A stretch of 64,000 nt of DNA from Centipeda periodontii DSM 2778. Its GTDB lineage: Bacteria; Bacillota; Negativicutes; Selenomonadales; Selenomonadaceae. The stretch covers positions 1,050,905-1,114,904 of the forward strand of contig NZ_GL892076.1 in the NCBI RefSeq assembly GCF_000213975.1, given 5' to 3'. Within the stretch, counting starts at the first letter, position 1. The number at the start of each line of letters is the position of its first letter. Below the pieces are notes generated by a model, which was not told the origin of the DNA, did no database searches, and was given only the letters and a program-made list of their open reading frames with translations. Shown here in pieces: positions 1-64,000 of the stretch. The position numbers and the translations under genes were made by a program.

Positions 1-16
1 CTGCTGACATAACGAC

Positions 17-65
17 AAGGGCTGTTGCACGAAGTTTTCCAGCTTCGTGCAACAGCCCCTTTTTT
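17..65 (+). terminator. Long-stem terminator (GGCTGTTG repeat family, copy 1)
   Basis: A 16-bp perfect stem (positions 19-34 pair with 43-58, loop of 8) is followed by a run of T at 60-65. It probably ends a plus-strand gene just left of the window. Closely related hairpins occur near 30218, 36251, 39208 and 45839, always at gene ends, so it belongs to a dispersed terminator-like repeat family. Confidence 0.8.
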
Positions 66-84
66 ATCAATGGAAGGAGGCGCG

Positions 85-2151
85 ATGAATCTCACGGACA
101 GCATCAACAAGGTGCGCGGTGTCGGCGTCAAGAAGGCAGCGGCGTTTACACGCCTCGGCATTCAGACGGTCTACGATCTCCTGACGTACTATCCGCGCGC
201 CTACGAGGATCAGAGCCGCATCACCCCGATTGCGCAGCTACACGCAGGGGAACGTGCGACTGTGCTCGGCGTCATTCAGCAGGTGACGGAGCGACAGACG
301 CGGCGGCGCGGGTTTACCGTGCTGACGGCGCTCGTCGGCGATGGGACGGGCTATGCGCAGGCGCTCTGGTTCAATCAGCGCTTTTTGAAATCAAAGCTGC
401 GCGAGGGACGGCGCATCCTCCTCACGGGCAAGGCGGACTATGCCTATAACGGAGGCGGGCAGATCGCCCTTTCGAACATCACATCGTTTGAAATGCTCGG
501 TGCACGCGATGAGGCGGAGGCACATCTCGGCATTCTGCCCGTCTATGCGGCGACGGAGGGGCTGACGCAGAAACAGCTGCGGCAGATGATGGAGTACGCT
601 CTCGCGCAGGCTGGGGGGGAGCTTGCAGAGAATTTGCCGCAGCGCATTCGTGAAGAATATCATCTCGTCGGACGTATGGCCGCCTTTCGACAGATTCACT
701 TTCCAAGGCGTGAGGAGGAGCTGCGCGCGGCGCGGCGACGGCTTGCGTTCGAGGAACTCTATCTCATCCAATGCGGACTGCTCGCACTCAAGAAGCGTAC
801 GGCAGAGGAGCAGGAAGGCATTGCACATGCTGCGAACGGCGAGCTTGTCGCGCGTGTGCTTGCGGCACTCCCCTTCGACCTGACAGAGGATCAGGCGAAG
901 GTGTGGGGGGAGATCGCACGCGATATGGAGTCGCCACTCCCGATGCGCCGTCTTGTGCAGGGGGATGTCGGTTCGGGTAAGACGGCAATCGCCCTGCTCG
1001 CGCTTGTCAAGACGGTGGAGAACGGACATCAGGGGGCGCTGATGGCACCAACGGAGATCCTTGCACATCAGCATTACGATACCCTACGGGAGCTGCTCAC
1101 GCCGCTCGGTGTGCGCATTGGATTCCTTACGGGGCGGCTCGCGAAGAAGGAGCGCACCGAAGCTGCGGCGGCACTTGCGGCACATGAGGTGGATATTGTC
1201 GTCGGCACACATGCTCTGATTCAGGACGGCGTTTCATTTGATGCACTGGGGTTGGTCGTAACGGACGAACAGCATCGCTTCGGCGTGGCACAGCGTGCGG
1301 CACTCGAGAAAAAAAGCGTGGTGACGCCCGATGTGCTCGTCATGACGGCGACCCCGATCCCTCGCACGATGACGCTCACGGTCTACGGCGATCTCGATGT
1401 CTCGCGCATCGAGCATCTGCCGCCGGGGCGGCAGCCCGTGCGGACGTTTCTGCGCGATGAAACAGCACGTGAAAAAATCTACGCATTTGTGCGCAGAGAG
1501 ATCGAAAGCGGGCGGCAGGCATATGTCGTTTGCCCGCTCATTGAAGCGAGCGAGGAGAGTGACCTGCCATGCGTCGAGGAGGTCTACGAGGAACTGGCGC
1601 GGGGCATCTTTCGCGGGATTCCCTGCGGGCTTCTGCACGGGCGCATGAAGTCTGCGGAGAAGGAAGCCGTGATGGAGGGCTTCTATACCAATCGCATCAA
1701 GCTGCTCGTTTCGACCACGGTCATCGAGGTCGGCGTCAACGTGCCGAATGCGAGCATCCTCGTCGTGGAGCATGCCGAGCGCTTCGGACTCTCCCAGCTG
1801 CATCAGCTGCGCGGGCGTGTCGGGCGCGGCTCCTATGCCTCCTACTGCATCCTCATTGCCGGACGGAGCGCGGCGTCCGAGGAGCGGCTCAAGGTCATCG
1901 AGCAGACGAGCGACGGCTTTCGCCTCGCCGAGGAGGATCTGCGTCTGCGCGGTCCCGGACAGTTCTTCGGCGCGATGCAGCACGGCCTCGGCGACCTGAA
2001 GATTGCGGACGTGCTCGCCGACATGGACCTCCTGCTCCTCGCACGTCGTGCGGCACTTGCCACAGTGGACGATCCCGCCGCCCTTTCCTTTGTTTTGCCG
2101 ACGCTCATGCGCCAGTACCGTGAACGCTTCGAGCATATGCGGGAGGTTTGA
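85..2151 (+). CDS. recG: ATP-dependent DNA helicase RecG
   Basis: RecG remodels stalled replication forks and branched recombination intermediates. The 688-residue product has the usual family length. An N-terminal wedge/OB region is followed by a superfamily 2 helicase core with Walker A GDVGSGKT (about residues 293-300) and the DEQH box (about 394-397), and the C-terminal half carries the LRGRVGRG and DLRLRGPGQFFG motifs typical of RecG. The reading frame is open further upstream to position 25, but that extension runs through the terminator hairpin. The ATG at 85 is preceded by AAGGAGG at 74-80 and gives a protein starting MNLTDSINKVRGVG, so it is preferred. The gene stands alone between the hairpin and the HicAB promoter. 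Confidence 0.96.
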   Translation: MNLTDSINKVRGVGVKKAAAFTRLGIQTVYDLLTYYPRAYEDQSRITPIAQLHAGERATVLGVIQQVTERQTRRRGFTVLTALVGDGTGYAQALWFNQRFLKSKLREGRRILLTGKADYAYNGGGQIALSNITSFEMLGARDEAEAHLGILPVYAATEGLTQKQLRQMMEYALAQAGGELAENLPQRIREEYHLVGRMAAFRQIHFPRREEELRAARRRLAFEELYLIQCGLLALKKRTAEEQEGIAHAANGELVARVLAALPFDLTEDQAKVWGEIARDMESPLPMRRLVQGDVGSGKTAIALLALVKTVENGHQGALMAPTEILAHQHYDTLRELLTPLGVRIGFLTGRLAKKERTEAAAALAAHEVDIVVGTHALIQDGVSFDALGLVVTDEQHRFGVAQRAALEKKSVVTPDVLVMTATPIPRTMTLTVYGDLDVSRIEHLPPGRQPVRTFLRDETAREKIYAFVRREIESGRQAYVVCPLIEASEESDLPCVEEVYEELARGIFRGIPCGLLHGRMKSAEKEAVMEGFYTNRIKLLVSTTVIEVGVNVPNASILVVEHAERFGLSQLHQLRGRVGRGSYASYCILIAGRSAASEERLKVIEQTSDGFRLAEEDLRLRGPGQFFGAMQHGLGDLKIADVLADMDLLLLARRAALATVDDPAALSFVLPTLMRQYRERFEHMREV

Positions 2152-2162
2152 GACCACGATAG

Positions 2163-2191
2163 TTGAACTCTATGTTGATGCGTAGTAAAAT
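2163..2191 (+). promoter_or_regulatory. Predicted sigma-A promoter of hicAB
   Basis: TTGAAC (2163-2168) and TAAAAT (2186-2191) are separated by 17 bp, just after the recG stop and about 26 bp before the hicA start. Good spacing; not tested. Confidence 0.5.
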
Positions 2192-2217
2192 GCGTGGTAA
2201 GGGCAAGGAGGATGGAT

Positions 2218-2412
2218 ATGAAAAGCTATTCCTCAAGAGATGTTCTGAAAATGCTTTTGGCAGACGGCTGGTTTGAGGTAAACTGTGTCGGCGATCATCA
2301 CCAATTCAAGCATCCAACGAAGCCGGGCAAGGTGACGCTTCGACATCCGGTCAAGGATATGGGTGTTCGTGATCTGAAGAGCATCGAGAAGCAATCGGGG
2401 CTTAAGTTTTAA
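2218..2412 (+). CDS. hicA: HicA-type mRNA interferase toxin
   Basis: HicA toxins are small double-stranded-RNA-binding-fold ribonucleases that cleave mRNA and are neutralised by HicB. The 64-residue product has the family pattern: N-terminal MKSYSSRDVLKMLLADGW, then GDHHQFKHP with the candidate catalytic histidine at residue 27 or 28, and the basic KVTLRHPVKD strand. The ATG at 2218 lies 6 nt after AAGGAGG (2205-2211); an ATG at 2212 touches the Shine-Dalgarno sequence and is unlikely. The antitoxin gene follows after 10 nt, so the two form a toxin-first operon as usual for this family. Confidence 0.88.
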   Translation: MKSYSSRDVLKMLLADGWFEVNCVGDHHQFKHPTKPGKVTLRHPVKDMGVRDLKSIEKQSGLKF

Positions 2413-2422
2413 GGAGGACAAT

Positions 2423-2842
2423 ATGTTTCCGGACTTTTATCGCTATCCTGCGATTTTCAGTTACGAAAAAGATGGGGTGCATATCGTGTTTCCGGATTTG
2501 CCGGGGTGTGTCACATTCGGGAGCGATGAGGAGGAAGCCGTGCGCATGGCACGTGAGGCTCTTACCCTGCACCTTTATGGCATGGAACAGGACGAGGAGG
2601 AGATTCCGAGGCCGTCTTCGATGAAGATGCTCGCAGAGCAGGAGGAACTGCAGAAGAATGAGATGTTTATACTGATAGAGGCATTTATGCCTGCGTTTCG
2701 TGAGAAACAGAGCAAGCGTTTTGTCAAGAAAACGCTGTCTGTACCATACTGGATGAACGTCGAGGCAGAACGCATTGGACTGAATTTCTCTCAGACACTG
2801 CAAAATGCAATTCTACAGAAGTTGGAACTTGGGAAGCACTGA
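2423..2842 (+). CDS. hicB: HicB-type antitoxin
   Basis: HicB binds and inhibits HicA and represses the operon. The 139-residue product has the partial RNase-H-like N-terminal domain (HIVFPDLPGCVTFGSDEEEAVRMA, about residues 15-38) and a C-terminal segment resembling a ribbon-helix-helix DNA-binding motif (SVPYWMNVEAERIGLNFSQ). It starts at ATG 2423 after AGGAGG. The last codons and the TGA stop (GGG AAG CAC TGA) lie inside the terminal inverted repeat of the MITE-like element at 2831-2995, so the original C-terminus was probably changed by insertion. Whether regulation is affected cannot be seen. Confidence 0.88.
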   Translation: MFPDFYRYPAIFSYEKDGVHIVFPDLPGCVTFGSDEEEAVRMAREALTLHLYGMEQDEEEIPRPSSMKMLAEQEELQKNEMFILIEAFMPAFREKQSKRFVKKTLSVPYWMNVEAERIGLNFSQTLQNAILQKLELGKH

Positions 2843-2995
2843 TAAATTCAGCCACGCCATCTTGACGTATCTTTTTTGCCCGTACTGTGTCGACAAATCA
2901 TCCACATAGCCCTTGCTATGCGTCCGGTTTGTCTCCTTGTTCGGACGAAAAAATTTACGCCAATCGGACGGCCTTCATTTTATCAGCGATTCCCT
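2831..2995 (-). mobile_element. MITE-like element, copy A (165 bp)
   Basis: This non-coding element is homologous over its full length, in reverse orientation, to 37504-37668. Shared blocks include AGGGAATCGCTGATAAAATG at one end, TTTTTTCGTCCG, AAACCGGACGCA and GGGCAAAAAAGAT inside, and a GGGAAGCACTGATAAATTCAG-type other end. The two ends are imperfect terminal inverted repeats of each other. It has no ORF, so it would depend on a transposase elsewhere. It overlaps the 3' end of hicB and stops just upstream of the dapB promoter. Confidence 0.75.
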
Positions 2996-3026
2996 GCAAA
3001 GTGAAATTCCTTTCTGTTTGTATTCC

Positions 3027-3056
3027 TTGACACATGGGGATTCTCTGGGCTAGAAT
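3027..3056 (+). promoter_or_regulatory. Predicted sigma-A promoter of dapB-asd
   Basis: TTGACA (3027-3032) and TAGAAT (3051-3056) are separated by 18 bp, giving a short leader before the TTG start at 3088. It lies directly downstream of MITE copy A. Confidence 0.65.
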
Positions 3057-3087
3057 AACGGCATACTGTATTTGGGAGGAGATAGCC

Positions 3088-3876
3088 TTGACCAAGGTTT
3101 TGGTAAACGGTGCTGCAGGGCGCATGGGGCGCGCGGTGCTGAAAGCTGTGATTGACGATGCGGATCTGGAACTCGTCGGTGCGGTGGACATCACGGGCGG
3201 TGCGGATGCGGGAGAACTCGCGGGGACGGCGAAAAACGGCATCTGTGTGGAAACAGATCTCGCCGCCGCGCTCGAGCGATTGAAGCCCGATGTGATGATT
3301 GACTTCACGCGTCCCGATGTGGTCTATGGGAATGTGCTGACGGCGCTCGCACACAAAGTTTCACCCGTGGTGGGCACAACGGGGCTGACCGAGGAACAGA
3401 AGGCGGCGATCAAGGCGGCAGCGGATGAAAACGATACGCCCGCGTTCATTGCACCGAATTTCGCGATCGGTGCGGTCCTGATGATGCTGATGAGCCGCAT
3501 GGCGGCAAAGTACATGCCCGAGGTCGAGATCATCGAGCTCCACCATGACAACAAGCTGGATGCACCCTCGGGTACGGCGGTGCAGACGGCGGCGATGATC
3601 GCGGAGGTGCGCACAGCGCATGCACAAGGACATCCGGGCGAAGAGGAGAAGATCGCGGGCGCACGCGGCGCGGACTACGAGGGGATGCACATCCACAGCG
3701 TACGTCTGCCGGGCTATGTTGCACATCAGGAGGTCATCTTCGGCGGACTCGGGCAGACACTTACCATTCGCCACGACTCACTGAACCGTGAGTCCTTTAT
3801 GCCGGGCGTTGTGCTTGCCGCGAAGAAGGTGCACGACCTCAAATCGCTCACGGTTGGACTGGATAAATTGTTGTAA
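3088..3876 (+). CDS. dapB: 4-hydroxy-tetrahydrodipicolinate reductase
   Basis: DapB reduces 4-hydroxy-tetrahydrodipicolinate with NAD(P)H in the lysine and meso-DAP pathway. The 262-residue product has the nucleotide-binding glycine motif NGAAGRMG (about residues 7-14) and the catalytic/substrate block ELHHDNKLDAPSGTA (about 150-164). The start is taken as TTG at 3088, 7 nt after GGGAGGA, giving MTKVLVNGAAGRMG; an upstream ATG at 3034 would precede the -10 element of the promoter. asd follows after 12 nt, so both DAP-branch enzymes are probably cotranscribed. Confidence 0.95.
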   Translation: MTKVLVNGAAGRMGRAVLKAVIDDADLELVGAVDITGGADAGELAGTAKNGICVETDLAAALERLKPDVMIDFTRPDVVYGNVLTALAHKVSPVVGTTGLTEEQKAAIKAAADENDTPAFIAPNFAIGAVLMMLMSRMAAKYMPEVEIIELHHDNKLDAPSGTAVQTAAMIAEVRTAHAQGHPGEEEKIAGARGADYEGMHIHSVRLPGYVAHQEVIFGGLGQTLTIRHDSLNRESFMPGVVLAAKKVHDLKSLTVGLDKLL

Positions 3877-3888
3877 GGGGCGTTCATC

Positions 3889-4920
3889 ATGAAGAAATAT
3901 CGCGTAGCCATTCTCGGCGCAACGGGCGCTGTCGGTCAGGAGTTCCTGAATCTTATCGAGGAGAGGAAGTTCCCGTTCTCGGAGCTGCGCCTCCTCGCGT
4001 CGAGCCGCTCGGCGGGCAAGAAGATTGCCTTTATGGGCAAGGAGTATACGGTCGAGGAAACGACGCCGGACTCTTTTGCGGGGATCGACATTGCACTCTT
4101 CGCGGGCGGTGCGGCGAGCAAGGAGTTCGCTCCCCACGCCGTCAAGGCGGGCGCCATCGTTGTGGACAACTCAAGTGCGTTCCGCATGGATCCGGAGGTG
4201 CCGCTCGTCGTGCCCGAGGTCAACCCAGAGGCGATCAAGAACCACAAGGGCATCATCGCGAACCCGAACTGCTCGACCATCATCATGGTCATGGGACTCA
4301 AGCCGCTGTACGACCTCGCGAAGATTCGCCGCATCGTTGTCTCCACCTATCAGGCGGTTTCCGGTGCAGGCAAGGAGGGCATGGCGGAGCTTGAAATGCA
4401 GGTTGCGGCACTGTCTGAGGGGAAGGAAGCCGAGGCAAATATTCTGCCGGTGAGCTCTCTGCCGAAACATTACCCGATCGCATTCAACCTCATCCCGCAG
4501 ATTGACGTCTTCATGGACAACCTCTATACCAAAGAGGAGATGAAGATGATCAATGAGACGAAGAAGATTATGGGGGACGACACGCTGCGCATCACGGCGA
4601 CCACCGTGCGCGTGCCCGTTTACCGCAGCCATGCCGAATCCGTCAACGTCGAGTTCGAGAGCGCGGTCTCGCTTGAGGATGCACGAAAGGCGCTTGCGGC
4701 ATTTCCCGGCGTCATCCTGCGTGACAATCCCGCAGAGCAGGAGTACCCAATGCCGCTCTTTACCTCAGGTAAGACGGACGTCGAGGTCGGTCGCCTGCGT
4801 CTTGATGAGTCGACGGAGAATGCGCTGAACTTCTGGATCTGCGGCGATCAGATTCGCAAGGGCGCGGCGCTGAATACACTTCAGATTGCGGAGTACATGA
4901 TCGCACACGAACTTGTCTGA
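3889..4920 (+). CDS. asd: Aspartate-semialdehyde dehydrogenase
   Basis: Asd converts aspartyl phosphate to aspartate semialdehyde, the branch point to lysine/DAP, threonine and methionine. The 343-residue product begins with the Rossmann motif ILGATGAVGQEFL and has the active-site cysteine at residue 128 in NPNCSTI, plus the typical YQAVSGAGKEG segment. It follows dapB closely and is ended by a strong hairpin terminator at 4934-4970. Supply of meso-DAP links it to the murE gene downstream. Confidence 0.96.
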   Translation: MKKYRVAILGATGAVGQEFLNLIEERKFPFSELRLLASSRSAGKKIAFMGKEYTVEETTPDSFAGIDIALFAGGAASKEFAPHAVKAGAIVVDNSSAFRMDPEVPLVVPEVNPEAIKNHKGIIANPNCSTIIMVMGLKPLYDLAKIRRIVVSTYQAVSGAGKEGMAELEMQVAALSEGKEAEANILPVSSLPKHYPIAFNLIPQIDVFMDNLYTKEEMKMINETKKIMGDDTLRITATTVRVPVYRSHAESVNVEFESAVSLEDARKALAAFPGVILRDNPAEQEYPMPLFTSGKTDVEVGRLRLDESTENALNFWICGDQIRKGAALNTLQIAEYMIAHELV

Positions 4921-4933
4921 AAACAACGTACTT

Positions 4934-4970
4934 AGGGACTTATTTCCGTATAGGAGGTAAGTCCCTTTTT
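4934..4970 (+). terminator. Rho-independent terminator after asd
   Basis: AGGGACTTA and TAAGTCCCT form a 9-bp stem followed by TTTTT. It separates the dapB-asd unit from the dcw promoter. Confidence 0.8.
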
Positions 4971-5072
4971 TATGTTTAATACACAACTAAACAATATGGA
5001 ACGTCCCTTTTATTTCGCGGTATGAGCAGGGGTCTAAAAATCATATACAAGTAAAAGGGAATGCCTGTTTTC

Positions 5073-5101
5073 TTGAAAAGAAAGGGGGTTTTTGCTATAA
5101 C
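5073..5101 (+). promoter_or_regulatory. Predicted promoter of the dcw operon
   Basis: TTGAAA (5073-5078) and TATAAC (5096-5101) are separated by 17 bp. The phased GTGG repeats of the presumed MraZ operator begin 11 bp downstream, so repressor binding would cover the transcription start. Confidence 0.65.
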
Positions 5102-5112
5102 TGTTAGTAAAA

Positions 5113-5146
5113 GTGGTGGATTGTGGTGGAATGTGCCACAGAGTGG
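5113..5146 (+). promoter_or_regulatory. Presumed MraZ operator: four GTGG-type repeats at 10-bp intervals
   Basis: GTGG occurs at 5113, 5123 and 5143 and GTGC at 5133, an exact 10-bp phase between the dcw promoter and mraZ. MraZ is known to bind short direct repeats containing TGG or GTG with about one helical turn spacing upstream of its own operon. Binding here is inference. Confidence 0.6.
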
Positions 5147-5176
5147 CGAGCAAATCCAGAAGGGTGGTGCGGCCGG

Positions 5177-5620
5177 ATGTTCATGGGGGAATACGCCCAC
5201 AGCATTGATGCCAAGGGCCGCGTCATCCTGCCCGCCGATTTCCGGCAGGAGCTCGGCGTTTCGTTCATCATCACAAAGGGGCTCGACGGCAGTCTCTTCC
5301 TCTTCCCGCAGGCGGCATGGGACGAGTTCGCGGCAAAGCTGCGTACGCTCTCGATCGCCGATCCGAATGCACGCGCCTTTGCGCGCTTCTTCATCGCGGG
5401 TGCACGCACGCTCGAATGCGACAAACAGGGGCGTTTTCTCGTGCCCGCGAATCTGCGTGCCTATGCGAACATCGGGCTCAAGCAGGACGTCATTCTCACG
5501 GGCGCAGACGCGCGCATCGAGGTGTGGGACAAGGAGAAGTGGCTCCGCTATGCGGGTGAGGTCGATCCGAACATCACGGAGATCTCGACGCAGCTCGCGG
5601 GCTATGGGATTACGATATGA
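5177..5620 (+). CDS. mraZ: Transcriptional regulator MraZ
   Basis: MraZ is an AbrB-like ring-forming DNA-binding protein that controls the dcw operon it heads. The 147-residue product begins MFMGEYAHSIDAKGRVILPADFR, the standard family start, and repeats the SpoVT/AbrB-type strand pattern near residue 85 (CDKQGRFLVPANLRAYA). The reading frame is open from 5123, but the ATG at 5177 with GGGTGG upstream fits the family. The next gene, rsmH, overlaps by ATGA at 5617. Confidence 0.94.
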   Translation: MFMGEYAHSIDAKGRVILPADFRQELGVSFIITKGLDGSLFLFPQAAWDEFAAKLRTLSIADPNARAFARFFIAGARTLECDKQGRFLVPANLRAYANIGLKQDVILTGADARIEVWDKEKWLRYAGEVDPNITEISTQLAGYGITI

Positions 5621-6552
5621 GTGACTTTCACCACGTGAGCGTTCTGCCCGAGGAAACGATCGAGGCGCTCTGCATCCGTCCGAATGGCATCTATGTGGAC
5701 TGTACGCTCGGAGGCGCAGGGCATGCGGGACGGATCGCGGCAAAACTTTCCTCTGAGGGACACCTGATCGGCATCGATCAGGACGAGCTGGCGATTGCGG
5801 CAGCGCGTGAGCGTCTTGCGGACGCAGCCTGTCAGGTCACGCTTGTGCACAATAACTTCCGTCATCTGCGGGACATCCTCGCGCATAAGGGTGTATCCAA
5901 GGTGGACGGCATTCTCTTTGATCTCGGCATCTCCTCGCCGCAGATCGATACGGCGGAGCGCGGCTTCTCCTATATGCAGGATGCACCGCTCGATATGCGC
6001 ATGGACCGGCGTGCCGTACGAAGCGCCTACACCGTCGTCAACGAATACACAGCGGCAGAGCTCACGGAGATCTTCTACAACTATGGGGAAGAGCGTTGGG
6101 CAAAGCGCATTGCCGCATTCATTGAAGAGGAACGAAAGTCCCGTCCTATTGAAACAACGGGGCAGCTCGTCGCCGTCATCGACCGCGCCGTGCCGAAGAA
6201 GGTGCGTGCGAAGGGCGGCCATCCCGCCAAGCGTATCTTTCAGGCGATTCGCATCGAGGTCAACGAGGAACTGACGATTCTCGCGGATGCGATCGTGGAT
6301 GCTGCGCACGCGCTCCGCACGGGTGGGCGCCTTGCCGTTATCACGTTCCACTCGCTCGAGGATCGCATTGTAAAGCAAACATTGAAACAACTGGCGCAGG
6401 GATGTATTTGTCCGCCGCATACGCCTGTCTGTATCTGCAGTCATACGGCGGAACTGAGGCTCATCGGCAAGGCACGCGCGGCAAGTGCGGCAGAATGTGC
6501 GGAGAATTCGCGGGCAAAGAGCGCAAAGCTGCGCACGGCAGAGAAGTTATAA
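5617..6552 (+). CDS. rsmH: 16S rRNA (cytosine(1402)-N(4))-methyltransferase
   Basis: RsmH (MraW) methylates N4 of C1402 in 16S rRNA using SAM. The 311-residue product has HHVSVLPEETIEAL at the N-terminus, the SAM motif VDCTLGGAGHAG (about residues 27-38), FDLGISSPQID and the C-terminal ITFHSLEDRIVKQ. It overlaps mraZ by 4 nt (ATGA) and is followed after 35 nt by ftsL, the conserved dcw order. Confidence 0.96.
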   Translation: MSDFHHVSVLPEETIEALCIRPNGIYVDCTLGGAGHAGRIAAKLSSEGHLIGIDQDELAIAAARERLADAACQVTLVHNNFRHLRDILAHKGVSKVDGILFDLGISSPQIDTAERGFSYMQDAPLDMRMDRRAVRSAYTVVNEYTAAELTEIFYNYGEERWAKRIAAFIEEERKSRPIETTGQLVAVIDRAVPKKVRAKGGHPAKRIFQAIRIEVNEELTILADAIVDAAHALRTGGRLAVITFHSLEDRIVKQTLKQLAQGCICPPHTPVCICSHTAELRLIGKARAASAAECAENSRAKSAKLRTAEKL

Positions 6553-6587
6553 ACGAGGAAATCAATAGATCAAGGAGGTGAGGGCGC

Positions 6588-6956
6588 GTGGCGGCACGTA
6601 AACTGTATACGTACGAATACGAGGAAGTGGCAGCGCCCGCACCACAGGTGGAACCGCCGAAGGAACCGCTGATCCGACGGGAAGTGAATACGAATCTGCG
6701 CAACTGCCTGCGCGCGATCTTCTTCCTGATTGCGTTCGGCGCGATGGTCGTGACGCTGCTTGGCGGTATCGGGGCAAAGAACGGCTATACACTGCTTGAG
6801 ACGCAGCAGACCGCCGATCAGCTCGAGCAGGAGAACGAGCGGCTCAAGATCGAGATCGCACAGTTGAAATCGCCTGCGCGGATCGAGTCGATTGCGGTGG
6901 AGCAGCTGCACATGCAGGTACCGCAGAATATGTATTTTTCGCATGAAGGGGAATGA
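6588..6956 (+). CDS. ftsL: Cell division protein FtsL
   Basis: FtsL is a bitopic divisome protein acting with FtsB/DivIC and FtsQ. The 122-residue product has a cytoplasmic N-terminus, one membrane segment at about residues 40-62 (AIFFLIAFGAMVVTLLGGIG) and a periplasmic coiled coil (TADQLEQENERLKIEIAQL). Identity rests mainly on topology and position between rsmH and murE, because the family is poorly conserved in sequence. The start is GTG at 6588, 6 nt after AAGGAGGTGA. The division transpeptidase gene ftsI, usual between ftsL and murE, is absent. Confidence 0.82.
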   Translation: MAARKLYTYEYEEVAAPAPQVEPPKEPLIRREVNTNLRNCLRAIFFLIAFGAMVVTLLGGIGAKNGYTLLETQQTADQLEQENERLKIEIAQLKSPARIESIAVEQLHMQVPQNMYFSHEGE

Positions 6957-6962
6957 TGGGCA

Positions 6963-8447
6963 ATGACGAAGCGGCTGAAGGAACTCGCTGCCCTTGTGCC
7001 GGGTGCGCGTATCGCGGGCGATGATGCCGTGATCACGAGCATCGAGCGAGACTCGAGGCAGGTGGGGGATGGGGCGCTTTTTGCCTGCATCGCGGGCGCT
7101 CATGTCGATGCACACAGCTTTATACCGAATGTGGCGCGGGCAGGAGCTCGCGCTATTTTGACGCAGCGGGAAAGCGTCGATGTGCCCGACGGGATCTCTG
7201 TCCTCCATGTGCCGAACATCGAGGAGGCACTGGACGTGATTGTTCCCTATTTCTATGACTATCCCGCGCGCGCAATGCGCGTGATTGGCATCACAGGGAC
7301 GAACGGCAAGACCACGACGAGCTATCTCACGCGTGCGATCCTGCGCCATGCGGGCAGGCGCGTCGGACTCATCGGAACGATCCAAGTCATGATGGAGGAC
7401 GAGGTGTTCCCCACGGCAAACACGACGCCCGATGTCATCGTCATGCAGCAGCTGCTCGCTGAGATGCGCACGCGCAAAATGGATGCTGTCGTCATGGAGG
7501 TTTCCTCGCATGCACTCGATCAGGGGCGCGTTGCGGGCATCGAGTTCGATACGGCGGTGTTCACGAATCTGACACAGGATCATCTCGACTACCACAAGAC
7601 GATGGAGAACTACGCGCGCGCAAAGGCACGGCTCTTCGACCTCGTGTCGGCAGAGGGGGCAAAGACGGGCAAGACAGCGGTGCTCAACGCAGATGATGCA
7701 TGGAGCAAAGCGATGCGTGCACATGCGCTCTGTCCGATCATTTCCTATGGCGTGGAGCATGATGCTGCTCTGATGGTGCACGATGTGCATCTGGCGCAGG
7801 ATGGCATGGAGCTGGTGCTCGTTCATGATGGCGCGGAGCTCTCCCGTCTGCATATCGGCATCACAGGCCTGTTCAACGTCTATAACGTGCTCGCAGCGAC
7901 GGGCGCGGCGCTCGCGGAGAAGGTGGCGGCGGCGGACATCGAAGCTGCGCTCATGGACTTCGCGGGTGTGCCGGGACGATTCGAACTCGTGCGCGCGGGG
8001 CAGGATTTCTCCGTCATCGTGGACTATGCACATACGCCGGACGGCATGGAAAATGTGCTGCGCACGGCGCGTGCCGTGACGGCGGGGCGTATCATCGCCG
8101 TCTTCGGCTGCGGCGGCGACCGCGATCGGACGAAGCGGCCGATCATGGGGCGTATGGCGGCGGAGCTGGCGGACATCGTCGTGCTGACATCCGACAACCC
8201 GCGCACGGAGGATCCGGCAGCGATTTTGGATGAGGTCGAGACGGGCGTTCTGCCCGTCATCGGTGACAAGCCGTACGAAAAGCTCGTCGACCGCCGTACG
8301 GCAATCTTTCACGCCGTCCAAAGGGCGCAGAAGGGCGACACGGTGGTCATTCTCGGCAAGGGACATGAAAACTACCAAATCTTAAAGGACAAAACAATTC
8401 ACTTCGATGACCGCGAGACGGCGCGCGAAGCGATCGGGGGGCTGTGA
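6963..8447 (+). CDS. murE: UDP-MurNAc-tripeptide synthetase, meso-DAP type
   Basis: MurE adds the third stem residue to UDP-MurNAc-L-Ala-D-Glu. The 494-residue product has the Mur-ligase ATP motif ITGTNGKTTTS (about residues 109-119), the central HTH-less ligase core, and DNPRTEDP near residue 411. The DNPR motif marks enzymes that use meso-diaminopimelate rather than lysine, which agrees with dapB and asd upstream. It starts 6 nt after ftsL. Confidence 0.95.
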   Translation: MTKRLKELAALVPGARIAGDDAVITSIERDSRQVGDGALFACIAGAHVDAHSFIPNVARAGARAILTQRESVDVPDGISVLHVPNIEEALDVIVPYFYDYPARAMRVIGITGTNGKTTTSYLTRAILRHAGRRVGLIGTIQVMMEDEVFPTANTTPDVIVMQQLLAEMRTRKMDAVVMEVSSHALDQGRVAGIEFDTAVFTNLTQDHLDYHKTMENYARAKARLFDLVSAEGAKTGKTAVLNADDAWSKAMRAHALCPIISYGVEHDAALMVHDVHLAQDGMELVLVHDGAELSRLHIGITGLFNVYNVLAATGAALAEKVAAADIEAALMDFAGVPGRFELVRAGQDFSVIVDYAHTPDGMENVLRTARAVTAGRIIAVFGCGGDRDRTKRPIMGRMAAELADIVVLTSDNPRTEDPAAILDEVETGVLPVIGDKPYEKLVDRRTAIFHAVQRAQKGDTVVILGKGHENYQILKDKTIHFDDRETAREAIGGL

Positions 8448-8448
8448 T

Positions 8449-9855
8449 ATGGCGATGACATGGGATGAGGTGCTTGCGGCAACGGATGCCGAGGTACACA
8501 GTGGAAAACTGCGTGGGAATGATACGATCCCCCATATCACGACGGATACGCGGAAGATCGCGGCAGGTGACCTCTTCATTGCCCTGCGCGGGGAGAATTT
8601 TGATGGTGCAGATTTTGCTGCGGATGCGCTTCACAAGGGCGCTGCGGCAGTCCTCGTCAATGCGCCTCTGTCTGCCTCCGTGCAGAAGGATCTGAAGAAG
8701 GAAAAGGGGACAGTCCTCACAGTGCCGGATACACTGAAGGCCTACCAAGAGATCGCGCATGCGTGGCGCATGAAGTTCGACATCCCCGTCGTTGCAATCA
8801 CGGGCTCGAACGGCAAGACCACGACGAAGGACCTGACGGCAGCCGTCCTCTCGGGGCGCGGCGCGGTCTGCCGCACGGCGGCGAACTATAACAACGAGGT
8901 CGGACTGCCGCTGACACTGCTCGGCATCACGGAGGATGATACCGCCGCCGTCGTGGAGATCGGCATGCGCGGGCTGGGACAGATCGCCGCGCTCGCACCC
9001 GTTGCTGCGCCGAATATCGGCATTGTGACGAATGTCTGCGAGGTGCACATGGAGTTGCTCGGTTCCATCGAAAATATTGCAAAGGCAAAGGCAGAACTCG
9101 TAGAGGCGATCCCTGCGGGCGGAACCGTGCTCCTCAACGCGGACGATGAACGCGTCGCTGCGATGCGTCCGATGGCGGCAGACGGCGTGCGCATTCTCAC
9201 CTATGGCATCGGCGCAGATGCGGATATCCGTGCCGAGGCACTGCGTCTTGCGGCGGGCGGCTCGCAGTTCATGGTGACGTGGGGCAACGAGCGGCATGAC
9301 TACAGCATACCGCTGGCGGGACGGCACAATGTCAGCAATGCACTTGCGGCACTTGCGGCAGGTTTCGTCCTCGGATGCACGCCGCAGGAGATGCAGGCGG
9401 GGCTGCGTACACTCACCCCGACCAAGATGCGCTATGAGGTGCATGAGATCGGCGCACGGCGATTCATCAACGATGCCTACAATGCAAGCCCCTCATCTAT
9501 GTGCGCCGCGATCGAAACGACGGCTTCGCTCTATCATGGGCGCAGGATCGCCGTGCTCGGCGATATGCTCGAGCTCGGCGCGGCAGCCGAGGAGGCGCAC
9601 AGGGAAATTGGAAAACGCGTTGCAGAGCTCGGCTTTGCGGCACTGGTGACCTATGGCGAACAGGCACGGTGGATGCATAAGGCGGCAGAGGCGGCGGGCT
9701 GCTCCGTCTGTTATCATGCAGAGAGCCATGAGGCGGCGGCGAAATATCTGCGCGAGATGCTCGTGGATGGTGACACTGTTCTCTTCAAGGGGTCGCGCGG
9801 CATGAAGATGGAGCAGATCATTGCGCTCCTGACCGAAGAGGAAGCGGGGCACTGA
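8449..9855 (+). CDS. murF: UDP-MurNAc-tripeptide-D-Ala-D-Ala ligase
   Basis: MurF adds the D-Ala-D-Ala dipeptide to the UDP-MurNAc tripeptide. The 468-residue product has AITGSNGKTTTKD (about residues 116-128), NYNNEVGLPLTLL and NDAYNASPSSM, all typical of MurF. The frame is open from 8407 inside murE, but ATG 8449 (MAMTWDEVLA) one base after the murE stop, with GGGGGG upstream, fits the family. Its stop overlaps the mraY start. Confidence 0.95.
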   Translation: MAMTWDEVLAATDAEVHSGKLRGNDTIPHITTDTRKIAAGDLFIALRGENFDGADFAADALHKGAAAVLVNAPLSASVQKDLKKEKGTVLTVPDTLKAYQEIAHAWRMKFDIPVVAITGSNGKTTTKDLTAAVLSGRGAVCRTAANYNNEVGLPLTLLGITEDDTAAVVEIGMRGLGQIAALAPVAAPNIGIVTNVCEVHMELLGSIENIAKAKAELVEAIPAGGTVLLNADDERVAAMRPMAADGVRILTYGIGADADIRAEALRLAAGGSQFMVTWGNERHDYSIPLAGRHNVSNALAALAAGFVLGCTPQEMQAGLRTLTPTKMRYEVHEIGARRFINDAYNASPSSMCAAIETTASLYHGRRIAVLGDMLELGAAAEEAHREIGKRVAELGFAALVTYGEQARWMHKAAEAAGCSVCYHAESHEAAAKYLREMLVDGDTVLFKGSRGMKMEQIIALLTEEEAGH

Positions 9856-10838
9856 TGGGACATATCTCGGATCTCTCGCCGCAGCTGAGTATCCTTTTAA
9901 GTGTTGTGACTTCACTTGCTATCGTGCTTTTCAGCGGCGTCTACTTCCTCCCGTTCCTGCACCGACTGAAATACGGACAGAGCATCCGTGAGGAGGGACC
10001 GGCGAGTCATCGGCAGAAGAGTGGGACGCCCACGATGGGCGGTGTGATGATCGTGCTTGCCGTGACCGCAGCGACACTCCTCTTTGCACCACTCACGGTA
10101 ACGACACTGCTCGCACTCTTCATCTTCCTCGGTCATTTTCTGCTCGGCTTTGCAGATGACTATATCAAGGTGGTCAAGAAGCGCAATCTCGGCCTGCGCG
10201 CCTATCAAAAACTCCTCGGGCAGCTCGGCATCTCCCTCGTCACCATACTGATCGGGCGCGTTCTCTTGGGACACGATACGAGCGTATGGGTACCGATTCT
10301 CGGAGAAACGTGGGACATCGGCGCGCTCTACTATCTGCTTGTCGTATTCGTCCTCGTGGGCACGTCGAATGCTGTCAATCTGACGGATGGGCTCGATGGT
10401 CTTGCCTCCGGCACGGTCGCCGTGGCAGCGCTCTTCTATGCGGCGCTCATGTACGGTACGGACAATGGGTTGATGGTGTTCTCTGCGGCAATAATTGGTG
10501 CATGCGTAGGCTTTTTGTGGTATAATCATCATCCGGCACGCATTTTTATGGGCGATACGGGCTCGCTCGCACTCGGCGGAGCGCTTGCGGGCGTGGCGAT
10601 CCTCTCGCATACGGAGGCGCTGCTGCCCATCGTCGGCTTTGTCTTTGTCTGCGAGGCACTATCCGTGATCCTGCAGGTCATCTCGTTCCAGACATGCGGC
10701 AAGCGCATCTTTCGCATGAGCCCGATTCATCATCACTTTGAGCTCGGCGGATGGAGCGAGACGCGCGTGGTCTATACGTTCTGGGCAGTCGGCGCAGCGG
10801 GGGCGCTTCTCGCTGGATTTGTCGTACTTATGTCATAA
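9855..10838 (+). CDS. mraY: Phospho-MurNAc-pentapeptide transferase
   Basis: MraY transfers phospho-MurNAc-pentapeptide to undecaprenyl phosphate, giving lipid I, in the inner membrane. The 327-residue product is polytopic with about ten membrane segments. It carries the catalytic aspartate motifs ADDYIKVVKKRNLGL and NAVNLTDGLDGLASG and the histidine motif SPIHHHFELGGW near the C-terminus. The start codon overlaps the murF stop by one base (TGATG). Confidence 0.97.
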   Translation: MGHISDLSPQLSILLSVVTSLAIVLFSGVYFLPFLHRLKYGQSIREEGPASHRQKSGTPTMGGVMIVLAVTAATLLFAPLTVTTLLALFIFLGHFLLGFADDYIKVVKKRNLGLRAYQKLLGQLGISLVTILIGRVLLGHDTSVWVPILGETWDIGALYYLLVVFVLVGTSNAVNLTDGLDGLASGTVAVAALFYAALMYGTDNGLMVFSAAIIGACVGFLWYNHHPARIFMGDTGSLALGGALAGVAILSHTEALLPIVGFVFVCEALSVILQVISFQTCGKRIFRMSPIHHHFELGGWSETRVVYTFWAVGAAGALLAGFVVLMS

Positions 10839-10869
10839 ATATTTTTACCGATAAGGGGGACACAGGGAA

Positions 10870-12252
10870 TTGTCCTATCAGAATCAGTCTGCGCTCGTCA
10901 TCGGGGCGGGCATCAGCGGCTTTGCGGCGGCGAAATACCTTGCGGCGGCGGGCGCGCGTGTGACGCTCTCGGACGCAAAGGAAGAGGCGGACGCGGAAAA
11001 GGATCCGCTGACACAGCAACATATTGAGGATTTGCGGACGCAGGGAATCTCCTGCGTCTTTGGTGCACAAAGGGAAGAACTGCTGGACGGTACCGATCTC
11101 ATTGTGCTCTCGCCTGCCGTCCCCGAGCGTATCCCGCTCGTTCGCAGCGCACGAACGCGCGGTATTCGCGTCACCACAGAGGTGGAACTGGCGGGTGAGA
11201 TCGCACGCGCACCCATCTATGCCATCACGGGGACGAACGGCAAGACCACGACCACAACGCTTCTTGGCGAGCTTTTGCGCGCGCATTTTCCATCGGTCGG
11301 CGTCGGCGGCAACATCGGTGTGCCCCTGATCGACGTGGCACAGGAGATCCCGGCGGATGGCGCGATCGCGGCAGAGATCTCGAGCTATCAGATGGAGGCG
11401 ACCACGCATTTTCACGCGGCAATCGTCGCGGAGCTGAACGTGACCCCCGACCACATCATCCGTCACGGCTCGATGGAGGTCTATCAGGCGATGAAGGAGA
11501 AGCTCTTCGCTGCGCAGACAGCGGAGGACTTCCTCGTGCTGAACTATGACGATCCGCATACGCGCGGCATGGCAGAGCGCGCAAAGGGGCGTGTCTGCTT
11601 CTTCAGCCGCCGCGAGGAACTTGCAGAGGGGGCGACCGTGCGTGCGGACGGCATGATCGTCATTCGCTGGGATGGCGAGGAGAATGTACTCATTGCGACG
11701 CATGAACTTGGCATTCCGGGCGGGCACAATGTCGAGAATGCACTTGCAGCGGCGGCAATGGCGTTTCTTGCAGGCGTGACGTCCGCTGAGATGCGTCCGG
11801 TCCTGCGCGCGTTCAAGGGCGTGGAGCATCGCATCGAGTTCGTGCGTACACTGGACGGCGTCAGCTACTACAACGACTCCAAGGCAACGAATACGGATTC
11901 GGCGATCAAGGCGCTCGAGGCGTTCGATGGGCATATCATCCTGATTGCGGGCGGCGACGACAAGTTGACCGATCTCACGGAGTTTATGGCGCTCGTGCGT
12001 GCGCGTGTCGATGCGCTGATCCTCGTCGGCGATGCCACGGAGCGCTTTGCAGCGGCGGCTCTGGACGCCGGCGTTTCGGCAGAGCAGATCCACCGTGCGA
12101 GTTACCATATGGAGGAGGCGGTACGGATCGCGCATGAGCTTGCCGCGCCTCCGCAGACGGTTCTGCTTTCGCCCGCCTGCGCGAGCTTTGACATGTACGG
12201 CGGCTATGAGGAACGCGGGCGTGACTTCAAGAGGATCGTGAACGAGCTATGA
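10870..12252 (+). CDS. murD: UDP-MurNAc-L-Ala-D-Glu ligase
   Basis: MurD adds D-glutamate to UDP-MurNAc-L-Ala. The 460-residue product has an N-terminal Rossmann-like nucleotide domain (VIGAGISGFAAAKYLAAAGA), the ATP motif AITGTNGKTTTTTLLGE near residue 118, and the C-terminal NDSKATNTDSAIKAL. The start is TTG at 10870, about 10 nt after AAGGGGG. murG overlaps the stop by ATGA. ftsW, often found between murD and murG, is absent. Confidence 0.94.
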   Translation: MSYQNQSALVIGAGISGFAAAKYLAAAGARVTLSDAKEEADAEKDPLTQQHIEDLRTQGISCVFGAQREELLDGTDLIVLSPAVPERIPLVRSARTRGIRVTTEVELAGEIARAPIYAITGTNGKTTTTTLLGELLRAHFPSVGVGGNIGVPLIDVAQEIPADGAIAAEISSYQMEATTHFHAAIVAELNVTPDHIIRHGSMEVYQAMKEKLFAAQTAEDFLVLNYDDPHTRGMAERAKGRVCFFSRREELAEGATVRADGMIVIRWDGEENVLIATHELGIPGGHNVENALAAAAMAFLAGVTSAEMRPVLRAFKGVEHRIEFVRTLDGVSYYNDSKATNTDSAIKALEAFDGHIILIAGGDDKLTDLTEFMALVRARVDALILVGDATERFAAAALDAGVSAEQIHRASYHMEEAVRIAHELAAPPQTVLLSPACASFDMYGGYEERGRDFKRIVNEL

Positions 12253-13361
12253 ACATCATCGTATCCGGCGGTGGGACGGGCGGACACATCTATCCCGCGC
12301 TCACGATCATCCGCGCGATTCAGCGGAGTGAACCATCCGCGCGTATCCTCTATGTCGGCGGGAAGAACGGACTCGAGGCAGACATTGTACCGCGCGAGGG
12401 CATCGACTTCATCGCAATGGATCTCGCAGGCTTCGAGCGGAAAATCTCGCTCGAAAACATCGGACGTGTGTGGCGGGCTCTGCGTGCGGTCGCGCGTGCG
12501 CGCGGCATTGTGCATGGCTTTCAGCCCAACGTCGCGATTGGGACGGGCGGCTATGTCGCCGGACCCATCCTCCTCGCGGCGAGCCTCGCAGGTGTACCGA
12601 CGCTCGTGCAGGAGCAGAACGTCTTTGCGGGCGTGACGAACCGCATCCTCGCGAAGTTTGCCACGGCGATCGCCGTGGGCATGGAGGACGCACAGCGCGT
12701 TTTTCCGAGGGAAAAGACCTATGTGACGGGCAATCCGATCCGCCCCGAGGTGCTGACGGCAACGCGCGAAGCGGGGGCAAGGGCCTTCGGCTTCGATCCT
12801 GCGAAGAAGACTGTGCTCGTCTCGGGCGGCAGCCGCGGGGCGCGCTCGATCAACCGCGCAATGGTCGAGGTCATCGCGCACGCGGCAGAGCAAAGAGATG
12901 TGCAGTACCTCCATGTGACGGGCGCGGACGAGCACGGAGATACGCTTGCGCGCATTCGGAATGCGGGCGTGCGGCTCGAAGAGCATTCGCATCTGCGCGT
13001 CCTGCCGTATCTCTACAACATGCCCGAGGCAATGGCGATGGCGGATATTGCCGTCTTTCGCGCGGGCGCGACGGGGCTTGCCGAGCTCGCGGCACGGGGG
13101 GTACCTGCGATCCTCATTCCGTATCCGTATGCGGCGGAGAACCATCAGGAGAAGAACGCGCGCGCCGTGGAGGCAGCGGGGGCGGCAGAGGTGATCCTCA
13201 ACCGAGATCTCAGCGGCGCCGTGCTCGAGCAGATGCTGCACGACCTGCTCGCGGATGATGCGCGCCGTGCGGCTATGGCGGCGGCGATGAAGCGCCTCGG
13301 AAAACCGGAGGCGGCAGAGGAAATTGCGGCGCTTGCGCTGCGGATTGTAAGGAATCAATGA
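12249..13361 (+). CDS. murG: UDP-GlcNAc:lipid I GlcNAc transferase
   Basis: MurG adds GlcNAc to lipid I to form lipid II at the cytoplasmic face. The 370-residue GT28 protein has the N-terminal GGGTGGHIYPAL loop (residues 7-18), GTGGYVAGP, the SGGSRGARSIN loop, and FRAGATGLAELAARGVPAILIPYPYAAENHQ for UDP-GlcNAc binding. It starts by ATGA overlap with murD. Confidence 0.96.
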   Translation: MNIIVSGGGTGGHIYPALTIIRAIQRSEPSARILYVGGKNGLEADIVPREGIDFIAMDLAGFERKISLENIGRVWRALRAVARARGIVHGFQPNVAIGTGGYVAGPILLAASLAGVPTLVQEQNVFAGVTNRILAKFATAIAVGMEDAQRVFPREKTYVTGNPIRPEVLTATREAGARAFGFDPAKKTVLVSGGSRGARSINRAMVEVIAHAAEQRDVQYLHVTGADEHGDTLARIRNAGVRLEEHSHLRVLPYLYNMPEAMAMADIAVFRAGATGLAELAARGVPAILIPYPYAAENHQEKNARAVEAAGAAEVILNRDLSGAVLEQMLHDLLADDARRAAMAAAMKRLGKPEAAEEIAALALRIVRNQ

Positions 13362-13415
13362 TAAAATGAAATTCGATATACCGGTGATTCTGTGAAAACG
13401 AGAAGGGTGAGGACT

Positions 13416-15746
13416 GTGCTCAAGGATTTGAAGGGGATTCATAACATACATTTTGTTGGCATCGGCGGCGCCGGAATGAGTCCGCTCGCGAAGATTCTTC
13501 TCCTGCTCGGCTACAAGGTGTCCGGCTCCGATCAGGGCTCATCGCCTATCATCGAGGAACTCGTGCGCCTCGGAGCGCGTGTGTGGACGGATGGACAGCA
13601 TGCGGAGAACGTGCGCGGCGCAGATGCCATCGTCGTTTCCTCGGCGATCCCGTATGACAATCCCGAGGTGATTGCGGCGTGGGATCTGCGCATCCCGAAG
13701 CTGCACCGCTCGGACATCAATGCGGCGCTCGTCAATGAGTATGAAGGCATCGCCGTCGCGGGCTCGCATGGCAAGACGACGACCACCTCTATGATCGGTG
13801 TGACTCTTGACCGCGTGGGCGTATCGCCGACCATCATCGTCGGCGGCGAGGTGCCCGACCTCGGTACGAATGCGAAGCTCGGCACAGGACGCTACCTCGT
13901 CTCCGAAGCGGATGAGAGCGACGGCTCCTTCCTCAAGCTGCGTCCTCACATTGCTGTCGTGACAAACGTCGAGGACGATCATATGGATCACTACGGCACG
14001 ATGGAGAAGATCATCGCAGCGTTCCGTACGTTTGTCGATCAGGTGGATGAGGATGGCACGGCGATCCTCTGCTTTGAAAATGAGATCCTGCGGCAGATCG
14101 CGCGCGAAACGAAGCGGTGCGTTATTTCCTATGCGATCGACACGGAGGCGGACTATCGTGCGGCAGACATTGAGACGCACGGTTCCATTATCTCCTTCAC
14201 CGTCTTTGAGCGCGGCACGGAGCTGGGACGTATCTCCCTCAACATCCCCGGACGCCATAACGTGCTGAACGCGCTTGCCTGCATTGCCGTTGCACGCCTT
14301 GCGGATGTCGCATTCGCGCAGATTCAGGATGCACTTGCCGGTTTCCACGGGGCGAAGCGCCGCTTTCAGACGAAGGGCAAGGAGCGCGGTGTCTGGGTGG
14401 TGGACGACTACGCCCATCATCCGACGGAGATCGCCGTAACGCTTGCGGCGGCGCGTCAGACGAACCCCAGTCGGCTCGTCTGCGTATTTCAGCCGCATCG
14501 CTACTCACGTACACAGCTGCTGCGCGAGGAATTCGGCGCGTGCTTTGCCGCCGCCGACCTGCTCATCCTCACCGATGTCTATGCGGCGGGTGAAACGCCG
14601 ATCCCGGGCATCAGCGGCGAGACACTGATGGAGGAGGTCGCAAAGCAGTCGGGGCAGGACGCCGTCTACCTGCCGGAGCGTGCCGATCTCGAGCGCTACC
14701 TCGCGCAGCATGTGCGTGCGGGAGATCTCGTCATCACAATGGGCGCGGGCAACATCCTCGAGGTCGGAGAGGCTCTCGTGGAGCAGCTGAAGGCGGGGAC
14801 GGCAGCCACTGGCGAACAGCCCATTGTTGTTATCATGGGCGGACCCTCTACTGAGGCGGAGGTATCGCGCCGCTCGGGCGGTGCGATTCTCGATGCGCTG
14901 CGCGCGAAAGGCTATCCTGCCATTGGGATGGAACTGGAGCCCCAGAACTTTGCCGAGGAAATTCAAAAAATCCATCCCGCGATCGTATTCAATGCGCTGC
15001 ATGGAAAGTACGGTGAGGATGGCGTGCTGCAGGGAACGCTTGATATGCTCGGGATTCCCTATACGGGATCGGGCGTCCGTGCTGCGGCACTCACGATGGA
15101 TAAGATGACGGCAAAGCGGATCTTCCGCGCGGAGGGGATCGCGACGCCGCGTTTCCGTTGCATTCATGCGGGGGAACGTGATGTTTACACAGCGGAGCGT
15201 ATTCGCACGGAGTTCGATCTCCCGCTCGTCGTCAAGGCCCCCGAACAGGGGTCGAGCATCGGCGTCTACATCGTCACGCGGGAGGAAGATCTGCAGCCCG
15301 CCATCGATGAGGCGTTCTCCTACGGCAACGAGGTGCTTGTTGAGGAATTTATTCACGGGCGCGAGCTGACCGTGGCTGTGTGGGGAACACCTGCATCGGC
15401 AGAGGCTCTTCCCGTCATCGAGATCACAACCACCTCGGGGCGCTACGACTATGAGAGCAAGTATACACCGGGTGCATCGACACACATCGTACCCGCAGAG
15501 ATTTCCGCAGAGTGCACGGCGGCCGTGAAGGAGCTCTCCGTTCGCGCCTTTCAAGCGTGCGGATGTGCAGGTGTTGCGCGCGTCGACGTTATGCTGAGTG
15601 ACACGGGAGAGCCCTATGCCATCGAGGTCAACGCCGTGCCGGGCATGACGGCGACCTCCCTCGTGCCCGACGCAGCACATGCGATCGGCATCGAGTTCCC
15701 CGAGCTCTGTGAGAAGATCCTCGCGATGGCAGGGTACCGTCGATGA
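13416..15746 (+). CDS. murC-ddl: MurC-Ddl fusion: UDP-MurNAc-L-alanine ligase / D-Ala-D-Ala ligase
   Basis: The 776-residue product carries two complete enzymes. Residues 1 to about 465 are MurC, which adds L-Ala to UDP-MurNAc: GIGGAGMSPLAKI, GSHGKTTTTSM near residue 115, DDYAHHPTEI. Residues from about 470 are D-Ala-D-Ala ligase: VVIMGGPSTEAEVS, ATP-grasp VVKAPEQGSSIGVYI, the YDYESKYTPGAS loop with the tyrosine usual for D-Ala rather than D-lactate ligases, and IEVNAVPGMTATSLVP. The frame is open from GTG 13392; GTG 13416 with AAGGGTGAGG upstream gives MLKDLKGIHNIHFVG and is preferred, but this is not certain. There is no frameshift at the junction. The product pools feed MurF and MurD. Confidence 0.94.
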   Translation: MLKDLKGIHNIHFVGIGGAGMSPLAKILLLLGYKVSGSDQGSSPIIEELVRLGARVWTDGQHAENVRGADAIVVSSAIPYDNPEVIAAWDLRIPKLHRSDINAALVNEYEGIAVAGSHGKTTTTSMIGVTLDRVGVSPTIIVGGEVPDLGTNAKLGTGRYLVSEADESDGSFLKLRPHIAVVTNVEDDHMDHYGTMEKIIAAFRTFVDQVDEDGTAILCFENEILRQIARETKRCVISYAIDTEADYRAADIETHGSIISFTVFERGTELGRISLNIPGRHNVLNALACIAVARLADVAFAQIQDALAGFHGAKRRFQTKGKERGVWVVDDYAHHPTEIAVTLAAARQTNPSRLVCVFQPHRYSRTQLLREEFGACFAAADLLILTDVYAAGETPIPGISGETLMEEVAKQSGQDAVYLPERADLERYLAQHVRAGDLVITMGAGNILEVGEALVEQLKAGTAATGEQPIVVIMGGPSTEAEVSRRSGGAILDALRAKGYPAIGMELEPQNFAEEIQKIHPAIVFNALHGKYGEDGVLQGTLDMLGIPYTGSGVRAAALTMDKMTAKRIFRAEGIATPRFRCIHAGERDVYTAERIRTEFDLPLVVKAPEQGSSIGVYIVTREEDLQPAIDEAFSYGNEVLVEEFIHGRELTVAVWGTPASAEALPVIEITTTSGRYDYESKYTPGASTHIVPAEISAECTAAVKELSVRAFQACGCAGVARVDVMLSDTGEPYAIEVNAVPGMTATSLVPDAAHAIGIEFPELCEKILAMAGYRR

Positions 15747-16474
15747 GCTCTCGCCGCGTTCTGAAGGGGGCGTTCTACCTCCTATGCATCGCTGCCGTCA
15801 TTGCCGCGCTCATCTACTCGCCGCTCTTCACCTTTCAGCAGCTTGTCGTGCGCGGCAACGTCCATCTGGATGAGGCGGAGCTCTGCGAGATTGCGCGCAT
15901 TCAGTACGGACAGCGCCTCTTTGAACTCAAGACGGATGTCATGACGACGAATCTGCTCCATGACCTGCGCATTGAGTCCGCCGTCGTGCGGCGACAGCTG
16001 CCGAATAAGATCGAAATGGATATCGTCGAGCGGATTCCTGTCGCTACCGTCGCATGTGACTACGGCTATCTGGATTTTGATCGGCAAGGGAAGGTCATTG
16101 CCAGCTATCGTTCGCTCAAGGGAGCCGACATCCCCATCATCACGGGGGTCAAACTGCGCGATCTCTACATCGGGGATGATAATAACAACGCCCGCGTTGG
16201 GAAGGTCATTATGTTTCTTGCGAAGATCGATCCGGCGGACATCGGGCAGATTTCCGAAGTCAACATCACAGTGCCGACCGCCGTCGTTGCCTATACAAAG
16301 ACGGCGCTGCCCATCCGCCTCGGTGATCTTGAGCGCATACCGGAGAAGGCGGGACTCACACAGGATTTCTTACAGGATCAGAAGACCACGCGTCATACGG
16401 TGGAATTCGTTGATTTCAGCTACGATGCACCGTTTATCAAACTTGCAGATAAGACAACCACAGAGGGAAAATAA
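15743..16474 (+). CDS. ftsQ: Cell division protein FtsQ/DivIB
   Basis: FtsQ is a bitopic divisome scaffold that binds FtsL and FtsB. The 243-residue product has one N-terminal membrane segment (about residues 10-30), then a POTRA domain (FTFQQLVVRGNVHLDEAELC..., about 34-103) and a beta domain. It overlaps the Ddl end by ATGA. In other dcw operons ftsA and ftsZ follow; here DUF881 and small basic protein genes come next. Confidence 0.88.
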   Translation: MSSRRVLKGAFYLLCIAAVIAALIYSPLFTFQQLVVRGNVHLDEAELCEIARIQYGQRLFELKTDVMTTNLLHDLRIESAVVRRQLPNKIEMDIVERIPVATVACDYGYLDFDRQGKVIASYRSLKGADIPIITGVKLRDLYIGDDNNNARVGKVIMFLAKIDPADIGQISEVNITVPTAVVAYTKTALPIRLGDLERIPEKAGLTQDFLQDQKTTRHTVEFVDFSYDAPFIKLADKTTTEGK

Positions 16475-17176
16475 ATGAAACAATTCTGGCAGGGCGGCTG
16501 GCTCATTGCACTCGTCTGCGTATTGATCGGATTCATGATCGCCGTGCAGTTCCGCACGGCGCAGGATGGGAAGGGGACACTCTCGCAGCAGCGCATCGAA
16601 GAGATCTCCGATCGCCTGCTCCAGACCGAGCACGAGCGTGACGAACTCGGTGAGGAACTGCGCAAGATGCAGGCAGCCGCCGCCGACGTAGAGAACAAAG
16701 AGGATCAGGACATGCTGCGCTATCGTGCCGCGCTCGTTCCGCTTGAGGGTGAGGGCGTCATCGTGCGCATGGATGACAGCGCAAAACCCGTGAAAGCAGG
16801 GGAGAATCCAAACCTCTATATCATCCACGACGACGATCTCCTGCGCGTCATCAACGAACTGCGCGCGGCGGGTGCGGAGGCGATCTCTGTCAACGGACAG
16901 CGCCTCACGGGGATCTCCGAGATTCGCTGCGCGGGACCGACGCTCTCGGTGAACAACGTGCGCTCGTCCGCTCCCTTCGAGATTCGCGCCATCGGGGACA
17001 AGAAGTCGCTTGAGAACTCCCTGCGCATGCGTGGCGGTGTTGTCGAGACACTGAGCGTCTGGGGCATCCAGCTCGATATCAAGGTGAGCGATGATGTCTA
17101 CATTCCGCCCTACCGCGGGAGCATCCGCCAGAGCTATGCGCGCGAAACCACGGAGCGCGAGGAGGGAAGCAAATGA
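16475..17176 (+). CDS. DUF881-family membrane protein (YlxW/YlxX-like)
   Basis: The 233-residue product has an N-terminal membrane segment (WLIALVCVLIGFMIAVQF), a coiled coil (about residues 45-80, rich in Glu and Arg/Lys) and the DUF881 core (YRAALVPLEGEGVIVRMDD... NELRAAGAEAISVNGQRL). Such proteins sit next to ftsQ or small basic protein genes in Firmicute and actinobacterial division clusters; the molecular role is not established. It starts directly after the ftsQ stop and overlaps the next gene by ATGA. Confidence 0.85.
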   Translation: MKQFWQGGWLIALVCVLIGFMIAVQFRTAQDGKGTLSQQRIEEISDRLLQTEHERDELGEELRKMQAAAADVENKEDQDMLRYRAALVPLEGEGVIVRMDDSAKPVKAGENPNLYIIHDDDLLRVINELRAAGAEAISVNGQRLTGISEIRCAGPTLSVNNVRSSAPFEIRAIGDKKSLENSLRMRGGVVETLSVWGIQLDIKVSDDVYIPPYRGSIRQSYARETTEREEGSK

Positions 17177-17523
17177 TCTACATCGTTATTGTCAGCCTTG
17201 CGATCGGCCTCCTCATCGGCTATAACAGTCCGATCGTCATCCCGCTCGCGTATTCGAAGCTTTTCTCCGTCGCGCTTGTCGCAGCGCTCGATGCCGCATT
17301 CGGCGGCCTGCGTGCGGCGGTTGCGGAGCGCTTTGACAAGCATGTCTTTGTCACAGGATTCTTCTCGAATACGCTGCTGGCGGCGGCGCTCGTCTTTATC
17401 GGCGACCGCCTCGGCATCGACCTCTACTACGTCGCCCTGCTCGCGTTCGGCTTCCGCATCTTCAAGAACCTTGCCATCCTGCGCCGCTTTCTGCTCAAGG
17501 ACTACCGGGACGGCGCGCAGTAG
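17173..17523 (+). CDS. sbp: Small basic protein (DUF1290 family)
   Basis: The 116-residue membrane protein begins MIYIVIVSLAIGLLIGYNSP and has about three hydrophobic segments plus basic residues near the C-terminus (RIFKNLAILRRFLLKDY). It matches the small basic protein family found beside ftsQ and DUF881 genes in Firmicutes. Function is unknown. It is the last gene of the dcw transcript; no clear terminator follows before the riboswitch promoter. Confidence 0.83.
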   Translation: MIYIVIVSLAIGLLIGYNSPIVIPLAYSKLFSVALVAALDAAFGGLRAAVAERFDKHVFVTGFFSNTLLAAALVFIGDRLGIDLYYVALLAFGFRIFKNLAILRRFLLKDYRDGAQ

Positions 17524-17555
17524 TGTAAAGGAAATGGAAATTTACGATGAAATAA

Positions 17556-17584
17556 TTGACAAGGATACCCCTGAGTGATATTCT
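17556..17584 (+). promoter_or_regulatory. Predicted promoter of the cobalamin-riboswitch transcript
   Basis: TTGACA (17556-17561) and TATTCT (17579-17584) are separated by 17 bp, so the riboswitch RNA would begin near 17591. The 456-bp gap between sbp and the receptor gene (17524-17979) holds this promoter, the aptamer, a hairpin and two tiny candidate ORFs. Confidence 0.65.
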
Positions 17585-17604
17585 CCTTAAAAGAGATGGT
17601 TGCA

Positions 17605-17800
17605 TCTTAAAAACAGCATAGTGTTCGGTCAGGTGTTGCAAGACTTAATAGGGAAGTCGGTCAAAGCCGACGCGGTCCCGCCACTGTAACAGCGAGTGCC
17701 TCTGCATGGTGCCACTGGGGAAACCCCGGGAAGGCGCAGAGAAACGATGAACTGGAGCCAGGAGAACTGCCTGATTTAGAATCACCGATTGACCTACGAG
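17605..17800 (+). promoter_or_regulatory. Cobalamin (adenosylcobalamin) riboswitch
   Basis: The class-defining blocks are present in order: an AGGTGTTGCAAGACTTAATAGGGAA segment (from 17631), GTCGGTCAAAGCCGACGCGGTCCC, the near-invariant GCCACTGTAA (B12-box region, about 17680-17689) and GGAGCCAGGAGAACTGCC (from 17755). It lies 5' of a TonB-dependent receptor gene, the common position for control of corrinoid uptake: high cobalamin would lower expression. Outer boundaries are approximate. Confidence 0.93.
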
Positions 17801-17819
17801 CGATGGGGAGGAGATTGCG

Positions 17820-17870
17820 GTGCATCGAATTTTGCGGTGCATCAAGTTTCCTATTGTACTTTTGTCATAA
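17820..17870 (+). CDS. Candidate 16-codon leader ORF after the riboswitch
   Basis: A GTG start at 17820 lies 6 nt after the strong Shine-Dalgarno GGGGAGGAG (17805-17813) and reads 16 residues (MHRILRCIKFPIVLLS) to TAA. It lies between the aptamer and the hairpin at 17885. It is too short for recognition by homology and may be chance, but the ribosome binding site is unusually good. Confidence 0.3.
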   Translation: MHRILRCIKFPIVLLS

Positions 17871-17884
17871 TGCGATGAAGAATA

Positions 17885-17916
17885 AGCCTCTTTTCTCGTC
17901 TGGGAGAAAGGAGGCT
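17885..17916 (+). promoter_or_regulatory. Strong hairpin that buries a Shine-Dalgarno sequence (riboswitch expression platform or terminator)
   Basis: A 12-bp stem (GCCTCTTTTCTC pairing with GAGAAAGGAGGC, one G-U pair) with a 6-nt loop. Its 3' arm contains AAAGGAGG, which stands 8 nt before an ATG at 17923. The following T-run is weak (TGTTTCT). It may act by hiding the ribosome binding site, by termination, or both. Confidence 0.55.
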
Positions 17917-17922
17917 GTTTCT

Positions 17923-17955
17923 ATGCAAAGATCTCTGTTATCGTTTTATTCTTAG
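17923..17955 (+). CDS. Candidate 10-codon leader ORF (MQRSLLSFYS)
   Basis: ATG at 17923 follows AAAGGAGG with 8-nt spacing; the frame ends with TAG at 17953, four nucleotides before the GAGAAGAAAGGAAG that serves the receptor gene. Its ribosome binding site sits inside the hairpin 17885-17916, so translation of this ORF, and by coupling of the receptor, could respond to the riboswitch. Inference only. Confidence 0.3.
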   Translation: MQRSLLSFYS

Positions 17956-17979
17956 GAGAAGAAAGGAAGTCTCTCACAA

Positions 17980-20226
17980 ATGTATCCATGGAAAAAGAAA
18001 TGTCTTACACTGGCGGTTCTCTGCGCTCTGACAGGAGCCAATACCTCCATTGCGAGCGCAGCCGAAAGTGATCCTGCTGTCGAGGCGTCATCGTCCGATG
18101 ACATGGAAAACGGAACCAATGTCTCCACCGGTTCTTCGCGGAGTGGACGCGATCTTGGCGAGACGATTGTGACGGCAACCAGAATTTCGGAGCCGCTCAT
18201 GAAAGTTCCCGCCAATGTCACGGTCATCACATCAAAGGAGCTTGAAAAACGCCATGTGTTCAGTCTGCGCGAAGCATTGGCGCGTGAGGCAGGCATTTAT
18301 GTTTCTCCAATGGCAGAGGTCAAGGACGGCGTTACTCTGCGCGGCTTTTCGGGATCGGACATCCTCGTTATGTATAACGGGCAGATGCTCAATACCGCTT
18401 TTGATGGCGGCGTGAACTGGGACTCCATCCCTCTTGCCAACATTGACCGCATCGAAATCGTGCGCGGTGCCGCCTCCTCACTCTACGGCGGTCATGCCGT
18501 TGCGGGCGTCATCAACATCATCACCAAGAAGGCGGAAGGTGCGGCGGACGCCAAACATCAGCAAATTCACGGGCAGATCGATGTTCTGCGCGGCAGCAAC
18601 AATACATGGCAGCGGGGACTTCAGGTCACGGGCGGTGATCAAAATCTTTCCTTCCGTCTCGGCTATGAAAATCGCACCTCGGACGGCTGGGTCGGACATG
18701 CCGTCACCGCAGAGGAATGGTATGATACGGGCTACACGCCGGATGCGACCGGCTCGTTTAAGAAGCTGTCCTACGGTGAATACGTTGTGGGCAGCCGCGG
18801 CGCAAAGAAGAAAGAGAGCGAGAATACCTACGTCGACTTGAATTATGCATTCGATCAGAACCGTTCGCTTGGCTATACCTATATGCACGCCTCCTACGAG
18901 TACTCCTATCACGATCCCATTACCTATTTCCGTGACGCTGCCGGCATTCCCACGTTTTCGGGCATTGCGCAGCTGCCGAACGGCAACTATATCAGTGTTA
19001 CGCCTGATGACTTCCTCGGATATCTCGGCAGGCGGGAGCAGGATATTCACAAGCTGCGCTACGAGGACACGAAGAACGATTTCAAGGCGGGGATTGGTTA
19101 CAGCGATACATGGAAGGACGGTTACTCCAGCGCCTATCGTCCGACCAGTATCGACTGGACAGGTGCCGGAGATCGCGCAGAATACCCGACAAAGAACTAC
19201 AATGCAGATCTGCAGAAAAAGTGGACGCTCGGGAACAATACCCTGCTTGCCGGCTTTTCGTGGATGAAGGATAAGATGCGCTACCGCAGGTATGACCTCC
19301 TGCGTTGGAAGGATTGGGGCTCGACCTATGCTGAGCCGTACCAGCAGAGCGGCGGCTCCGTGATGTCTACTGCGCTTTTTGTGCAGGATGAGCTGGCGCT
19401 TGATGCGCGATGGAAACTGCAGCTTGGTATGCGCTATGACCGCTTCGATAAGCAGAATGGGTACTCCTACATCGATGCTGTCCGCAAGGATTACGAAGAT
19501 GCTTCGTTCCATGCGTGGAGCCCGAAGCTCGCCGTCAGCTATGAGCCGCAGAAGGATACGATGCTCTATGTGAGCTACGGAAAGTCGTTCAACCCTCCCT
19601 CCATCTACCGGCTCTATCGTCGCGCGGGGGACAGTCCGCGCTCGATTCAGGCGAACCCCGAGCTGACGCCGGAGATCTCAAGAACCTATGAGATCGGTCT
19701 TAAGCAGAAAATTGATAAGAATACGTCCTACGGGCTGACACTCTTCCGTGTGGATACTGCGGACAAGATTACGATTGCGACGCGCAATCGCGTGCGCGCA
19801 TACTATAATATGAACAGATCGATGATCAAGGGGGCGGAGTTCGAGGTGAAGCACCGTTTCCATCGCGACTGGCGGACGTACTTCAACTATACCTTTGAGT
19901 CCGGGGAGGATACGAGCGGCGGCGTGACGTACCGGAACTGGTATCTGCCGAAACATATGATGCGGTTCGGCTTCGAGTACAACCGTGATCGCTTTAACGG
20001 CACGCTGGATGCGCAGTACATCGCCGCGCGCCAGCATGTTGACACCGTTACGGGTGAATATGGCTCAGAGGACAGCTTCTTCGTTACAAATCTGTATCTC
20101 AATTACAAAATCAATGAGAACTTTAAGCTGCAGTTTGGCATCGAGAACCTCCTCAATCGCAAATTCTATGCAAATGAAGCGGCAAGTGAGCGAACCTACA
20201 CCTTTGGTACAACGTGTTCGTTCTAA
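17980..20226 (+). CDS. btuB: TonB-dependent outer-membrane receptor, BtuB-like (corrinoid uptake)
   Basis: The 748-residue product has a signal peptide (MYPWKKKCLTLAVLCALTGA..., cleavage likely after IASA), a TonB-box-like ETIVTATR near residue 66, a plug domain (VTVITSKELEKRHVFSLREAL... VRGAASSLYGGHAVAGVINIITKK) and a C-terminal 22-strand-type barrel ending in an aromatic residue (TFGTTCSF). Control by a cobalamin riboswitch points to vitamin B12 or another corrinoid as ligand; the sequence alone does not fix the ligand. TonB, ExbB/D and BtuFCD genes are not nearby. It implies an outer membrane. Confidence 0.88.
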   Translation: MYPWKKKCLTLAVLCALTGANTSIASAAESDPAVEASSSDDMENGTNVSTGSSRSGRDLGETIVTATRISEPLMKVPANVTVITSKELEKRHVFSLREALAREAGIYVSPMAEVKDGVTLRGFSGSDILVMYNGQMLNTAFDGGVNWDSIPLANIDRIEIVRGAASSLYGGHAVAGVINIITKKAEGAADAKHQQIHGQIDVLRGSNNTWQRGLQVTGGDQNLSFRLGYENRTSDGWVGHAVTAEEWYDTGYTPDATGSFKKLSYGEYVVGSRGAKKKESENTYVDLNYAFDQNRSLGYTYMHASYEYSYHDPITYFRDAAGIPTFSGIAQLPNGNYISVTPDDFLGYLGRREQDIHKLRYEDTKNDFKAGIGYSDTWKDGYSSAYRPTSIDWTGAGDRAEYPTKNYNADLQKKWTLGNNTLLAGFSWMKDKMRYRRYDLLRWKDWGSTYAEPYQQSGGSVMSTALFVQDELALDARWKLQLGMRYDRFDKQNGYSYIDAVRKDYEDASFHAWSPKLAVSYEPQKDTMLYVSYGKSFNPPSIYRLYRRAGDSPRSIQANPELTPEISRTYEIGLKQKIDKNTSYGLTLFRVDTADKITIATRNRVRAYYNMNRSMIKGAEFEVKHRFHRDWRTYFNYTFESGEDTSGGVTYRNWYLPKHMMRFGFEYNRDRFNGTLDAQYIAARQHVDTVTGEYGSEDSFFVTNLYLNYKINENFKLQFGIENLLNRKFYANEAASERTYTFGTTCSF

Positions 20227-20242
20227 TCTGCGGATTGTTCGG

Positions 20243-20264
20243 AGCCTCGCCATCCGGCGGGGCT
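20243..20264 (+). terminator. Hairpin after the TonB receptor gene
   Basis: AGCCTCGCC and GGCGGGGCT pair over 9 bp with a 4-nt loop, followed by TTGTTG. A weak terminator or processing hairpin between the receptor and the PepSY gene. Confidence 0.5.
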
Positions 20265-20341
20265 TTGTTGCTATTATATTTACGAAAGAATAAGGTACTT
20301 TCTCATGTGTGTGATCCGATGATTGGAAAAGGATTGTTCGT

Positions 20342-21619
20342 ATGAAATATCTCTATCGTCTTCACCGTTGGATCAGCGCAATCTGTGCCGCCTTTTTTCT
20401 GCTGCTCTGCTTGACCGGGCTTCCGCTCATCTTTAGTGGGGACATCTATCGCTGGAACGAAGTTAATGATCGCCCGCATTTTGGCGCGCTGCCCTCGCGC
20501 GAGCTATGGGATGCTTCGCAAGCGGGGCTGGATCGAATTGCGGCAGAGATGCCCGGGCGGAAGGTGGATGCAATTTCTGCTTATCCGGAGCGCGGCGCAC
20601 TGGTCTACAGTCTCAGTTGGGAGGAGAGCGGCAGCGTACGCAGGATACGGATTGCCTATGCACCGCAAACAGATGCACTCGTCCCGTGGCGTGCCTCCTA
20701 TGTCAAATCGCCCGCGCTTGCTGATTTTATGAGCACAATGCACAATCTGCATATCAGAATGTCGATGGGACGCGGCGGGATGATCTTTCTCACGGTCATG
20801 TGCTTCCTTGCATTCCTCTCTATACTAGGCGGCATTTTGCTTTATCTCTCCTTTATGCGGCGGCGACTTTTTGGCGGAACGCGCGGTGGAACGTCTGCGG
20901 GGAGTTTTTTCGACTGGCATAATTTCCTCGGCATGGTTACTGCCATATGGGCAGTCGTGATGACACTGAGCGGCGCAGCGATTGCTGCCTATATCATCGG
21001 GTACGACAGTTATTTGGAAGATGTGGAGCGGGAACTTCCAAACAATATACAGAACGTATCACCCATCGAATATGAGGAAATGCTTGCGTATGCAAAAATG
21101 CATTTCCCAAGACAGGATCTCCTCTATCTTGCCTCAGGGAGTGAGACAGAACCTGCCGTCATGACATTGACGGATGCAGAACGGCCCACGATGTTCCGCG
21201 GGCAGGAGGTTTATCTCATCCGCAATGAGAGCGGATTGACACATATTACAAAAACAATGCCGCGCTGGCTTTCGTTTTGTGATTTTCTGCGTGAGCTCCA
21301 TCTCCGTAATCACGGCACAATGCCCCTGAAACTCCTATGGGTGCTTCTCGATTTGGCAGTGATCGCTGTTATCATCAGTGGATTTTCCGGATGGATTCAG
21401 CGCAGTCGACGCAAAAAGGAACGCCCTCTTGTGTACGTGGAAGGCGCAGGCGGAGGTGTTGCGACATGGCGTATGCCGATAATTTTTTCGCTCCTGTCTT
21501 TGGTGGGAATGACGGCTCCTCTTTTTGACACCGGCATTGGTGATATTATCGGGACAGCTGTATGGATTCTCGTTTTAGTGCTTGCAGCTTTTTGCTGGAA
21601 GAAAGGACGGCACAAGTAG
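20342..21619 (+). CDS. PepSY-associated transmembrane protein
   Basis: The 425-residue product begins MKYLYRLHRWISAICAAFFLLLCLTGLPLIFSGDIYRW, the hallmark of PepSY-TM proteins, and has further membrane segments near residues 145-170, 195-220, 330-350 and 378-420. Histidines in LHRW, HNLHIRM, DWHNFLGM and LHLRNHG lie near membrane ends and could bind heme, as in PepSY-type inner-membrane siderophore reductases (FoxB/PiuB-like). It follows the B12-regulated receptor with a 115-nt gap that includes a weak hairpin. A role in handling the imported metal complex is inference. Confidence 0.8.
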   Translation: MKYLYRLHRWISAICAAFFLLLCLTGLPLIFSGDIYRWNEVNDRPHFGALPSRELWDASQAGLDRIAAEMPGRKVDAISAYPERGALVYSLSWEESGSVRRIRIAYAPQTDALVPWRASYVKSPALADFMSTMHNLHIRMSMGRGGMIFLTVMCFLAFLSILGGILLYLSFMRRRLFGGTRGGTSAGSFFDWHNFLGMVTAIWAVVMTLSGAAIAAYIIGYDSYLEDVERELPNNIQNVSPIEYEEMLAYAKMHFPRQDLLYLASGSETEPAVMTLTDAERPTMFRGQEVYLIRNESGLTHITKTMPRWLSFCDFLRELHLRNHGTMPLKLLWVLLDLAVIAVIISGFSGWIQRSRRKKERPLVYVEGAGGGVATWRMPIIFSLLSLVGMTAPLFDTGIGDIIGTAVWILVLVLAAFCWKKGRHK

Positions 21620-21714
21620 ATCAAAGCCAACTAAAAATTTTTCTCTGCTATAGAAAAATAGTAAGTTTCATGGTAAAATATGCAACGACAATTATTATTT
21701 ATTGAAAAGAAGAA

Positions 21715-21731
21715 TATAATACAGATATAAT
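21715..21731 (+). promoter_or_regulatory. Tandem -10 elements upstream of ftsZ
   Basis: Two TATAAT hexamers lie at 21715-21720 and 21726-21731. TTATTA at 21692-21697 is 17 bp from the first, and TTGAAA at 21702-21707 is 18 bp from the second. The first pairing leaves room for the GGAGG at 21734-21738. ftsZ therefore probably has its own promoter. Confidence 0.45.
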
Positions 21732-21746
21732 ATGGAGGCTGAAGCT

Positions 21747-22985
21747 GTGTTCGAAATGGATGATAACTTTGAAGAACTTGCAAAGATCATCGTTGTCGGT
21801 GTAGGCGGCGGCGGCGGTAATGCAGTAAACAATATGATCGATTCCGGTCTGCAGGGCGTCGAATTTGTTGCAATCAATACAGACGCACAGGCCCTTTTGC
21901 AGTCGAAGGCAGCTCTGCGCATTCAGATCGGTGAGAAGCGTACGCGCGGACTCGGTGCCGGTGCACGTCCCGAGATTGGTGAGGCGGCAGCGACCGAGAG
22001 CCGCGAGAAGATCGTCGAGGCGCTGCGCGGCGCGGACATGGTGTTCATCACCGCAGGCATGGGCGGCGGTACGGGCACGGGTGCAGCGCCTGTCGTTGCG
22101 GAGTGTGCGCGTGAACTCGGCGCATTGACGGTTGCCGTGGTTACACGCCCCTTCTCCTATGAGGGGATGACGCGTGCACGCAACGCGGACTCCGGCATCA
22201 CGAATCTGCAGCAGCACGTCGATACCATCATCACCATTCCGAACGATCGCCTTATGAAGATCATCGACAAGAGCACGCCCGTCACAGAGGCGTTCAGCAA
22301 GGTGGACAATGTGCTCTGGCAGGGCGTCAAGGGCATCACCGACCTCATCACGAATCAGGGCGTCGTCAATCTCGATTTCGCAGACGTTCAGACAACAATG
22401 GCGAACGGCGGTGCGGCGATTATGGGCATTGGCGAGGCGCGCGGCGAGGGGGCGTCCGTTGCAGCAGCAAAGGCAGCGATCGAGTCGCCGTTGCTCGAGA
22501 CGAGCATCGAGGGTGCAACCTCCGTCATCATGAACTTCACGGGCTCCAAGACACTCAGCATGTTCGAGGTCAACGAGGCATCCGAGTGGCTGAACAGCGT
22601 CATCATGAATGCGACGAACGGACGTCAGGCGAATATCATCTGGGGCATCGGTGTGGACGAGAACCTTGAGGACAGCGTGCGCGTCACCGTCGTTGCGACG
22701 GGCTTTGGTCTGACGGAGAACGACACATCTGCCGCCTCATCTTCAGCGTCCGATACGGGGTTCACGGCAGACTGGATCTCGATGCCGGGGATGGGCGGCG
22801 CGGCGTCTATTGCACCGAAGCCCACTGCACAGCCGCAGGCACAGGCGCGTCCCGCTGCGGCGATTGTTCCGCCGAATACGGGGAGCAATGCAGTGAACAA
22901 TCGCCGCATGAACGTCGTCGAGCCAAATGCAGGCCCTGGCGGTACGGATATCATCGATATTCCCGCGTGGATGCGTCAGCGCTGA
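21747..22985 (+). CDS. ftsZ: Cell division protein FtsZ
   Basis: FtsZ is the tubulin-like GTPase forming the division ring. The product of about 412 residues has [16 protein letters not shown], the tubulin signature [14 protein letters not shown], the T7 loop region (NLDFADV), a variable linker rich in Pro/Ala, and the C-terminal [12 protein letters not shown] tail that docks partner proteins. The frame is open from ATG 21732, but GTG 21747 lies 8 nt after GGAGG and gives [14 protein letters not shown], so it is preferred. It is separated from the dcw operon by the B12 uptake genes, and ftsA is not adjacent. Confidence 0.96.
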
Positions 22986-23014
22986 AAAGAGAATGACGTG
23001 AGGAGGGACTGTGA

Positions 23015-23467
23015 GTGAAGCCGATGATTGTTATGGGGGCAGATCATGCCGGTTGGAGCATGAAGGAGTTCCTCAAAGAAAAACTTCAAGAAGAGGGATA
23101 TACGATTGTTGACAAGGGAACAGACAGTGAGGAATCCGTAGACTCGCATGACTATGCGGTCACAGTGGGGGAGGAAGTCGCTGCGGCACAGGATAAACTT
23201 GGCATCTTGATCTGCGGCACGGGCATCGGTATGTCGATGTCGGCCAACAAGGTCAACGGCATCCGTGCTTCCTTGGTTTCGGATCTCTTCTCCGCACAGA
23301 TGACACGGGAGCACAATGCGGCAAATATTCTTTGCCTAGGTGCCCGTGTCATTGCAAACCAGATGGCGTGGGAAATCACAAAGGTCTGGTTGGCATCAGA
23401 GCCGCTTGGCGGAAAGTATGCGAACCGCGTGACGAAAATAATGGACTACGAGAAAACCAGAACCTAA
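23015..23467 (+). CDS. rpiB: Ribose-5-phosphate isomerase B
   Basis: RpiB interconverts ribose 5-phosphate and ribulose 5-phosphate. The 150-residue product has GADHAGWSMKEFLKE, the catalytic region LICGTGIGMSMSANKVNGIRA with the active-site cysteine, and MTREHNAANILCLGARV. The start is GTG at 23015, 7 nt after GAGGAGGG. It follows ftsZ by 29 nt and is ended by a terminator. The related LacAB isomerases are possible alternatives, but the single-gene setting favours RpiB. Confidence 0.9.
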   Translation: MKPMIVMGADHAGWSMKEFLKEKLQEEGYTIVDKGTDSEESVDSHDYAVTVGEEVAAAQDKLGILICGTGIGMSMSANKVNGIRASLVSDLFSAQMTREHNAANILCLGARVIANQMAWEITKVWLASEPLGGKYANRVTKIMDYEKTRT

Positions 23468-23489
23468 AACCTTATACGATTCATGATAG

Positions 23490-23524
23490 AAAAAGCGCAG
23501 AGGCATAAGCTTCTGCGCTTTTTC
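23490..23524 (+). terminator. Rho-independent terminator after rpiB
   Basis: AAAAAGCGCAGA and TCTGCGCTTTTT form a 12-bp stem with a T-run in the 3' arm. Confidence 0.8.
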
Positions 23525-23584
23525 TATGCGGAAAGAAGAGGATTGCTTCGGAGTGCCTCTGCGGCTTTCACCTTGTGTTATCTA

Positions 23585-23603
23585 TTTCCACATTTTGTGG
23601 AAA
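23585..23603. promoter_or_regulatory. Palindrome TTTCCACA-TTT-TGTGGAAA, operator-like
   Basis: A perfect 8-bp inverted repeat with 3-bp spacer lies upstream of a TGGAAA-17-TACAAT promoter (23613-23618 and 23636-23641) of the small HTH gene. Position near -60 would suit an activator. The binding protein is unknown. Confidence 0.4.
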
Positions 23604-23664
23604 ATGTCGAACTGGAAATGTAAAAGTATTCTGTTTACAATAGAAAATGTCAGGAGGTGAGCAT

Positions 23665-23847
23665 ATGAAGGTTCAAAATCGGCGTGTCATCTCGCTGTTA
23701 AAAATTTTTCACGAGAAAACAAATCTCGTCACGAGCCATTACCTCGCGCAAGTGCTTGGCGTCAGTACGAGAACGGTACGCAGTGACATCAAAGAACTGA
23801 GCAACTTGTTGAAAAAGTGCGGTGCCTGCATTGCCGCAACCACTTAA
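23665..23847 (+). CDS. Solo helix-turn-helix protein (truncated PRD-regulator-like)
   Basis: The 60-residue product is only an N-terminal winged-helix region: KVQNRRVISLLKIFHEKTNLVTSHYLAQVLGVSTRTVRSDIKELSNLLKKCG. It resembles the first 60 residues of the PRD regulator encoded at 24830 (both share STRTVRSDIK- or SSRTIRSDIK-type recognition helices). The strong Shine-Dalgarno AGGAGGTGA (23651-23659) and a promoter suggest it is expressed. It ends in a clean stop and no PRD or PTS-like domain follows in any frame before the aldolase gene, so it is either a remnant of a larger regulator or a genuine small DNA-binding protein. Confidence 0.6.
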   Translation: MKVQNRRVISLLKIFHEKTNLVTSHYLAQVLGVSTRTVRSDIKELSNLLKKCGACIAATT

Positions 23848-23870
23848 ACGTTCGTTCCCTTGTGAGAAAT

Positions 23871-23913
23871 TTGTCAACTGTTCTTGACAATATCAGAATG
23901 TATCATATTATAT
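23871..23913 (+). promoter_or_regulatory. Aldolase promoter overlapped by inverted repeat TTGTCAA-N6-TTGACAA
   Basis: TTGTCAA (23871-23877) and TTGACAA (23884-23890) form a perfect 7-bp inverted repeat whose right arm is the -35 hexamer TTGACA. A -10 (TATTAT at 23906 or TTATAT at 23908) follows at 16-18 bp. The layout is that of a repressor operator. Confidence 0.55.
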
Positions 23914-23943
23914 TTGTTAAAGTGAATATTATGGGGTGATCTC

Positions 23944-24597
23944 ATGACGAAAGAAGAAGAGGTTGTATTTTACGCAAAGATTCTGGATGAGAAGGGGCTG
24001 GTCAACTCTCTGGAGGGCAATATCTCCATACTTGACCGAGAGACGGGAAAACTCTACATCACGCCCTCGGGCAAGAGAAAATCCCTGCTCACGCCGGAGA
24101 TGATCGCTGTGATGGATGGGGACACGCAGATCGGCGGGAATTGTAAGTATTCCAGTGAGTACCTTCTGCATCAGGCGGCGCTGCGTGCGCGTCCCGATTG
24201 TAATGCGGCAGTGCATACACATGCGCCGTATCTCACGGCGTTTGCGTTTTGCAATCAGCACGTTCGCCTGCGCTGTTCGACGACGTTTGGACTCCTGTTC
24301 GAGGATATCCCCTGTCTGCCGTACGGGCAGCCGGGAACTGCTGCGATTGCGGCTGGCATCGAGGACGCGATGGCGAACCGTGATCTCGTGCTTTTGGCAA
24401 ATCACGGGTGCCTCACGGTAGGACCGACGCTGGAAGCGGCGGTTGCGATTCTCGAGGCGGGGGAGGAGGTCATGAAGATCTATTCTCTGGCGAAATCAAT
24501 CGGTGCGGTCAGCGATATTCCGGAAGAGGCATGGGAGCGCATGTGCAACGAACATGCGGGCAGTGTGCGGAATCGACATAAGCCTGTAAATCGATAA
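23944..24597 (+). CDS. Class II aldolase, L-fuculose-1-phosphate aldolase-like
   Basis: Family members cleave ketose 1-phosphates to DHAP and an aldehyde with Zn2+, or act as epimerases (AraD). The 217-residue product keeps the zinc and catalytic residues with nearly the numbering of E. coli FucA: Glu72 (SSEYLLHQ), His91 and His93 (VHTHAPY), His154 (LANHG). The real substrate cannot be read from the sequence. Next to it lie a PRD regulator, a Gat-type PTS and a polyol dehydrogenase, which suggests cleavage of a ketose 1-phosphate made from a PTS-imported polyol. It has its own promoter with an operator-like repeat. Confidence 0.85.
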   Translation: MTKEEEVVFYAKILDEKGLVNSLEGNISILDRETGKLYITPSGKRKSLLTPEMIAVMDGDTQIGGNCKYSSEYLLHQAALRARPDCNAAVHTHAPYLTAFAFCNQHVRLRCSTTFGLLFEDIPCLPYGQPGTAAIAAGIEDAMANRDLVLLANHGCLTVGPTLEAAVAILEAGEEVMKIYSLAKSIGAVSDIPEEAWERMCNEHAGSVRNRHKPVNR

Positions 24598-24612
24598 ATC
24601 TGTTCACCATAA

Positions 24613-24648
24613 CAAAAGGCGTCGCTGTGAAAAACGGCGGCGCTTTTC
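24613..24648 (+). terminator. Hairpin after the aldolase gene
   Basis: An imperfect stem (AAAAGGCGTCGC with GGCGGCGCTTTT) with a T-run in the 3' arm. Probable terminator, so the regulator gene downstream is a separate unit. The rest of 24649-24784 shows no recognisable feature. Confidence 0.5.
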
Positions 24649-24784
24649 GTATGTCAGGTTTTCACGTCTTGTTCATTTTCCGGTGGAGATGAATTTGTTT
24701 CAGAGAGGGGAATGCGGAAGAGTATGAGCGGATTTCCGTAATTTAAGGAAGTAAATCAATCTATGAAGTCCCGCAGAGAGATTC

Positions 24785-24790
24785 TATAAT
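24785..24790 (+). promoter_or_regulatory. -10 element of the PRD regulator gene
   Basis: TATAAT lies 40 bp before the start; the -35 region (near 24762) is poor, which may mean activator dependence. Confidence 0.35.
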
Positions 24791-24829
24791 TAATTTATTT
24801 ACATTATCCTATTTGCGGGAGGGATGGCG

Positions 24830-26749
24830 ATGCAGAAGCAGGAACGGTGTAAAAAGATTTTAGAAATGCTGCTCAAGAATCCGGAAGGCATGACCGGCAT
24901 GGAGCTTGCGCGTCGACTGGCTGTCTCCTCTCGAACGATTCGCTCAGATATCAAATCGCTGCAGGAGATGCTCGCAGATCAGCAGTGTCAGATTCTCGCT
25001 GCGCCCAATCGCGGCTATAAACTGCAGCGAGAGGAGACTGCGGAAAATCTGCTGCGCATTGTGGACGGAAAGGGAAAATCCGTCGGTCTGACGAGTGCAG
25101 GTGAGCAGCAGAACTATATCATCAGTCGCTTTCTGGAGTGCCTGCTGCAGGATACATCCGTTACGCAGATGACGCTTGCCGATGAGATGTATGTTGGGCT
25201 CTCGACCATCAAAAACTACCTGAGTACGACGCGGGAACGCTTTGCGGAGTATGATATCAAGGTTGTGTTGTATAAGACGGAAGGTCTGCGCATCGAGGGG
25301 GCGGAGGGAGATCTGCGCAGCTTTATCGTGGACTATCTGCATGAAGTGCGGGATGAAAGGGTGCGAAGTCTGCTGTTTGACAAGATCAGCTGTGAAGCAA
25401 TGGACAAGATTTTGTCGCAGACGGCGAGCATCCGCAATCTCCAGTTGACGGATACAGCGCGTCATGATCTCGCCGTACAGACAGCACTTGCCATTCAAAG
25501 ATCCACTATGGAACACACAATCGAATGCCGTACCAGTATGGCGCAGAAGCTGGAGGAAACCTTTGAGTACAGTGCGGCGAAAGAGGTTGCAAACGAAATC
25601 TTTCGTTATACCGGCATGGACATCCCATACAGCGAGGTGTTCTATATCACACAGTGCCTTCTGACGGGCAAGAAGCTGCTGGATATCGGCAGTACCGTCA
25701 ATGATGCCCATGTGAAGGAGCTTGTCGAAAAGGTTCTCGTTGCTGTAGATAAGAAGTTTGGGCTTGATTTTACGGCAGATGAGTACCTAAAGGATGGTCT
25801 CATGCTTCACCTGCGCATTGCGATTGCACGGGTGAAATTTCGCGTCAACATCCGCAATGAACTGCTCAGTTCGGTCAAGCAGGATTACCCCCTTGCCTTT
25901 CAGATTGCCGTATATGCGGCAAAGATGGTACGTGAAATCGACCATATTGAGTTTAACGAGAATGAGATCGGCTACATTGCCCTGCATTTCGGTGCTTCGA
26001 TGAGTCGGAACAGTATGGCCGAGGAGGAACATCCGAAGAATGTCTATGTCGTGTGTTCGGCAGGTCTTGGCGTCTCCGTCCTCATGAAGGCAAAGCTGAA
26101 AGAGCATTTTCGCGGCAGCATCCACGTCATCAGTGTTCTTCCCGCATACAAGCTGACGGCAGAGATGGTGGAGGAGGCAGACTATGTTATCTCCACCGTT
26201 CCGCTTATGATGGATTCCCCGAAAATCATCCGCGTCAACCATATGCTGCGCACGGATGATATTGAGAAGATCCAGCGCATCATGTTCCAAAAGCAGGATG
26301 TTCTAGATGCGGAGATCGTTCGGCAATTCTTTCGTGAAGAGAGCTTCTATGTGGATCGAGAATTCCGTACACGCGAAGAGTGCTTGGAGTTTCTCACGGA
26401 TGAAGCGGTTGCAAATGGATGGATGGATGCAGAAGGAAAGAGTTCCGTATTTGAACGCGAACGTATGTCCTCGACGAGTATTGGAAATTTTGCTGCGATA
26501 CCGCATGCGATCTCTACGGAATGTGTCGTTTCGAATATTTCCGTGCTCATCCTAAAAGATCCGGTACATTGGGAGGATTTCCCCGTGCGTGTCGTCTTTC
26601 TGCTCAATATTGAGCAGACGAAAGCAGCTCTTTGGGAGAAGCTCTTTCTCAAACTCTACGAGTTCATCAAAGAACATCATGGATTGGAATCCCTGCTCAA
26701 ACATAAATCCTATGAGAGATTTCTCGAGGAGTTCACGGCGGTCTTATGA
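24830..26749 (+). CDS. PRD-containing transcriptional activator with PTS EIIB- and EIIA-like domains (MtlR/LicR type)
   Basis: Regulators of this class are controlled by PTS phosphorylation. The 639-residue product has two N-terminal winged-helix regions (residues about 1-65, SSRTIRSDIKSLQEM, and about 90-150, QMTLADEMYVGLSTIKNYL), two PRD domains (about 180-290 and 295-395), a Gat-type EIIB-like domain with Cys409 (VVCSAGLGVSVL), and an EIIA domain with His559 (AIPHAIS). ATG 24830 lies 7 nt after GGGAGGG and is preferred over ATG 24824. The PTS genes directly downstream are the likely targets. The gene ends in its own terminator. Confidence 0.88.
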   Translation: MQKQERCKKILEMLLKNPEGMTGMELARRLAVSSRTIRSDIKSLQEMLADQQCQILAAPNRGYKLQREETAENLLRIVDGKGKSVGLTSAGEQQNYIISRFLECLLQDTSVTQMTLADEMYVGLSTIKNYLSTTRERFAEYDIKVVLYKTEGLRIEGAEGDLRSFIVDYLHEVRDERVRSLLFDKISCEAMDKILSQTASIRNLQLTDTARHDLAVQTALAIQRSTMEHTIECRTSMAQKLEETFEYSAAKEVANEIFRYTGMDIPYSEVFYITQCLLTGKKLLDIGSTVNDAHVKELVEKVLVAVDKKFGLDFTADEYLKDGLMLHLRIAIARVKFRVNIRNELLSSVKQDYPLAFQIAVYAAKMVREIDHIEFNENEIGYIALHFGASMSRNSMAEEEHPKNVYVVCSAGLGVSVLMKAKLKEHFRGSIHVISVLPAYKLTAEMVEEADYVISTVPLMMDSPKIIRVNHMLRTDDIEKIQRIMFQKQDVLDAEIVRQFFREESFYVDREFRTREECLEFLTDEAVANGWMDAEGKSSVFERERMSSTSIGNFAAIPHAISTECVVSNISVLILKDPVHWEDFPVRVVFLLNIEQTKAALWEKLFLKLYEFIKEHHGLESLLKHKSYERFLEEFTAVL

Positions 26750-26764
26750 CCGCCTTTTTTTATT
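26737..26764 (+). terminator. Terminator overlapping the 3' end of the PRD regulator gene
   Basis: GGCGGTC and GACCGCC form a tight hairpin followed by eight T; the stop codon of the gene is in the loop. Confidence 0.85.
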
Positions 26765-26935
26765 GCCGCAGTGAATGTCATACAGATGGATCATTGCGGA
26801 AATGGAAAACGGAAAGCCTTTCTAATATTTCCTCTTTTCAGGAATATTTCAGGAAAGAGATATGCCTATGATGGGAATTTGCTGCTCGGTATAATGAATT
26901 TGCTTCTGAAGGATACGTCGAAAGGAGGGGAGATC

Positions 26936-27406
26936 ATGGATGTTGCACTCAGTGAGGACCTTGTACTCTTGGATGTGGAGGCAGAGGACAATTTCGATCT
27001 GCTGCGTCAGGCGGCACAGCGACTGCATGAGCAGGGCTATGTAAAGGACAGTTATGCAGATGCGGTTGTTGCGCGAGAGAAGGTCTTTGCAACAGGTCTG
27101 CCGACGGTAATGGGCGGCGTCGCAATTCCGCATACGGATGTGGAGCATGTAAATACACCTGCGGTCTGCATTGCGCGTCTCAAGAAGCCAGTGGATTTCA
27201 TCGTCATGGGGGACGATACGGAGACGGTTTCCGTGGACTGCATCTTCATGCTGGCGATGAAGGAGGCACACGCACAGCTGACCCTTTTGCAAAACTTGAT
27301 GGGGATTTTGCAGGATGCAGATGCATTGAAGCTCGTAAAAACGGGTGAATCGGCGCGGAAGATCTGTACGTTCGTCAGAGAGCGTCTGTCGAAGGTAGAA
27401 GAGTGA
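26936..27406 (+). CDS. PTS system EIIA component, fructose/galactitol type
   Basis: EIIA accepts phosphate from HPr and passes it to EIIB. The 156-residue product has the phospho-acceptor His66 in VAIPHTDVEHV and the PTS_EIIA_2 fold pattern (AREKVFATGLPTVMGGVAIPH). The frame is open from 26771, but ATG 26936, 6 nt after AAAGGAGGGG, is clearly the start. A TATAAT at 26890-26895 may be the -10 of this operon. EIIB follows after 29 nt. Confidence 0.9.
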   Translation: MDVALSEDLVLLDVEAEDNFDLLRQAAQRLHEQGYVKDSYADAVVAREKVFATGLPTVMGGVAIPHTDVEHVNTPAVCIARLKKPVDFIVMGDDTETVSVDCIFMLAMKEAHAQLTLLQNLMGILQDADALKLVKTGESARKICTFVRERLSKVEE

Positions 27407-27435
27407 TTATTGATTGTAGAAAGAGAGTGAGCATC

Positions 27436-27729
27436 ATGGCAAATGACAAGAAGGTCGTATTGGTCGCATGTGGAACGGGCATTGCCACATCGACGGTCGT
27501 GAATACCGCACTTGAGAGTCTGGCGAAGGACAACGGAATCCAGATTGAGGTCATCCAGTGCAAGATCATGGAAGTGCCGAGCTACGCGGATCGCGCGGAT
27601 CTGCTCATCACGACGACAGTCGTGGATAAGGATCAGTACAAGTTCCCGGTCATCAATGGACGCCCCTTCCTCACAGGAATGGGTCTCGACAAGACGAAGG
27701 CGGAGATTCTCGCTGAGCTTCAAAAATAG
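27436..27729 (+). CDS. PTS system EIIB component, galactitol type
   Basis: The 97-residue product has the phosphocysteine at residue 12 (VLVACGTGIATSTVV), as in GatB-type EIIB proteins, and ends in a helix (GLDKTKAEILAELQK). It would transfer phosphate from EIIA to the sugar alcohol bound by EIIC. The start is ATG 27436. Confidence 0.9.
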   Translation: MANDKKVVLVACGTGIATSTVVNTALESLAKDNGIQIEVIQCKIMEVPSYADRADLLITTTVVDKDQYKFPVINGRPFLTGMGLDKTKAEILAELQK

Positions 27730-27807
27730 TACAAAGACGGTCTGTTCGGGCGCACGGGTGTAGCAGGGGCTTGTTCATCTCTGCGTCCAAAGAAGGAGGA
27801 ATATTTC

Positions 27808-29082
27808 ATGGAAACTTTGACTCCACTGGTGCAGGCATTTTTGGCACTTGGTCCCACAGTCATCCTGCCGGTTTTCATCTTCTTTATCGGTCTTGGCTTC
27901 GGTCTTGGTCCTGCGAAATCATTTCGTTCCGGACTTACCATCGGCGTCGGATTTGTCGGAATCGGTCTCGTCGTCGCACTGCTCGTCGATAATCTCGGTC
28001 CCGCGGCACAGGCCATGGTTGCGCGCTTCGGCATCAATCTCACGATCATTGACATCGGCTGGCCGGGCTCTGCAAGTCTTGCGTGGGCTTCTCCGATTGC
28101 GGCGATCATGTTGCCCATCGGCCTCCTTGTCAACTTCATCATGCTCATTACGAAGACGACCAAGACGATGGACGTCGATATCTGGAACTACTGGCATTTT
28201 ACGTTCTGCGGCGCATGTGTGTATGCGATCAACGGCAGCATTCCGCTTGCCATTCTGGCAGCGGTGCTCTTTGAGATTGCCATGCTGAAGCTTGCGGACT
28301 GGACGGCACCCTACATGGAGAAATACTATGACCTGCCGGGTGTTTCCGTCCCGACCGGCTCGACAATGGCGAACTCCCTCATTGGTATCCCGCTCATATG
28401 GCTCATTCAGAAGATTCCTGTCATCAAGGATCTCAAGGCTGATCCCGAGACGATCCAGAAGCGCTTCGGAATCTTCGGCGAGCCGATCTTTATGGGCTTG
28501 ATTCTCGGATGTATTCTTGGCGCTCTTGCCGGCTATGATATAGGAAAAACGATTCAGGTCGGCATGGCGATGGCGGGTGTCATGGTGCTCATGCCGCGCA
28601 TGGTGAAGCTCCTCATGGAAGGGTTGATTCCCATTTCCGAGGCAGCGCGCAACTTCCTTCAGAAGCGCTTCGGTGAGGACTCCGAGAACTCCAAGCTCTA
28701 CATCGGTCTTGACGCTGCTGTGACGACGGGGCATCCTGCCGTCATCGCAACTGCACTCATCCTCGTTCCGCTGACGCTGCTGCTCGCCGTCATTCTGCCG
28801 GGGAACAATATGCTGCCCTTCGGCGATCTGGCAACGATCCCGTTCTTTGTCGCAATGATCGTTGCGGCTGCACGCGGCAACATCATTCACTCAGTTCTCA
28901 GCGGTTTGGTTGTGATCGGCGTCTGCCTGTTGATGGGTACAGCACTGGCAGAGTTTCAGACATCGATGGGCGTCACGGCGAACTTCAAGATGCCGGAAGG
29001 TGCTGCGCTCATCTCAAGCATCGACCAAGCGGGTAATCTCGTCAATTTCATTATCTTTAAGCTGATATCGCTGTTCGCTTGA
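27808..29082 (+). CDS. PTS system EIIC component, galactitol (Gat) family
   Basis: EIIC is the membrane channel that imports and phosphorylates the substrate. The 424-residue protein is polytopic (about 10 segments) and has Gat-family features: LGPTVILPVFIFFIGLGFGLG at the N-terminus, WPGSASLAWASPIAAIMLP, DAAVTTGHPAVIATALIL and LPGNNMLPFGDLATIPFF. ATG 27808 follows AAGGAGG. Substrates of this family include galactitol, arabitol and other polyols; the exact one is unknown. Confidence 0.9.
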   Translation: METLTPLVQAFLALGPTVILPVFIFFIGLGFGLGPAKSFRSGLTIGVGFVGIGLVVALLVDNLGPAAQAMVARFGINLTIIDIGWPGSASLAWASPIAAIMLPIGLLVNFIMLITKTTKTMDVDIWNYWHFTFCGACVYAINGSIPLAILAAVLFEIAMLKLADWTAPYMEKYYDLPGVSVPTGSTMANSLIGIPLIWLIQKIPVIKDLKADPETIQKRFGIFGEPIFMGLILGCILGALAGYDIGKTIQVGMAMAGVMVLMPRMVKLLMEGLIPISEAARNFLQKRFGEDSENSKLYIGLDAAVTTGHPAVIATALILVPLTLLLAVILPGNNMLPFGDLATIPFFVAMIVAAARGNIIHSVLSGLVVIGVCLLMGTALAEFQTSMGVTANFKMPEGAALISSIDQAGNLVNFIIFKLISLFA

Positions 29083-29099
29083 GCAGATATTATTTCATG

Positions 29100-29138
29100 G
29101 GGCAGGGAGCAGGTTCGTGAGAACAGGCGTCCCTGCCC
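29100..29138 (+). terminator. Two-tier hairpin between EIIC and dehydrogenase genes
   Basis: GGGCAGGGA pairs with TCCCTGCCC over 9 bp, with a small inner stem GTTC-GTGA-GAAC. Only TTTA follows, so it may partly terminate or protect the PTS mRNA and lower expression of the dehydrogenase. Confidence 0.45.
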
Positions 29139-29165
29139 TTTACACAGGCGATAGGAGGAACTATC

Positions 29166-30203
29166 ATGAAGGCATTGGTCAAGGTCGCGAAGGGCGCGGG
29201 CAACTGGAATGTGATTGATAAGCCGGAGCCCGTTGTCGGCGAGGGACAGGTCAAGATTCGCGTGGAATACATCGGCATCTGCGGCAGTGATCTTCACACG
29301 TTCGAGGGGCATTACAACGTGGATGCCGAAGGGCTGACGATCGGTCATGAGTTTGCCGGTGTCGTCGCCGAAGTTGGCGCGGGCGTTACGAATGTGAAGG
29401 TCGGTGACCGTGTGACCTCCGAGACAACCTTTGAGATCTGCGGACACTGCCGCTACTGTGAGCGCGGGGAGTACAATCTCTGCTCGAGCCGCAAGGGGCT
29501 CGGTACGCAGCAGGACGGCGCCATGGCGCAGTACATTCTCACGCGTGCAAAGAGTCTGCACATCCTGCCGGAGAACGTGACGACGCGGCAGGCATCCATC
29601 ACGGAGGCGGCGGCGTGCGCGTATCATAGTGTCAATAAAGCGAAGATCACGAAAGGGGATATTGTCCTCGTCCTCGGACCCGGTCCCATCGGACTGCTCG
29701 TAGCGCAGGTCGTCATGGCATACGGTGGACGCGTTGTGATGACCGGTCTGACGCAGGATATGGGACGCCTCACGATTGCGAAGGAAAAATTCGGTGTGGA
29801 GCGCATTGTGGACGTGCAGAAGGAAGATGTCAAGGAGATTGTAAACTCCCTCACCGAGGACTATGGCGCCGATGTCTGCTATGACTGCACGGGCGCGGTT
29901 CCCTCCATGCAGCTTGGCATGGATCTCCTCAAGAAGGGCGGACAGTATGTGCAGGTCGGGCTCTTTGCGAAGAACGAAGTGACGGTCGATTTCTCCAAGA
30001 TCATCCAGAAGGAACTGACCGTTGTCGGCAGCCGCAGCCAGAACACGCATGATTGGGAACCGACGCTCAGGCTCATGAGCGAGCGCAAGATTGACGCGGA
30101 CAAGATGATCACGCACGAGGTTGGCATCGACGAGTGGGATAAGGCGTATCATCTGCTCAAGGGCGGTGAGGCGACTAAGATCGTCATGCACCCGATCGGA
30201 TAA
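29166..30203 (+). CDS. Zinc-dependent polyol dehydrogenase (GatD/SorD-like)
   Basis: Medium-chain dehydrogenases of this type oxidise polyols or polyol phosphates with NAD(P)+. The 345-residue product has catalytic-zinc residues Cys39 (GICGSDLH) and His61-Glu62 (IGHEF), structural-zinc cysteines 92, 95, 98 and 106 (CGHCRYCERGEYNLC) and a Rossmann motif LGPGPIGLLVAQV. Next to the Gat-type PTS it most likely oxidises the imported polyol phosphate. Oxidation at the carbon next to the phosphate would give a ketose 1-phosphate suited to the upstream aldolase (inference). Confidence 0.88.
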   Translation: MKALVKVAKGAGNWNVIDKPEPVVGEGQVKIRVEYIGICGSDLHTFEGHYNVDAEGLTIGHEFAGVVAEVGAGVTNVKVGDRVTSETTFEICGHCRYCERGEYNLCSSRKGLGTQQDGAMAQYILTRAKSLHILPENVTTRQASITEAAACAYHSVNKAKITKGDIVLVLGPGPIGLLVAQVVMAYGGRVVMTGLTQDMGRLTIAKEKFGVERIVDVQKEDVKEIVNSLTEDYGADVCYDCTGAVPSMQLGMDLLKKGGQYVQVGLFAKNEVTVDFSKIIQKELTVVGSRSQNTHDWEPTLRLMSERKIDADKMITHEVGIDEWDKAYHLLKGGEATKIVMHPIG

Positions 30204-30217
30204 AAGATACGCATGCG

Positions 30218-30264
30218 AAGAGGCTGTTGTACGAAGTTTTCTTGCTTCGTACAACAGCCTCTTT
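30218..30264. terminator. Long-stem bidirectional terminator (GGCTGTTG family, copy 2)
   Basis: AGAGGCTGTTGTACGAAG pairs with CTTCGTACAACAGCCTCT around an 8-nt-type loop. It lies between the convergent dehydrogenase and aroH genes. Relative to copies 1 and 4 the stem has compensating changes (TACG with CGTA), which supports selection on the stem. Confidence 0.75.
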
Positions 30265-30272
30265 GTGTGTCG

Positions 30273-30632
30273 TTATCCCTCAAGATCGGGGCGGAGATTT
30301 GCCGCCGCGCGCAGGTAGACGTGATGGATGGCCGACTGCGCCAGATCTGTATTGACGAGGAGGAGGACGCGGATGCAGCGCGGGAGACTGCCCTCGATGG
30401 CGCATTGACGCGCATCAAAGAGGGGAACGAGGTCAAAGCCCGCAATGCGGCGCACGCCTGCCGTCGGGAATGCCGCCGTCAGATCCTCGGTCACGCTGAA
30501 GATCGCCGCACCGATATCATTGGCGGTAATATCATTTGTGCGCAGCAGTTCACCGACGAGTTCCTGCGCCGCCTGCCAGATTTCTTCTTTGTCATTGCGC
30601 CCGACCGTGATGGCGCCTCGTATACCACGCAT
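30273..30632 (-). CDS. aroH: Chorismate mutase, AroH class
   Basis: AroH rearranges chorismate to prephenate for phenylalanine and tyrosine synthesis. The 119-residue product matches the small trimeric AroH family: MRGIRGAITV with Arg5, SVTEDLTAAFPTAGVRRIAG, and CIRVLLLVN with Arg88 equivalent to Arg90 of the B. subtilis enzyme. By alignment of the PLFDARQCAIEGSLPRCIRV segment, the B. subtilis catalytic Cys75 and Glu78 fall on Asp73 and Gln76, so the active site differs in detail. It starts 3 nt after the UbiB-family gene and shares its transcript. Confidence 0.87.
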   Translation of the reverse strand: MRGIRGAITVGRNDKEEIWQAAQELVGELLRTNDITANDIGAAIFSVTEDLTAAFPTAGVRRIAGFDLVPLFDARQCAIEGSLPRCIRVLLLVNTDLAQSAIHHVYLRAAANLRPDLEG

Positions 30633-30635
30633 ATG

Positions 30636-32234
30636 CTACACTCCCTTATGAATGTCCCAGATGAGCCGCAGGCTTAGTATGAATGCAATGAGATAGCCGA
30701 GGATGCCAAGAAAGGGGATGCCGCCGATCTGCGGCTTCATATCCGTCGTGCAGATGGTGCTTGAGGCAATGAGGAGTGCCGCGCATAGGAGAGCGATGAT
30801 GAGCTTGTTGATCATCTTGTCGAGGCGCTGAACGGGTTCCTCCGATCCTGTGAGATCGATGTTGAGCTTCGCCTGACCGCCAAGCGTCATCTTGAGGAGA
30901 TCGGCAAACTGCTCGGGAATTTGAACGGATTTGCGCAGGAGCATGATGCCCTCCTGCCGTGCCTTTGCAATTCCTTCGCGCCATGTCATGCCCTGCACAA
31001 GCCCCAAGGAGAGACTGCGCGCGAAAATATCGAGGAAGCTGACATCGGGGGCACAGCGCCGCATGACAATTTCGACCGTCATAACGCCGCGCGCAAACAT
31101 GGCAAGTCCGCTCGGACAGCCAATGTGGTGCATACGCAGGATGCCAAGGATTTGATTCGTTAGGACGCCCATGTGCACATCGGTGAAATCGAGGGATCCA
31201 TACTGCTCCATCATGACGTCAATGTCCTGATAGAGCTGGGCGTGGTTGATGCGCCCCTTGACAATGCCGAGCGCGAGGACGGCAGCCTTCATCTCGAAGG
31301 TGTCATGCGTTGCAAGCGCCAAAATCGCACGGCGCAGTGCCGTGCGGTCCCGGTTGCTGAGACGTCCCATCATGCCGAGGTCGAGCCAGACAATCGTGCC
31401 GTTCCGCACGCGGATGTTGCCGGGGTGCGGGTCGCCGTGAAAGAAGCCATCCTCGATGATCTGTTTCGCGTAGTTCTCACCGAGGCGGCGCCCAATCTGC
31501 GTGATGTTGACGCCCGCTGCATGCAGGGCATCGGTCTGATCGAGAGGGATGCCGTCGATGTACTCCATGACGAGGATGTGTTGGGTGGAGAGGTCACGCA
31601 GCACGCGCGGGCAGGAGATAAACGGGTTCTCGCGGTTGAGATGGGCAAACTCCTCGATATGTCCCGCCTCGATGAGGAAGTCCATCTCCTGCTTTGCGAT
31701 GTTCCACATCTCGTCCATGAGCGTACGGAAGTCCACGACATTATTGTCACGGTTGACAAGGCGAATGATGGTCGCGGCGCGCTTCATGAGCATGAGGTCC
31801 ATACGCATGACTTCGTGGATGCCGGGACGCTGCACCTTGATGACAACCTCCTCACCCGAGGTGAGGGTCGCACGGTGCGCCTGCGCAATGCTTGCCGAGC
31901 CGAGCGGTGTGCTGTCGATGATGCGGAACACCTTGTTCCATTCCTTATTGTACTCTTGCTCCACGATGGAGAGAATGACGGGGAAGGGGAGCGGGCGTGC
32001 GCCTGTCTGCAGCTTCATGAGTTCGTCGCAGTACTCGGTCGGGAGAAAGTCGGGGCGCATGCTCATGATCTGCCCGAACTTGACGAAGGTAGGACCGAGA
32101 TCCTCGAAGATCGCGCGCAGCTTCTCAGGGGTCAGACCATGCACGATGTCGTGACGGCGCAGGACAGTGACGATCTCGCGCAGACGCAGGGCGGCGTTCT
32201 TGTTCTCTGTCCCTTGTAATAGTGTCCCCAGCAT
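30636..32234 (-). CDS. ABC1/UbiB (AarF) family protein kinase-like protein
   Basis: The 532-residue product has the ABC1/ADCK motifs: the KxGQ motif FVKFGQIMSMRPDFLP, the Ala-rich loop GSASIAQAHRA, VIKVQRPG, EMDFLIEAGHIEEFAHLN, FFHGDPHPGNIRVRNG and WLDLGMMGRL. Two hydrophobic segments at the C-terminus (about 475-530) anchor it in the membrane. Family members act as atypical kinases or ATPases in quinone synthesis or lipid homeostasis; here a menaquinone or lipid role is only inference. ATG 32234 follows GGGAGGTGAG. Confidence 0.87.
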   Translation of the reverse strand: MLGTLLQGTENKNAALRLREIVTVLRRHDIVHGLTPEKLRAIFEDLGPTFVKFGQIMSMRPDFLPTEYCDELMKLQTGARPLPFPVILSIVEQEYNKEWNKVFRIIDSTPLGSASIAQAHRATLTSGEEVVIKVQRPGIHEVMRMDLMLMKRAATIIRLVNRDNNVVDFRTLMDEMWNIAKQEMDFLIEAGHIEEFAHLNRENPFISCPRVLRDLSTQHILVMEYIDGIPLDQTDALHAAGVNITQIGRRLGENYAKQIIEDGFFHGDPHPGNIRVRNGTIVWLDLGMMGRLSNRDRTALRRAILALATHDTFEMKAAVLALGIVKGRINHAQLYQDIDVMMEQYGSLDFTDVHMGVLTNQILGILRMHHIGCPSGLAMFARGVMTVEIVMRRCAPDVSFLDIFARSLSLGLVQGMTWREGIAKARQEGIMLLRKSVQIPEQFADLLKMTLGGQAKLNIDLTGSEEPVQRLDKMINKLIIALLCAALLIASSTICTTDMKPQIGGIPFLGILGYLIAFILSLRLIWDIHKGV

Positions 32235-32313
32235 GATCTCACCTCCCGACCGAATGGCATAGAACTTTTGCCGATGTGCTCCACGCGAACGTCTCGTTAC
32301 GCAAGTGATCGTG

Positions 32314-32334
32314 CTAAGGAATCACTGATCATAG
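32314..32334 (+). repeat. Possible solo MITE end
   Basis: TAAGGAATCACTGATCAT resembles the left terminal repeat of the MITE-like elements with two changes and no internal part. It lies between the UbiB and ABC-F genes. The remaining 32235-32377 gap shows nothing else recognisable. Confidence 0.35.
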
Positions 32335-32377
32335 GAGCAACATGCGGCACATGCGGCTATCTGTTCACTACAAAAAA

Positions 32378-34003
32378 TTATTCCGCAGCTTTATACTTCT
32401 CTGCGAGCTGCTGCTTTACGGTCTCGTTGCTGAGATACTCGTCATAGGTGGAGATGCGGTCGACGACGCCGACGGGAGTGATCTCGATGATGCGGTTCGC
32501 GACGGTCTGCGTAAACTCGTGGTCGCGCGAGGCGAAGAGGATCGTGCCTGTGAATGACATGAGCCCGTTGTTCAGTGCGGTGATGGACTCAAGGTCGAGG
32601 TGATCCGTCGGTTCATCAAAGATCAGGACGTTTGCGCCCGAGAGCATCATGCGCGAGAGCATACAGCGCACGCGCTCGCCGCCCGAGAGCACCTCGGCGC
32701 GCTTCTGGCTCTCCTCGCCCGAGAAGAGCATACGCCCAAGGAAGCCGCGCACGAAGGTCTCGTCCGGATCCTTCGAGTACTGGCGCAGCCAGTCGACGAG
32801 GTTCAGCTTAACGCCGTCGAAATAGGCGTTGTTATCGGAGGGGAGGTAGGTCTGTGTCGTTGTAACACCCCACTTGAAGGTGCCTTCGTCTGGCTCCTCC
32901 TCACCCATGAGGATCTTGAACAGCATGGTCTTTGCTGCGCCGTTCGGCCCGACAAAGGCGACCTTATCGCCCTTCTTGAGTGTAAAACTGACGTTCTTGA
33001 AAAGCTGGCGGCCGTCGACCTCCTTCGAGAGTCCCTCAACGGTCAGGAGCTGATCGCCTGCCTCGCGATCCGGCGTAAAGGCGATGTACGGATAGCGGCG
33101 CGTGGACGGTTTGATGTCGTCGAGGGTAATGCGATCGAGGAGTTTCTTGCGCGAGGTCGCCTGACGGGATTTCGACGCATTTGCCGAGAAACGCTGAATG
33201 AAGGTCTGAAGTTCCTTGATCTTCTCCTCTTTTTTCTTGTTCGCGTCCTTTGCCATCTGCAGCGCAAGCTGGCTGGACTGGTACCAGAAGTCGTAATTGC
33301 CGGCAAAGAGGGAGATCTTGCCGAAGTCCACATCGCAGATGTAGGTACAGACCTGATTGAGGAAGTGGCGGTCATGCGAGACGACGATGACCGTGTTCGG
33401 GAAGTCCGCGAGGAAGTTCTCAAGCCAGTTGATCGAGGTCACATCGAGGTGGTTCGTCGGCTCGTCGAGGAGCAGAATATCAGGTGAGCCGAAGAGCGCC
33501 TGGGCGAGGAGAACACGCACCTTCTCTGCGGGGGAGAGCTCATTCATCTTGAGATTGTGCTTTGCATCGGGCACACCGAGACCGTTGAGCAGCTGCGCTG
33601 CTTCGGTTTCTGCGTTCCAACCGTCGAGTTCCGCGAACTCCCCCTCAAGCTCTGAGGCGCGCATGCCGTCCTCGTCGGAGAAGTCCGGCTTTTCGTAGAG
33701 AGCATCCTTCTCATCCATGATCTCCACGAGGCGCGGATGTCCCATGATGACCGTACGCAATACCTCGACTTCATCGTAGGCATAGTGATCCTGCTGCAGG
33801 ACGGCAAGGCGTTCGCCCGGTGTGATGTCTACAATGCCCCCTGTCGGCTCGATATCGCCCGAGAGGAGCTTGAGGAAGGTGGACTTTCCCGCGCCGTTCG
33901 CACCGATGATGCCGTAGCAGTTGCCGGGAGTGAATTTCAGGTTGACGTCCTTATAGAGGACGCGCTTGCCGAATTGCAGGCTCAGATTGTTGACGGTGAT
34001 CAT
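32378..34003 (-). CDS. ABC-F family ATPase (YbiT-like)
   Basis: ABC-F proteins are soluble twin-ATPase factors that act on ribosomes. The 541-residue product has two nucleotide-binding domains without membrane segments: first Walker A IGANGAGKST near residue 37, signature LSPAEKVRVLLAQALF and Walker B ILLLDEPTNHLD; second Walker A VGPNGAAKT, signature LSGGERVRCMLSRMML and VLIFDEPTDHLD. The linker (SSQLALQMAKDANKKKEEKIKELQTF) is helical and basic. The second Walker A has Ala before Lys where Gly is usual. ATG 34003 lies behind AGAAGGAG. Confidence 0.88.
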   Translation of the reverse strand: MITVNNLSLQFGKRVLYKDVNLKFTPGNCYGIIGANGAGKSTFLKLLSGDIEPTGGIVDITPGERLAVLQQDHYAYDEVEVLRTVIMGHPRLVEIMDEKDALYEKPDFSDEDGMRASELEGEFAELDGWNAETEAAQLLNGLGVPDAKHNLKMNELSPAEKVRVLLAQALFGSPDILLLDEPTNHLDVTSINWLENFLADFPNTVIVVSHDRHFLNQVCTYICDVDFGKISLFAGNYDFWYQSSQLALQMAKDANKKKEEKIKELQTFIQRFSANASKSRQATSRKKLLDRITLDDIKPSTRRYPYIAFTPDREAGDQLLTVEGLSKEVDGRQLFKNVSFTLKKGDKVAFVGPNGAAKTMLFKILMGEEEPDEGTFKWGVTTTQTYLPSDNNAYFDGVKLNLVDWLRQYSKDPDETFVRGFLGRMLFSGEESQKRAEVLSGGERVRCMLSRMMLSGANVLIFDEPTDHLDLESITALNNGLMSFTGTILFASRDHEFTQTVANRIIEITPVGVVDRISTYDEYLSNETVKQQLAEKYKAAE

Positions 34004-34020
34004 CTTTCGGTTCTCCTTCT

Positions 34021-34797
34021 CTATTTGCGCAGGATTGCGCGGAACATCGACAGGATGCTCTGCCCATACGAGTCGCCGGGGACTGCCCAACGTCCGTTGA
34101 GATCCTGCCAGTTTCCGAGTGTATTTGTGCCGTAGACGCCCCGTACGAGGCTATATCTGGGATCGACGACGGGCGTAATGGGCTCACGCGTCGATGCATA
34201 GGCGAGCAAATGTTGGATGTGTGCACGCACACCGATCTGCGAGGTGGCAAAATAGGCACCCTTCACCTCTGCGCTTGTCGTGCCGAGTCCGCAGTAGTTG
34301 TTCTGATCGGGCGTTACCGTGCCGCCGTAGCGGAAGAAACCCGTTTCCTTGAGTGCCTGCGCAAAGGCAACATCGGGGCGGATGCCCTCGCGCTCACCCT
34401 CCTCGTAGTAGTAAGCAACAAGCTCACGCGGCGTCACGGAGATTTCGGGATATGGATTCACGCTGAGGAGATAGTCTACGCATTGCTCCTGACTTGCGAG
34501 CGGTGTACCAATGATCGCTGTGTCGTATTCCGAGAGCGTCTGAGGGACGCTGAAGAGCGGCTGTGTTTTCGCCTTTTCCACAGTCACCGCATTTGCCGCC
34601 TCCGCCTCCTTGATGAGTGCGTCGATGCGGATACGGAAATCCTTTTTTTCCTCCGGCTGCGCACCGCGTTCGGTGCGAACCTTTGTCGTCGTGTTCGGAT
34701 CGTGTGCGCGGCGTGCCTCGCCGCCGGTCATTGTCAGAATGAAGCATCCCGTAAGGGCTGCGGCAAGAGAGCCGCGCAGAATAGTAGCTTTTCGCAA
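34021..34797 (-). CDS. Exported glucosaminidase-domain peptidoglycan hydrolase
   Basis: The 258-residue product has an N-terminal hydrophobic signal (RKATILRGSLAAALTGCFILTM) and a C-terminal glucosaminidase (GH73-like) domain: ELVAYYYEEGEREGIRPDVAFAQALKETGFFRYGGTVTPDQNNYCGLG, with Glu in ALKETG as likely catalytic acid, and HIQHLLAYAS. LTGC at residues 15-18 could be a lipobox, but the hydrophobic stretch continues after it. The frame is open far upstream; TTG 34797, 7 nt after GGGAGG, gives a sensible signal peptide and is preferred. It probably trims peptidoglycan at the envelope. Confidence 0.8.
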   Translation of the reverse strand: MRKATILRGSLAAALTGCFILTMTGGEARRAHDPNTTTKVRTERGAQPEEKKDFRIRIDALIKEAEAANAVTVEKAKTQPLFSVPQTLSEYDTAIIGTPLASQEQCVDYLLSVNPYPEISVTPRELVAYYYEEGEREGIRPDVAFAQALKETGFFRYGGTVTPDQNNYCGLGTTSAEVKGAYFATSQIGVRAHIQHLLAYASTREPITPVVDPRYSLVRGVYGTNTLGNWQDLNGRWAVPGDSYGQSILSMFRAILRK

Positions 34798-34820
34798 AAG
34801 ATGAACCTCCCAATTTATAT

Positions 34821-36107
34821 TTAGAGGCGAAAAGCCTCTATAAGAATCCATTTCAGCAGGAAAAAAGTGACAAGCAACGCTGTCACTCCCCATGTGGAGT
34901 GGGAAATGTGACGGTATTCGCCACGAGATGCCGTGAGCAGCACCCATATGAGAAGTGCCGCTGTCAGGCCCGTTTTGATATCATATGCCGCAAGCAGGAA
35001 CACGACAATGACGGCGCCCTCACGCAGGGTGAAATCCCGGACATCTCTCAGCATGCACAAAGCACGCATGAGAAGAAGGAGCCCCATAACGGCAAGTGCG
35101 ATTGCAGGAACGGCGGGAAAATCCGCAAGCGCCTGCATAAGTATTGCACAGGGCAGGAGCAGGAGCATAAGCAATGCAGAGAGCAGTGCTGTCAGTGGAA
35201 TGCCCGCAATCGTATGCTCCTCTCCTCCCTCCGGGAGGGCGGCAGAGATCGGCGCGACCGTCAGTGGAAACGCGCCGAGAAAGCTCATGCAGCCGCTGAC
35301 GGCAAAGAGCCGCGTAAATGTGGACCGCTGATCTGCCGCATCACCCCGTGCGGTGAGCACTGCCGTGCTCTCGATCATCAGGGCGAGCAGCAGCGTCAGT
35401 CCGAGTGCCGCAGCCGACAGGAGATCGGACTGTGGGAGCACTAGGGCGAATGCAGCTGTACTGAGTTCGGGTTCGAGAAAGGGCGCTGCGGGAATCTCCC
35501 AGAAGCCCTCTGCCCATGTGAGCACTCCGACTGCGAGCATGCCGAGCGGCAGAGCTGCACTTACGTTTCGTGCACATAGGAGCAATACCAGCAGAATGCC
35601 CATCAGCGTAAAGTAGGTGAGGGGATCGCTGAGCGTGCCGCCCATGGTCAGCGCCCATGGCGACGGCAGAAGTATGCGCGCATAGAGCGCCGCAGTCAGG
35701 AACATCGCAACCCCAAGACTCAGCACAAGACCTATACGGACAATCGGTGGGAGTGCATCCGTCAATGAATGGATGCACTTTGTGCGTGTGAGGAATGCTC
35801 CGATCAAAGAAATGACAGCTGCAATGCCGAGCCCTTCCTGCCACGAGAGACCGTGCGCGATGATTTCCTCGTAGACGAGCCATGCTGTGATAGCAGGTGA
35901 GGGGAGGGCAATGAGCGTTCTTTCCTTGCGTGAGACGGCAAGTGTTCCTGCAATACAGGCGATCATGCTCACCGTATATGCCTCTGTGAACGGCATTCCC
36001 ACCCGCGCAAGCAGTAACGCCGTCAGGACAAGTGTCAAGGCAGCGACCGAGACGAGCACGAATGCATTTCCGAGGGCGATCCACGGAGTGTTCTTTCTGC
36101 CGTTCAT
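34821..36107 (-). CDS. NCS2-like (xanthine/uracil/guanine-hypoxanthine) permease homologue
   Basis: The 428-residue protein has 12-14 hydrophobic segments. The region ALMIESTAVLTARGDAADQRSTFTRLFAVSGCMSFLGAFPLTVAPISAALPEGGEEHTIAG resembles the AzgA/NCS2 family substrate region, but conservation is weak and some family motifs are not clear, so the substrate is open. ATG 36107 follows GGGAGGG. The glucosaminidase gene follows after 23 nt. Confidence 0.6.
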   Translation of the reverse strand: MNGRKNTPWIALGNAFVLVSVAALTLVLTALLLARVGMPFTEAYTVSMIACIAGTLAVSRKERTLIALPSPAITAWLVYEEIIAHGLSWQEGLGIAAVISLIGAFLTRTKCIHSLTDALPPIVRIGLVLSLGVAMFLTAALYARILLPSPWALTMGGTLSDPLTYFTLMGILLVLLLCARNVSAALPLGMLAVGVLTWAEGFWEIPAAPFLEPELSTAAFALVLPQSDLLSAAALGLTLLLALMIESTAVLTARGDAADQRSTFTRLFAVSGCMSFLGAFPLTVAPISAALPEGGEEHTIAGIPLTALLSALLMLLLLPCAILMQALADFPAVPAIALAVMGLLLLMRALCMLRDVRDFTLREGAVIVVFLLAAYDIKTGLTAALLIWVLLTASRGEYRHISHSTWGVTALLVTFFLLKWILIEAFRL

Positions 36108-36250
36108 ACACGCCCTCCCGAAACATCCCAAAACATTTTCATTCTATCATAAATAGGTGAATTTCACAAATGGGAATGATGGAGCTCATGCGGAAAATGT
36201 TCATTCAATCTAGAAAGTGTTGCACTTAGATTGTAAACTCAAGCTCTAAA

Positions 36251-36294
36251 AAGAGGCTGTTGCACGAAGCTGGAAAACTTCATGCAACAGCCCC
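36251..36294. terminator. Long-stem terminator after alr (GGCTGTTG family, copy 3)
   Basis: GGCTGTTGCACGAAG and CTTCATGCAACAGCC pair with one mismatch; read on the minus strand it ends in CTTTTT, so it terminates alr transcription. Confidence 0.75.
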
Positions 36295-36306
36295 AGGATC
36301 TGTATA

Positions 36307-37413
36307 TCAGGCCATATAGATGCGCGAGACATGTTTTGATACGAGGCAGAGTACCTCATAGCTGATCGTGTTTGCCCAGCGTGCAAGATCATCTGCCGTG
36401 AGTGTTTCCGAGCCGAAAAGCGTCACGATGTCACCGAGTTTTGCGTCCGGGATGTCTGTGATGTCGATCATGCATTGATCCATGCAGATGCGCCCTGCAA
36501 TTGGCGCACGTTTGCCGCGTACCTCGACATAGCCGCCCGCATAGGCACGCAGATAACCGTCTGCATAGCCAACCGAAATGGTTGCAATGCGACTCTCGCG
36601 TTCTGCAATAAAGTTGCGTCCGTAGCCGATGGAGGTGCCCGGAGGAATCGTCTTGATGTAGACAATGCGGGCGCAGAACTTCATCGCGGGGCGCAGGTTC
36701 AGCGGACGTGTGACCTCATCCGACGGCCACAGTCCGTATTGCAGAATGCCCGCGCGTACCATATCGAAGTGCACGTCCGGCAGATCGAGGATCGCTGCCG
36801 ACTCGGCGATATGGCGAATCGGGATGTGAATGCCCGCCGCCTCGATGGATTCATATGCCTCCTGAAAGAGACGAATCTGCTCCCAAGAGAATGTTTTGTC
36901 CTCGATATCGGCAATTGCAAAGTGAGAGAAGATCCCCTCGATTTCAATTCCGGGCAGTGCAGCAATCTCCTTTGCAAAGGAGGCAGCTTCGGAAGGATGG
37001 ACGCCGATGCGCCCCAGCCCCGTGTCGATCGCAAGATGAACCTTGACGCGCTTTCCCTGCGTAACTGCCTCTGCTGAGAGCGCCTGCACGAGATCGAGAC
37101 GGCAGACGGTCTGCGTGAGATCGGCGTCGACGATGTCAAAGGAACTGTCCGGCTTCGTCAGACCGAGGATGAGGAGAGGTGCTGTGAATCCCGCCTCACG
37201 CAGTTTCAGTGCCTCAGAGATCGTGGCGACCGCCAGATACTCCGCACCTGCGGCAATTGCCTTGCGCGCAACGGCAATTGCGCCGTGTCCGTACGCATCC
37301 GCCTTCACGACAGCACAGAGTTTTGCATCTTTTCGCGTATATCTGCGAATCTCTTTATAGTTGTGGGCAATCGCTCCGAGATCGATCTCGACCCACGCCG
37401 CACGACTGGGCAT
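36307..37413 (-). CDS. alr: Alanine racemase
   Basis: Alr makes D-alanine for the D-Ala-D-Ala dipeptide of peptidoglycan. The 368-residue product has the PLP lysine in VVKADAYGHGA near residue 38, the second catalytic tyrosine region SIGYGRNFIAERESRIATISVGYADGYLRA, and RICMDQCMIDI. ATG 37413 follows GAAAGGAAG. It has its own promoter and terminator, and the D-alanine feeds the Ddl half of the MurC-Ddl fusion. Confidence 0.96.
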   Translation of the reverse strand: MPSRAAWVEIDLGAIAHNYKEIRRYTRKDAKLCAVVKADAYGHGAIAVARKAIAAGAEYLAVATISEALKLREAGFTAPLLILGLTKPDSSFDIVDADLTQTVCRLDLVQALSAEAVTQGKRVKVHLAIDTGLGRIGVHPSEAASFAKEIAALPGIEIEGIFSHFAIADIEDKTFSWEQIRLFQEAYESIEAAGIHIPIRHIAESAAILDLPDVHFDMVRAGILQYGLWPSDEVTRPLNLRPAMKFCARIVYIKTIPPGTSIGYGRNFIAERESRIATISVGYADGYLRAYAGGYVEVRGKRAPIAGRICMDQCMIDITDIPDAKLGDIVTLFGSETLTADDLARWANTISYEVLCLVSKHVSRIYMA

Positions 37414-37458
37414 AGGGCACTTCCTTTCGAATCACATGGTTGTCTGTTTAGCCATGTC

Positions 37459-37487
37459 ATTTTAGCGCATCGCATCCATTTACGCAA
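37459..37487 (-). promoter_or_regulatory. Predicted alr promoter
   Basis: On the minus strand TTGCGT (37487-37482) and TAAAAT (37464-37459) are 17 bp apart. MITE copy B ends 17 bp upstream of the -35. The 333-bp gap 37414-37746 holds this promoter, the MITE and the permease terminator. Confidence 0.5.
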
Positions 37488-37503
37488 TATTTTTCTTTGT
37501 CCA

Positions 37504-37668
37504 AGGGAATCGCTGATAAAATGAAGTCCGTCAGATTGGCGTAGATTTTTTCGTCCGGTTGAGGAGGCAAACCGGACGCAGAGTGGTGCTCTGTGGAGGA
37601 TTTGCCGACGAAAAGCGGGCAAAAAAGATGCGCCAAGATGATGGTGCTGAATTTATCAGTGCTTCCCA
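37504..37668 (+). mobile_element. MITE-like element, copy B (165 bp)
   Basis: Same length and structure as 2831-2995 in the opposite orientation: it starts AGGGAATCGCTGATAAAATG and ends with a TTATCAGTGCTTCCC-type repeat, an imperfect inverted copy of the start. It has no coding capacity. It lies between the alr promoter and the terminator of the permease gene. Confidence 0.75.
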
Positions 37669-37696
37669 AGACATTTCATATGGCTTGCAGATGAAA

Positions 37697-37724
37697 ACAG
37701 CCCGTCCATGTGGACGGGCTGTCA
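37697..37724 (-). terminator. Terminator of the cationic amino-acid permease gene
   Basis: ACAGCCCGTCCA and TGGACGGGCTGT form a 12-bp stem followed on the minus strand by TTTTC. Confidence 0.75.
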
Positions 37725-37746
37725 AGCTGTTTATGGCATTTGCCGA

Positions 37747-39126
37747 TTATTTTCTTTCCCAACAGCGATGCGAAGGCGCATAACTGTTGTAGAAGAAGAA
37801 ACCGAGGATCATCAGGACGATGAACGTGATGTTCGTCACGAGGGAGAGCGCCCAGATGAGGTAGAGGCAGACTGCCATACCGATCGGAGCGAGGATGTAG
37901 AGCAGCGGGAAGGTGAACGTACGCGGCAGATCAGGGGAGTTGCGGCGCAGAGCAATCAGACCGACAAAGACGATGAAGAATGCTGCAAGAACACCGGTAT
38001 TCGCAAGCTCGACGATGTAGAGCATCGGGACACAGCCGGCAATGAAGGCAATGATAACGGAGCCAACGAGAGTGATGAAGTACGGCGTGCCGTATTTCGG
38101 ATGGATGTTCGCCATTGCCTTGGGCAGGAAGCCGTCACGCGACATCGCATAGAAGACGCGCGCCTGACCAAAGATGTAGACGATCAGCGTCGTGATCATA
38201 CCGAAGAGGATGCCGACGGTGACGAGGTTTGCCAGTCCTGTGTAGCCGATGAGACGGAGGCAGTATGCCACCGGATCTGCGCGATCGAGATCCGTGTAGT
38301 TGACTGTGCCCGTGAGGACGAATGCCACGACCGAATAGATGCAGAGGCAGACAAAGACCGATGCGATAATGCCGATCGGGAGGCTCTTCTCCGGCGTCTT
38401 GCACTCCTCAGCAGAGGTTGCAACCGTATCGAAGCCCATGAAGGAGAAGAACACGACCGCAGCGCCCGTCATGATGCCGCCGGCGCCGAAGGGCAGGAAC
38501 GGATCCATATTCTTTGCCATGTCCATATGGGGGGATGTGACAACAACGAAAGCGACGATTGCGCACAGGGTGAGCGAGATGAGGATCGTGTTGAGACGCG
38601 AGCTCTCCTTCGTGCCGTGTGCGAGGATGACGCCGATGAGCATGGTAATGATGACAGCGGGGAGGTTGATGATGCCACCCTCGGGCGCCGTTGTGAGGAG
38701 TGCCTTCGGTATCTCCATCCCGAGGGACGCCATCATTCCTGAGAAGTAGGCGGAGAAACCGACGGCAACCGCACTTGCGGTAACGATGTAGCCGATGATC
38801 AGTGACCATCCGCAGAGGAACGCCATGCCCTCACCGAGCGATGCGAATGTATAAGCATACGCGCTGCCCGCTGCGGGGATGAGCGATGCGAGCTCCGCAT
38901 AGGCAAGTCCCACCAGCATACAGAGAAGACCTGCGGCAATGAACGATAATACAATACCGGGACCGGCATACCGTGCAGCCCCGATACCGGTCAGAACGAA
39001 CACGCCAGAGCCGATGATGCCGCCGATGCCCAGGAAGGTAAGGTCAAGAGTGCTCAGCGTGCGGAGCATTCCGCTGCCTTCGCGCTGTGCACTGAAGTCC
39101 TCCAGTGTTTTCTTCTTAAAAAACAT
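37747..39126 (-). CDS. APC-superfamily amino-acid permease (cationic amino-acid transporter type)
   Basis: The 459-residue protein has about 12 membrane segments and APC/CAT features: LTFLGIGGIIGSGVFVLTG at the first segment, AYAELASLIPAAGSAYAYTFASLGEG, FFSFMGFDTVATSAEECKTPEKSLPIGI and ARVFYAMSRDGFLPK. Substrate is not determined; position between alr and ald suggests alanine or a related amino acid, but lysine/arginine are possible. The ATG is at 39126. Confidence 0.87.
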   Translation of the reverse strand: MFFKKKTLEDFSAQREGSGMLRTLSTLDLTFLGIGGIIGSGVFVLTGIGAARYAGPGIVLSFIAAGLLCMLVGLAYAELASLIPAAGSAYAYTFASLGEGMAFLCGWSLIIGYIVTASAVAVGFSAYFSGMMASLGMEIPKALLTTAPEGGIINLPAVIITMLIGVILAHGTKESSRLNTILISLTLCAIVAFVVVTSPHMDMAKNMDPFLPFGAGGIMTGAAVVFFSFMGFDTVATSAEECKTPEKSLPIGIIASVFVCLCIYSVVAFVLTGTVNYTDLDRADPVAYCLRLIGYTGLANLVTVGILFGMITTLIVYIFGQARVFYAMSRDGFLPKAMANIHPKYGTPYFITLVGSVIIAFIAGCVPMLYIVELANTGVLAAFFIVFVGLIALRRNSPDLPRTFTFPLLYILAPIGMAVCLYLIWALSLVTNITFIVLMILGFFFYNSYAPSHRCWERK

Positions 39127-39163
39127 ACAAAGACCTCCAAGCCTTTCTTTTCAGTTTTTATCT

Positions 39164-39202
39164 AAGGAATCGCTGATAAGCTGAATTTATCAGTGCTTCC
39201 CT
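39164..39202 (+). repeat. Minimal MITE derivative: two terminal repeats joined
   Basis: AAGGAATCGCTGATAA is followed directly by the opposite end (GCTGAATTTATCAGTGCTTCCC), making a short imperfect hairpin without internal part. TA flanks it on both sides. It lies just upstream of the permease gene start, between ald and the permease. Confidence 0.6.
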
Positions 39203-39207
39203 AAGAA

Positions 39208-39259
39208 AGGGGCTGTTTCACAGCACATATGGGAAGCATATGGGAGTGAAACAGCCCCT
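39208..39259 (-). terminator. Terminator of ald
   Basis: AGGGGCTGTTTCAC and GTGAAACAGCCCCT pair perfectly over 14 bp; on the minus strand TTTCTT follows. The stem resembles the GGCTGTTG family but the sequence and loop (24 nt) differ. Confidence 0.75.
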
Positions 39260-39278
39260 CAGCAGTCAGAGAAAAGAA

Positions 39279-40400
39279 TTACCCAAGGACCTCATCGATG
39301 GACTTGAACGGAATGTTCAGAGCCTTGGAAACGGGCTCGTTCGTGAGATGTCCGTCGATGGTGTTGAGACCGGACTTGAATCCGGGGACCTCCTTGAGTG
39401 CTGCCTTGTAGCCCTTGTTTGCGAGCGCAAGAGCATACTCGATGGTTGCGTTCGTGATGCCGAGCGTGGAGGTGCGGGAAACGGCACCCGGGATGTTCGC
39501 GACGGAGTAGTGGACAACGCCGTGCTTCTCGAATGTCGGATTCTCATGCGTCGTGCAGTGGTCGCAGGTCTGGATCGAACCGCCCTGGTCGATGGCAACG
39601 TCGACGACGACGGAACCCTTCTTCATGGTCTTGATCATGTCCTCGGTGACGAGTGTCGGCGTACGACCGCCCGGAACGAGAACCGAGCCGATGAGGAGGT
39701 CTGCTTCCTTGACCCACTTTGCAATGTTGTAGCTCGAGGAGTACTCCGTGACGACACGACCGCCGAAGATCTCATCGAGATAACGCAGACGCTCGATCGA
39801 GAGGTCAATAATCGTGACGCGTGCGCCGAGCCCGACAGCGATCTTCGCTGCATTCGTGCCGACGTTGCCGCCGCCGATGATGACGACCTGACCCGCTGCA
39901 ACACCTGCGATGCCGCCGAGCAGGACGCCGCTTCCGCCATAGCGGCTCTCAAGGAACTGTGCACCGATCTGGACGGACATACGACCTGCGATTTCGCTCA
40001 TCGGAGCAAGCAGGGGAAGTCCGCGGCCGCTCTTGCCGAGAACGGTCTCATAGGCAATGCCGACAACCTTCTTCTTGAGGAGAGCCTCCGTCAGAGCGGG
40101 TTCAGCTGCGAGATGGAGGTAGGTGAAGAGAATCTGCCCCTCATGGAAGAGGTCATACTCGGATTCAAGCGGCTCTTTTACCTTAACAATCATTTCCGAA
40201 CGATCAAACAGAGCCTTCTTGTCCGAGAGAATCTCAGCGCCAACAGCCTTGTAATCGGCATCCGTGAAGCCGCTGCCAACGCCGGCACCCTCTTCGATCA
40301 GGACCGTGTGACCAGCACGGCGCATCGCCTCGACACCCGAGGGAGTCATACCGACGCGGAACTCATTGTTCTTGATTTCCTTCGAAACGCCAACAATCAT
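39279..40400 (-). CDS. ald: Alanine dehydrogenase
   Basis: Ald interconverts L-alanine and pyruvate plus ammonia with NAD+. The 373-residue product has MIVGVSKEIKNNEFRVGMTPSGV (with the Arg that binds pyruvate), KVKEPLESEYDLF (catalytic Lys), YLHLAAEPALTEALL (His96 region) and the Rossmann motif VVIIGGGNVGTNAAKIAVGLGA. Length and motifs match the family. It is expressed alone, with promoter at 40486-40514 and the terminator at 39208. Confidence 0.96.
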   Translation of the reverse strand: MIVGVSKEIKNNEFRVGMTPSGVEAMRRAGHTVLIEEGAGVGSGFTDADYKAVGAEILSDKKALFDRSEMIVKVKEPLESEYDLFHEGQILFTYLHLAAEPALTEALLKKKVVGIAYETVLGKSGRGLPLLAPMSEIAGRMSVQIGAQFLESRYGGSGVLLGGIAGVAAGQVVIIGGGNVGTNAAKIAVGLGARVTIIDLSIERLRYLDEIFGGRVVTEYSSSYNIAKWVKEADLLIGSVLVPGGRTPTLVTEDMIKTMKKGSVVVDVAIDQGGSIQTCDHCTTHENPTFEKHGVVHYSVANIPGAVSRTSTLGITNATIEYALALANKGYKAALKEVPGFKSGLNTIDGHLTNEPVSKALNIPFKSIDEVLG

Positions 40401-40485
40401 GTTTTTTTCCTCCTACTACAGATAGATAAAAATACAGAAGGTTTGAAACGGCTAGGGGAGTTCTAAAGGTATACCCTATTTGGGA

Positions 40486-40514
40486 TTTTAATATAATTCA
40501 GACACTTTTGTCAA
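40486..40514 (-). promoter_or_regulatory. Predicted ald promoter
   Basis: On the minus strand TTGACA (40514-40509) precedes an AT-rich -10 region (TATTAA/ATTAAA at 15-16 bp). The palindrome GGTATACC at 40468-40475 lies just downstream and could be an operator. The rest of 40515-40650 shows no recognisable feature. Confidence 0.45.
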
Positions 40515-40651
40515 GTAGTAAAAGTAATTTTTGGGGGACCAATATGCATGTTGGCTCGCACAACACTAGAGAAAACAAGCAAATACACGTATTTATAATA
40601 TTTATAGAAATTATGATTCTATAACATTGACATGTATACAATAGACAAAAT

Positions 40652-40682
40652 ACCATCCGAACAAACTTCCCGTACGGATGGT
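40652..40682. terminator. Hairpin terminator after the first ThrE-type gene
   Basis: ACCATCCG and CGGATGGT form an 8-bp stem; ATTTTGTC follows on the minus strand. Confidence 0.6.
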
Positions 40683-40695
40683 GTTTTGTCTTTTT

Positions 40696-42030
40696 TTATC
40701 TTTCTGCCTCACGGCGGACGATGATGGCATTTATTTCACGCTGCTGCTGCATTTCGATACGGCTTTGGATGAATATGTTGGGGATGGAGACACCGATGAC
40801 GATGGCGAGGATGATGGTCATGCCGTCAACGCCGAAGCGCAGCGCCTGCAGTAGTTCCTCCGCGGAGATGGTCTGAATGTGGAGGATGGCGAAGAGAAGG
40901 CGATAGAGCAGGACACCGGGCACGAGAGGAATGATGGGAGGAATGATGAGCAGTGTGTTCGGCGTGTGGACGATGTGGATGACCTTGAGTGCGGAAATGC
41001 CGACAACGGCAGCGGCAGCGAAGGAGCCAATCGCCTGTGATAAACCAAATTCGTTCATGAGGACGTTGCGGATGAGCATCGTGAGTATTCCCTCAAGAGC
41101 GACAAGAGCGAGCAGCTTTTTCGGTGTGTTGAAGATGATGGAAAAACCACCTGCGGCAAGCGCTGCGGCAAGTGCCTGACCGAGGTAGGCATCGGTCGGT
41201 CGAATCTGGACATCGGAGATGTTCTCGATGCCTGTGAATAGGATGGCAAAGGCAATGCCGAAGGTCATACCGCCGATAATGAGTATGGTATCTATCGCGC
41301 GTGTCATGCCGGAGGAGATAAAGCGATTGATGACATCGCTAGTGGAGTTGACGATCGGGAACCCGGGGATGAGGAAGATGGTGCAGGAAACAAGCGCATA
41401 CCACATGGTCGGGAAGCCGAGAATAAGCGGGATGAACCACGCGAAGATGGTGGAGACAAAGGCAGCGATCATGGAGCAGGCATAGGGGTTGAATTCATTA
41501 CTGATGCTGAGGCGGTGGGCGATGAATCCCGCGAGTGCCGCAATGGTTGCGATGAGTGCTTCTGACAGACTTCCTCCAAAAAGCGAGCACGATGCGCCTG
41601 AAGCAATTGCAGCACCAAGAGATGCAGCCCATGTCGGATAGCTGCGCGGACGATGTCGGATGCGGGTGACGGCGTTTTCGATGGCGTTTATAGGCGTGTT
41701 GTCACGCAGGATACGCCATGTCAGTTTGCTGATGGCTTCAATCACGGCGAGATTCACGCCGTGTTTCATGCACTTGCGGAACTGTGTGAGGGAGCGTTCT
41801 CCATCTGTGATATTCAGCATGAGTGTCGTATAGGTAACGTGGGACTGGAGCTGATCGGAAGGAATGCGCAAGTGTGCTGCAGCACGCCGCATATCCCGTA
41901 TGATGCGTGTACAGTCTGCACCGCTTTCCATGAGCGCCTGTCCAATATCGAGCAGGATCTTCATTTTGTGGTTGAGTGTCCGGTTGTCATCCGCTGAGGC
42001 TTTTTTGATTTGTGCAGTATTCATGAGCAT
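40696..42030 (-). CDS. ThrE-type threonine/serine exporter family protein (copy 1)
   Basis: The 444-residue membrane protein joins the two halves of the ThrE family (DUF1212-like and DUF3815-like): a soluble N-terminus with LLDIGQALMESGADCTRIIRDMRRAAAHL and SHVTYTTLMLNITD, then about ten membrane segments including FIPGFPI-like IPGFPIVNSTSDVINRF and HTPNTLLIIPPIIPLVPG. Family members export small hydroxy amino acids; the actual substrate is unknown. ATG 42030 after AGGAAGG is chosen. A homologous gene lies immediately upstream. Confidence 0.82.
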   Translation of the reverse strand: MLMNTAQIKKASADDNRTLNHKMKILLDIGQALMESGADCTRIIRDMRRAAAHLRIPSDQLQSHVTYTTLMLNITDGERSLTQFRKCMKHGVNLAVIEAISKLTWRILRDNTPINAIENAVTRIRHRPRSYPTWAASLGAAIASGASCSLFGGSLSEALIATIAALAGFIAHRLSISNEFNPYACSMIAAFVSTIFAWFIPLILGFPTMWYALVSCTIFLIPGFPIVNSTSDVINRFISSGMTRAIDTILIIGGMTFGIAFAILFTGIENISDVQIRPTDAYLGQALAAALAAGGFSIIFNTPKKLLALVALEGILTMLIRNVLMNEFGLSQAIGSFAAAAVVGISALKVIHIVHTPNTLLIIPPIIPLVPGVLLYRLLFAILHIQTISAEELLQALRFGVDGMTIILAIVIGVSIPNIFIQSRIEMQQQREINAIIVRREAER

Positions 42031-42112
42031 GCAGTCCACCTTCCTATGTTCTTGCCACGTTTATTATATCATAAATGATATATATGTAAAAGAAAGGAGG
42101 TGTTATGCCAAT

Positions 42113-42136
42113 AAAAAACCGCCATGCGGCGGTTAT
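42113..42136 (-). terminator. Terminator of the second ThrE-type gene
   Basis: On the minus strand AACCGCC-GCAT-GGCGGTT is followed by TTTTATT, ten bases after the gene's stop. Confidence 0.8.
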
Positions 42137-42145
42137 AGAAAATAC

Positions 42146-43471
42146 TTACGTATCGGCTCGTGCTGCAATAATGGCATCGATCTCACGCTGCTGCTGTGCC
42201 TCGATACGTTTTTGGATAAAGATGTTCGGAATGGAGACGCCGACGACGACGGCGAGGATGATGGTCATGCCGTCGACGCCAAAGCGCAGAGCATCCAAGA
42301 GCTCCCCGGCGGAGATGGTATGAATGTGCAGGACGGCGAAGAGAAGCCGGTAAAGGAGAACGCAGGGGATGAGCGGAATGACGGGCGGAATGATGAGCAG
42401 GGTGTTCGGCGTATGGACGATGTGGATGATCTTCAGCGCTGCGATGCCAACGACGGCGGCCGCGACAAAGGAGCCGATCGCCTGCGGCAGTCCGAACTCG
42501 AGCATGATGACGTTGCGGATGAGCATGGTGACAATGCCTTCGAGGGCGACGACGGCGAGCAGCTTCTTCGGCGTGTTGAACATGACGGAGAAGCCGCCCG
42601 CAGCAAGGATTGCCGCGATCGCCTGATTGAGATAGGTGTCTGTCGGCTGGATGTGCACGTCGGAGATGTTGTGAACCCCTGCAACGAGAATGGCAAAGGC
42701 GATGCCGAACGTCATGCCGCCGATGATGAGCATGGTGTCCATCGCGCGCGTCATGCCGGAGGTGGTGAAGCGGTTCAGCGTGTCACTTGCCGCATTGATG
42801 GATGGGAAGCCGGGCATGAGGAAGATGGTGCAGGCAACGAGTGCGTACCACATGATCGGAAGACCAAGTGCGGCGGGGATGATCCACGCCGCGACCGTCG
42901 CAACAAAGCCCGTAATCATGGCACAGGCATAGGGATTGAATGCGTACTTTGTGCTCATACGGTGAGCAATAAATCCCATAAGAGCCGCGATGGTGGCGAC
43001 GAGCGCCTCAAGCCAGCTTCCACCGAAGAGCTTGCATGAACCGCCCGAACCGACGGCGGCACCAAGCGCGATGATCCAGTCGGGATAGCAGAGGGGGCGT
43101 TCACGGATGCGGTTGATTGCATTTTCGATCGGCGCAAGCGGCGTGTTGCCGCGCAGAATGCGCCAGGTGAGCTTGCTGACGGCAGCGAGGACGGCAAGGT
43201 TGACCCCGTGCTTCAGACATTTGCGGAACTGCGTGAAGGAGCGTTCCCCGTCACTGACGCAGAGCATGAGTGTCGTATAGGTGACATGCGACTGGATCTG
43301 TTCGGCAGGGATGCGCAGATGCACTGCCGCGCGCCGCATATCACGCACGATGCGCGCGCAGTCCGCGCCGTTCTCCATCAGTGTCTGTCCGATGTCGAGC
43401 AGAACCTTCATCTTGTGGTTCAGCATTTTATTGCTGTCCTGCGATGCATTTTTGATTGTTTCGATTTCCAT
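42146..43471 (-). CDS. ThrE-type threonine/serine exporter family protein (copy 2)
   Basis: The 441-residue product is highly similar along its whole length to the neighbouring copy 1 (for example LLDIGQTLMENGADCARIVRDMRRAAVHL and HTPNTLLIIPPVIPLIP), so the pair arose by tandem duplication. Each copy has its own terminator, which suggests separate expression. ATG 43471, just after GGGGGA, is preferred to the GTG at 43501. Confidence 0.82.
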   Translation of the reverse strand: MEIETIKNASQDSNKMLNHKMKVLLDIGQTLMENGADCARIVRDMRRAAVHLRIPAEQIQSHVTYTTLMLCVSDGERSFTQFRKCLKHGVNLAVLAAVSKLTWRILRGNTPLAPIENAINRIRERPLCYPDWIIALGAAVGSGGSCKLFGGSWLEALVATIAALMGFIAHRMSTKYAFNPYACAMITGFVATVAAWIIPAALGLPIMWYALVACTIFLMPGFPSINAASDTLNRFTTSGMTRAMDTMLIIGGMTFGIAFAILVAGVHNISDVHIQPTDTYLNQAIAAILAAGGFSVMFNTPKKLLAVVALEGIVTMLIRNVIMLEFGLPQAIGSFVAAAVVGIAALKIIHIVHTPNTLLIIPPVIPLIPCVLLYRLLFAVLHIHTISAGELLDALRFGVDGMTIILAVVVGVSIPNIFIQKRIEAQQQREIDAIIAARADT

Positions 43472-43567
43472 GATTCCCCCTATAACCTCCCTATTCTCCA
43501 CCCATTATACCATAGTTCGCTGTTTGGGTGAAATGAAGGATGTGAACGGCATATCGCTTTTCCAAAT

Positions 43568-43598
43568 AAAAAAGCTGCCCTTTTGAGAGCAGCCTCTT
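43568..43598 (-). terminator. Terminator of narK
   Basis: On the minus strand GGCTGC-TCTCAAAAGG-GCAGC is followed by TTTTTTATT. Confidence 0.7.
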
Positions 43599-43611
43599 TG
43601 CTTACCGTCGA

Positions 43612-44955
43612 TTAGCACTTAATGCCGGAGCCCTTGCGTGCGTAGAAGTAGTATGTAATGATGATGGTGATGACGGTAAACGCAATCAGGATGTAGAATG
43701 CGGGGATGACGCTGCCCTGTGTACCGTACGACCAGCCGAAGATCTTCGGGATGAGGAATGCACCGTATGCCGCGATCGCCGCCGTAAAGCCTGTGACGAG
43801 GGATGCGTGCACGGGATTATCAAAGACGAACGGGATCATGCGGAAGGACGCTGCGTTGATGAAGCCCGTCGAGAAGAAGAGTACGAGGAAGGCGCCGAAG
43901 AAGAGCGCAAAGTTATGTGCCTGAATGCCGAGCACCGTGACGATGCACGCGACGAGCATGAGGAGCAACGAGTAGAACGTGACCTTCGAGCCGCTGTTGA
44001 CCTTGTCCGAGACCCAGCCGCCGATGGGGCGCACACCCGCGCCGATGAATGGTCCGAGGAATGCCGCGTAGGCGAACGAAACCTCAGGGAACTCGCGGTT
44101 GACAAGGAGTGCCAGCGCTGCGGAGTAACCGATGAACGAGCCGAATCCGCAGGTGTAAATGACCGTGATCAGCCATGTGTGTTTGTTGCCGAAGATGGAC
44201 ATCATGCTGCGCGGGCTCTGCTTCGGAATGGGCAGATTGTCCATGAACATCCAGACGAGGATGAGTGTGAGTGCCGTCGGGATCGCCCAGAAGTAGCAGA
44301 CGTTCTGGAGGTAGACTTCCTTGCCGGCAGCATTGATGAGCGGATCGCCGAACAGTCCGCCGAAGCTCGCACCAAGCAGCATGGGGGCGGTCAGGTAGAT
44401 GAGCGAAACGCCGAGATTGCCGATGCCGGCATTGATGCCGAGCGCAAGTCCCTTCTGCGACTTCGGAAAAAAGAAGCCGATGTTTGCCATGGACGAGGAG
44501 AAGTTTGCACCTGCAATGCCGATCGCAGCGACAAGCAGGACAAAAGTATCGTAGGTCGTTGTCGTGTCCGTGAGTGCGTTCCCAAGTCCTATGAGCGGAA
44601 AGAGCAGCAGCGCCGTCGAGATGAACGTCCAATTGCGCCCGCCGACGATGGCGGGGAGATAGGTGTAGACGAGGCGCCCTGTTGCACCGACGAGTCCGGG
44701 CAGTGCCGCGAGCGTGAAGATCTCGTTGTCCGAGAAGTGAAAGCCAACCTGATTGAGCTGGGCGGCGATCGTCGCCCACATTGTCCACGCGACGAAGGCG
44801 AGTGTCAGCGCCCACGTTGACGTGTAGAGGTTCTGCTTGGCGACGCGCTCGCCATATTTTTTCCAGAATGTTTCGTTCTCCGGATCCCAATGCGCGAGGA
44901 TCTCGCGCCGCGACGGGTTCTCGCCGAGCGCGGCGAGAATGTCCTTGCTTGCCAT
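43612..44955 (-). CDS. narK: Nitrate/nitrite MFS transporter, NarK family
   Basis: NarK proteins exchange nitrate and nitrite across the inner membrane. The 447-residue product has 12 membrane segments with family motifs: ALPGLVGATGRLVYTYLPAIVGGRNWT, the nitrate signature GANFSSSMANIGFFFPKSQKGLALGINAGIGNLG, and GPFIGAGVRPIGGWVSDKVNSG. ATG 44955, 8 nt after AGGAG, is preferred over upstream starts. It is divergent from fnr and preceded by a TATAAT 32 bp from an Fnr box, so anaerobic induction is expected. No nitrate reductase genes lie in the window. Confidence 0.93.
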   Translation of the reverse strand: MASKDILAALGENPSRREILAHWDPENETFWKKYGERVAKQNLYTSTWALTLAFVAWTMWATIAAQLNQVGFHFSDNEIFTLAALPGLVGATGRLVYTYLPAIVGGRNWTFISTALLLFPLIGLGNALTDTTTTYDTFVLLVAAIGIAGANFSSSMANIGFFFPKSQKGLALGINAGIGNLGVSLIYLTAPMLLGASFGGLFGDPLINAAGKEVYLQNVCYFWAIPTALTLILVWMFMDNLPIPKQSPRSMMSIFGNKHTWLITVIYTCGFGSFIGYSAALALLVNREFPEVSFAYAAFLGPFIGAGVRPIGGWVSDKVNSGSKVTFYSLLLMLVACIVTVLGIQAHNFALFFGAFLVLFFSTGFINAASFRMIPFVFDNPVHASLVTGFTAAIAAYGAFLIPKIFGWSYGTQGSVIPAFYILIAFTVITIIITYYFYARKGSGIKC

Positions 44956-44981
44956 TTGCATCTCTCCTATGATGATTTCGC

Positions 44982-45018
44982 GAAACTCTGAGACGTGTCC
45001 GTGATACATCAGAGTTTC
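44982..45018 (-). promoter_or_regulatory. 10-bp inverted repeat in the narK leader
   Basis: GAAACTCTGA (44982-44991) and TCAGAGTTTC (45009-45018) are perfectly complementary with a 17-nt loop. The predicted transcript starts near 45033, so the repeat lies in the 5' untranslated leader, as an RNA hairpin or a second protein site. Confidence 0.5.
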
Positions 45019-45039
45019 CTATAACATTGATACAAAAAA

Positions 45040-45109
45040 ATTATAATGAAAAAAATTTACTTTGGATGTGACCGATGTCACAGGTTTTTAACAGTTTTTT
45101 CGATAATAT
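45040..45109. promoter_or_regulatory. Divergent narK/fnr promoters sharing one Fnr box
   Basis: TGTGA-CCGATG-TCACA at 45067-45082 is a perfect palindromic Fnr box. On the minus strand TATAAT (45045-45040) is centred 32 bp away, and on the plus strand TAATAT (45104-45109) is centred 32 bp away. This puts the box at about -41.5 for both genes, the class II activator position. Confidence 0.8.
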
Positions 45110-45133
45110 TAAAGAATGCAATAGGAAATCCTT

Positions 45134-45838
45134 ATGGTGAGACTGGAGGCGAAGGTCGTGGATCAGGAGACGCTTATTCGGGAGCTGATGTCGATTCCGG
45201 GCAAGGTGATATCGCTGCATGACGGCGCATACCTGTTTCGCGAGGGCACGGCGGCACATTATTTCTACATTGTGCGCTCGGGGCATATCTTCATTGTGAA
45301 ATACGGTGCGTCGGGACGCGTGCTTGCCCTGCGCCTCGCGACCAAGGGGAGCCTCATCGGTGAGCTGCCGATCTATGAGGAAGAGCCGACCTACATCTTC
45401 AGCGCAGTCGCGCGCAGCGCCTCGGAAGTCTACGCGATTGAGTTTCCCGTTCTGCAGGCATATTTAGAGAAACACCCCCACCTTTCGATCGCACTCATCA
45501 AGCTGATCGGGATGCACATGCGAAAGCAGCATTTGAAATTTCGTGATCTCGTGCTCTACGGCAAGAAGGGCGCACTCTACTCGACACTCATCCGCCTCGC
45601 GAACAGCTACGGGATGGAGACCGATGAGGGGATTCTGATCTCCGTACCGCTCACGAATCAGGAGCTCGCGAACTACTCTGCCTCCGCGCGCGAAAGTCTC
45701 AACCGCATGCTCGCCGACCTTAGGAAGAGCGGAGTGATCGCGATGCGTGGGCACCTGATCCTCATCAAGGACATCGACTTCCTGAAGGAAGAGATTCACT
45801 GCGAGAACTGCGGCAAGGAAATTTGCAATATTGAATAA
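45134..45838 (+). CDS. fnr: Fnr, anaerobic regulator with C-terminal iron-sulfur cluster (Bacillus type)
   Basis: The 234-residue Crp/Fnr protein has a cyclic-nucleotide-type sensor fold (about 20-120), a dimer helix, and a C-terminal winged helix (LTNQELANYSASARESLNRMLADLRKSGVI). The tail HCENCGKEICNIE carries Cys223, Cys226 and Cys231 with the C-x2-C-x4-C spacing that binds the [4Fe-4S] cluster in B. subtilis Fnr, whose fourth ligand is an Asp; Asp138 in FRDLVLYGKKGALYS lies at the matching place. It should sense oxygen and activate narK. The Fnr box upstream suggests autoregulation. Confidence 0.93.
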   Translation: MVRLEAKVVDQETLIRELMSIPGKVISLHDGAYLFREGTAAHYFYIVRSGHIFIVKYGASGRVLALRLATKGSLIGELPIYEEEPTYIFSAVARSASEVYAIEFPVLQAYLEKHPHLSIALIKLIGMHMRKQHLKFRDLVLYGKKGALYSTLIRLANSYGMETDEGILISVPLTNQELANYSASARESLNRMLADLRKSGVIAMRGHLILIKDIDFLKEEIHCENCGKEICNIE

Positions 45839-45883
45839 AAGGGGCTGTTGCACGAAGCTGGAAAACTTCGTGCAACAGCCTTT
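45839..45883. terminator. Long-stem bidirectional terminator (GGCTGTTG family, copy 4)
   Basis: GGCTGTTGCACGAAG (45843-45857) pairs perfectly with CTTCGTGCAACAGCC (45866-45880). It separates convergent fnr and the IMPACT-family gene, with T-runs on both sides (TTTG plus; CCCCTTTTA minus). Confidence 0.8.
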
Positions 45884-45885
45884 GT

Positions 45886-46536
<651 letters not shown>

Positions 46537-46538
46537 TG

Positions 46539-47165
46539 TTATTTGTTCTTGCGGTTGAAGTAGTCGACGATGCTCGCGTCAAGCAGAATGTAGGTCGGTC
46601 CCGTGCTCGCCGTCAGCTCGCCCGCCTGAAAGATGGGGCAGACATAGCCGCGCCCGCCGAGGAAGTAGTTCGTCGGCACCTCGTGCACAGTCTTTTCAGG
46701 CTGAATCGGCGTATTGCGTCCCTGCTCGTTGTAGAGATGACCGTTTATCGCCTCGCCGTCGAGATCGGACGGCGTGACGTGAACGAAGAAGGCAAGCGGC
46801 AGGCGCTGACCGGTTTTCTTGTAGTAGACGAAGCCGTAGTCATGACGCGTCGGCTGATTGCCGCGCAGCTCGTAGCGCAGATCCGTGAACGTCACGGAGA
46901 GGAAGTTGTCGTCGTCGAGATGGACGCGATAGCCGAACTCGCCGCGGTAGAATGCGCCGCTCTCATACTGTGCGCGCATGTTCGCAGCAAGCGCCTCGAT
47001 ATCGGCGTTGATGAGATTTGCGATGGCAGCATTGTCCAAACTGAGGACGGGATAGGAAATGGAAAGATTCGTCGTCGACTCCCGATGTTCGGTGACGGCG
47101 GCACTCGTGGTGCCTGACACCGTAATGACGAGGGCAATGGCGAGCAGCAAGGCTCTGAATTTCAT
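46539..47165 (-). CDS. Secreted DUF3298/RsiV-like domain protein
   Basis: The 208-residue product has a signal peptide (MKFRALLLAIALVITVSGTTSAA) and a domain like the extracellular part of RsiV/PdaC proteins: LSISYPVLSL..., INADIEALAANMRAQYESG, LSVTFTDLRYELRGNQPTRHDYGFVYYKKTGQRLPLAFF and a final FFLGG-like block. It lacks a membrane anchor beyond the signal and any catalytic domain. Function is unknown; it probably acts in the periplasm. GGAGGAGC precedes the ATG at 47165. Confidence 0.72.
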   Translation of the reverse strand: MKFRALLLAIALVITVSGTTSAAVTEHRESTTNLSISYPVLSLDNAAIANLINADIEALAANMRAQYESGAFYRGEFGYRVHLDDDNFLSVTFTDLRYELRGNQPTRHDYGFVYYKKTGQRLPLAFFVHVTPSDLDGEAINGHLYNEQGRNTPIQPEKTVHEVPTNYFLGGRGYVCPIFQAGELTASTGPTYILLDASIVDYFNRKNK

Positions 47166-47243
47166 AATGTTAGCTCCTCCTTTGTGTAGTTGTTACGATG
47201 ATAATAAAAATTTCCGACTTTGTCAAATAAATCGTAGTAATCT

Positions 47244-47278
47244 ATGCGCTCTTGTAGTATGATGAGAGCGCATTTTTG
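47244..47278 (+). promoter_or_regulatory. Terminator-like hairpin in the leader of the amino-acid permease gene
   Basis: ATGCGCTCT (47244-47252) pairs with AGAGCGCAT (47265-47273), followed by TTTTT. It lies between divergent genes and upstream of the permease start, where no gene needs termination. A TATGAT -10-like hexamer lies in its loop, so it could also be an operator over a promoter. Confidence 0.4.
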
Positions 47279-47318
47279 ATGAAATAAAATTGGGCAGAAA
47301 GGTTGTGTTAGGAAGCCC

Positions 47319-48668
47319 ATGGGCGAATCGACAATGAAACGGAAGCTGAAGCACAGACATCTTCAGTTTATCTCTCTCGGCGGGGTCATCGGGAGCGGAT
47401 ACTTCCTCGGGACGGGCTATGTGCTCGAGCAGGCAGGACCTGCGGCTATGATTTCCTATCTTCTCGGCGGCATCATTGTCCTTGCGGTCATGCTCTGCCT
47501 CGCCGAGCTCGCGGTGGAAAAACCGCTCTCCGGCTCTTTTGTCGTCTATGCGCGCGAGAACATCTCCGCAACATGGGCGTGCGGCGTCGGTTGGTCGTAC
47601 TGGGTGACGTGGGTCTCCTACGTGCCTTCGGAGATGATCGCCGCAGGCATCATTATGAATGGTTTTTTTCCGGAGATCGGAACGGTTTGGTGGGCAGTGT
47701 TCTTCGGACTCATCGTCACCATTCTCAATCTGTTTCGTGTCGATAAATTCGGTGAGAGTGAGTTTTGGCTCTCCCTCGTCAAGGTCACGGCGCTCGTGGC
47801 GTTCAGCGTGGTCGCTCTCCTCATCTGCCTCGGTTTCATCGGCGATGAGGGCTATATCGGTACGCGCATCCTCCTTGGCAGCGGCGGCTTTGCGCCAAAC
47901 GGCTATGCGAGCATCGCGCTCACCATGGTCATCATTCTCGTGAATTTTCAAGGGACGGAGATCATCGGTCTTGCAGCGGGAGAGACTGCCGATCCCGCAC
48001 GCAGCATTCCGACGGCGGTGCGCAACGTCACATGGCGCATCATTTCCCTCTATATCGTGCCCATTACACTCCTTATCTCCATCCTGCCGTGGGATCATGC
48101 CTCGCTCTCCGAGAGCGTCTTTGCGGCAGCACTCACCGAGCACGGTTTTACGGAGCTAGCCGCACTCTTTTCATTCGTCGTGCTGACGGCGGCGATCTCC
48201 TGTTCGAACTCCGGACTCTACGGTGCAGCACGGACGGTGCATGCGCTTGCGACGATGGGCATGGCACCCCGCGTGCTCGAAGGACTGAGCAGAAAGGGCG
48301 TACCCTCGCGTGCCATCTATGCTTCCATCATCTTCTGCTGGGGTGTCATCGCGATCTACGCGATGAATCCGCACAGCGAGCTCTATACGTACCTGCTCGC
48401 ACTCTCGGGCTTCTCGGGTGCCATGGCGTGGATCTCGATCTGTTGGAGCCAGTACCGCCGTCGGAGGCAGCTTGAAGCGGACGGACAGGTTTCCCTCCTG
48501 CGCTATCGTATGCCCCTTTTTCCGTACGTAACACTTTTTGGAATTTGGGCACAGGTGCTCTGCCTCGCGTTCATGATCTTCGTGCCGGAGCTGCGTTCTG
48601 CGCTCTATATCGGCGTGCCTATGCTCGTTGTGCCGATGATCCTTTACAGATTCTTGCGGCGGGGATAG
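47319..48668 (+). CDS. Amino-acid permease, AAT family
   Basis: The 449-residue membrane protein has 12 segments and AAT-family motifs: RHLQFISLGGVIGSGYFLGTGYVLEQAGPAAMISYLLGG, SYVPSEMIAAGIIMNGFFPEI, VNFQGTEIIGLAAGETADPARSIPTAVRNVTWRI and ALATMGMAPRVLEGLSRKGVPSRA. The family includes lysine, GABA, asparagine and aromatic amino-acid permeases; substrate is not determined here. ATG 47319 after AGGAAG is used; ATG 47334 is the alternative. Confidence 0.87.
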   Translation: MGESTMKRKLKHRHLQFISLGGVIGSGYFLGTGYVLEQAGPAAMISYLLGGIIVLAVMLCLAELAVEKPLSGSFVVYARENISATWACGVGWSYWVTWVSYVPSEMIAAGIIMNGFFPEIGTVWWAVFFGLIVTILNLFRVDKFGESEFWLSLVKVTALVAFSVVALLICLGFIGDEGYIGTRILLGSGGFAPNGYASIALTMVIILVNFQGTEIIGLAAGETADPARSIPTAVRNVTWRIISLYIVPITLLISILPWDHASLSESVFAAALTEHGFTELAALFSFVVLTAAISCSNSGLYGAARTVHALATMGMAPRVLEGLSRKGVPSRAIYASIIFCWGVIAIYAMNPHSELYTYLLALSGFSGAMAWISICWSQYRRRRQLEADGQVSLLRYRMPLFPYVTLFGIWAQVLCLAFMIFVPELRSALYIGVPMLVVPMILYRFLRRG

Positions 48669-48682
48669 CTGCGTGTTATAAT
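48654..48682 (+). promoter_or_regulatory. Predicted promoter of the FIST chemoreceptor gene
   Basis: TTGCGG (48654-48659) and TATAAT (48677-48682) are 17 bp apart; the -35 lies inside the end of the permease gene. Confidence 0.5.
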
Positions 48683-48730
48683 TGAATTAAATTGAATCTG
48701 AATCGAGGTTGCCGATAGGGAGGAATTGAT

Positions 48731-50833
48731 ATGTTTGGGCTATTCGGGAATAAGAAAAAAGATGAAGTATCACCCACGGATCACATCCAGGCGAAGCCCC
48801 TTGTCGTAAAAACGTCCGCGCAGACGGAGCCGCCGAAGACCCGCGCTCCGTTTGCAGGACTCGGCACCGTGGGGGGCAGCGACATGAAGTCTGCATATCT
48901 TTCGCGGAGTGAGCTGACAGCAGAGCGCCTGCGCGAACTCTACGATGTGCCGGGCGGTCCCGCCATCGTCATGGGGTTTATCTCCGCCGACCTCGGAATG
49001 GATGATGTTGCGCGTGCAGTTCAGTCCGTTTCGCCGCCCGATGTGCAGCTCCTCTTGATGACAACATGCGGCGAGCTCACACGTACGAAGGATTCGCGTT
49101 CCTACTATATGGACGCGGAGGACGGGCGTGCCAAGGTTCTGCTACAAGTGTTCAGCAAGCGCATGATCGCGCAGACGCATATGATGACGCTGCCCCTCCA
49201 CAACGAGGATATGCGGCGCGGTGAGGTGACACTCACACCCGCCGAGCGCGTGGAAAAGATCACCGCAGATGTCCGTGCCGAGCACATTCCCTTTCCCGTG
49301 CGCTTTGACGACACCTTTGCCTTCGTCTATGTCGACGGGGTGAGTGCGTGCGAGTCTTTTGTACTCAAGGCTCTCTATGACGCAGAGAGCCTGCCCTGCC
49401 CCTATATCGGCGGGAGTGCGGGCGGTGCACTCGACTTTTCCCACACCTATATCTACAACGGCAGAGAGGTACTCGAGAACCATGCCGTCGTCCTTGTCGT
49501 CAAACTCGCCGCAGATTACCGCTACTCTGTGTTCAAGACACAGGCAGCGGAGGAAATGGGGGCGCATTGGACGGTGATCGGTTCGGATGCGACATTCCGG
49601 ACGGTGGACACCGTTGCGGATGCCGAGGGACGACCCGTCCTGCTCACCGATGTGTTGATGGAGTATATGCACGTATCGGACATTGCGGCACTCGCGGACG
49701 CGCTTGCGGAATATACCTTTGCGACACATGTTGGCAATCAGTTCTATATCCGCTCCCTGCAAAGGATTGATGAATCTGCGAAGCGGATGCACTTCTTCTG
49801 CGATATCACGGCAGGTGAGGAACTCTATCTCATGCGCCGCGTGCGCTTCCTCGAAATCCTCAAGGCGGACTATGCGGGCTTTGCCAAAGGCAAGCCTGCG
49901 CCCATCGGTGCCATCATGAATGACTGCATCCTGCGTCGCTTGACCTTTGCGGAGGAGCTCGCGGGCGCAGATCTCTTTGACGGCATTTCCATCGCCGGCT
50001 ACTCGGCGCTCGGTGAGATCGCGGGGATGCACATCAATGAAACCCTGACGGCGATCTTCTTCTACCGGCTTTCCGGAGGAACATTCTACGACGGCTATAT
50101 GAATCGCTTTCCGTCCGTCTATGCACTCTGTCAGAAATCCTTCCTCGAACATGATATTGCACGTCTTGAGATCATTGGCAGACTCAAGGACGGCATTATG
50201 AGTGAGTTCAGCGAATATCGCAGCGCGATGGCGGGGATGTCAAAAACGATGGCGCGCATTGGGGAGAGCGCGGAGAGCGTTGGCGGACTCATCGACAATC
50301 TGAGCAGCGGTCTCGGTGGACAGGGCGACATGACAAAGGAGCTCCTCGGGCGCAACGCGGAGATTACCCCGAAGCTCGAACGGCTCACGGAGAGCACAAA
50401 GAAGATCGAGCAGGTCATGAACATGATCACGGAGATCTCGGCGCAGATCAACCTCCTCGCGCTCAACGCCGCGATCGAGGCGGCGCGTGCCGGAGAGGCG
50501 GGGCGCGGCTTCGCCGTTGTTGCGGGCGAGGTGCGCAAGCTCTCAGAGAATACGCGCGAGCGCCTTGAGGCATCCGATGAGGCGATCAGTGAGCTCCTGC
50601 GTGATGTGCAGGAGATCGACAAGATGCTCGCGACGAATCAGGCGTTTGAGGATCGGGTCGAGGACTTCGAGCATGGATTTGACGGGCGGATTGAGGATCT
50701 CAAGAAGAATCTGGACGTCGGTTTAACGGCGATCCGTCGCGGGGTAGCATCCGTCGATCGCGTGGCAGAACTCGGGGCGCGATTGACGCGCCGCTATGAC
50801 GAGCTTGAGGCAGTGCTTCGCTCCATTCGGTAA
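48731..50833 (+). CDS. Soluble chemoreceptor with FIST sensory domains
   Basis: The 700-residue product lacks membrane segments. Residues about 75-290 look like FIST-N ([21 protein letters not shown]..., [40 protein letters not shown]) and about 295-440 like FIST-C ([55 protein letters not shown]). A methyl-accepting signalling hairpin follows with tip [36 protein letters not shown] split over about 568-603. FIST domains are thought to bind small ligands, possibly amino acids. It should signal to CheA/CheW from the cytoplasm. GGGAGG precedes the ATG. Confidence 0.87.
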
Positions 50834-50845
50834 GAAATTTCATGA

Positions 50846-50882
50846 CATAGAAAAAGCGCGGTGCGAGTGCTGCGCTTTTTCT
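50846..50882. terminator. Bidirectional terminator between the chemoreceptor and TauE-type genes
   Basis: AGAAAAAGCGC and GCGCTTTTTCT form an 11-bp stem between convergent genes, with T-rich arms on both strands. Confidence 0.8.
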
Positions 50883-50885
50883 ATC

Positions 50886-51638
50886 TCAAAAATACGTTAT
50901 CAAAATCGATACAATCGTATAGGTGGAGGCGACGTAGAGAATCACAAAGACAAATTTTCGGAAGAGCGCCGCGGGCATAAAGCGCATGCTTTTGCGTCCC
51001 GCAATGATGCCGACGGCGAGTGCGGGCAGGAGGTAGATGAACTCGTTGAATGCCCCCGTGAGAGGGAAACCGCCGATGAGATAGCTGATGAGCGAGGTTG
51101 CGTTCCCGAGGAAGAAGTAAACGAAGCAGGTTGCACGAAACACATTGGGCGGCATGGAGGTATATGCAAGGTAGATCAGGAACGGCAGTCCGCCCATGCC
51201 CGTCGTGATCGCCGTGAAACCCGAGAGCGCCCCTGTGATGATCGTGTTGCGCCGACACTCCGGAATGTGGCGGTGCGAGATCTGCATGAGGAGGAGGGTC
51301 AGGAGGACGACAACGTTGATGAAGACCTTCAGCGCATCATTCGAGATATAGGTGAAAAAGAAAAATCCAATCGGCTGTCCCGCAAGCATGCCGAGGTACA
51401 TTAGGCGCACAAGCGGAAGATTCGCCTGTTTTCGCATGAGAAATCCCTGCACGGCGTTGCCGCTGCACGCGAGCAGCAGCATGATCGGGACGGTGAGTTT
51501 CGGCGCGTAGAAGAACATGAGAAGAGGCGCGGCGATGATGACGAGACCGAATCCTGTGATCGATTGGATGAACGCCGCAAAGAAAACGGCGAGCGTCGGC
51601 CCAATGTGCGCTGCGACGCCGGAAAGATAGTGCTCCAA
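50886..51638 (-). CDS. TauE/SafE family membrane permease
   Basis: The 250-residue protein has about seven membrane segments and the duplicated TauE/SafE pattern: AFIQSITGFGLVIIAAPLLMFFY in the first half and SGFTAITTGMGGLPFLIYLAYTSMPPNVFRATCFVYFFLGN in the second. Family members export sulfite, sulfoacetate or other organic anions; the substrate here is unknown. The start is TTG 51638, 8 nt after AAAGGAGG. Confidence 0.85.
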   Translation of the reverse strand: MEHYLSGVAAHIGPTLAVFFAAFIQSITGFGLVIIAAPLLMFFYAPKLTVPIMLLLACSGNAVQGFLMRKQANLPLVRLMYLGMLAGQPIGFFFFTYISNDALKVFINVVVLLTLLLMQISHRHIPECRRNTIITGALSGFTAITTGMGGLPFLIYLAYTSMPPNVFRATCFVYFFLGNATSLISYLIGGFPLTGAFNEFIYLLPALAVGIIAGRKSMRFMPAALFRKFVFVILYVASTYTIVSILITYF

Positions 51639-51782
51639 CGAGATGCCTCCTTTATAAATTGCAGCTACACGATTATTTTAGCACGAAACAACATAAAGCG
51701 CACGAGGTTGAAATGCGACTCGGACCTGTGGAGAACGCTAAGAAATAAGGATGTAACAATTCGCAGGAAATATGAATAATGA

Positions 51783-51812
51783 TTGACGCGTTCCTCACAT
51801 TTCATGTATAAT
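51783..51812 (+). promoter_or_regulatory. Predicted leuS promoter
   Basis: TTGACG (51783-51788) and TATAAT (51807-51812) are 18 bp apart. The leader of about 70 nt is too short for a T-box. Confidence 0.65.
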
Positions 51813-51890
51813 AGATTGGGATAATTATTAAGGATAGATTATGTGAAATAACCGTATGATGATTGAAATATTGGGAGGAGCAGGAGTATA

Positions 51891-54365
51891 GTGGAGAGAT
51901 ATAACCCGCAGGAGATCGAGACGAAGTGGCAGAAGATCTGGGAAACAGAGCACAGCTGCCATACGGAGATGGACGACACGAAGCCGAAATACTACGTGCT
52001 TGAGATGTTTCCATATCCGTCAGGAAAACTCCACATGGGTCATGTCCGCAACTACTCGATTGGAGACGTAGTCGCGCGTTTCCGGACGATGGAAGGCTAC
52101 AACGTCCTGCACCCGATGGGGTTCGATTCCTTTGGCATGCCCGCAGAGAACGCGGCAATCCAGAACAAGGTGCACCCTGCGAAGTGGACGTATGCGAACA
52201 TTGAGAACATGGAGCGGCAACAGCGTGCGCTCGGGCTCGCGTATGACTGGGCGCGCGAGGTCATCACCTGCCGTGAGGACTACTACCGCTGGACACAGTG
52301 GCTCTTTGAGCTCTTCTATAAAAAGGGCCTTGCATATAAGAAGGCGGCGTCCGTCAACTGGTGCGATACCTGCGGCACGGTGCTCGCGAACGAGCAGGTC
52401 GAAGACGGCAAGTGCTGGCGCTGCAAGTCCGAGGTTCACAAGAAGAATCTCGCACAGTGGTTCTTTAAGATCACGGACTACGCGGACGAACTTCTTGAAG
52501 ACCTTGACAAACTTCCGGGCTGGCCCGAGCGCGTCAAGACGATGCAGGAGAACTGGATCGGACGCAGCGAGGGTCTTGAGTTCCGTCTGCCCCTGCCCAA
52601 ACTCAACACGGAGATTCCCGTCTATACGACGCGCCCCGATACTGTCTTCGGCATGACCTTCGTCGCGCTTGCGCCCGAGCATCCGCTTGTGGAGAAGATC
52701 TGCACGGTCAGCGACAAGGCAGACGAGATTCGCGCGTTCTGCATGCGTGTCCGCAAGCAGTCCGACATTGAGCGCGCTTCGAGTGAGTCGGAGAAGGAAG
52801 GCATCTTCACGGGGCTCTACTGCACGAATCCGTTCAATGGGGAGCAGGTCGAGATCTGGGTAACGAACTATGTGCTCTTTGAGTATGGCACGGGCGCAGT
52901 TATGGCAGTGCCGTCCGAGGATCAGCGTGACTGGATGTTCGCGACGAAATACGGCATCCGCAAGATCCTCACGATCCGCCCGCCCGAAGGAGAACTTCGC
53001 CTCGAGGACATGACAGCGGCATACGTTGAGAAGGAAGGCATCCTGATCAACTCCGGCAAGTTCACAGGGATGGAGATGCACGCGGCGATGGGCGCGATCA
53101 TCGACGAGGCGGAGGCACAGGGGTACGGCAAACGCCGTGTCAACTACCGCCTGCGCGACTGGCTCATCTCACGTCAGCGTTACTGGGGCGCACCCATTCC
53201 GATCATTAACTGCGAGAAGTGCGGTGAGGTGCTCGTCCCCGAGGAGGAGCTGCCCGTGCGTCTGCCAGAGGATGTGTCCTTCGAGCAGGGGGCGGTATCG
53301 CCGCTCTCCTCGAGCGAACACTTCCTCCACTGTAAATGCCCGAAGTGTGGCGGACCGGCGATACGCGAGACAGATACGATGGACACCTTCATCTGCTCTT
53401 CGTGGTACTACTACCGCTACGCCGACCCGCACAATACGGAGCGTCCATTTGATCGCGACAAGGTGAACTACTGGGCACCCGTCGATCAGTACATCGGCGG
53501 CATCGAGCACGCGATCCTGCATCTCCTTTATGCCCGCTTCTTCACAAAGGTGCTGCGCGATGCGGGGATGCTCGACTTCGATGAGCCGTTCACGAACCTC
53601 CTCACGCAGGGCATGGTCATCAAGGACGGGGCGAAGATGTCGAAGTCGCTCGGCAATGTCGTATCGCCTGAGGAGATCATCGAAAAGTACGGCGCGGATA
53701 CGGCGCGCCTCTTCATCTTGTTTGCGGCTCCCGTGGAGCGCGATCTGGATTGGAGCGATCAGGGCGTCGAGGGGGCGTTCCGCTTCCTGAACCGCGTCTG
53801 GCGCATCCTGCTTCAGTTCGAGGATGCGATCAAGGGCGCGCCGGGATCCTACGATCCCGCAGTGCTCACGTCGGAGGAGAGCGAACTGCGCCGCGTCCTG
53901 CACATGACTACGAAGAAGGTCACCGAGGATGTGCGCGACCGCTTCATGTTCAATACGGCAATCTCTGCCATCATGGAACTGGTCAATGCGTTCTACGCAT
54001 TTCAAGATAAGGAACTCAGCCCCGCGCTTGCGCGTGAAACGGCAAGTGTGCTGTTGCGCCTACTTGCGCCGTTTGCGCCGCACATCACGGAGGAACTCTG
54101 GGCGCGCCTCTTTACGGGCAGCGTTCACGTTCAGAAATGGCCGACATATGACGAGTCTGCGCTCACGCAGGACGAAATCGAGGTGGTACTGCAGATCAAC
54201 GGAAAAGTACGCGACCGTGTGAAGATTGCCGCTGATCTTGACAAGGCGGCGATGGAGCAATTGGTCACCGAACTGCCGCGCGCGAAGGAGCTCACAGAGG
54301 GAAAAACGATCGTGAAGGTTGTCTGCGTTCCGGGCAAGCTCGTCAATATCGTTGTCAAGGGATAA
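51891..54365 (+). CDS. leuS: Leucyl-tRNA synthetase
   Basis: LeuS charges tRNA-Leu. The 824-residue class I synthetase has [12 protein letters not shown] (HIGH motif, about residue 48), the zinc-like [21 protein letters not shown] segment, the editing domain ([20 protein letters not shown]), and KMSKS at residues 582-586, followed by the anticodon-binding domain. The start is GTG 51891 behind GGGAGGAG and GGAG. The reading frame is intact. Confidence 0.97.
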
Positions 54366-54407
54366 TCAGGACACTCTGTTCAAGGAAGAAAAGGGAGAGA
54401 AAACATT

Positions 54408-55556
54408 ATGTTAAAAGCGTTTGCTGTTCGGAGCCTCCTGCCGGAAATGCTCATCGGGCGTACGGTCTACGATGGGGAAACGGAAGTTGTTCTCGTTGAG
54501 GGCGGTACGGTTCTGGATCGGGAGACGATCAAGCTGCTCAATGAGAAGGGAATTGCATCCGTCTATGTCGATGAGGACAGCATCCTTGCTGCCGTGGAGA
54601 AGGAAAAAAGTTCGAAAACGGCAGCAGAATCGACGGATCTCTTTGCACCGGCTCCGGAGCGCGATGCGAAGCTGGACGACAAATATGCAGAGGATTATCG
54701 TTACGTTTACAGCGAGATGGAAAAACTCTTTCAGGAGGCAGCCGTCACCGGAAAACTCAACATGGACATTCTGCAGCCCGTGATGGCGGGCGGACGTCTG
54801 CGCGATCTCTACAAGGAGGGCGCGACGGCGGTTTCCATGATCTACACGATGAATCAGGAGGGTGACTACAACCTCCATCACTGCGTCCATCTCGCCATCC
54901 TCAGCGGACTTATGGCAAAGTGGATGGGGCTGGGCGGCATTGACCGCCAGAACCTCGTGCTCGCAGGGCTCTTTCTCGACATTGGCAAGCAGTTCATCGA
55001 TAAGGAGCTGCTTGAGAAGAAGGGACGCCTCACGGAGGAGGAGTTCGACATCCTCAAAAATCATGTGGTGGACAGCTTCAAGCTCCTCGAGGGCAGCGAA
55101 CTCTCGGGACGGACCGACCTCATGAACGGAGTCATCCAGCATCACGAGCGCAACGACGGCTCTGGCTATCCGTCCGGACTTAAGGGCGATCAGATCTCGA
55201 CGTTTGGCAGAGTGCTCGCCGTGCTCGACAGCTACGATGCGATGGCATCGAGCCGCAGCTATGCGGAGAAGCGTTCGCCGTTCGAGGTCTTCAAGATTCT
55301 CTATGCCGACGTTCTGGACGGAAAACTCGACTCCGAATACGCTGTGCTCTTTATGCGTAAGCTCAATGCTGCGCTCAATGGCTGCTGGTTGCGTCTCTCC
55401 GACGGTACTGCAGGGCGCATCGTCTACATCGACGAGTCGCGCGTTACGGCGATGCCCGTTGTGCAGCTCGTGGACGGCGGCTTTATCGACCTCAATACGG
55501 TGAAGGACATTACCGTCGTTGAGATCATGACTGCGGCAGAGGTCAGCAAGCTCTAA
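54408..55556 (+). CDS. HD-GYP domain protein with altered HD motif
   Basis: HD-GYP proteins usually hydrolyse cyclic di-GMP. The 382-residue product has an N-terminal region common in such proteins (LLPEMLIGRTVYDGETEVVLVEGGTVLDRETIKLLNEKGI) and an HD-GYP core with HHCVHLAILSGLMAKW, NHVVDSFKLLEG and HHERNDGSGYPSGLKGDQIS near residue 245. The motif that is normally HDIGK reads LDIGK near residue 190, so one metal-ligand histidine is missing. It may have changed activity or act as a binding protein. It follows leuS by 42 nt and is ended by a terminator. Confidence 0.85.
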   Translation: MLKAFAVRSLLPEMLIGRTVYDGETEVVLVEGGTVLDRETIKLLNEKGIASVYVDEDSILAAVEKEKSSKTAAESTDLFAPAPERDAKLDDKYAEDYRYVYSEMEKLFQEAAVTGKLNMDILQPVMAGGRLRDLYKEGATAVSMIYTMNQEGDYNLHHCVHLAILSGLMAKWMGLGGIDRQNLVLAGLFLDIGKQFIDKELLEKKGRLTEEEFDILKNHVVDSFKLLEGSELSGRTDLMNGVIQHHERNDGSGYPSGLKGDQISTFGRVLAVLDSYDAMASSRSYAEKRSPFEVFKILYADVLDGKLDSEYAVLFMRKLNAALNGCWLRLSDGTAGRIVYIDESRVTAMPVVQLVDGGFIDLNTVKDITVVEIMTAAEVSKL

Positions 55557-55565
55557 TTGCAATGA

Positions 55566-55593
55566 TAAAAAGCACCCTGCGGGGTGCTTTTTT
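55566..55593 (+). terminator. Terminator after the HD-GYP gene
   Basis: AAAAGCACCC-TGC-GGGGTGCTTTTTT forms a compact GC stem with a T-run. Confidence 0.85.
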
Positions 55594-55627
55594 ATGCGTG
55601 AGTATTTCCAACCCACGTTGAATGCGC

Positions 55628-55633
55628 TATAAT
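55628..55633 (+). promoter_or_regulatory. -10 element of uvrBA
   Basis: TATAAT 40 bp before the uvrB start; TTTCCA 17 bp upstream is a weak -35. Confidence 0.4.
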
Positions 55634-55672
55634 GACAGAATGATTTTTCGAGAATGACAGGGAGGGTGCGCG

Positions 55673-57715
55673 ATGGCGATGGTTCCGAAACTGAATACGA
55701 CGATCTTCGAGAAGGAGATCCCGTTCAAGGTCATTGCGCCCTTTGAGCCGATGGGCGATCAGCCGCAGGCGATTGCGGACATCGCGGGCGGCATCGAGAA
55801 CGGCATGACGGCGCAGGTGCTCCTCGGCGCGACGGGTACGGGCAAGACATATACGATGGCAAAGGTCATCGAGCGCGTGCAGCGTCCGACGCTCGTCATT
55901 GCGCACAACAAGACGCTTGCCGCACAGCTCGCAAGCGAGTTCAAGTCGTTCTTTCCCGACAACTACGTCGGCTACTTTGTCAGCTATTACGACTACTATC
56001 AGCCGGAGGCATACATCGCGCAGACAGATACCTACATCGAGAAGGATGCGTCCATCAACGACGAGATCGATGAACTGCGCCACTCTGCGACCTGTTCGCT
56101 GTTCGAGCGGCGCGATGTCATCATCGTTGCGAGCGTGTCATGCATCTACGGTCTCGGCTCACCTGAGAGCTATCACGAGATGGTGCTCTCCGTGCACAAG
56201 GGACAGACGATCCCGCGCGAGGCGATTCTCCAAAAGCTCGTTTCCATCCGCTACGAGCGCAACGACATTGCATTCGAGCGCGGGCGCTTCCGCGTGCGCG
56301 GCGATGTTGTTGAAATCTTTCCTGCGGGCTACAACAATCGTGGCGTGCGCATCGAGATGTTCGGCGACGAGGTGGAGCGCATCATCGAGTTTGACGCGAT
56401 GACGGGCGAGGTCTACGGCGAGCGCCTGCATTCCATGGTCTTTCCCGCGTCCCACTATGTCACGGACGATGAGGACATGAAGATTGCGATGGCGGACATC
56501 CGCACAGAGCTTGCAGAGCGTCTGGGCGAACTCAAGGGCGCGGGCAAACTGCTTGAGGCGCAGCGGCTTGAGCAGCGCACGAACTACGACCTTGAGATGA
56601 TCGAGGAGATGGGATACTGCTCCGGCATCGAGAACTACTCGCGTCACCTGACGCACCGCAAGGCGGGCGACACGCCGTACACGCTCCTCGACTACTTCCC
56701 TGAGGACTTCCTCATCATGATCGACGAGTCCCATGTGACACTGCCGCAGATTCACGCCATGTACGGCGGTGACCGCAGCCGAAAGGTCTCGCTCGTCGAC
56801 AACGGTTTCCGTCTGCCGTCTGCGTTCGATAACCGACCGCTGACGTTTGAGGAGTTTGCCGCGCGTGTCAACCAGATCGTTTACGTCTCCGCAACGCCCG
56901 GCAAATACGAGATGCAGCAGGCACAGCAGGTCGCGCAGCAGATCATCCGTCCGACGGGACTTCTCGACCCCGTGGTCGAGGTGCGCCCGCTCGACGGACA
57001 GATCGACGATTTGCTCTCGGAGATTCGCGTGTGTATTGACCGCAACGAGCGCGTGCTCGTTACGACACTCACGAAGCGGATGGCGGAAAACCTGACCGAG
57101 TACTTGCGCGAGGCGGGCGTCAAGGTGCGCTACCTCCATTCGGACATTGCGACCATCGAGCGCGCGGAGATCATTCACGACCTGCGCGCGGGCGAGTTTG
57201 ATGTGCTTGTCGGCATCAACCTCCTGCGCGAGGGGCTGGACATGCCCGAGGTGTCGCTCATCGCCATCCTCGACGCGGACAAGGAGGGCTTTCTGCGCTC
57301 CGATACCGCACTCATCCAGACCATTGGACGTGCTGCGCGCAACGCAGGCGGTCATGTCATCATGTACGGCGATGTGATCACGGGCTCGATGCAGCGCGCC
57401 ATCGACGAGACGGAGCGCCGCCGCACGATACAGAACGAATACAACGAGGCGCACGGCATCACGCCGAAGACCATCGAAAAACCCATTGTGCCGCTGATTG
57501 AGATGACGCTTGTCGCCGCCGAGAGTACCGCACCCTACGGCAAAAAGGACGGCAAGGCGAAGAAGAAACTCGGCAAGAAGGAGCGCGAGAACCTCGTCAA
57601 GAGCCTCCTGCGCGAAATGCAGCAGGCATCGCGTGCGCTCGAGTTCGAGCGTGCGGCAGAACTGCGCGACATGATTGTGGAACTTGAGGGCGAACTGCCG
57701 AAGAAGAAACAATAG
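55673..57715 (+). CDS. uvrB: Excinuclease ABC subunit B
   Basis: UvrB is the helicase-like damage-verification subunit of nucleotide excision repair. The 680-residue product has Walker [10 protein letters not shown] (about 51-59), the beta-hairpin [21 protein letters not shown], split here as [10 protein letters not shown] and [22 protein letters not shown], the helicase motif QTIGRAARN and the C-terminal UVR motif ([16 protein letters not shown]). The ATG at 55673 lies behind GGGAGGG; ATG 55679 is possible. uvrA follows after 8 nt. Confidence 0.97.
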
Positions 57716-57723
57716 GGGAAACT

Positions 57724-60555
57724 ATGAACGAAAGCATTAAAATCGAGGGCGCTCGCGCCCATAATCTGAAGAATATCAACGTGGAGATTCCGCGCGATAA
57801 ATTGGTTGTGGTGACGGGGCTGTCCGGCTCGGGCAAGTCCTCGCTCGCGTTTGACACGATCTACGCCGAGGGGCAGCGTCGCTATGTGGAGTCGCTGTCC
57901 GCGTACGCGCGGCAGTTCCTCGGGCAGATGGATAAGCCCGACGTGGACAACATCGAGGGGCTGTCGCCCGCGATTTCGATTGACCAGAAGACGACGAGCC
58001 ACAACCCGCGCTCGACAGTCGGCACGGTGACGGAGGTCTATGACTATCTGCGTCTGCTGTATGCGCGTGCGGGGCGTCCGCACTGTCCAAACTGCGGCAA
58101 GCCGATCGCGCAGCAGAGCGTCGATCAGATGGTTGACGCCATCCTGACGCAGCCCGAGGGAACGAAGCTGCTTATCATGGCGCAGCTCGTGCGTGGGAAA
58201 AAGGGCGAGCATCGCAAGATCCTCGACCAGATCCGCCGCGACGGTTATGTGCGCGTGCGCATCGACGGAGAATTGCGCGATCTCGGTGAGGAGATTGCGC
58301 TCGAAAAGCAGAAGAAGCATACGATCGAGATCGTGGTTGACCGTCTCGTTGTGCGTGCAGGGATGGAGAGCCGCCTCGCGGACTCGCTCGAAACGGCGCT
58401 CCATGCGGGGGGCGGCGTGGTCTATGTGCAGATTGTCGACGGGGATACACTCATGTTCAGTGAGAATTTTGCCTGTGTCGACTGCGGCATCTCGCTGCCC
58501 GAGATCGCGCCGCGCATGTTCTCATTCAACAGTCCGTTCGGCGCGTGTCCCGTCTGTACGGGGCTCGGCAGTCACAAGGAATTCGATCCCGAACTCGTTC
58601 TGCCCGACACTGCACTCAGTGTGGCGGACGGTGTCTTTGCGCCGCTTTCGAAGAATCCGAACTCCTATGGGATGCGCGCGATCACGGCGCTCCTCCGTGC
58701 GCATGATTATGACGAGCATACGCCGTGGAAGCGCATGGACAAGAAGACACAGAAGATGCTGCTCTACGGTTCGGAGGAATATGTTTCCTTCCGTTACACG
58801 AATATGTTCGGCGAGGAAAAGGAATACAACGTCCCGTACGAGGGCGTTCTGCCCGCACTTGCGCGCCGCTATCGCGAGACGGACTCGGAGGAGATGCGCG
58901 AGAGCTACGAGGACTACATGACGGATACGCCGTGTACGGCGTGTCACGGCGCGCGTCTGAAGCCCGAGACACTTGCGGTAACGATCGGCGGCAAGAGTAT
59001 TGCTGATCTTACGGCACTCACGATCCGCGAGGCAGACGCATTCCTTGCGGAGGCGGAAAAGGACTTTAGCCCGCGCGAGGCGAAGATCGCTGTGGAGATT
59101 CTGAAGGAGATTCACGCGCGTCTGCATTTCCTCCTCGATGTTGGTCTCGACTATCTGACGCTCTCACGCGCGGCGGGTACGCTCTCGGGCGGCGAGGCAC
59201 AGCGCATCCGCCTCGCGACGCAGATCGGCTCGGGGCTCATGGGTGTGCTCTACATCCTCGATGAGCCGAGCATCGGTCTCCATCAGCGCGACAACAACCG
59301 TCTCCTTGCGACGCTGCGCCATCTGCGCGACCTCGGCAACACACTGATCGTTGTGGAGCATGATGAGGACACGATGTACGCCGCTGACCACATCATCGAT
59401 ATTGGCCCCGGAGCGGGTGAGCATGGCGGCAAGGTGGTCGCGGAGGGGACAGCGGAGGAGATCATGAAGAACCCCGCCTCCATCACGGGGCAGTATCTCG
59501 CACGCAAGAAGTTCATTCCCGTGCCCGCCGAGCGGCGCAAGGGCAATGGCAACTTCCTCGAAGTGGTGGGCGCGGCAGAGAACAACCTCAAGGAGATCAA
59601 CGTGAAGTTCCCGCTCGGGACGCTCACACTCGTGACGGGCGTCTCGGGTTCTGGCAAGTCTACGCTCGTCAACGAGATCCTCTATCGCGGCGTCGCTTCG
59701 CGTCTCTACCGCGCGAAGGGCAAGCCCGGCAAACACAAGAAGATCAAGGGGCTCGAACACATCGACAAGGTCATCAACATCGACCAACAGCCGATCGGGC
59801 GCACGCCGCGCTCGAATCCCGCCACCTATACGGGTGTGTTCGACGCGATCCGTGACCTCTTCAGTCAGGTGTCCGAGTCGCGTATGCGCGGGTACAAGGC
59901 GGGGCGGTTCAGCTTCAACGTGAAGGGCGGACGCTGCGAGGCGTGCCGCGGGGACGGTATTTTGAAAATCGAGATGCAGTTCCTGCCCGATGTCTATGTG
60001 CCGTGCGAGGTCTGCAAGGGCGCGCGGTACAATCGTGAGACGCTCGAGGTGCACTACAAGGGCAAGACCATCGCCGAGGTGCTCGACATGACGATCGATG
60101 AGGCGGTCGATTTCTTCCAGAATGTACCGCGCATCGCGCGCAAGCTCGAGATCATCCGTGACGTGGGGCTCGGCTACATCCGCCTCGGACAGCCCGCGAC
60201 GACGCTCTCGGGCGGCGAGGCGCAGCGCGTGAAGCTCGCGACGGAGCTGTCGAAGCGCAGTACGGGCAAGACGCTCTACATCCTCGACGAGCCGACGACG
60301 GGGCTGCACGCGGCGGACATTCACAAGCTGCTCGTGATCCTCCAACGCCTCGTGGATGGCGGCGATACCGTTGTCGTCATCGAGCACAACCTCGATGTCA
60401 TCAAGGCGGCGGACTATGTGATCGACCTCGGTCCCGAGGGCGGCGTGCGCGGTGGGACAATCGTCGCGAAGGGAACTCCCGAGCAGATCGTTCAAGTTCC
60501 TGAGTCCTATACGGGGAGATTTTTGAAGCCTCTGCTTGAGGAGAAACACAAATAG
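57724..60555 (+). CDS. uvrA: Excinuclease ABC subunit A
   Basis: UvrA recognises DNA damage and loads UvrB. The 943-residue product has two ABC ATPase halves: Walker [10 protein letters not shown] (about 32) and GVSGSGKST (about 639), two signatures LSGGEAQR, and the zinc fingers (HCPNCGK..., [15 protein letters not shown]..., [19 protein letters not shown] then [12 protein letters not shown]). Length is normal. It is cotranscribed with uvrB. Confidence 0.97.
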
Positions 60556-60585
60556 ATTTTTACGAACTGAAAAGAAGGTAATGCA

Positions 60586-61503
60586 ATGCTGATCCTAGGT
60601 CAGATGATCGTATTTTTCCTGATGATCTTTGCAGGAGCGCTTGCCCGGCGCTACTCTATCATCATTCCGAACAATCAGGAGCAGTTTTCCTCCCTGATTG
60701 TAAACATCGCGTGTCCGTGCCTCATCATCTCTGCGGCGATGCGCGCAGACGAGCATATGGGGCTGCACCAGGTCATCGAGACCTATACCGCCTATGCTGC
60801 ACTCCTCGCGATGATGTGCATTATCGGCTTCCTCCTGCCGCTCATCCTGCGGTTTCGCGGGCGACTGCGCGGCGCGGTCAATCTCTCGTTCTGGTTCAAC
60901 AACTCTCTCTTCATGGGACTGCCGCTTGTGCAGGGAGTCTACGGTGATCAGGCGGTCGTCTACATGACACTTTTCTTCATTCCTGTGAACCTGCTCTTCT
61001 TCGTCTACGGCGTTTCCTCCATCAGCATTCACAAGCGGCGCGGATTCGAGATGTTCCGTATGCTGCTCAATCCCGGCATCATTGCATCGATGATCGCGTG
61101 CGTGATCTACTTCGGTGAGATTCAGACACATCCGCTGCTCTCACAGGCATTTGCGATGATCGGCGCAATGACGGCACCGCTTGCGATGATGATGATCGGA
61201 GCCTCACTCAAGGACATCCACATGCGCCATATGCTGACGGATCGGAAGCTCGTGCTCTATACGTTTCTCAAAGCAGTGGTGCTGCCGATCCCAATTCTTT
61301 TCGTGATGAAACTTTTCGTGACGAATCCCTACATCCTCGGATGCAGCCTCGTCATCGTTGCCGCGCCGACGGGCGGCATGGTTGCTATGGTCGCACTGCT
61401 CTACAACAAGGTCGCCTATCCGCTGATGACAGAGATCATCGCACTCTCGACGCTGATCTCCGTGGCGACGATTCCTCTTGTATCCATGATTACGGGGCTT
61501 TAA
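60586..61503 (+). CDS. Auxin-efflux-carrier (AEC) family transporter
   Basis: The 305-residue membrane protein has about ten segments and AEC-family features: GQMIVFFLMIFAGALARR at the N-terminus, SFWFNNSLFMGLPLVQGVYGDQAVVY (Asn-Asn crossover) and a matching second crossover near VIVAAPTGGMVAMVALLYNK. Members carry malate, other organic acids or amino acids. Its stop codon TAA overlaps the MITE-end repeat at 61502. Confidence 0.87.
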   Translation: MLILGQMIVFFLMIFAGALARRYSIIIPNNQEQFSSLIVNIACPCLIISAAMRADEHMGLHQVIETYTAYAALLAMMCIIGFLLPLILRFRGRLRGAVNLSFWFNNSLFMGLPLVQGVYGDQAVVYMTLFFIPVNLLFFVYGVSSISIHKRRGFEMFRMLLNPGIIASMIACVIYFGEIQTHPLLSQAFAMIGAMTAPLAMMMIGASLKDIHMRHMLTDRKLVLYTFLKAVVLPIPILFVMKLFVTNPYILGCSLVIVAAPTGGMVAMVALLYNKVAYPLMTEIIALSTLISVATIPLVSMITGL

Positions 61504-61546
61504 GGAATCGCTGATAAATGAAGCCCGTCCGCTTCATCTGTTCGAA
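61502..61546 (+). repeat. Left-end MITE fragment
   Basis: AAGGAATCGCTGATAAATGAAGCCCGTCC matches the left end of copies A and B for about 28 bp and then diverges; the right end is missing. The stop codon of the AEC gene is within it, and the ribosome binding site of the next gene follows directly. Confidence 0.6.
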
Positions 61547-61557
61547 GGGAGGTACAT

Positions 61558-62709
61558 TTGTTCAGTGCTCTGATTATTTTTCTGCTCGTCGTTCTCGCGT
61601 CTCTCGGTTTCAGCCTCTATTTCCTGCGCTATCTCGCAGAGGGGGGGCGTCTGCGCGTGGCGCGTATCGGGGTCACGCTCTTTGAACTCGGCGGTGTCGG
61701 TGGGCTGTACTATCTGTTCAGAAGTCATGCGACGGAAGGTCTGGCGGGGATGCTTACACTGCCGATCATCCTCTTTCTTATCGGTCAGCTCATCGCGCTT
61801 GGCATCACCGTGTTTGCCGTGACGGGACGATTTCTCTGGCGCAAAACCCAAAATGTTCCATACGATGCGAAGCGGCGGCGGGTGCTGAAAAATGCGGCAA
61901 TTTATCCTGCGGCGGGCTTCCTTCTCAGCAGCTACGGCGCATTTGTTGAGCGTCATCACACCGTGCGCCGCGATCACACCATCTCGATCGCAAATCTCCC
62001 GACCGAGGCAGACGGCATGGTGATCGCGCAGATCAGCGACGTGCATCTCGGAGCGTATTTCTCCGTGGAGGATCTTGATGCGCTTCTGACGGAGGTCGCG
62101 CGCGGCGGCGCGGATCTCCTCGCCGTGACGGGCGATGTATTTGATGATGAGCGACTGAACGAGGCAGCGGCAGAGGTGCTTGCTGCGCATGTGGGGGACT
62201 GGCGGGACGGCATCTGGTACTGCATCGGTAATCATGAATACTACCGAAATGGGCGTCCGCTTGTCGATCGCATGGCACGCGAGGGACGGGTGCATGTCGT
62301 GCTGAACTCGGCAGAGCAGGTTGCGGGGCGCGGCGCACTTTGGATTGCGGGCGTTGACTATCCGTTTGCACGCGGTGAGGCATTTGATCCGCAAAAGGAA
62401 GCGTATTTTGCGGCAGCAATGGCGGATGTTCCCGCGAATGCCGTGACGATTCTTTTGGCGCATCATCCGGAGTTTATCGACGATGCGGCGGCGCATGGCG
62501 GCGTTCCCCTGACGCTGACGGGGCACACGCATGGAAGCCAGTTCGGTATCTTCGGGCAGCCGCTCTTCCCCGTGTTCAAATACACGCGCGGCATGGTGCG
62601 TATCAATGACAACTATGGTTACGTGCATACGGGCAACGGCAGCTGGTTTCCGATGCGGATCGGCTGCCCGCCCGAGGTGGCATATTTCAGATTGGAGAGA
62701 GCAGAATGA
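61558..62709 (+). CDS. Membrane-bound metallophosphoesterase (YkuE/YaeI-like)
   Basis: The 383-residue product has four N-terminal membrane segments (to about residue 130), then a calcineurin-like phosphoesterase domain with all metal motifs: ISDVHLGAYF near residue 159, TGDVFDDE, IGNHEYYRNG, LLAHHPEF and LTGHTHGSQFG. Relatives include UDP-diacylglucosamine and lipid phosphatases, but the substrate is not known. The start is TTG 61558, 5 nt after AAGGGAGG. It overlaps the next gene by ATGA. Confidence 0.87.
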   Translation: MFSALIIFLLVVLASLGFSLYFLRYLAEGGRLRVARIGVTLFELGGVGGLYYLFRSHATEGLAGMLTLPIILFLIGQLIALGITVFAVTGRFLWRKTQNVPYDAKRRRVLKNAAIYPAAGFLLSSYGAFVERHHTVRRDHTISIANLPTEADGMVIAQISDVHLGAYFSVEDLDALLTEVARGGADLLAVTGDVFDDERLNEAAAEVLAAHVGDWRDGIWYCIGNHEYYRNGRPLVDRMAREGRVHVVLNSAEQVAGRGALWIAGVDYPFARGEAFDPQKEAYFAAAMADVPANAVTILLAHHPEFIDDAAAHGGVPLTLTGHTHGSQFGIFGQPLFPVFKYTRGMVRINDNYGYVHTGNGSWFPMRIGCPPEVAYFRLERAE

Positions 62710-64000
62710 ACTGGATGGATGACTACATGGCGATTCGCGAGGACATTCACACGGGATACATCTATGAGTCGATCGAGGCAATTCTCCTCATGCGCACCCA
62801 TGAGGAGATCCCTGCGGACGAGCAGTGGCGCTTCTCCGAGATGATGGGCGCGTGCTGTCGTGCGCTTGCGGATACGGAGGGGGCACTTGCCGCATACTTT
62901 GAGGCGGCGACGGAGGATAAATACCTGCGCAGCCAGCGTTCGCATTTCTCCAACTATCTCTATCTCTGTCACGCCGTGCCGAATCTGACGCCGAAGGAGC
63001 TCAAGGCGCAGTTCGATATGTACGCGAAGCTCTACAGCCATGAGGAGCCGCTGTCCCCACGTGAGAACGTGCGTCATGAGCGTCTGCGCATCGGTTTTAT
63101 CGCAGAGAATTTTCTCAGCTCATCATCCTCGATGTTCTATGAGGGACTCCTGCGCGGGCTTGGGGAGAAATACGATGTCTATGCATACGCTCTGGATGAT
63201 CGTGCGGACGACTTTACCGAGAGTCTGCGCGGTGAGGTCAATTACAATGTGCTCTCGAATCTCTCCATCGAGGAGCAGGCGCAGCACATTCGTGCGGATG
63301 AGATCGACGTGCTCTTTGACCTCGGCGGACATACGGACGGGGGTATGACACTCATGGTGCTCGCGCGCCGTCCTGCGCCTGTGCAGCTTTCGGGCATCGG
63401 CTGGTTTGCGACAACGGGCGTGGATTTCGTCGACGGTTTCCTGACGGATGATGTGCTCTCACCTGCGGGGGCGGAGGAATTCTACAGCGAGCAGCTACTG
63501 CGTCTGCCGCATGCGTTCCACTTCACGCCCGATGCGGCGATGCGTGCGAGCGCGGTGGCGGAGCGTCCTGCGAATGCGCCCGTGACGTTCGGCGTATTCC
63601 AGAACTTTATGAAGATCAACGAGGAGTCGCTGAAGGCATGGGGACGCATCCTGAAAAAACTGCCGAAGGCGCAGCTCATTCTGCAGGATGCCGCCGTGGA
63701 CAGCCCACTGCGCGTAACGACGATCCTCGAGATGATCGAGGGGCTGAAGCTGCCTGCAAAGCGGATTTTTGTGCGCACGGGCAAGCGCGACTATCTCGCG
63801 GACTACGCTGACATCGACATTGCGCTCGATACGTTCCCCTATGCGGGCGGTGCCTCGACGGCGACGGCACTCTATATGGGCGTGCCTGTGATTACCCTGC
63901 GCGGGGAGACGCACCATGCATCGCGGCTTGGTGCAGCGATGCTTACGGCGGCAGGAAAAGCGGCATGGATTGCAGAGAGTGCGCAGGCATATGAGCGGCT
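62706..64000 (+). CDS. SPINDLY/O-GlcNAc-transferase-type glycosyltransferase (partial, runs off window)
   Basis: The open frame starts at ATG 62706, overlapping the phosphoesterase stop by ATGA, with GGAGAG upstream, and is still open at the window end (431 codons seen). After a helical N-terminal region (about 1-110) it has the GT41-type catalytic region: RLRIGFIAENFLSSSSSMFYEG, VLFDLGGHTDGGMTLMVLARRPAPVQLSGIGWFATTG, then VTFGVFQNFMKINEESLKAWGRILKKLPKAQLILQ and DIALDTFPYAGGASTATALYMGVPVITLRGETHHASRLG, read here in separate blocks. Such bacterial proteins glycosylate proteins, sometimes flagellins. The acceptor is unknown. Confidence 0.87.
   Translation, partial: MNWMDDYMAIREDIHTGYIYESIEAILLMRTHEEIPADEQWRFSEMMGACCRALADTEGALAAYFEAATEDKYLRSQRSHFSNYLYLCHAVPNLTPKELKAQFDMYAKLYSHEEPLSPRENVRHERLRIGFIAENFLSSSSSMFYEGLLRGLGEKYDVYAYALDDRADDFTESLRGEVNYNVLSNLSIEEQAQHIRADEIDVLFDLGGHTDGGMTLMVLARRPAPVQLSGIGWFATTGVDFVDGFLTDDVLSPAGAEEFYSEQLLRLPHAFHFTPDAAMRASAVAERPANAPVTFGVFQNFMKINEESLKAWGRILKKLPKAQLILQDAAVDSPLRVTTILEMIEGLKLPAKRIFVRTGKRDYLADYADIDIALDTFPYAGGASTATALYMGVPVITLRGETHHASRLGAAMLTAAGKAAWIAESAQAYER

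Follow-up and report, generated by a model that had tools for sequence, protein, structure and literature searches.

Two polyol gene systems side by side in Centipeda periodontii: a probable pentitol-type PTS operon and an aldolase apparently orphaned from another operon

Here, we report that an island of polyol genes in Centipeda periodontii DSM 2778 (positions 23580-30203 of the window, the whole 64,000-nucleotide stretch of contig NZ_GL892076.1 that was analysed) most likely consists of two systems side by side and not of one pathway: a pentitol-type PTS operon, which we call operon A, and an aldolase orphaned from another operon, operon B. We put the probability of this reading at roughly 80%. 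The gene content, the junction and the fact that operon A and the aldolase occur apart from each other can be read directly from the sequence. A preliminary description had placed an aldolase, a Gat-type EIIABC, a zinc dehydrogenase and a PRD regulator in one island, and each of these genes was found and family-scanned. It had also joined them in a route from polyol to polyol phosphate to ketose phosphate to DHAP plus an aldehyde, with no kinase. The steps from polyol to ketose phosphate are still the best reading of the PTS and dehydrogenase; the aldolase as the following step is not supported, and the single five-gene pathway was rejected on the ground that the aldolase is of other operon origin.

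Results

The aldolase lies at the right-hand side of a deletion junction, with the following features around it.

23585-23603, no strand: inverted repeat TTTCC-N9-GGAAA, putative operator of the lost operon B, present in G031 with a paired two-base change
23613-23641, + strand: predicted sigma-70-like promoter of the relic, 9/12 consensus matches, within the segment 85% identical to G031
23665-23847, + strand: relic of the operon B PRD regulator, a 60-codon mini-ORF of 55 codons plus 5 transposase-end codons (tblastn 84% over 64 residues against the G031 regulator)
23830-23894, + strand: IS3-like insertion sequence, of which the right-hand 65 bp stand at the deletion junction, with a 24-base end repeated elsewhere
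23884-23911, + strand: predicted hybrid promoter in which the insertion sequence gives TTGACA and the aldolase leader TATTAT (11/12 consensus, spacer 16)
23944-24597, + strand: class II aldolase, left over from operon B (Pfam Aldolase_II, 149 bits)
24623-24642, + strand: terminator-like hairpin 3′ of the aldolase, predicted from sequence

Both ends of the operon in the genome G031 are matched in the window, 23584-23831 being 85% and 23889-24590 89% identical in DNA, and the 5.0 kb between these matching ends in G031 is absent here, so that about 5 kb of operon B is missing. What remains is the putative operator, the predicted promoter, 55 regulator codons, the 65-bp insertion-sequence end and the aldolase; from 24612 on, the DNA is 79% identical in G001, where the aldolase is missing. 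The tail of the mini-ORF, IAATT, matches the transposase C-terminus. This genome has four copies of the 24-base end, counting the one here, and 6 of the 15 genomes searched contain it (reversed control, 0); fuller copies of the insertion sequence terminate in identical bases (flanks read for 20 of 30 end matches). The 65-bp end turns up equally short at two further places (L106 and L107), its left boundary there almost unchanged, and a simple one-off deletion does not account for this. The mini-ORF and the insertion-sequence end, directly ahead of the aldolase gene, show it to be a member of another operon, now mostly deleted, and not simply the opening gene of the PTS operon that follows.

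Elsewhere, operon B comprises a regulator, its own dehydrogenase, its own GatABC and, as last gene, the aldolase. The core of dehydrogenase, PTS and aldolase is whole in 6 of the 10 genomes that have this aldolase, with intact aldolase, zinc dehydrogenase, EIIB, EIIC and EIIA; five of the six belong to this class and the sixth is an Anaerostipes. The other four (this genome, Selenomonas artemidis and two Propionispira) hold the aldolase without the operon B PTS and dehydrogenase; no operon B relic was seen next to the aldolase of S. artemidis, and the Propionispira loci have only distant PRD and PTS relatives beside it. A search of genome contigs returned five loci only, four of them in G003, G164, G167 and G036.

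The operon-B aldolase of G031 is 93% identical to that of the window. At four-fold sites, the aldolase has an identity of 0.75 with G031, against 0.45 for FtsZ and 0.46 for the operon-A dehydrogenase, and by this comparison the aldolase is too little diverged for vertical descent. We propose that operon B passed between the G031 lineage and this one, with this one most likely the recipient, and that it then lost about 5 kb by a deletion terminating in the insertion-sequence end. The deletion would have left behind the operator, the promoter and the first 55 regulator codons, and the insertion-sequence end probably supplies the aldolase with a new promoter.

Operon A lies downstream of the aldolase and has an isomerase gene upstream of both.

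23015-23467, + strand: second ribose-5-phosphate isomerase B (RpiB), upstream of operon A (TIGR01120 155 bits, cut-off 138.65)
24733-24751, no strand: inverted repeat upstream of operon A, similar to that of the relic, TTTCCGTAATTTAAGGAAG
24824-26749, + strand: PRD regulator of operon A (HTH_11, Mga, PRD and EIIA domains; an EIIB-like stretch slightly below cut-off)
26829-26844, no strand: TTCC-N8-GGAA site upstream of EIIA, also in G004
26936-27406, + strand: EIIA, Gat/Fru type (PF00359 118 bits on the longer frame 26771-27403; start set by homology)
27436-27729, + strand: EIIB, Gat type (PF02302 56 bits on the longer frame 27403-27726; start set by homology)
27808-29082, + strand: EIIC (TIGR00827 554.3 bits, cut-off 542.2)
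29166-30203, + strand: zinc dehydrogenase, predicted from its clade placement in a quick tree to be a pentitol-phosphate dehydrogenase

G001, G004, G010 and G013 have regulator orthologues at this locus. The preliminary description had proposed co-occurrence across genomes as a check, and the PTS and dehydrogenase of the window proved not to be inherited together with the aldolase. Operon A adjoins ftsZ in four same-genus genomes, all with an intact dehydrogenase, and the aldolase is missing from all four; it is found in none of the 13 operon-A loci fetched outside the window (15 further genomes have a dehydrogenase match at E <= 1e-60, and all but G057 and G059 were fetched). The dehydrogenase is present at E <= 1e-110 in 33 of 380 genomes of the wider class, own included, and 26 of the 32 others lack the aldolase (E <= 1e-70), in searches that in some genomes scored part of the first-pass candidates. 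Where both occur (six genomes), the two genes sit on separate contigs or are separated by about 212 and 750 kb; in G164, with separate contigs, that of the aldolase is 11,894 bases long. In S. artemidis, of the same genus, most of operon A is gone as well.

The linked partners of operon A are instead pentose-phosphate genes (RpiB, Rpe-like or transketolase), present in 10 of the 12 further loci that were fetched and have the dehydrogenase intact, the exceptions being the same-genus G004 and G013. All six genomes searched have another RpiB, and we therefore rejected the gene at 23015-23467 as the sole housekeeping copy; of the six, a second full copy is confined to this one, G001 and G010, each time near operon A.

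These findings bear on the proposal that the window's PTS, dehydrogenase and aldolase jointly convert a polyol through polyol 1-phosphate and ketose 1-phosphate to DHAP plus an aldehyde. The genes are close together, the aldolase retains Glu72, His91, His93, His154 and the phosphate pocket and has been conserved since the split from G031 (dN 0.04, dS 0.44), and similar operator-like repeats precede the relic and operon A. In Propionispira arboris, where operon B is missing, the aldolase likewise has a Gat-type PTS operon next to it, a different one whose dehydrogenase is GatD-like, and such neighbourhoods recur. Against this, the aldolase comes from an operon with a PTS and dehydrogenase of its own, the same-genus operons do without it, and operon A keeps company with pentose-phosphate genes, which makes the joint pathway improbable. 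As a hypothesis for the intact operon B, whose core stays together in the six genomes above, the same aldolase route is a fair one.

The shared motif may nevertheless tie the aldolase to operon A in regulation. TTCC-N8/9-GGAA is found upstream of operon B in 4 of 7 regions and upstream of operon A in 9 of 20, compared with 74 of 4000 random 200-mers, and the G001 counterpart of the operon A repeat is an exact TTTCC-N9-GGAAA. The aldolase operons of G040 and Pectinatus have regulators 51% and 47% identical to that of operon A. From the operator-like motif and these operon-A-like regulators, the aldolase may be co-regulated with operon A.

The preliminary description had listed Glu72, His91, His93 and His154 of the aldolase as residues kept from FucA, and in our alignment they do pair with FucA Glu73, His92, His94 and His155. 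Going by the residue roles given for FucA in the relevant part of PMC11841055, the zinc ligands (histidines), base Glu73 and phosphate pocket are common to the two proteins, with Ser42 here at FucA Thr43. At 26% identity to E. coli FucA, however, the aldolase retains neither Phe76 nor the catalytic Tyr113 and misses the NCBIfam FucA equivalog cut-offs (TIGR01086, 73.8 of 400; NF005302, 114.6 of 264). Tyr113 is missing from the aldolase and six aligned orthologues, all seven clade members having Ser, and residues 104-121 of the window protein contain no Tyr; the aldolase at L086 has a Tyr some residues downstream of the position. Because Tyr113 is missing though the Glu and His residues and phosphate pocket are kept, the substrate of the aldolase may differ from that of FucA. 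An assignment as L-ribulose-5-phosphate 4-epimerase (AraD) was rejected, Glu72 here standing against Asp in E. coli AraD. A plasmid search with the aldolase returned only relatives below 60% identity.

The closest solved structure is 6btd, which we take to be a 5-deoxyribulose 1-phosphate aldolase, and its alignment, shifted by one, puts Thr at the Tyr113 position. An independent role for the orphan, for instance in the cleavage of 5-deoxyribulose 1-phosphate or of some other stray ketose 1-phosphate, would fit this relative and the finding that 4 of 10 genomes keep the gene with no operon B PTS or dehydrogenase. Yet 6btd is distant (phmmer 100 bits), Tyr113 is missing, and no salvage-route isomerase or kinase was recognised among the scanned island genes, so that we hold such a role to be a minority possibility. 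We give equal weight, of perhaps three chances in ten, to a dying remnant with no present role, which would accord with the loss of most of operon B and with the parallel loss from operon A in S. artemidis. Its full-length open frame and the strong promoter-like site ahead of it speak against decay, as does a dN/dS of about 0.09 against G031, part of which may predate the deletion; several dS values of the whole comparison were saturated or failed. Literature searches on ribulose 1-phosphate aldolase with arabitol gave no match, those on DrdA nothing to the point, and one for an operon like B led nowhere.

Discussion

Operon A looks like an atl-type pentitol PTS operon, judging from its sequences and from analogy. 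Its PTS would import a pentitol, most likely D-arabitol, as the phosphate; the zinc dehydrogenase would then oxidise the pentitol phosphate to a pentulose 5-phosphate, which would enter the pentose phosphate pathway with the extra RpiB assisting. In a quick tree, the dehydrogenase forms one clade with those of Peribacillus, Listeria, L. salivarius and E. raffinosus (SH-aLRT 100), set apart from GatD and the operon B dehydrogenases; the Peribacillus gene in the same position is a stand-in for B. methanolicus AtlD, and the Listeria record is likewise a stand-in. The EIIC groups with those of the Listeria and Peribacillus pentitol-type operons (SH-aLRT 96), with E. coli GatC outside. Both trees are quick ones with no bootstrap and with long branches, among them E. 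coli GatD and the branch on which the operon-B dehydrogenases meet those of operon A, and the dehydrogenase tree retains a row (G047 DH3) that contains a stop. The Listeria EIIC used here is presumably the characterised AltC. Three observations count against the pentitol reading: the regulator is only 22-25% identical to those of Listeria and Peribacillus in partial alignments, the EIIC score exceeds the galactitol-specific NCBIfam cut-off, and the G004 and G013 operons have no pentose-phosphate gene beside them.

That EIIC score favours a galactitol system with its kinase and aldolase encoded elsewhere. The genome does hold, at another place, a Gat-type PTS accompanied by an FBA-type aldolase of class II and a kinase of the FGGY type, and one 1-PFK-type kinase scores above cut-off outside the window. 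Like the E. coli gat operon, operon A has Gat-type EIIA, EIIB and EIIC and a zinc dehydrogenase, but it lacks GatY/GatZ, and its EIIC is 41% identical to GatC and falls in a different clade. The equivalog cut-offs were missed for GatD (149.7 of 550), GatA (76.3 of 139) and GatB (78.7 of 95). The family scan took in all genes named in 23944-30203, and, as first described, no tagatose-6-phosphate kinase or tagatose-bisphosphate aldolase is among them; the window has no 1-PFK-type match. The atl genes of B. methanolicus are also annotated as a galactitol PTS, yet the organism did not grow on galactitol (PMC6685057). The missed cut-offs and the placement of EIIC away from GatC led us to reject the classical galactitol system, and a version with distant partners is, in our estimate, very unlikely.

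The pentitol reading of operon A finds its closest parallels in two known systems. The atl operon of Bacillus methanolicus MGA3 (regulator, atlA, atlB, atlC, atlD) is arabitol-induced despite its galactitol annotation, and the induced cluster, as presented in PMC6685057, names no kinase. The order of regulator, EIIA, EIIB, EIIC and zinc dehydrogenase is the same in operon A, in B. methanolicus (PMC6685057 Table 3) and in Peribacillus. Measured against that account of atl, operon A lacks a second dehydrogenase and an MtnA-like gene, and its regulator is distantly related (25%, with Peribacillus as stand-in). The Listeria monocytogenes pentitol-type cluster (NZ_LR134400.1) has an EIIC 58% and a dehydrogenase 49% identical to those of operon A; it differs in having RpiB, Rpe and transketolase downstream, where the window has one RpiB upstream, and in its GatD-like second dehydrogenase, which the window lacks. 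The Listeria pentitol system is reportedly the subject of Kentache et al. 2016.

More tentatively, and with a chance of about one in four, we speculate that the intact operon B encodes an undescribed kinase-free polyol route in whose last step a class II aldolase that does without Tyr113 splits a ketose phosphate by aldol cleavage, and that here the aldolase, rewired by the insertion-sequence promoter and the shared operator, drains a by-product of operon A.

The island illustrates how neighbourhood can mislead, adjacent genes here coming from two operons while the relic of the lost one is still legible in the DNA. Operon A looks like a further case of the known atl-type pentitol operons, and for this PTS pentitol phosphates, in place of galactitol and ketose 1-phosphates, become the compounds of enzymatic interest. 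The intact operon B of Pectinatus, Anaerostipes and relatives is the place for the question of a kinase-free polyol route. Loss and swapping of polyol genes in the genus bear on which sugar alcohols its species ferment.

Results

The island lies in a 2.76-Mb genome belonging to the genus of Selenomonas artemidis.

Genes and features of the island (window positions)
23015-23467, + strand: rpiB, 3′ of ftsZ
23665-23847, + strand: mini-ORF
23830-23894: right end of an insertion sequence (65 bp), at a deletion junction
23944-24597, + strand: class II aldolase
24824-26749, + strand: PRD regulator
26936-27406, + strand: EIIA
27436-27729, + strand: EIIB
27808-29082, + strand: EIIC
29166-30203, + strand: zinc dehydrogenase
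Beyond the dehydrogenase: aroH (chorismate mutase) and, on the opposite strand, a ubiB-like gene

The gene calls of the preliminary description and the four aldolase residues it named, which we checked by alignment, are correct. It also proposed a candidate kinase-free pathway joining the PTS, dehydrogenase and aldolase, to be checked by the co-occurrence of the genes across genomes. The five genes from regulator to dehydrogenase (operon A) also lie between ftsZ and aroH/ubiB in four genomes of the same genus (G001, G004, G010 and G013), where the closest aldolase matches are distant family members (E = 4e-23 in G001, 2e-24 in G004 and 9e-22 in G010) and a search of G013 gave no match. The S. 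artemidis copy has collapsed (L079:6741-8070): codons 1-266 of the regulator are joined to the final half of the dehydrogenase gene. Counting this remnant, the aldolase was present in none of the 13 operon-A loci fetched outside the window. Among 380 genomes of the class, the dehydrogenase (E ≤ 1e-110) occurs in 33 and the aldolase (E ≤ 1e-70) in 9, C. periodontii included in each count; the six other genomes with both carry them apart, on separate contigs in G036, G128, G164 and G167, and separated by 212 kb in G031 (if circular) and 750 kb in G040.

The genes near operon A are instead RpiB, Rpe-like or transketolase genes in 10 of the 12 other loci with an intact dehydrogenase, a set including L077, whose PTS genes lie past the contig end; the Rpe-like matches in G001 and G010 are just 26-28% identical, and both genomes also have RpiB there. 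The rpiB upstream of operon A is a second copy: another RpiB exists in all six genomes searched, and the extra one, adjoining operon A, only in C. periodontii, G001 and G010. A third RpiB match in C. periodontii is broken and below the cut-off.

The aldolase belongs with a different operon. It was found in ten genomes, the nine of the class and Candidatus Anaerostipes excrementavium, and in six of them (G031, of another genus; G040; G047; G128; G164, Pectinatus frisingensis; and the Anaerostipes) it sits in operon B, together with a dehydrogenase and a GatABC distinct from those of operon A. These partners are absent beside it in the window, S. artemidis and two Propionispira. In quick trees the operon-B dehydrogenase and EIIC each form a clade apart from the window's protein (SH-aLRT 100 for both), and the EIICs of the two operons are 34% identical. 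The Propionispira arboris aldolase adjoins yet another Gat-type PTS operon, which includes a GatD-like dehydrogenase; a kinase of PfkB type and an aldolase of FBA type were also assigned there by eye.

Operon B of G031 has the gene order regulator-dehydrogenase-EIIB-EIIC-EIIA-aldolase. Two stretches of the window align with its ends: 23584-23831, a relic of the operator, promoter and first codons, at 85% DNA identity, and 23889-24590, corresponding to the aldolase with its leader, at 89%. The 5.0 kb separating these segments in G031 is absent from the window. Fuller copies of the junction insertion sequence in C. periodontii encode an integrase-core transposase (PF00665) whose C-terminal residues are the last residues of the mini-ORF; from its two-ORF layout, we take the element to be IS3-like. 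C. periodontii has four copies of its 24-base end, counting the one at the junction, and a search of 15 genomes located it in 6; the reversed pattern, used as a control, had no match. The predicted aldolase promoter combines TTGACA from the insertion-sequence end with TATTAT from the native leader (11 of 12 consensus matches), which could account for the aldolase still being read.

The solo 65-bp end recurs with a near-identical left boundary at three unrelated places (L106, L107 and window 23830-23894), a recurrence at L106 and L107 that goes beyond what a single deletion event would account for, and 28-bp palindromic forms occur at L102, L109 and L111. In G001, a truncated IS200-like transposase (PF01797; L069:11520-11826) between rpiB and operon A occupies the position held in the window by the relic and aldolase.

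Between C. periodontii and G031, the aldolase is far less diverged (93% protein identity; 0.75 at four-fold sites) than FtsZ (68%; 0.45) or the operon-A dehydrogenase (81%; 0.46), which indicates on sequence grounds that operon B passed between these lineages, of different genera, after their split. The direction was probably into C. periodontii rather than out, since operon B is absent from most of the genus.

Discussion

Operon A is predicted to serve a pentitol because its genes are arranged as in arabitol systems and its EIIC and dehydrogenase fall in the clades of those systems. The pentitol would enter through the PTS as its phosphate, be oxidized to a pentulose 5-phosphate and feed the pentose phosphate pathway. 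The most likely substrate would be D-arabitol, with xylitol or ribitol possible. In Bacillus methanolicus, the atl operon is arabitol-induced, and its genes serve D-arabitol despite being annotated as a galactitol PTS and a sorbitol dehydrogenase; complementation in that species supports atlD but does not demonstrate the role of atlABC (PMC6685057). Listeria monocytogenes is described as using D-arabitol and D-xylitol via PTS transporters (PMC10667646), and a Listeria cluster, which resembles operon A, has RpiB, Rpe and transketolase. Against a pentitol, the EIIC exceeds the NCBIfam galactitol cut-off, and the regulators of the compared pentitol-type systems are not close to that of operon A.

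Operon A also varies in place. An EIIB-EIIC cassette, with or without a second dehydrogenase, has been exchanged in G001 and G010 (L069 and L071) relative to window 27404-29153 (EIIC 62%, EIIB 58-59%, surrounding EIIA and dehydrogenase 84-95% identical), which looks like a specificity swap within the operon; in G004 and G013 the cassette is of the same type as in the window.

The single kinase-free pathway is not supported for the window's PTS and dehydrogenase, the aldolase there being of operon-B origin. It is attractive for intact operon B: in three of six (G031, G128 and the Anaerostipes), the fetched stretches show no pentose-phosphate genes, and the operon is made up of the aldolase, the dehydrogenase and the PTS alone, a regulator being visible in some and not in others. 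In G040, G047 and Pectinatus, operon B is longer, adding Rpe-like, 6-phospho-3-hexuloisomerase-like, RpiB and GatD-like genes (families tested on G040) and, in G047, transketolase. An HxlB (6-phospho-3-hexuloisomerase) gene with Rpe-like neighbors lies within such a longer operon B at L035:4191-4730 (204 bits, cut-off 160), and none of four G040 operon-B proteins scanned had 3-hexulose-6-phosphate synthase as sole match.

By alignment with FucA, the aldolase retains the zinc ligands, Glu72 and the phosphate pocket (Asn26, Ser42, Gly43, Ser70 and Ser71). Tyr113, which in FucA deprotonates the C4 hydroxyl (residue roles from PMC11841055), is Ser in all seven aligned clade members, or Thr in a shifted alignment, and Phe76 is Leu; a more distant aldolase of the same genome keeps Tyr113. 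A phosphorylated ketose would be a fair guess for the substrate.

Other polyol-type loci occur in C. periodontii. L038:4989-9613 (C1, ~2.053-2.058 Mb) has a Gat-type EIIA-EIIB-EIIC, then a FucA-like aldolase with Tyr113, then DhaK and DhaL (Dak1, Dak2), with no dehydrogenase recognized among its genes; it is a better PTS-plus-aldolase candidate in this genome. At L048:6703-11672 (C1, ~0.937 Mb), genes for an HPr-like protein, a Gat-type EIIC, a short-chain dehydrogenase and an FGGY kinase follow one another, and neither an EIIA nor an EIIB was recognized beside them. L047:6229-11516 (C1, ~1.446-1.450 Mb) combines a regulator judged GntR-like by eye with Gat-type EIIA, EIIB and EIIC, a kinase of FGGY type and a class II aldolase of FBA type.

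The two operons may share a control element. The pattern TTCC-N8/9-GGAA occurs in the 200 bp preceding 9 of 20 starts for operon A and 4 of 7 for operon B. Random 200-mers carried it in 74 of 4000 cases, and shuffling gave a mean of 0.19 for the 20 operon-A regions and 0.04 for the 7 operon-B regions. The upstream counts are non-independent because the genomes are related, and the pattern was picked after some sites had been seen. If the motif is real, the operon-A regulator could act on the relic promoter, and part of the joint-pathway idea would survive.
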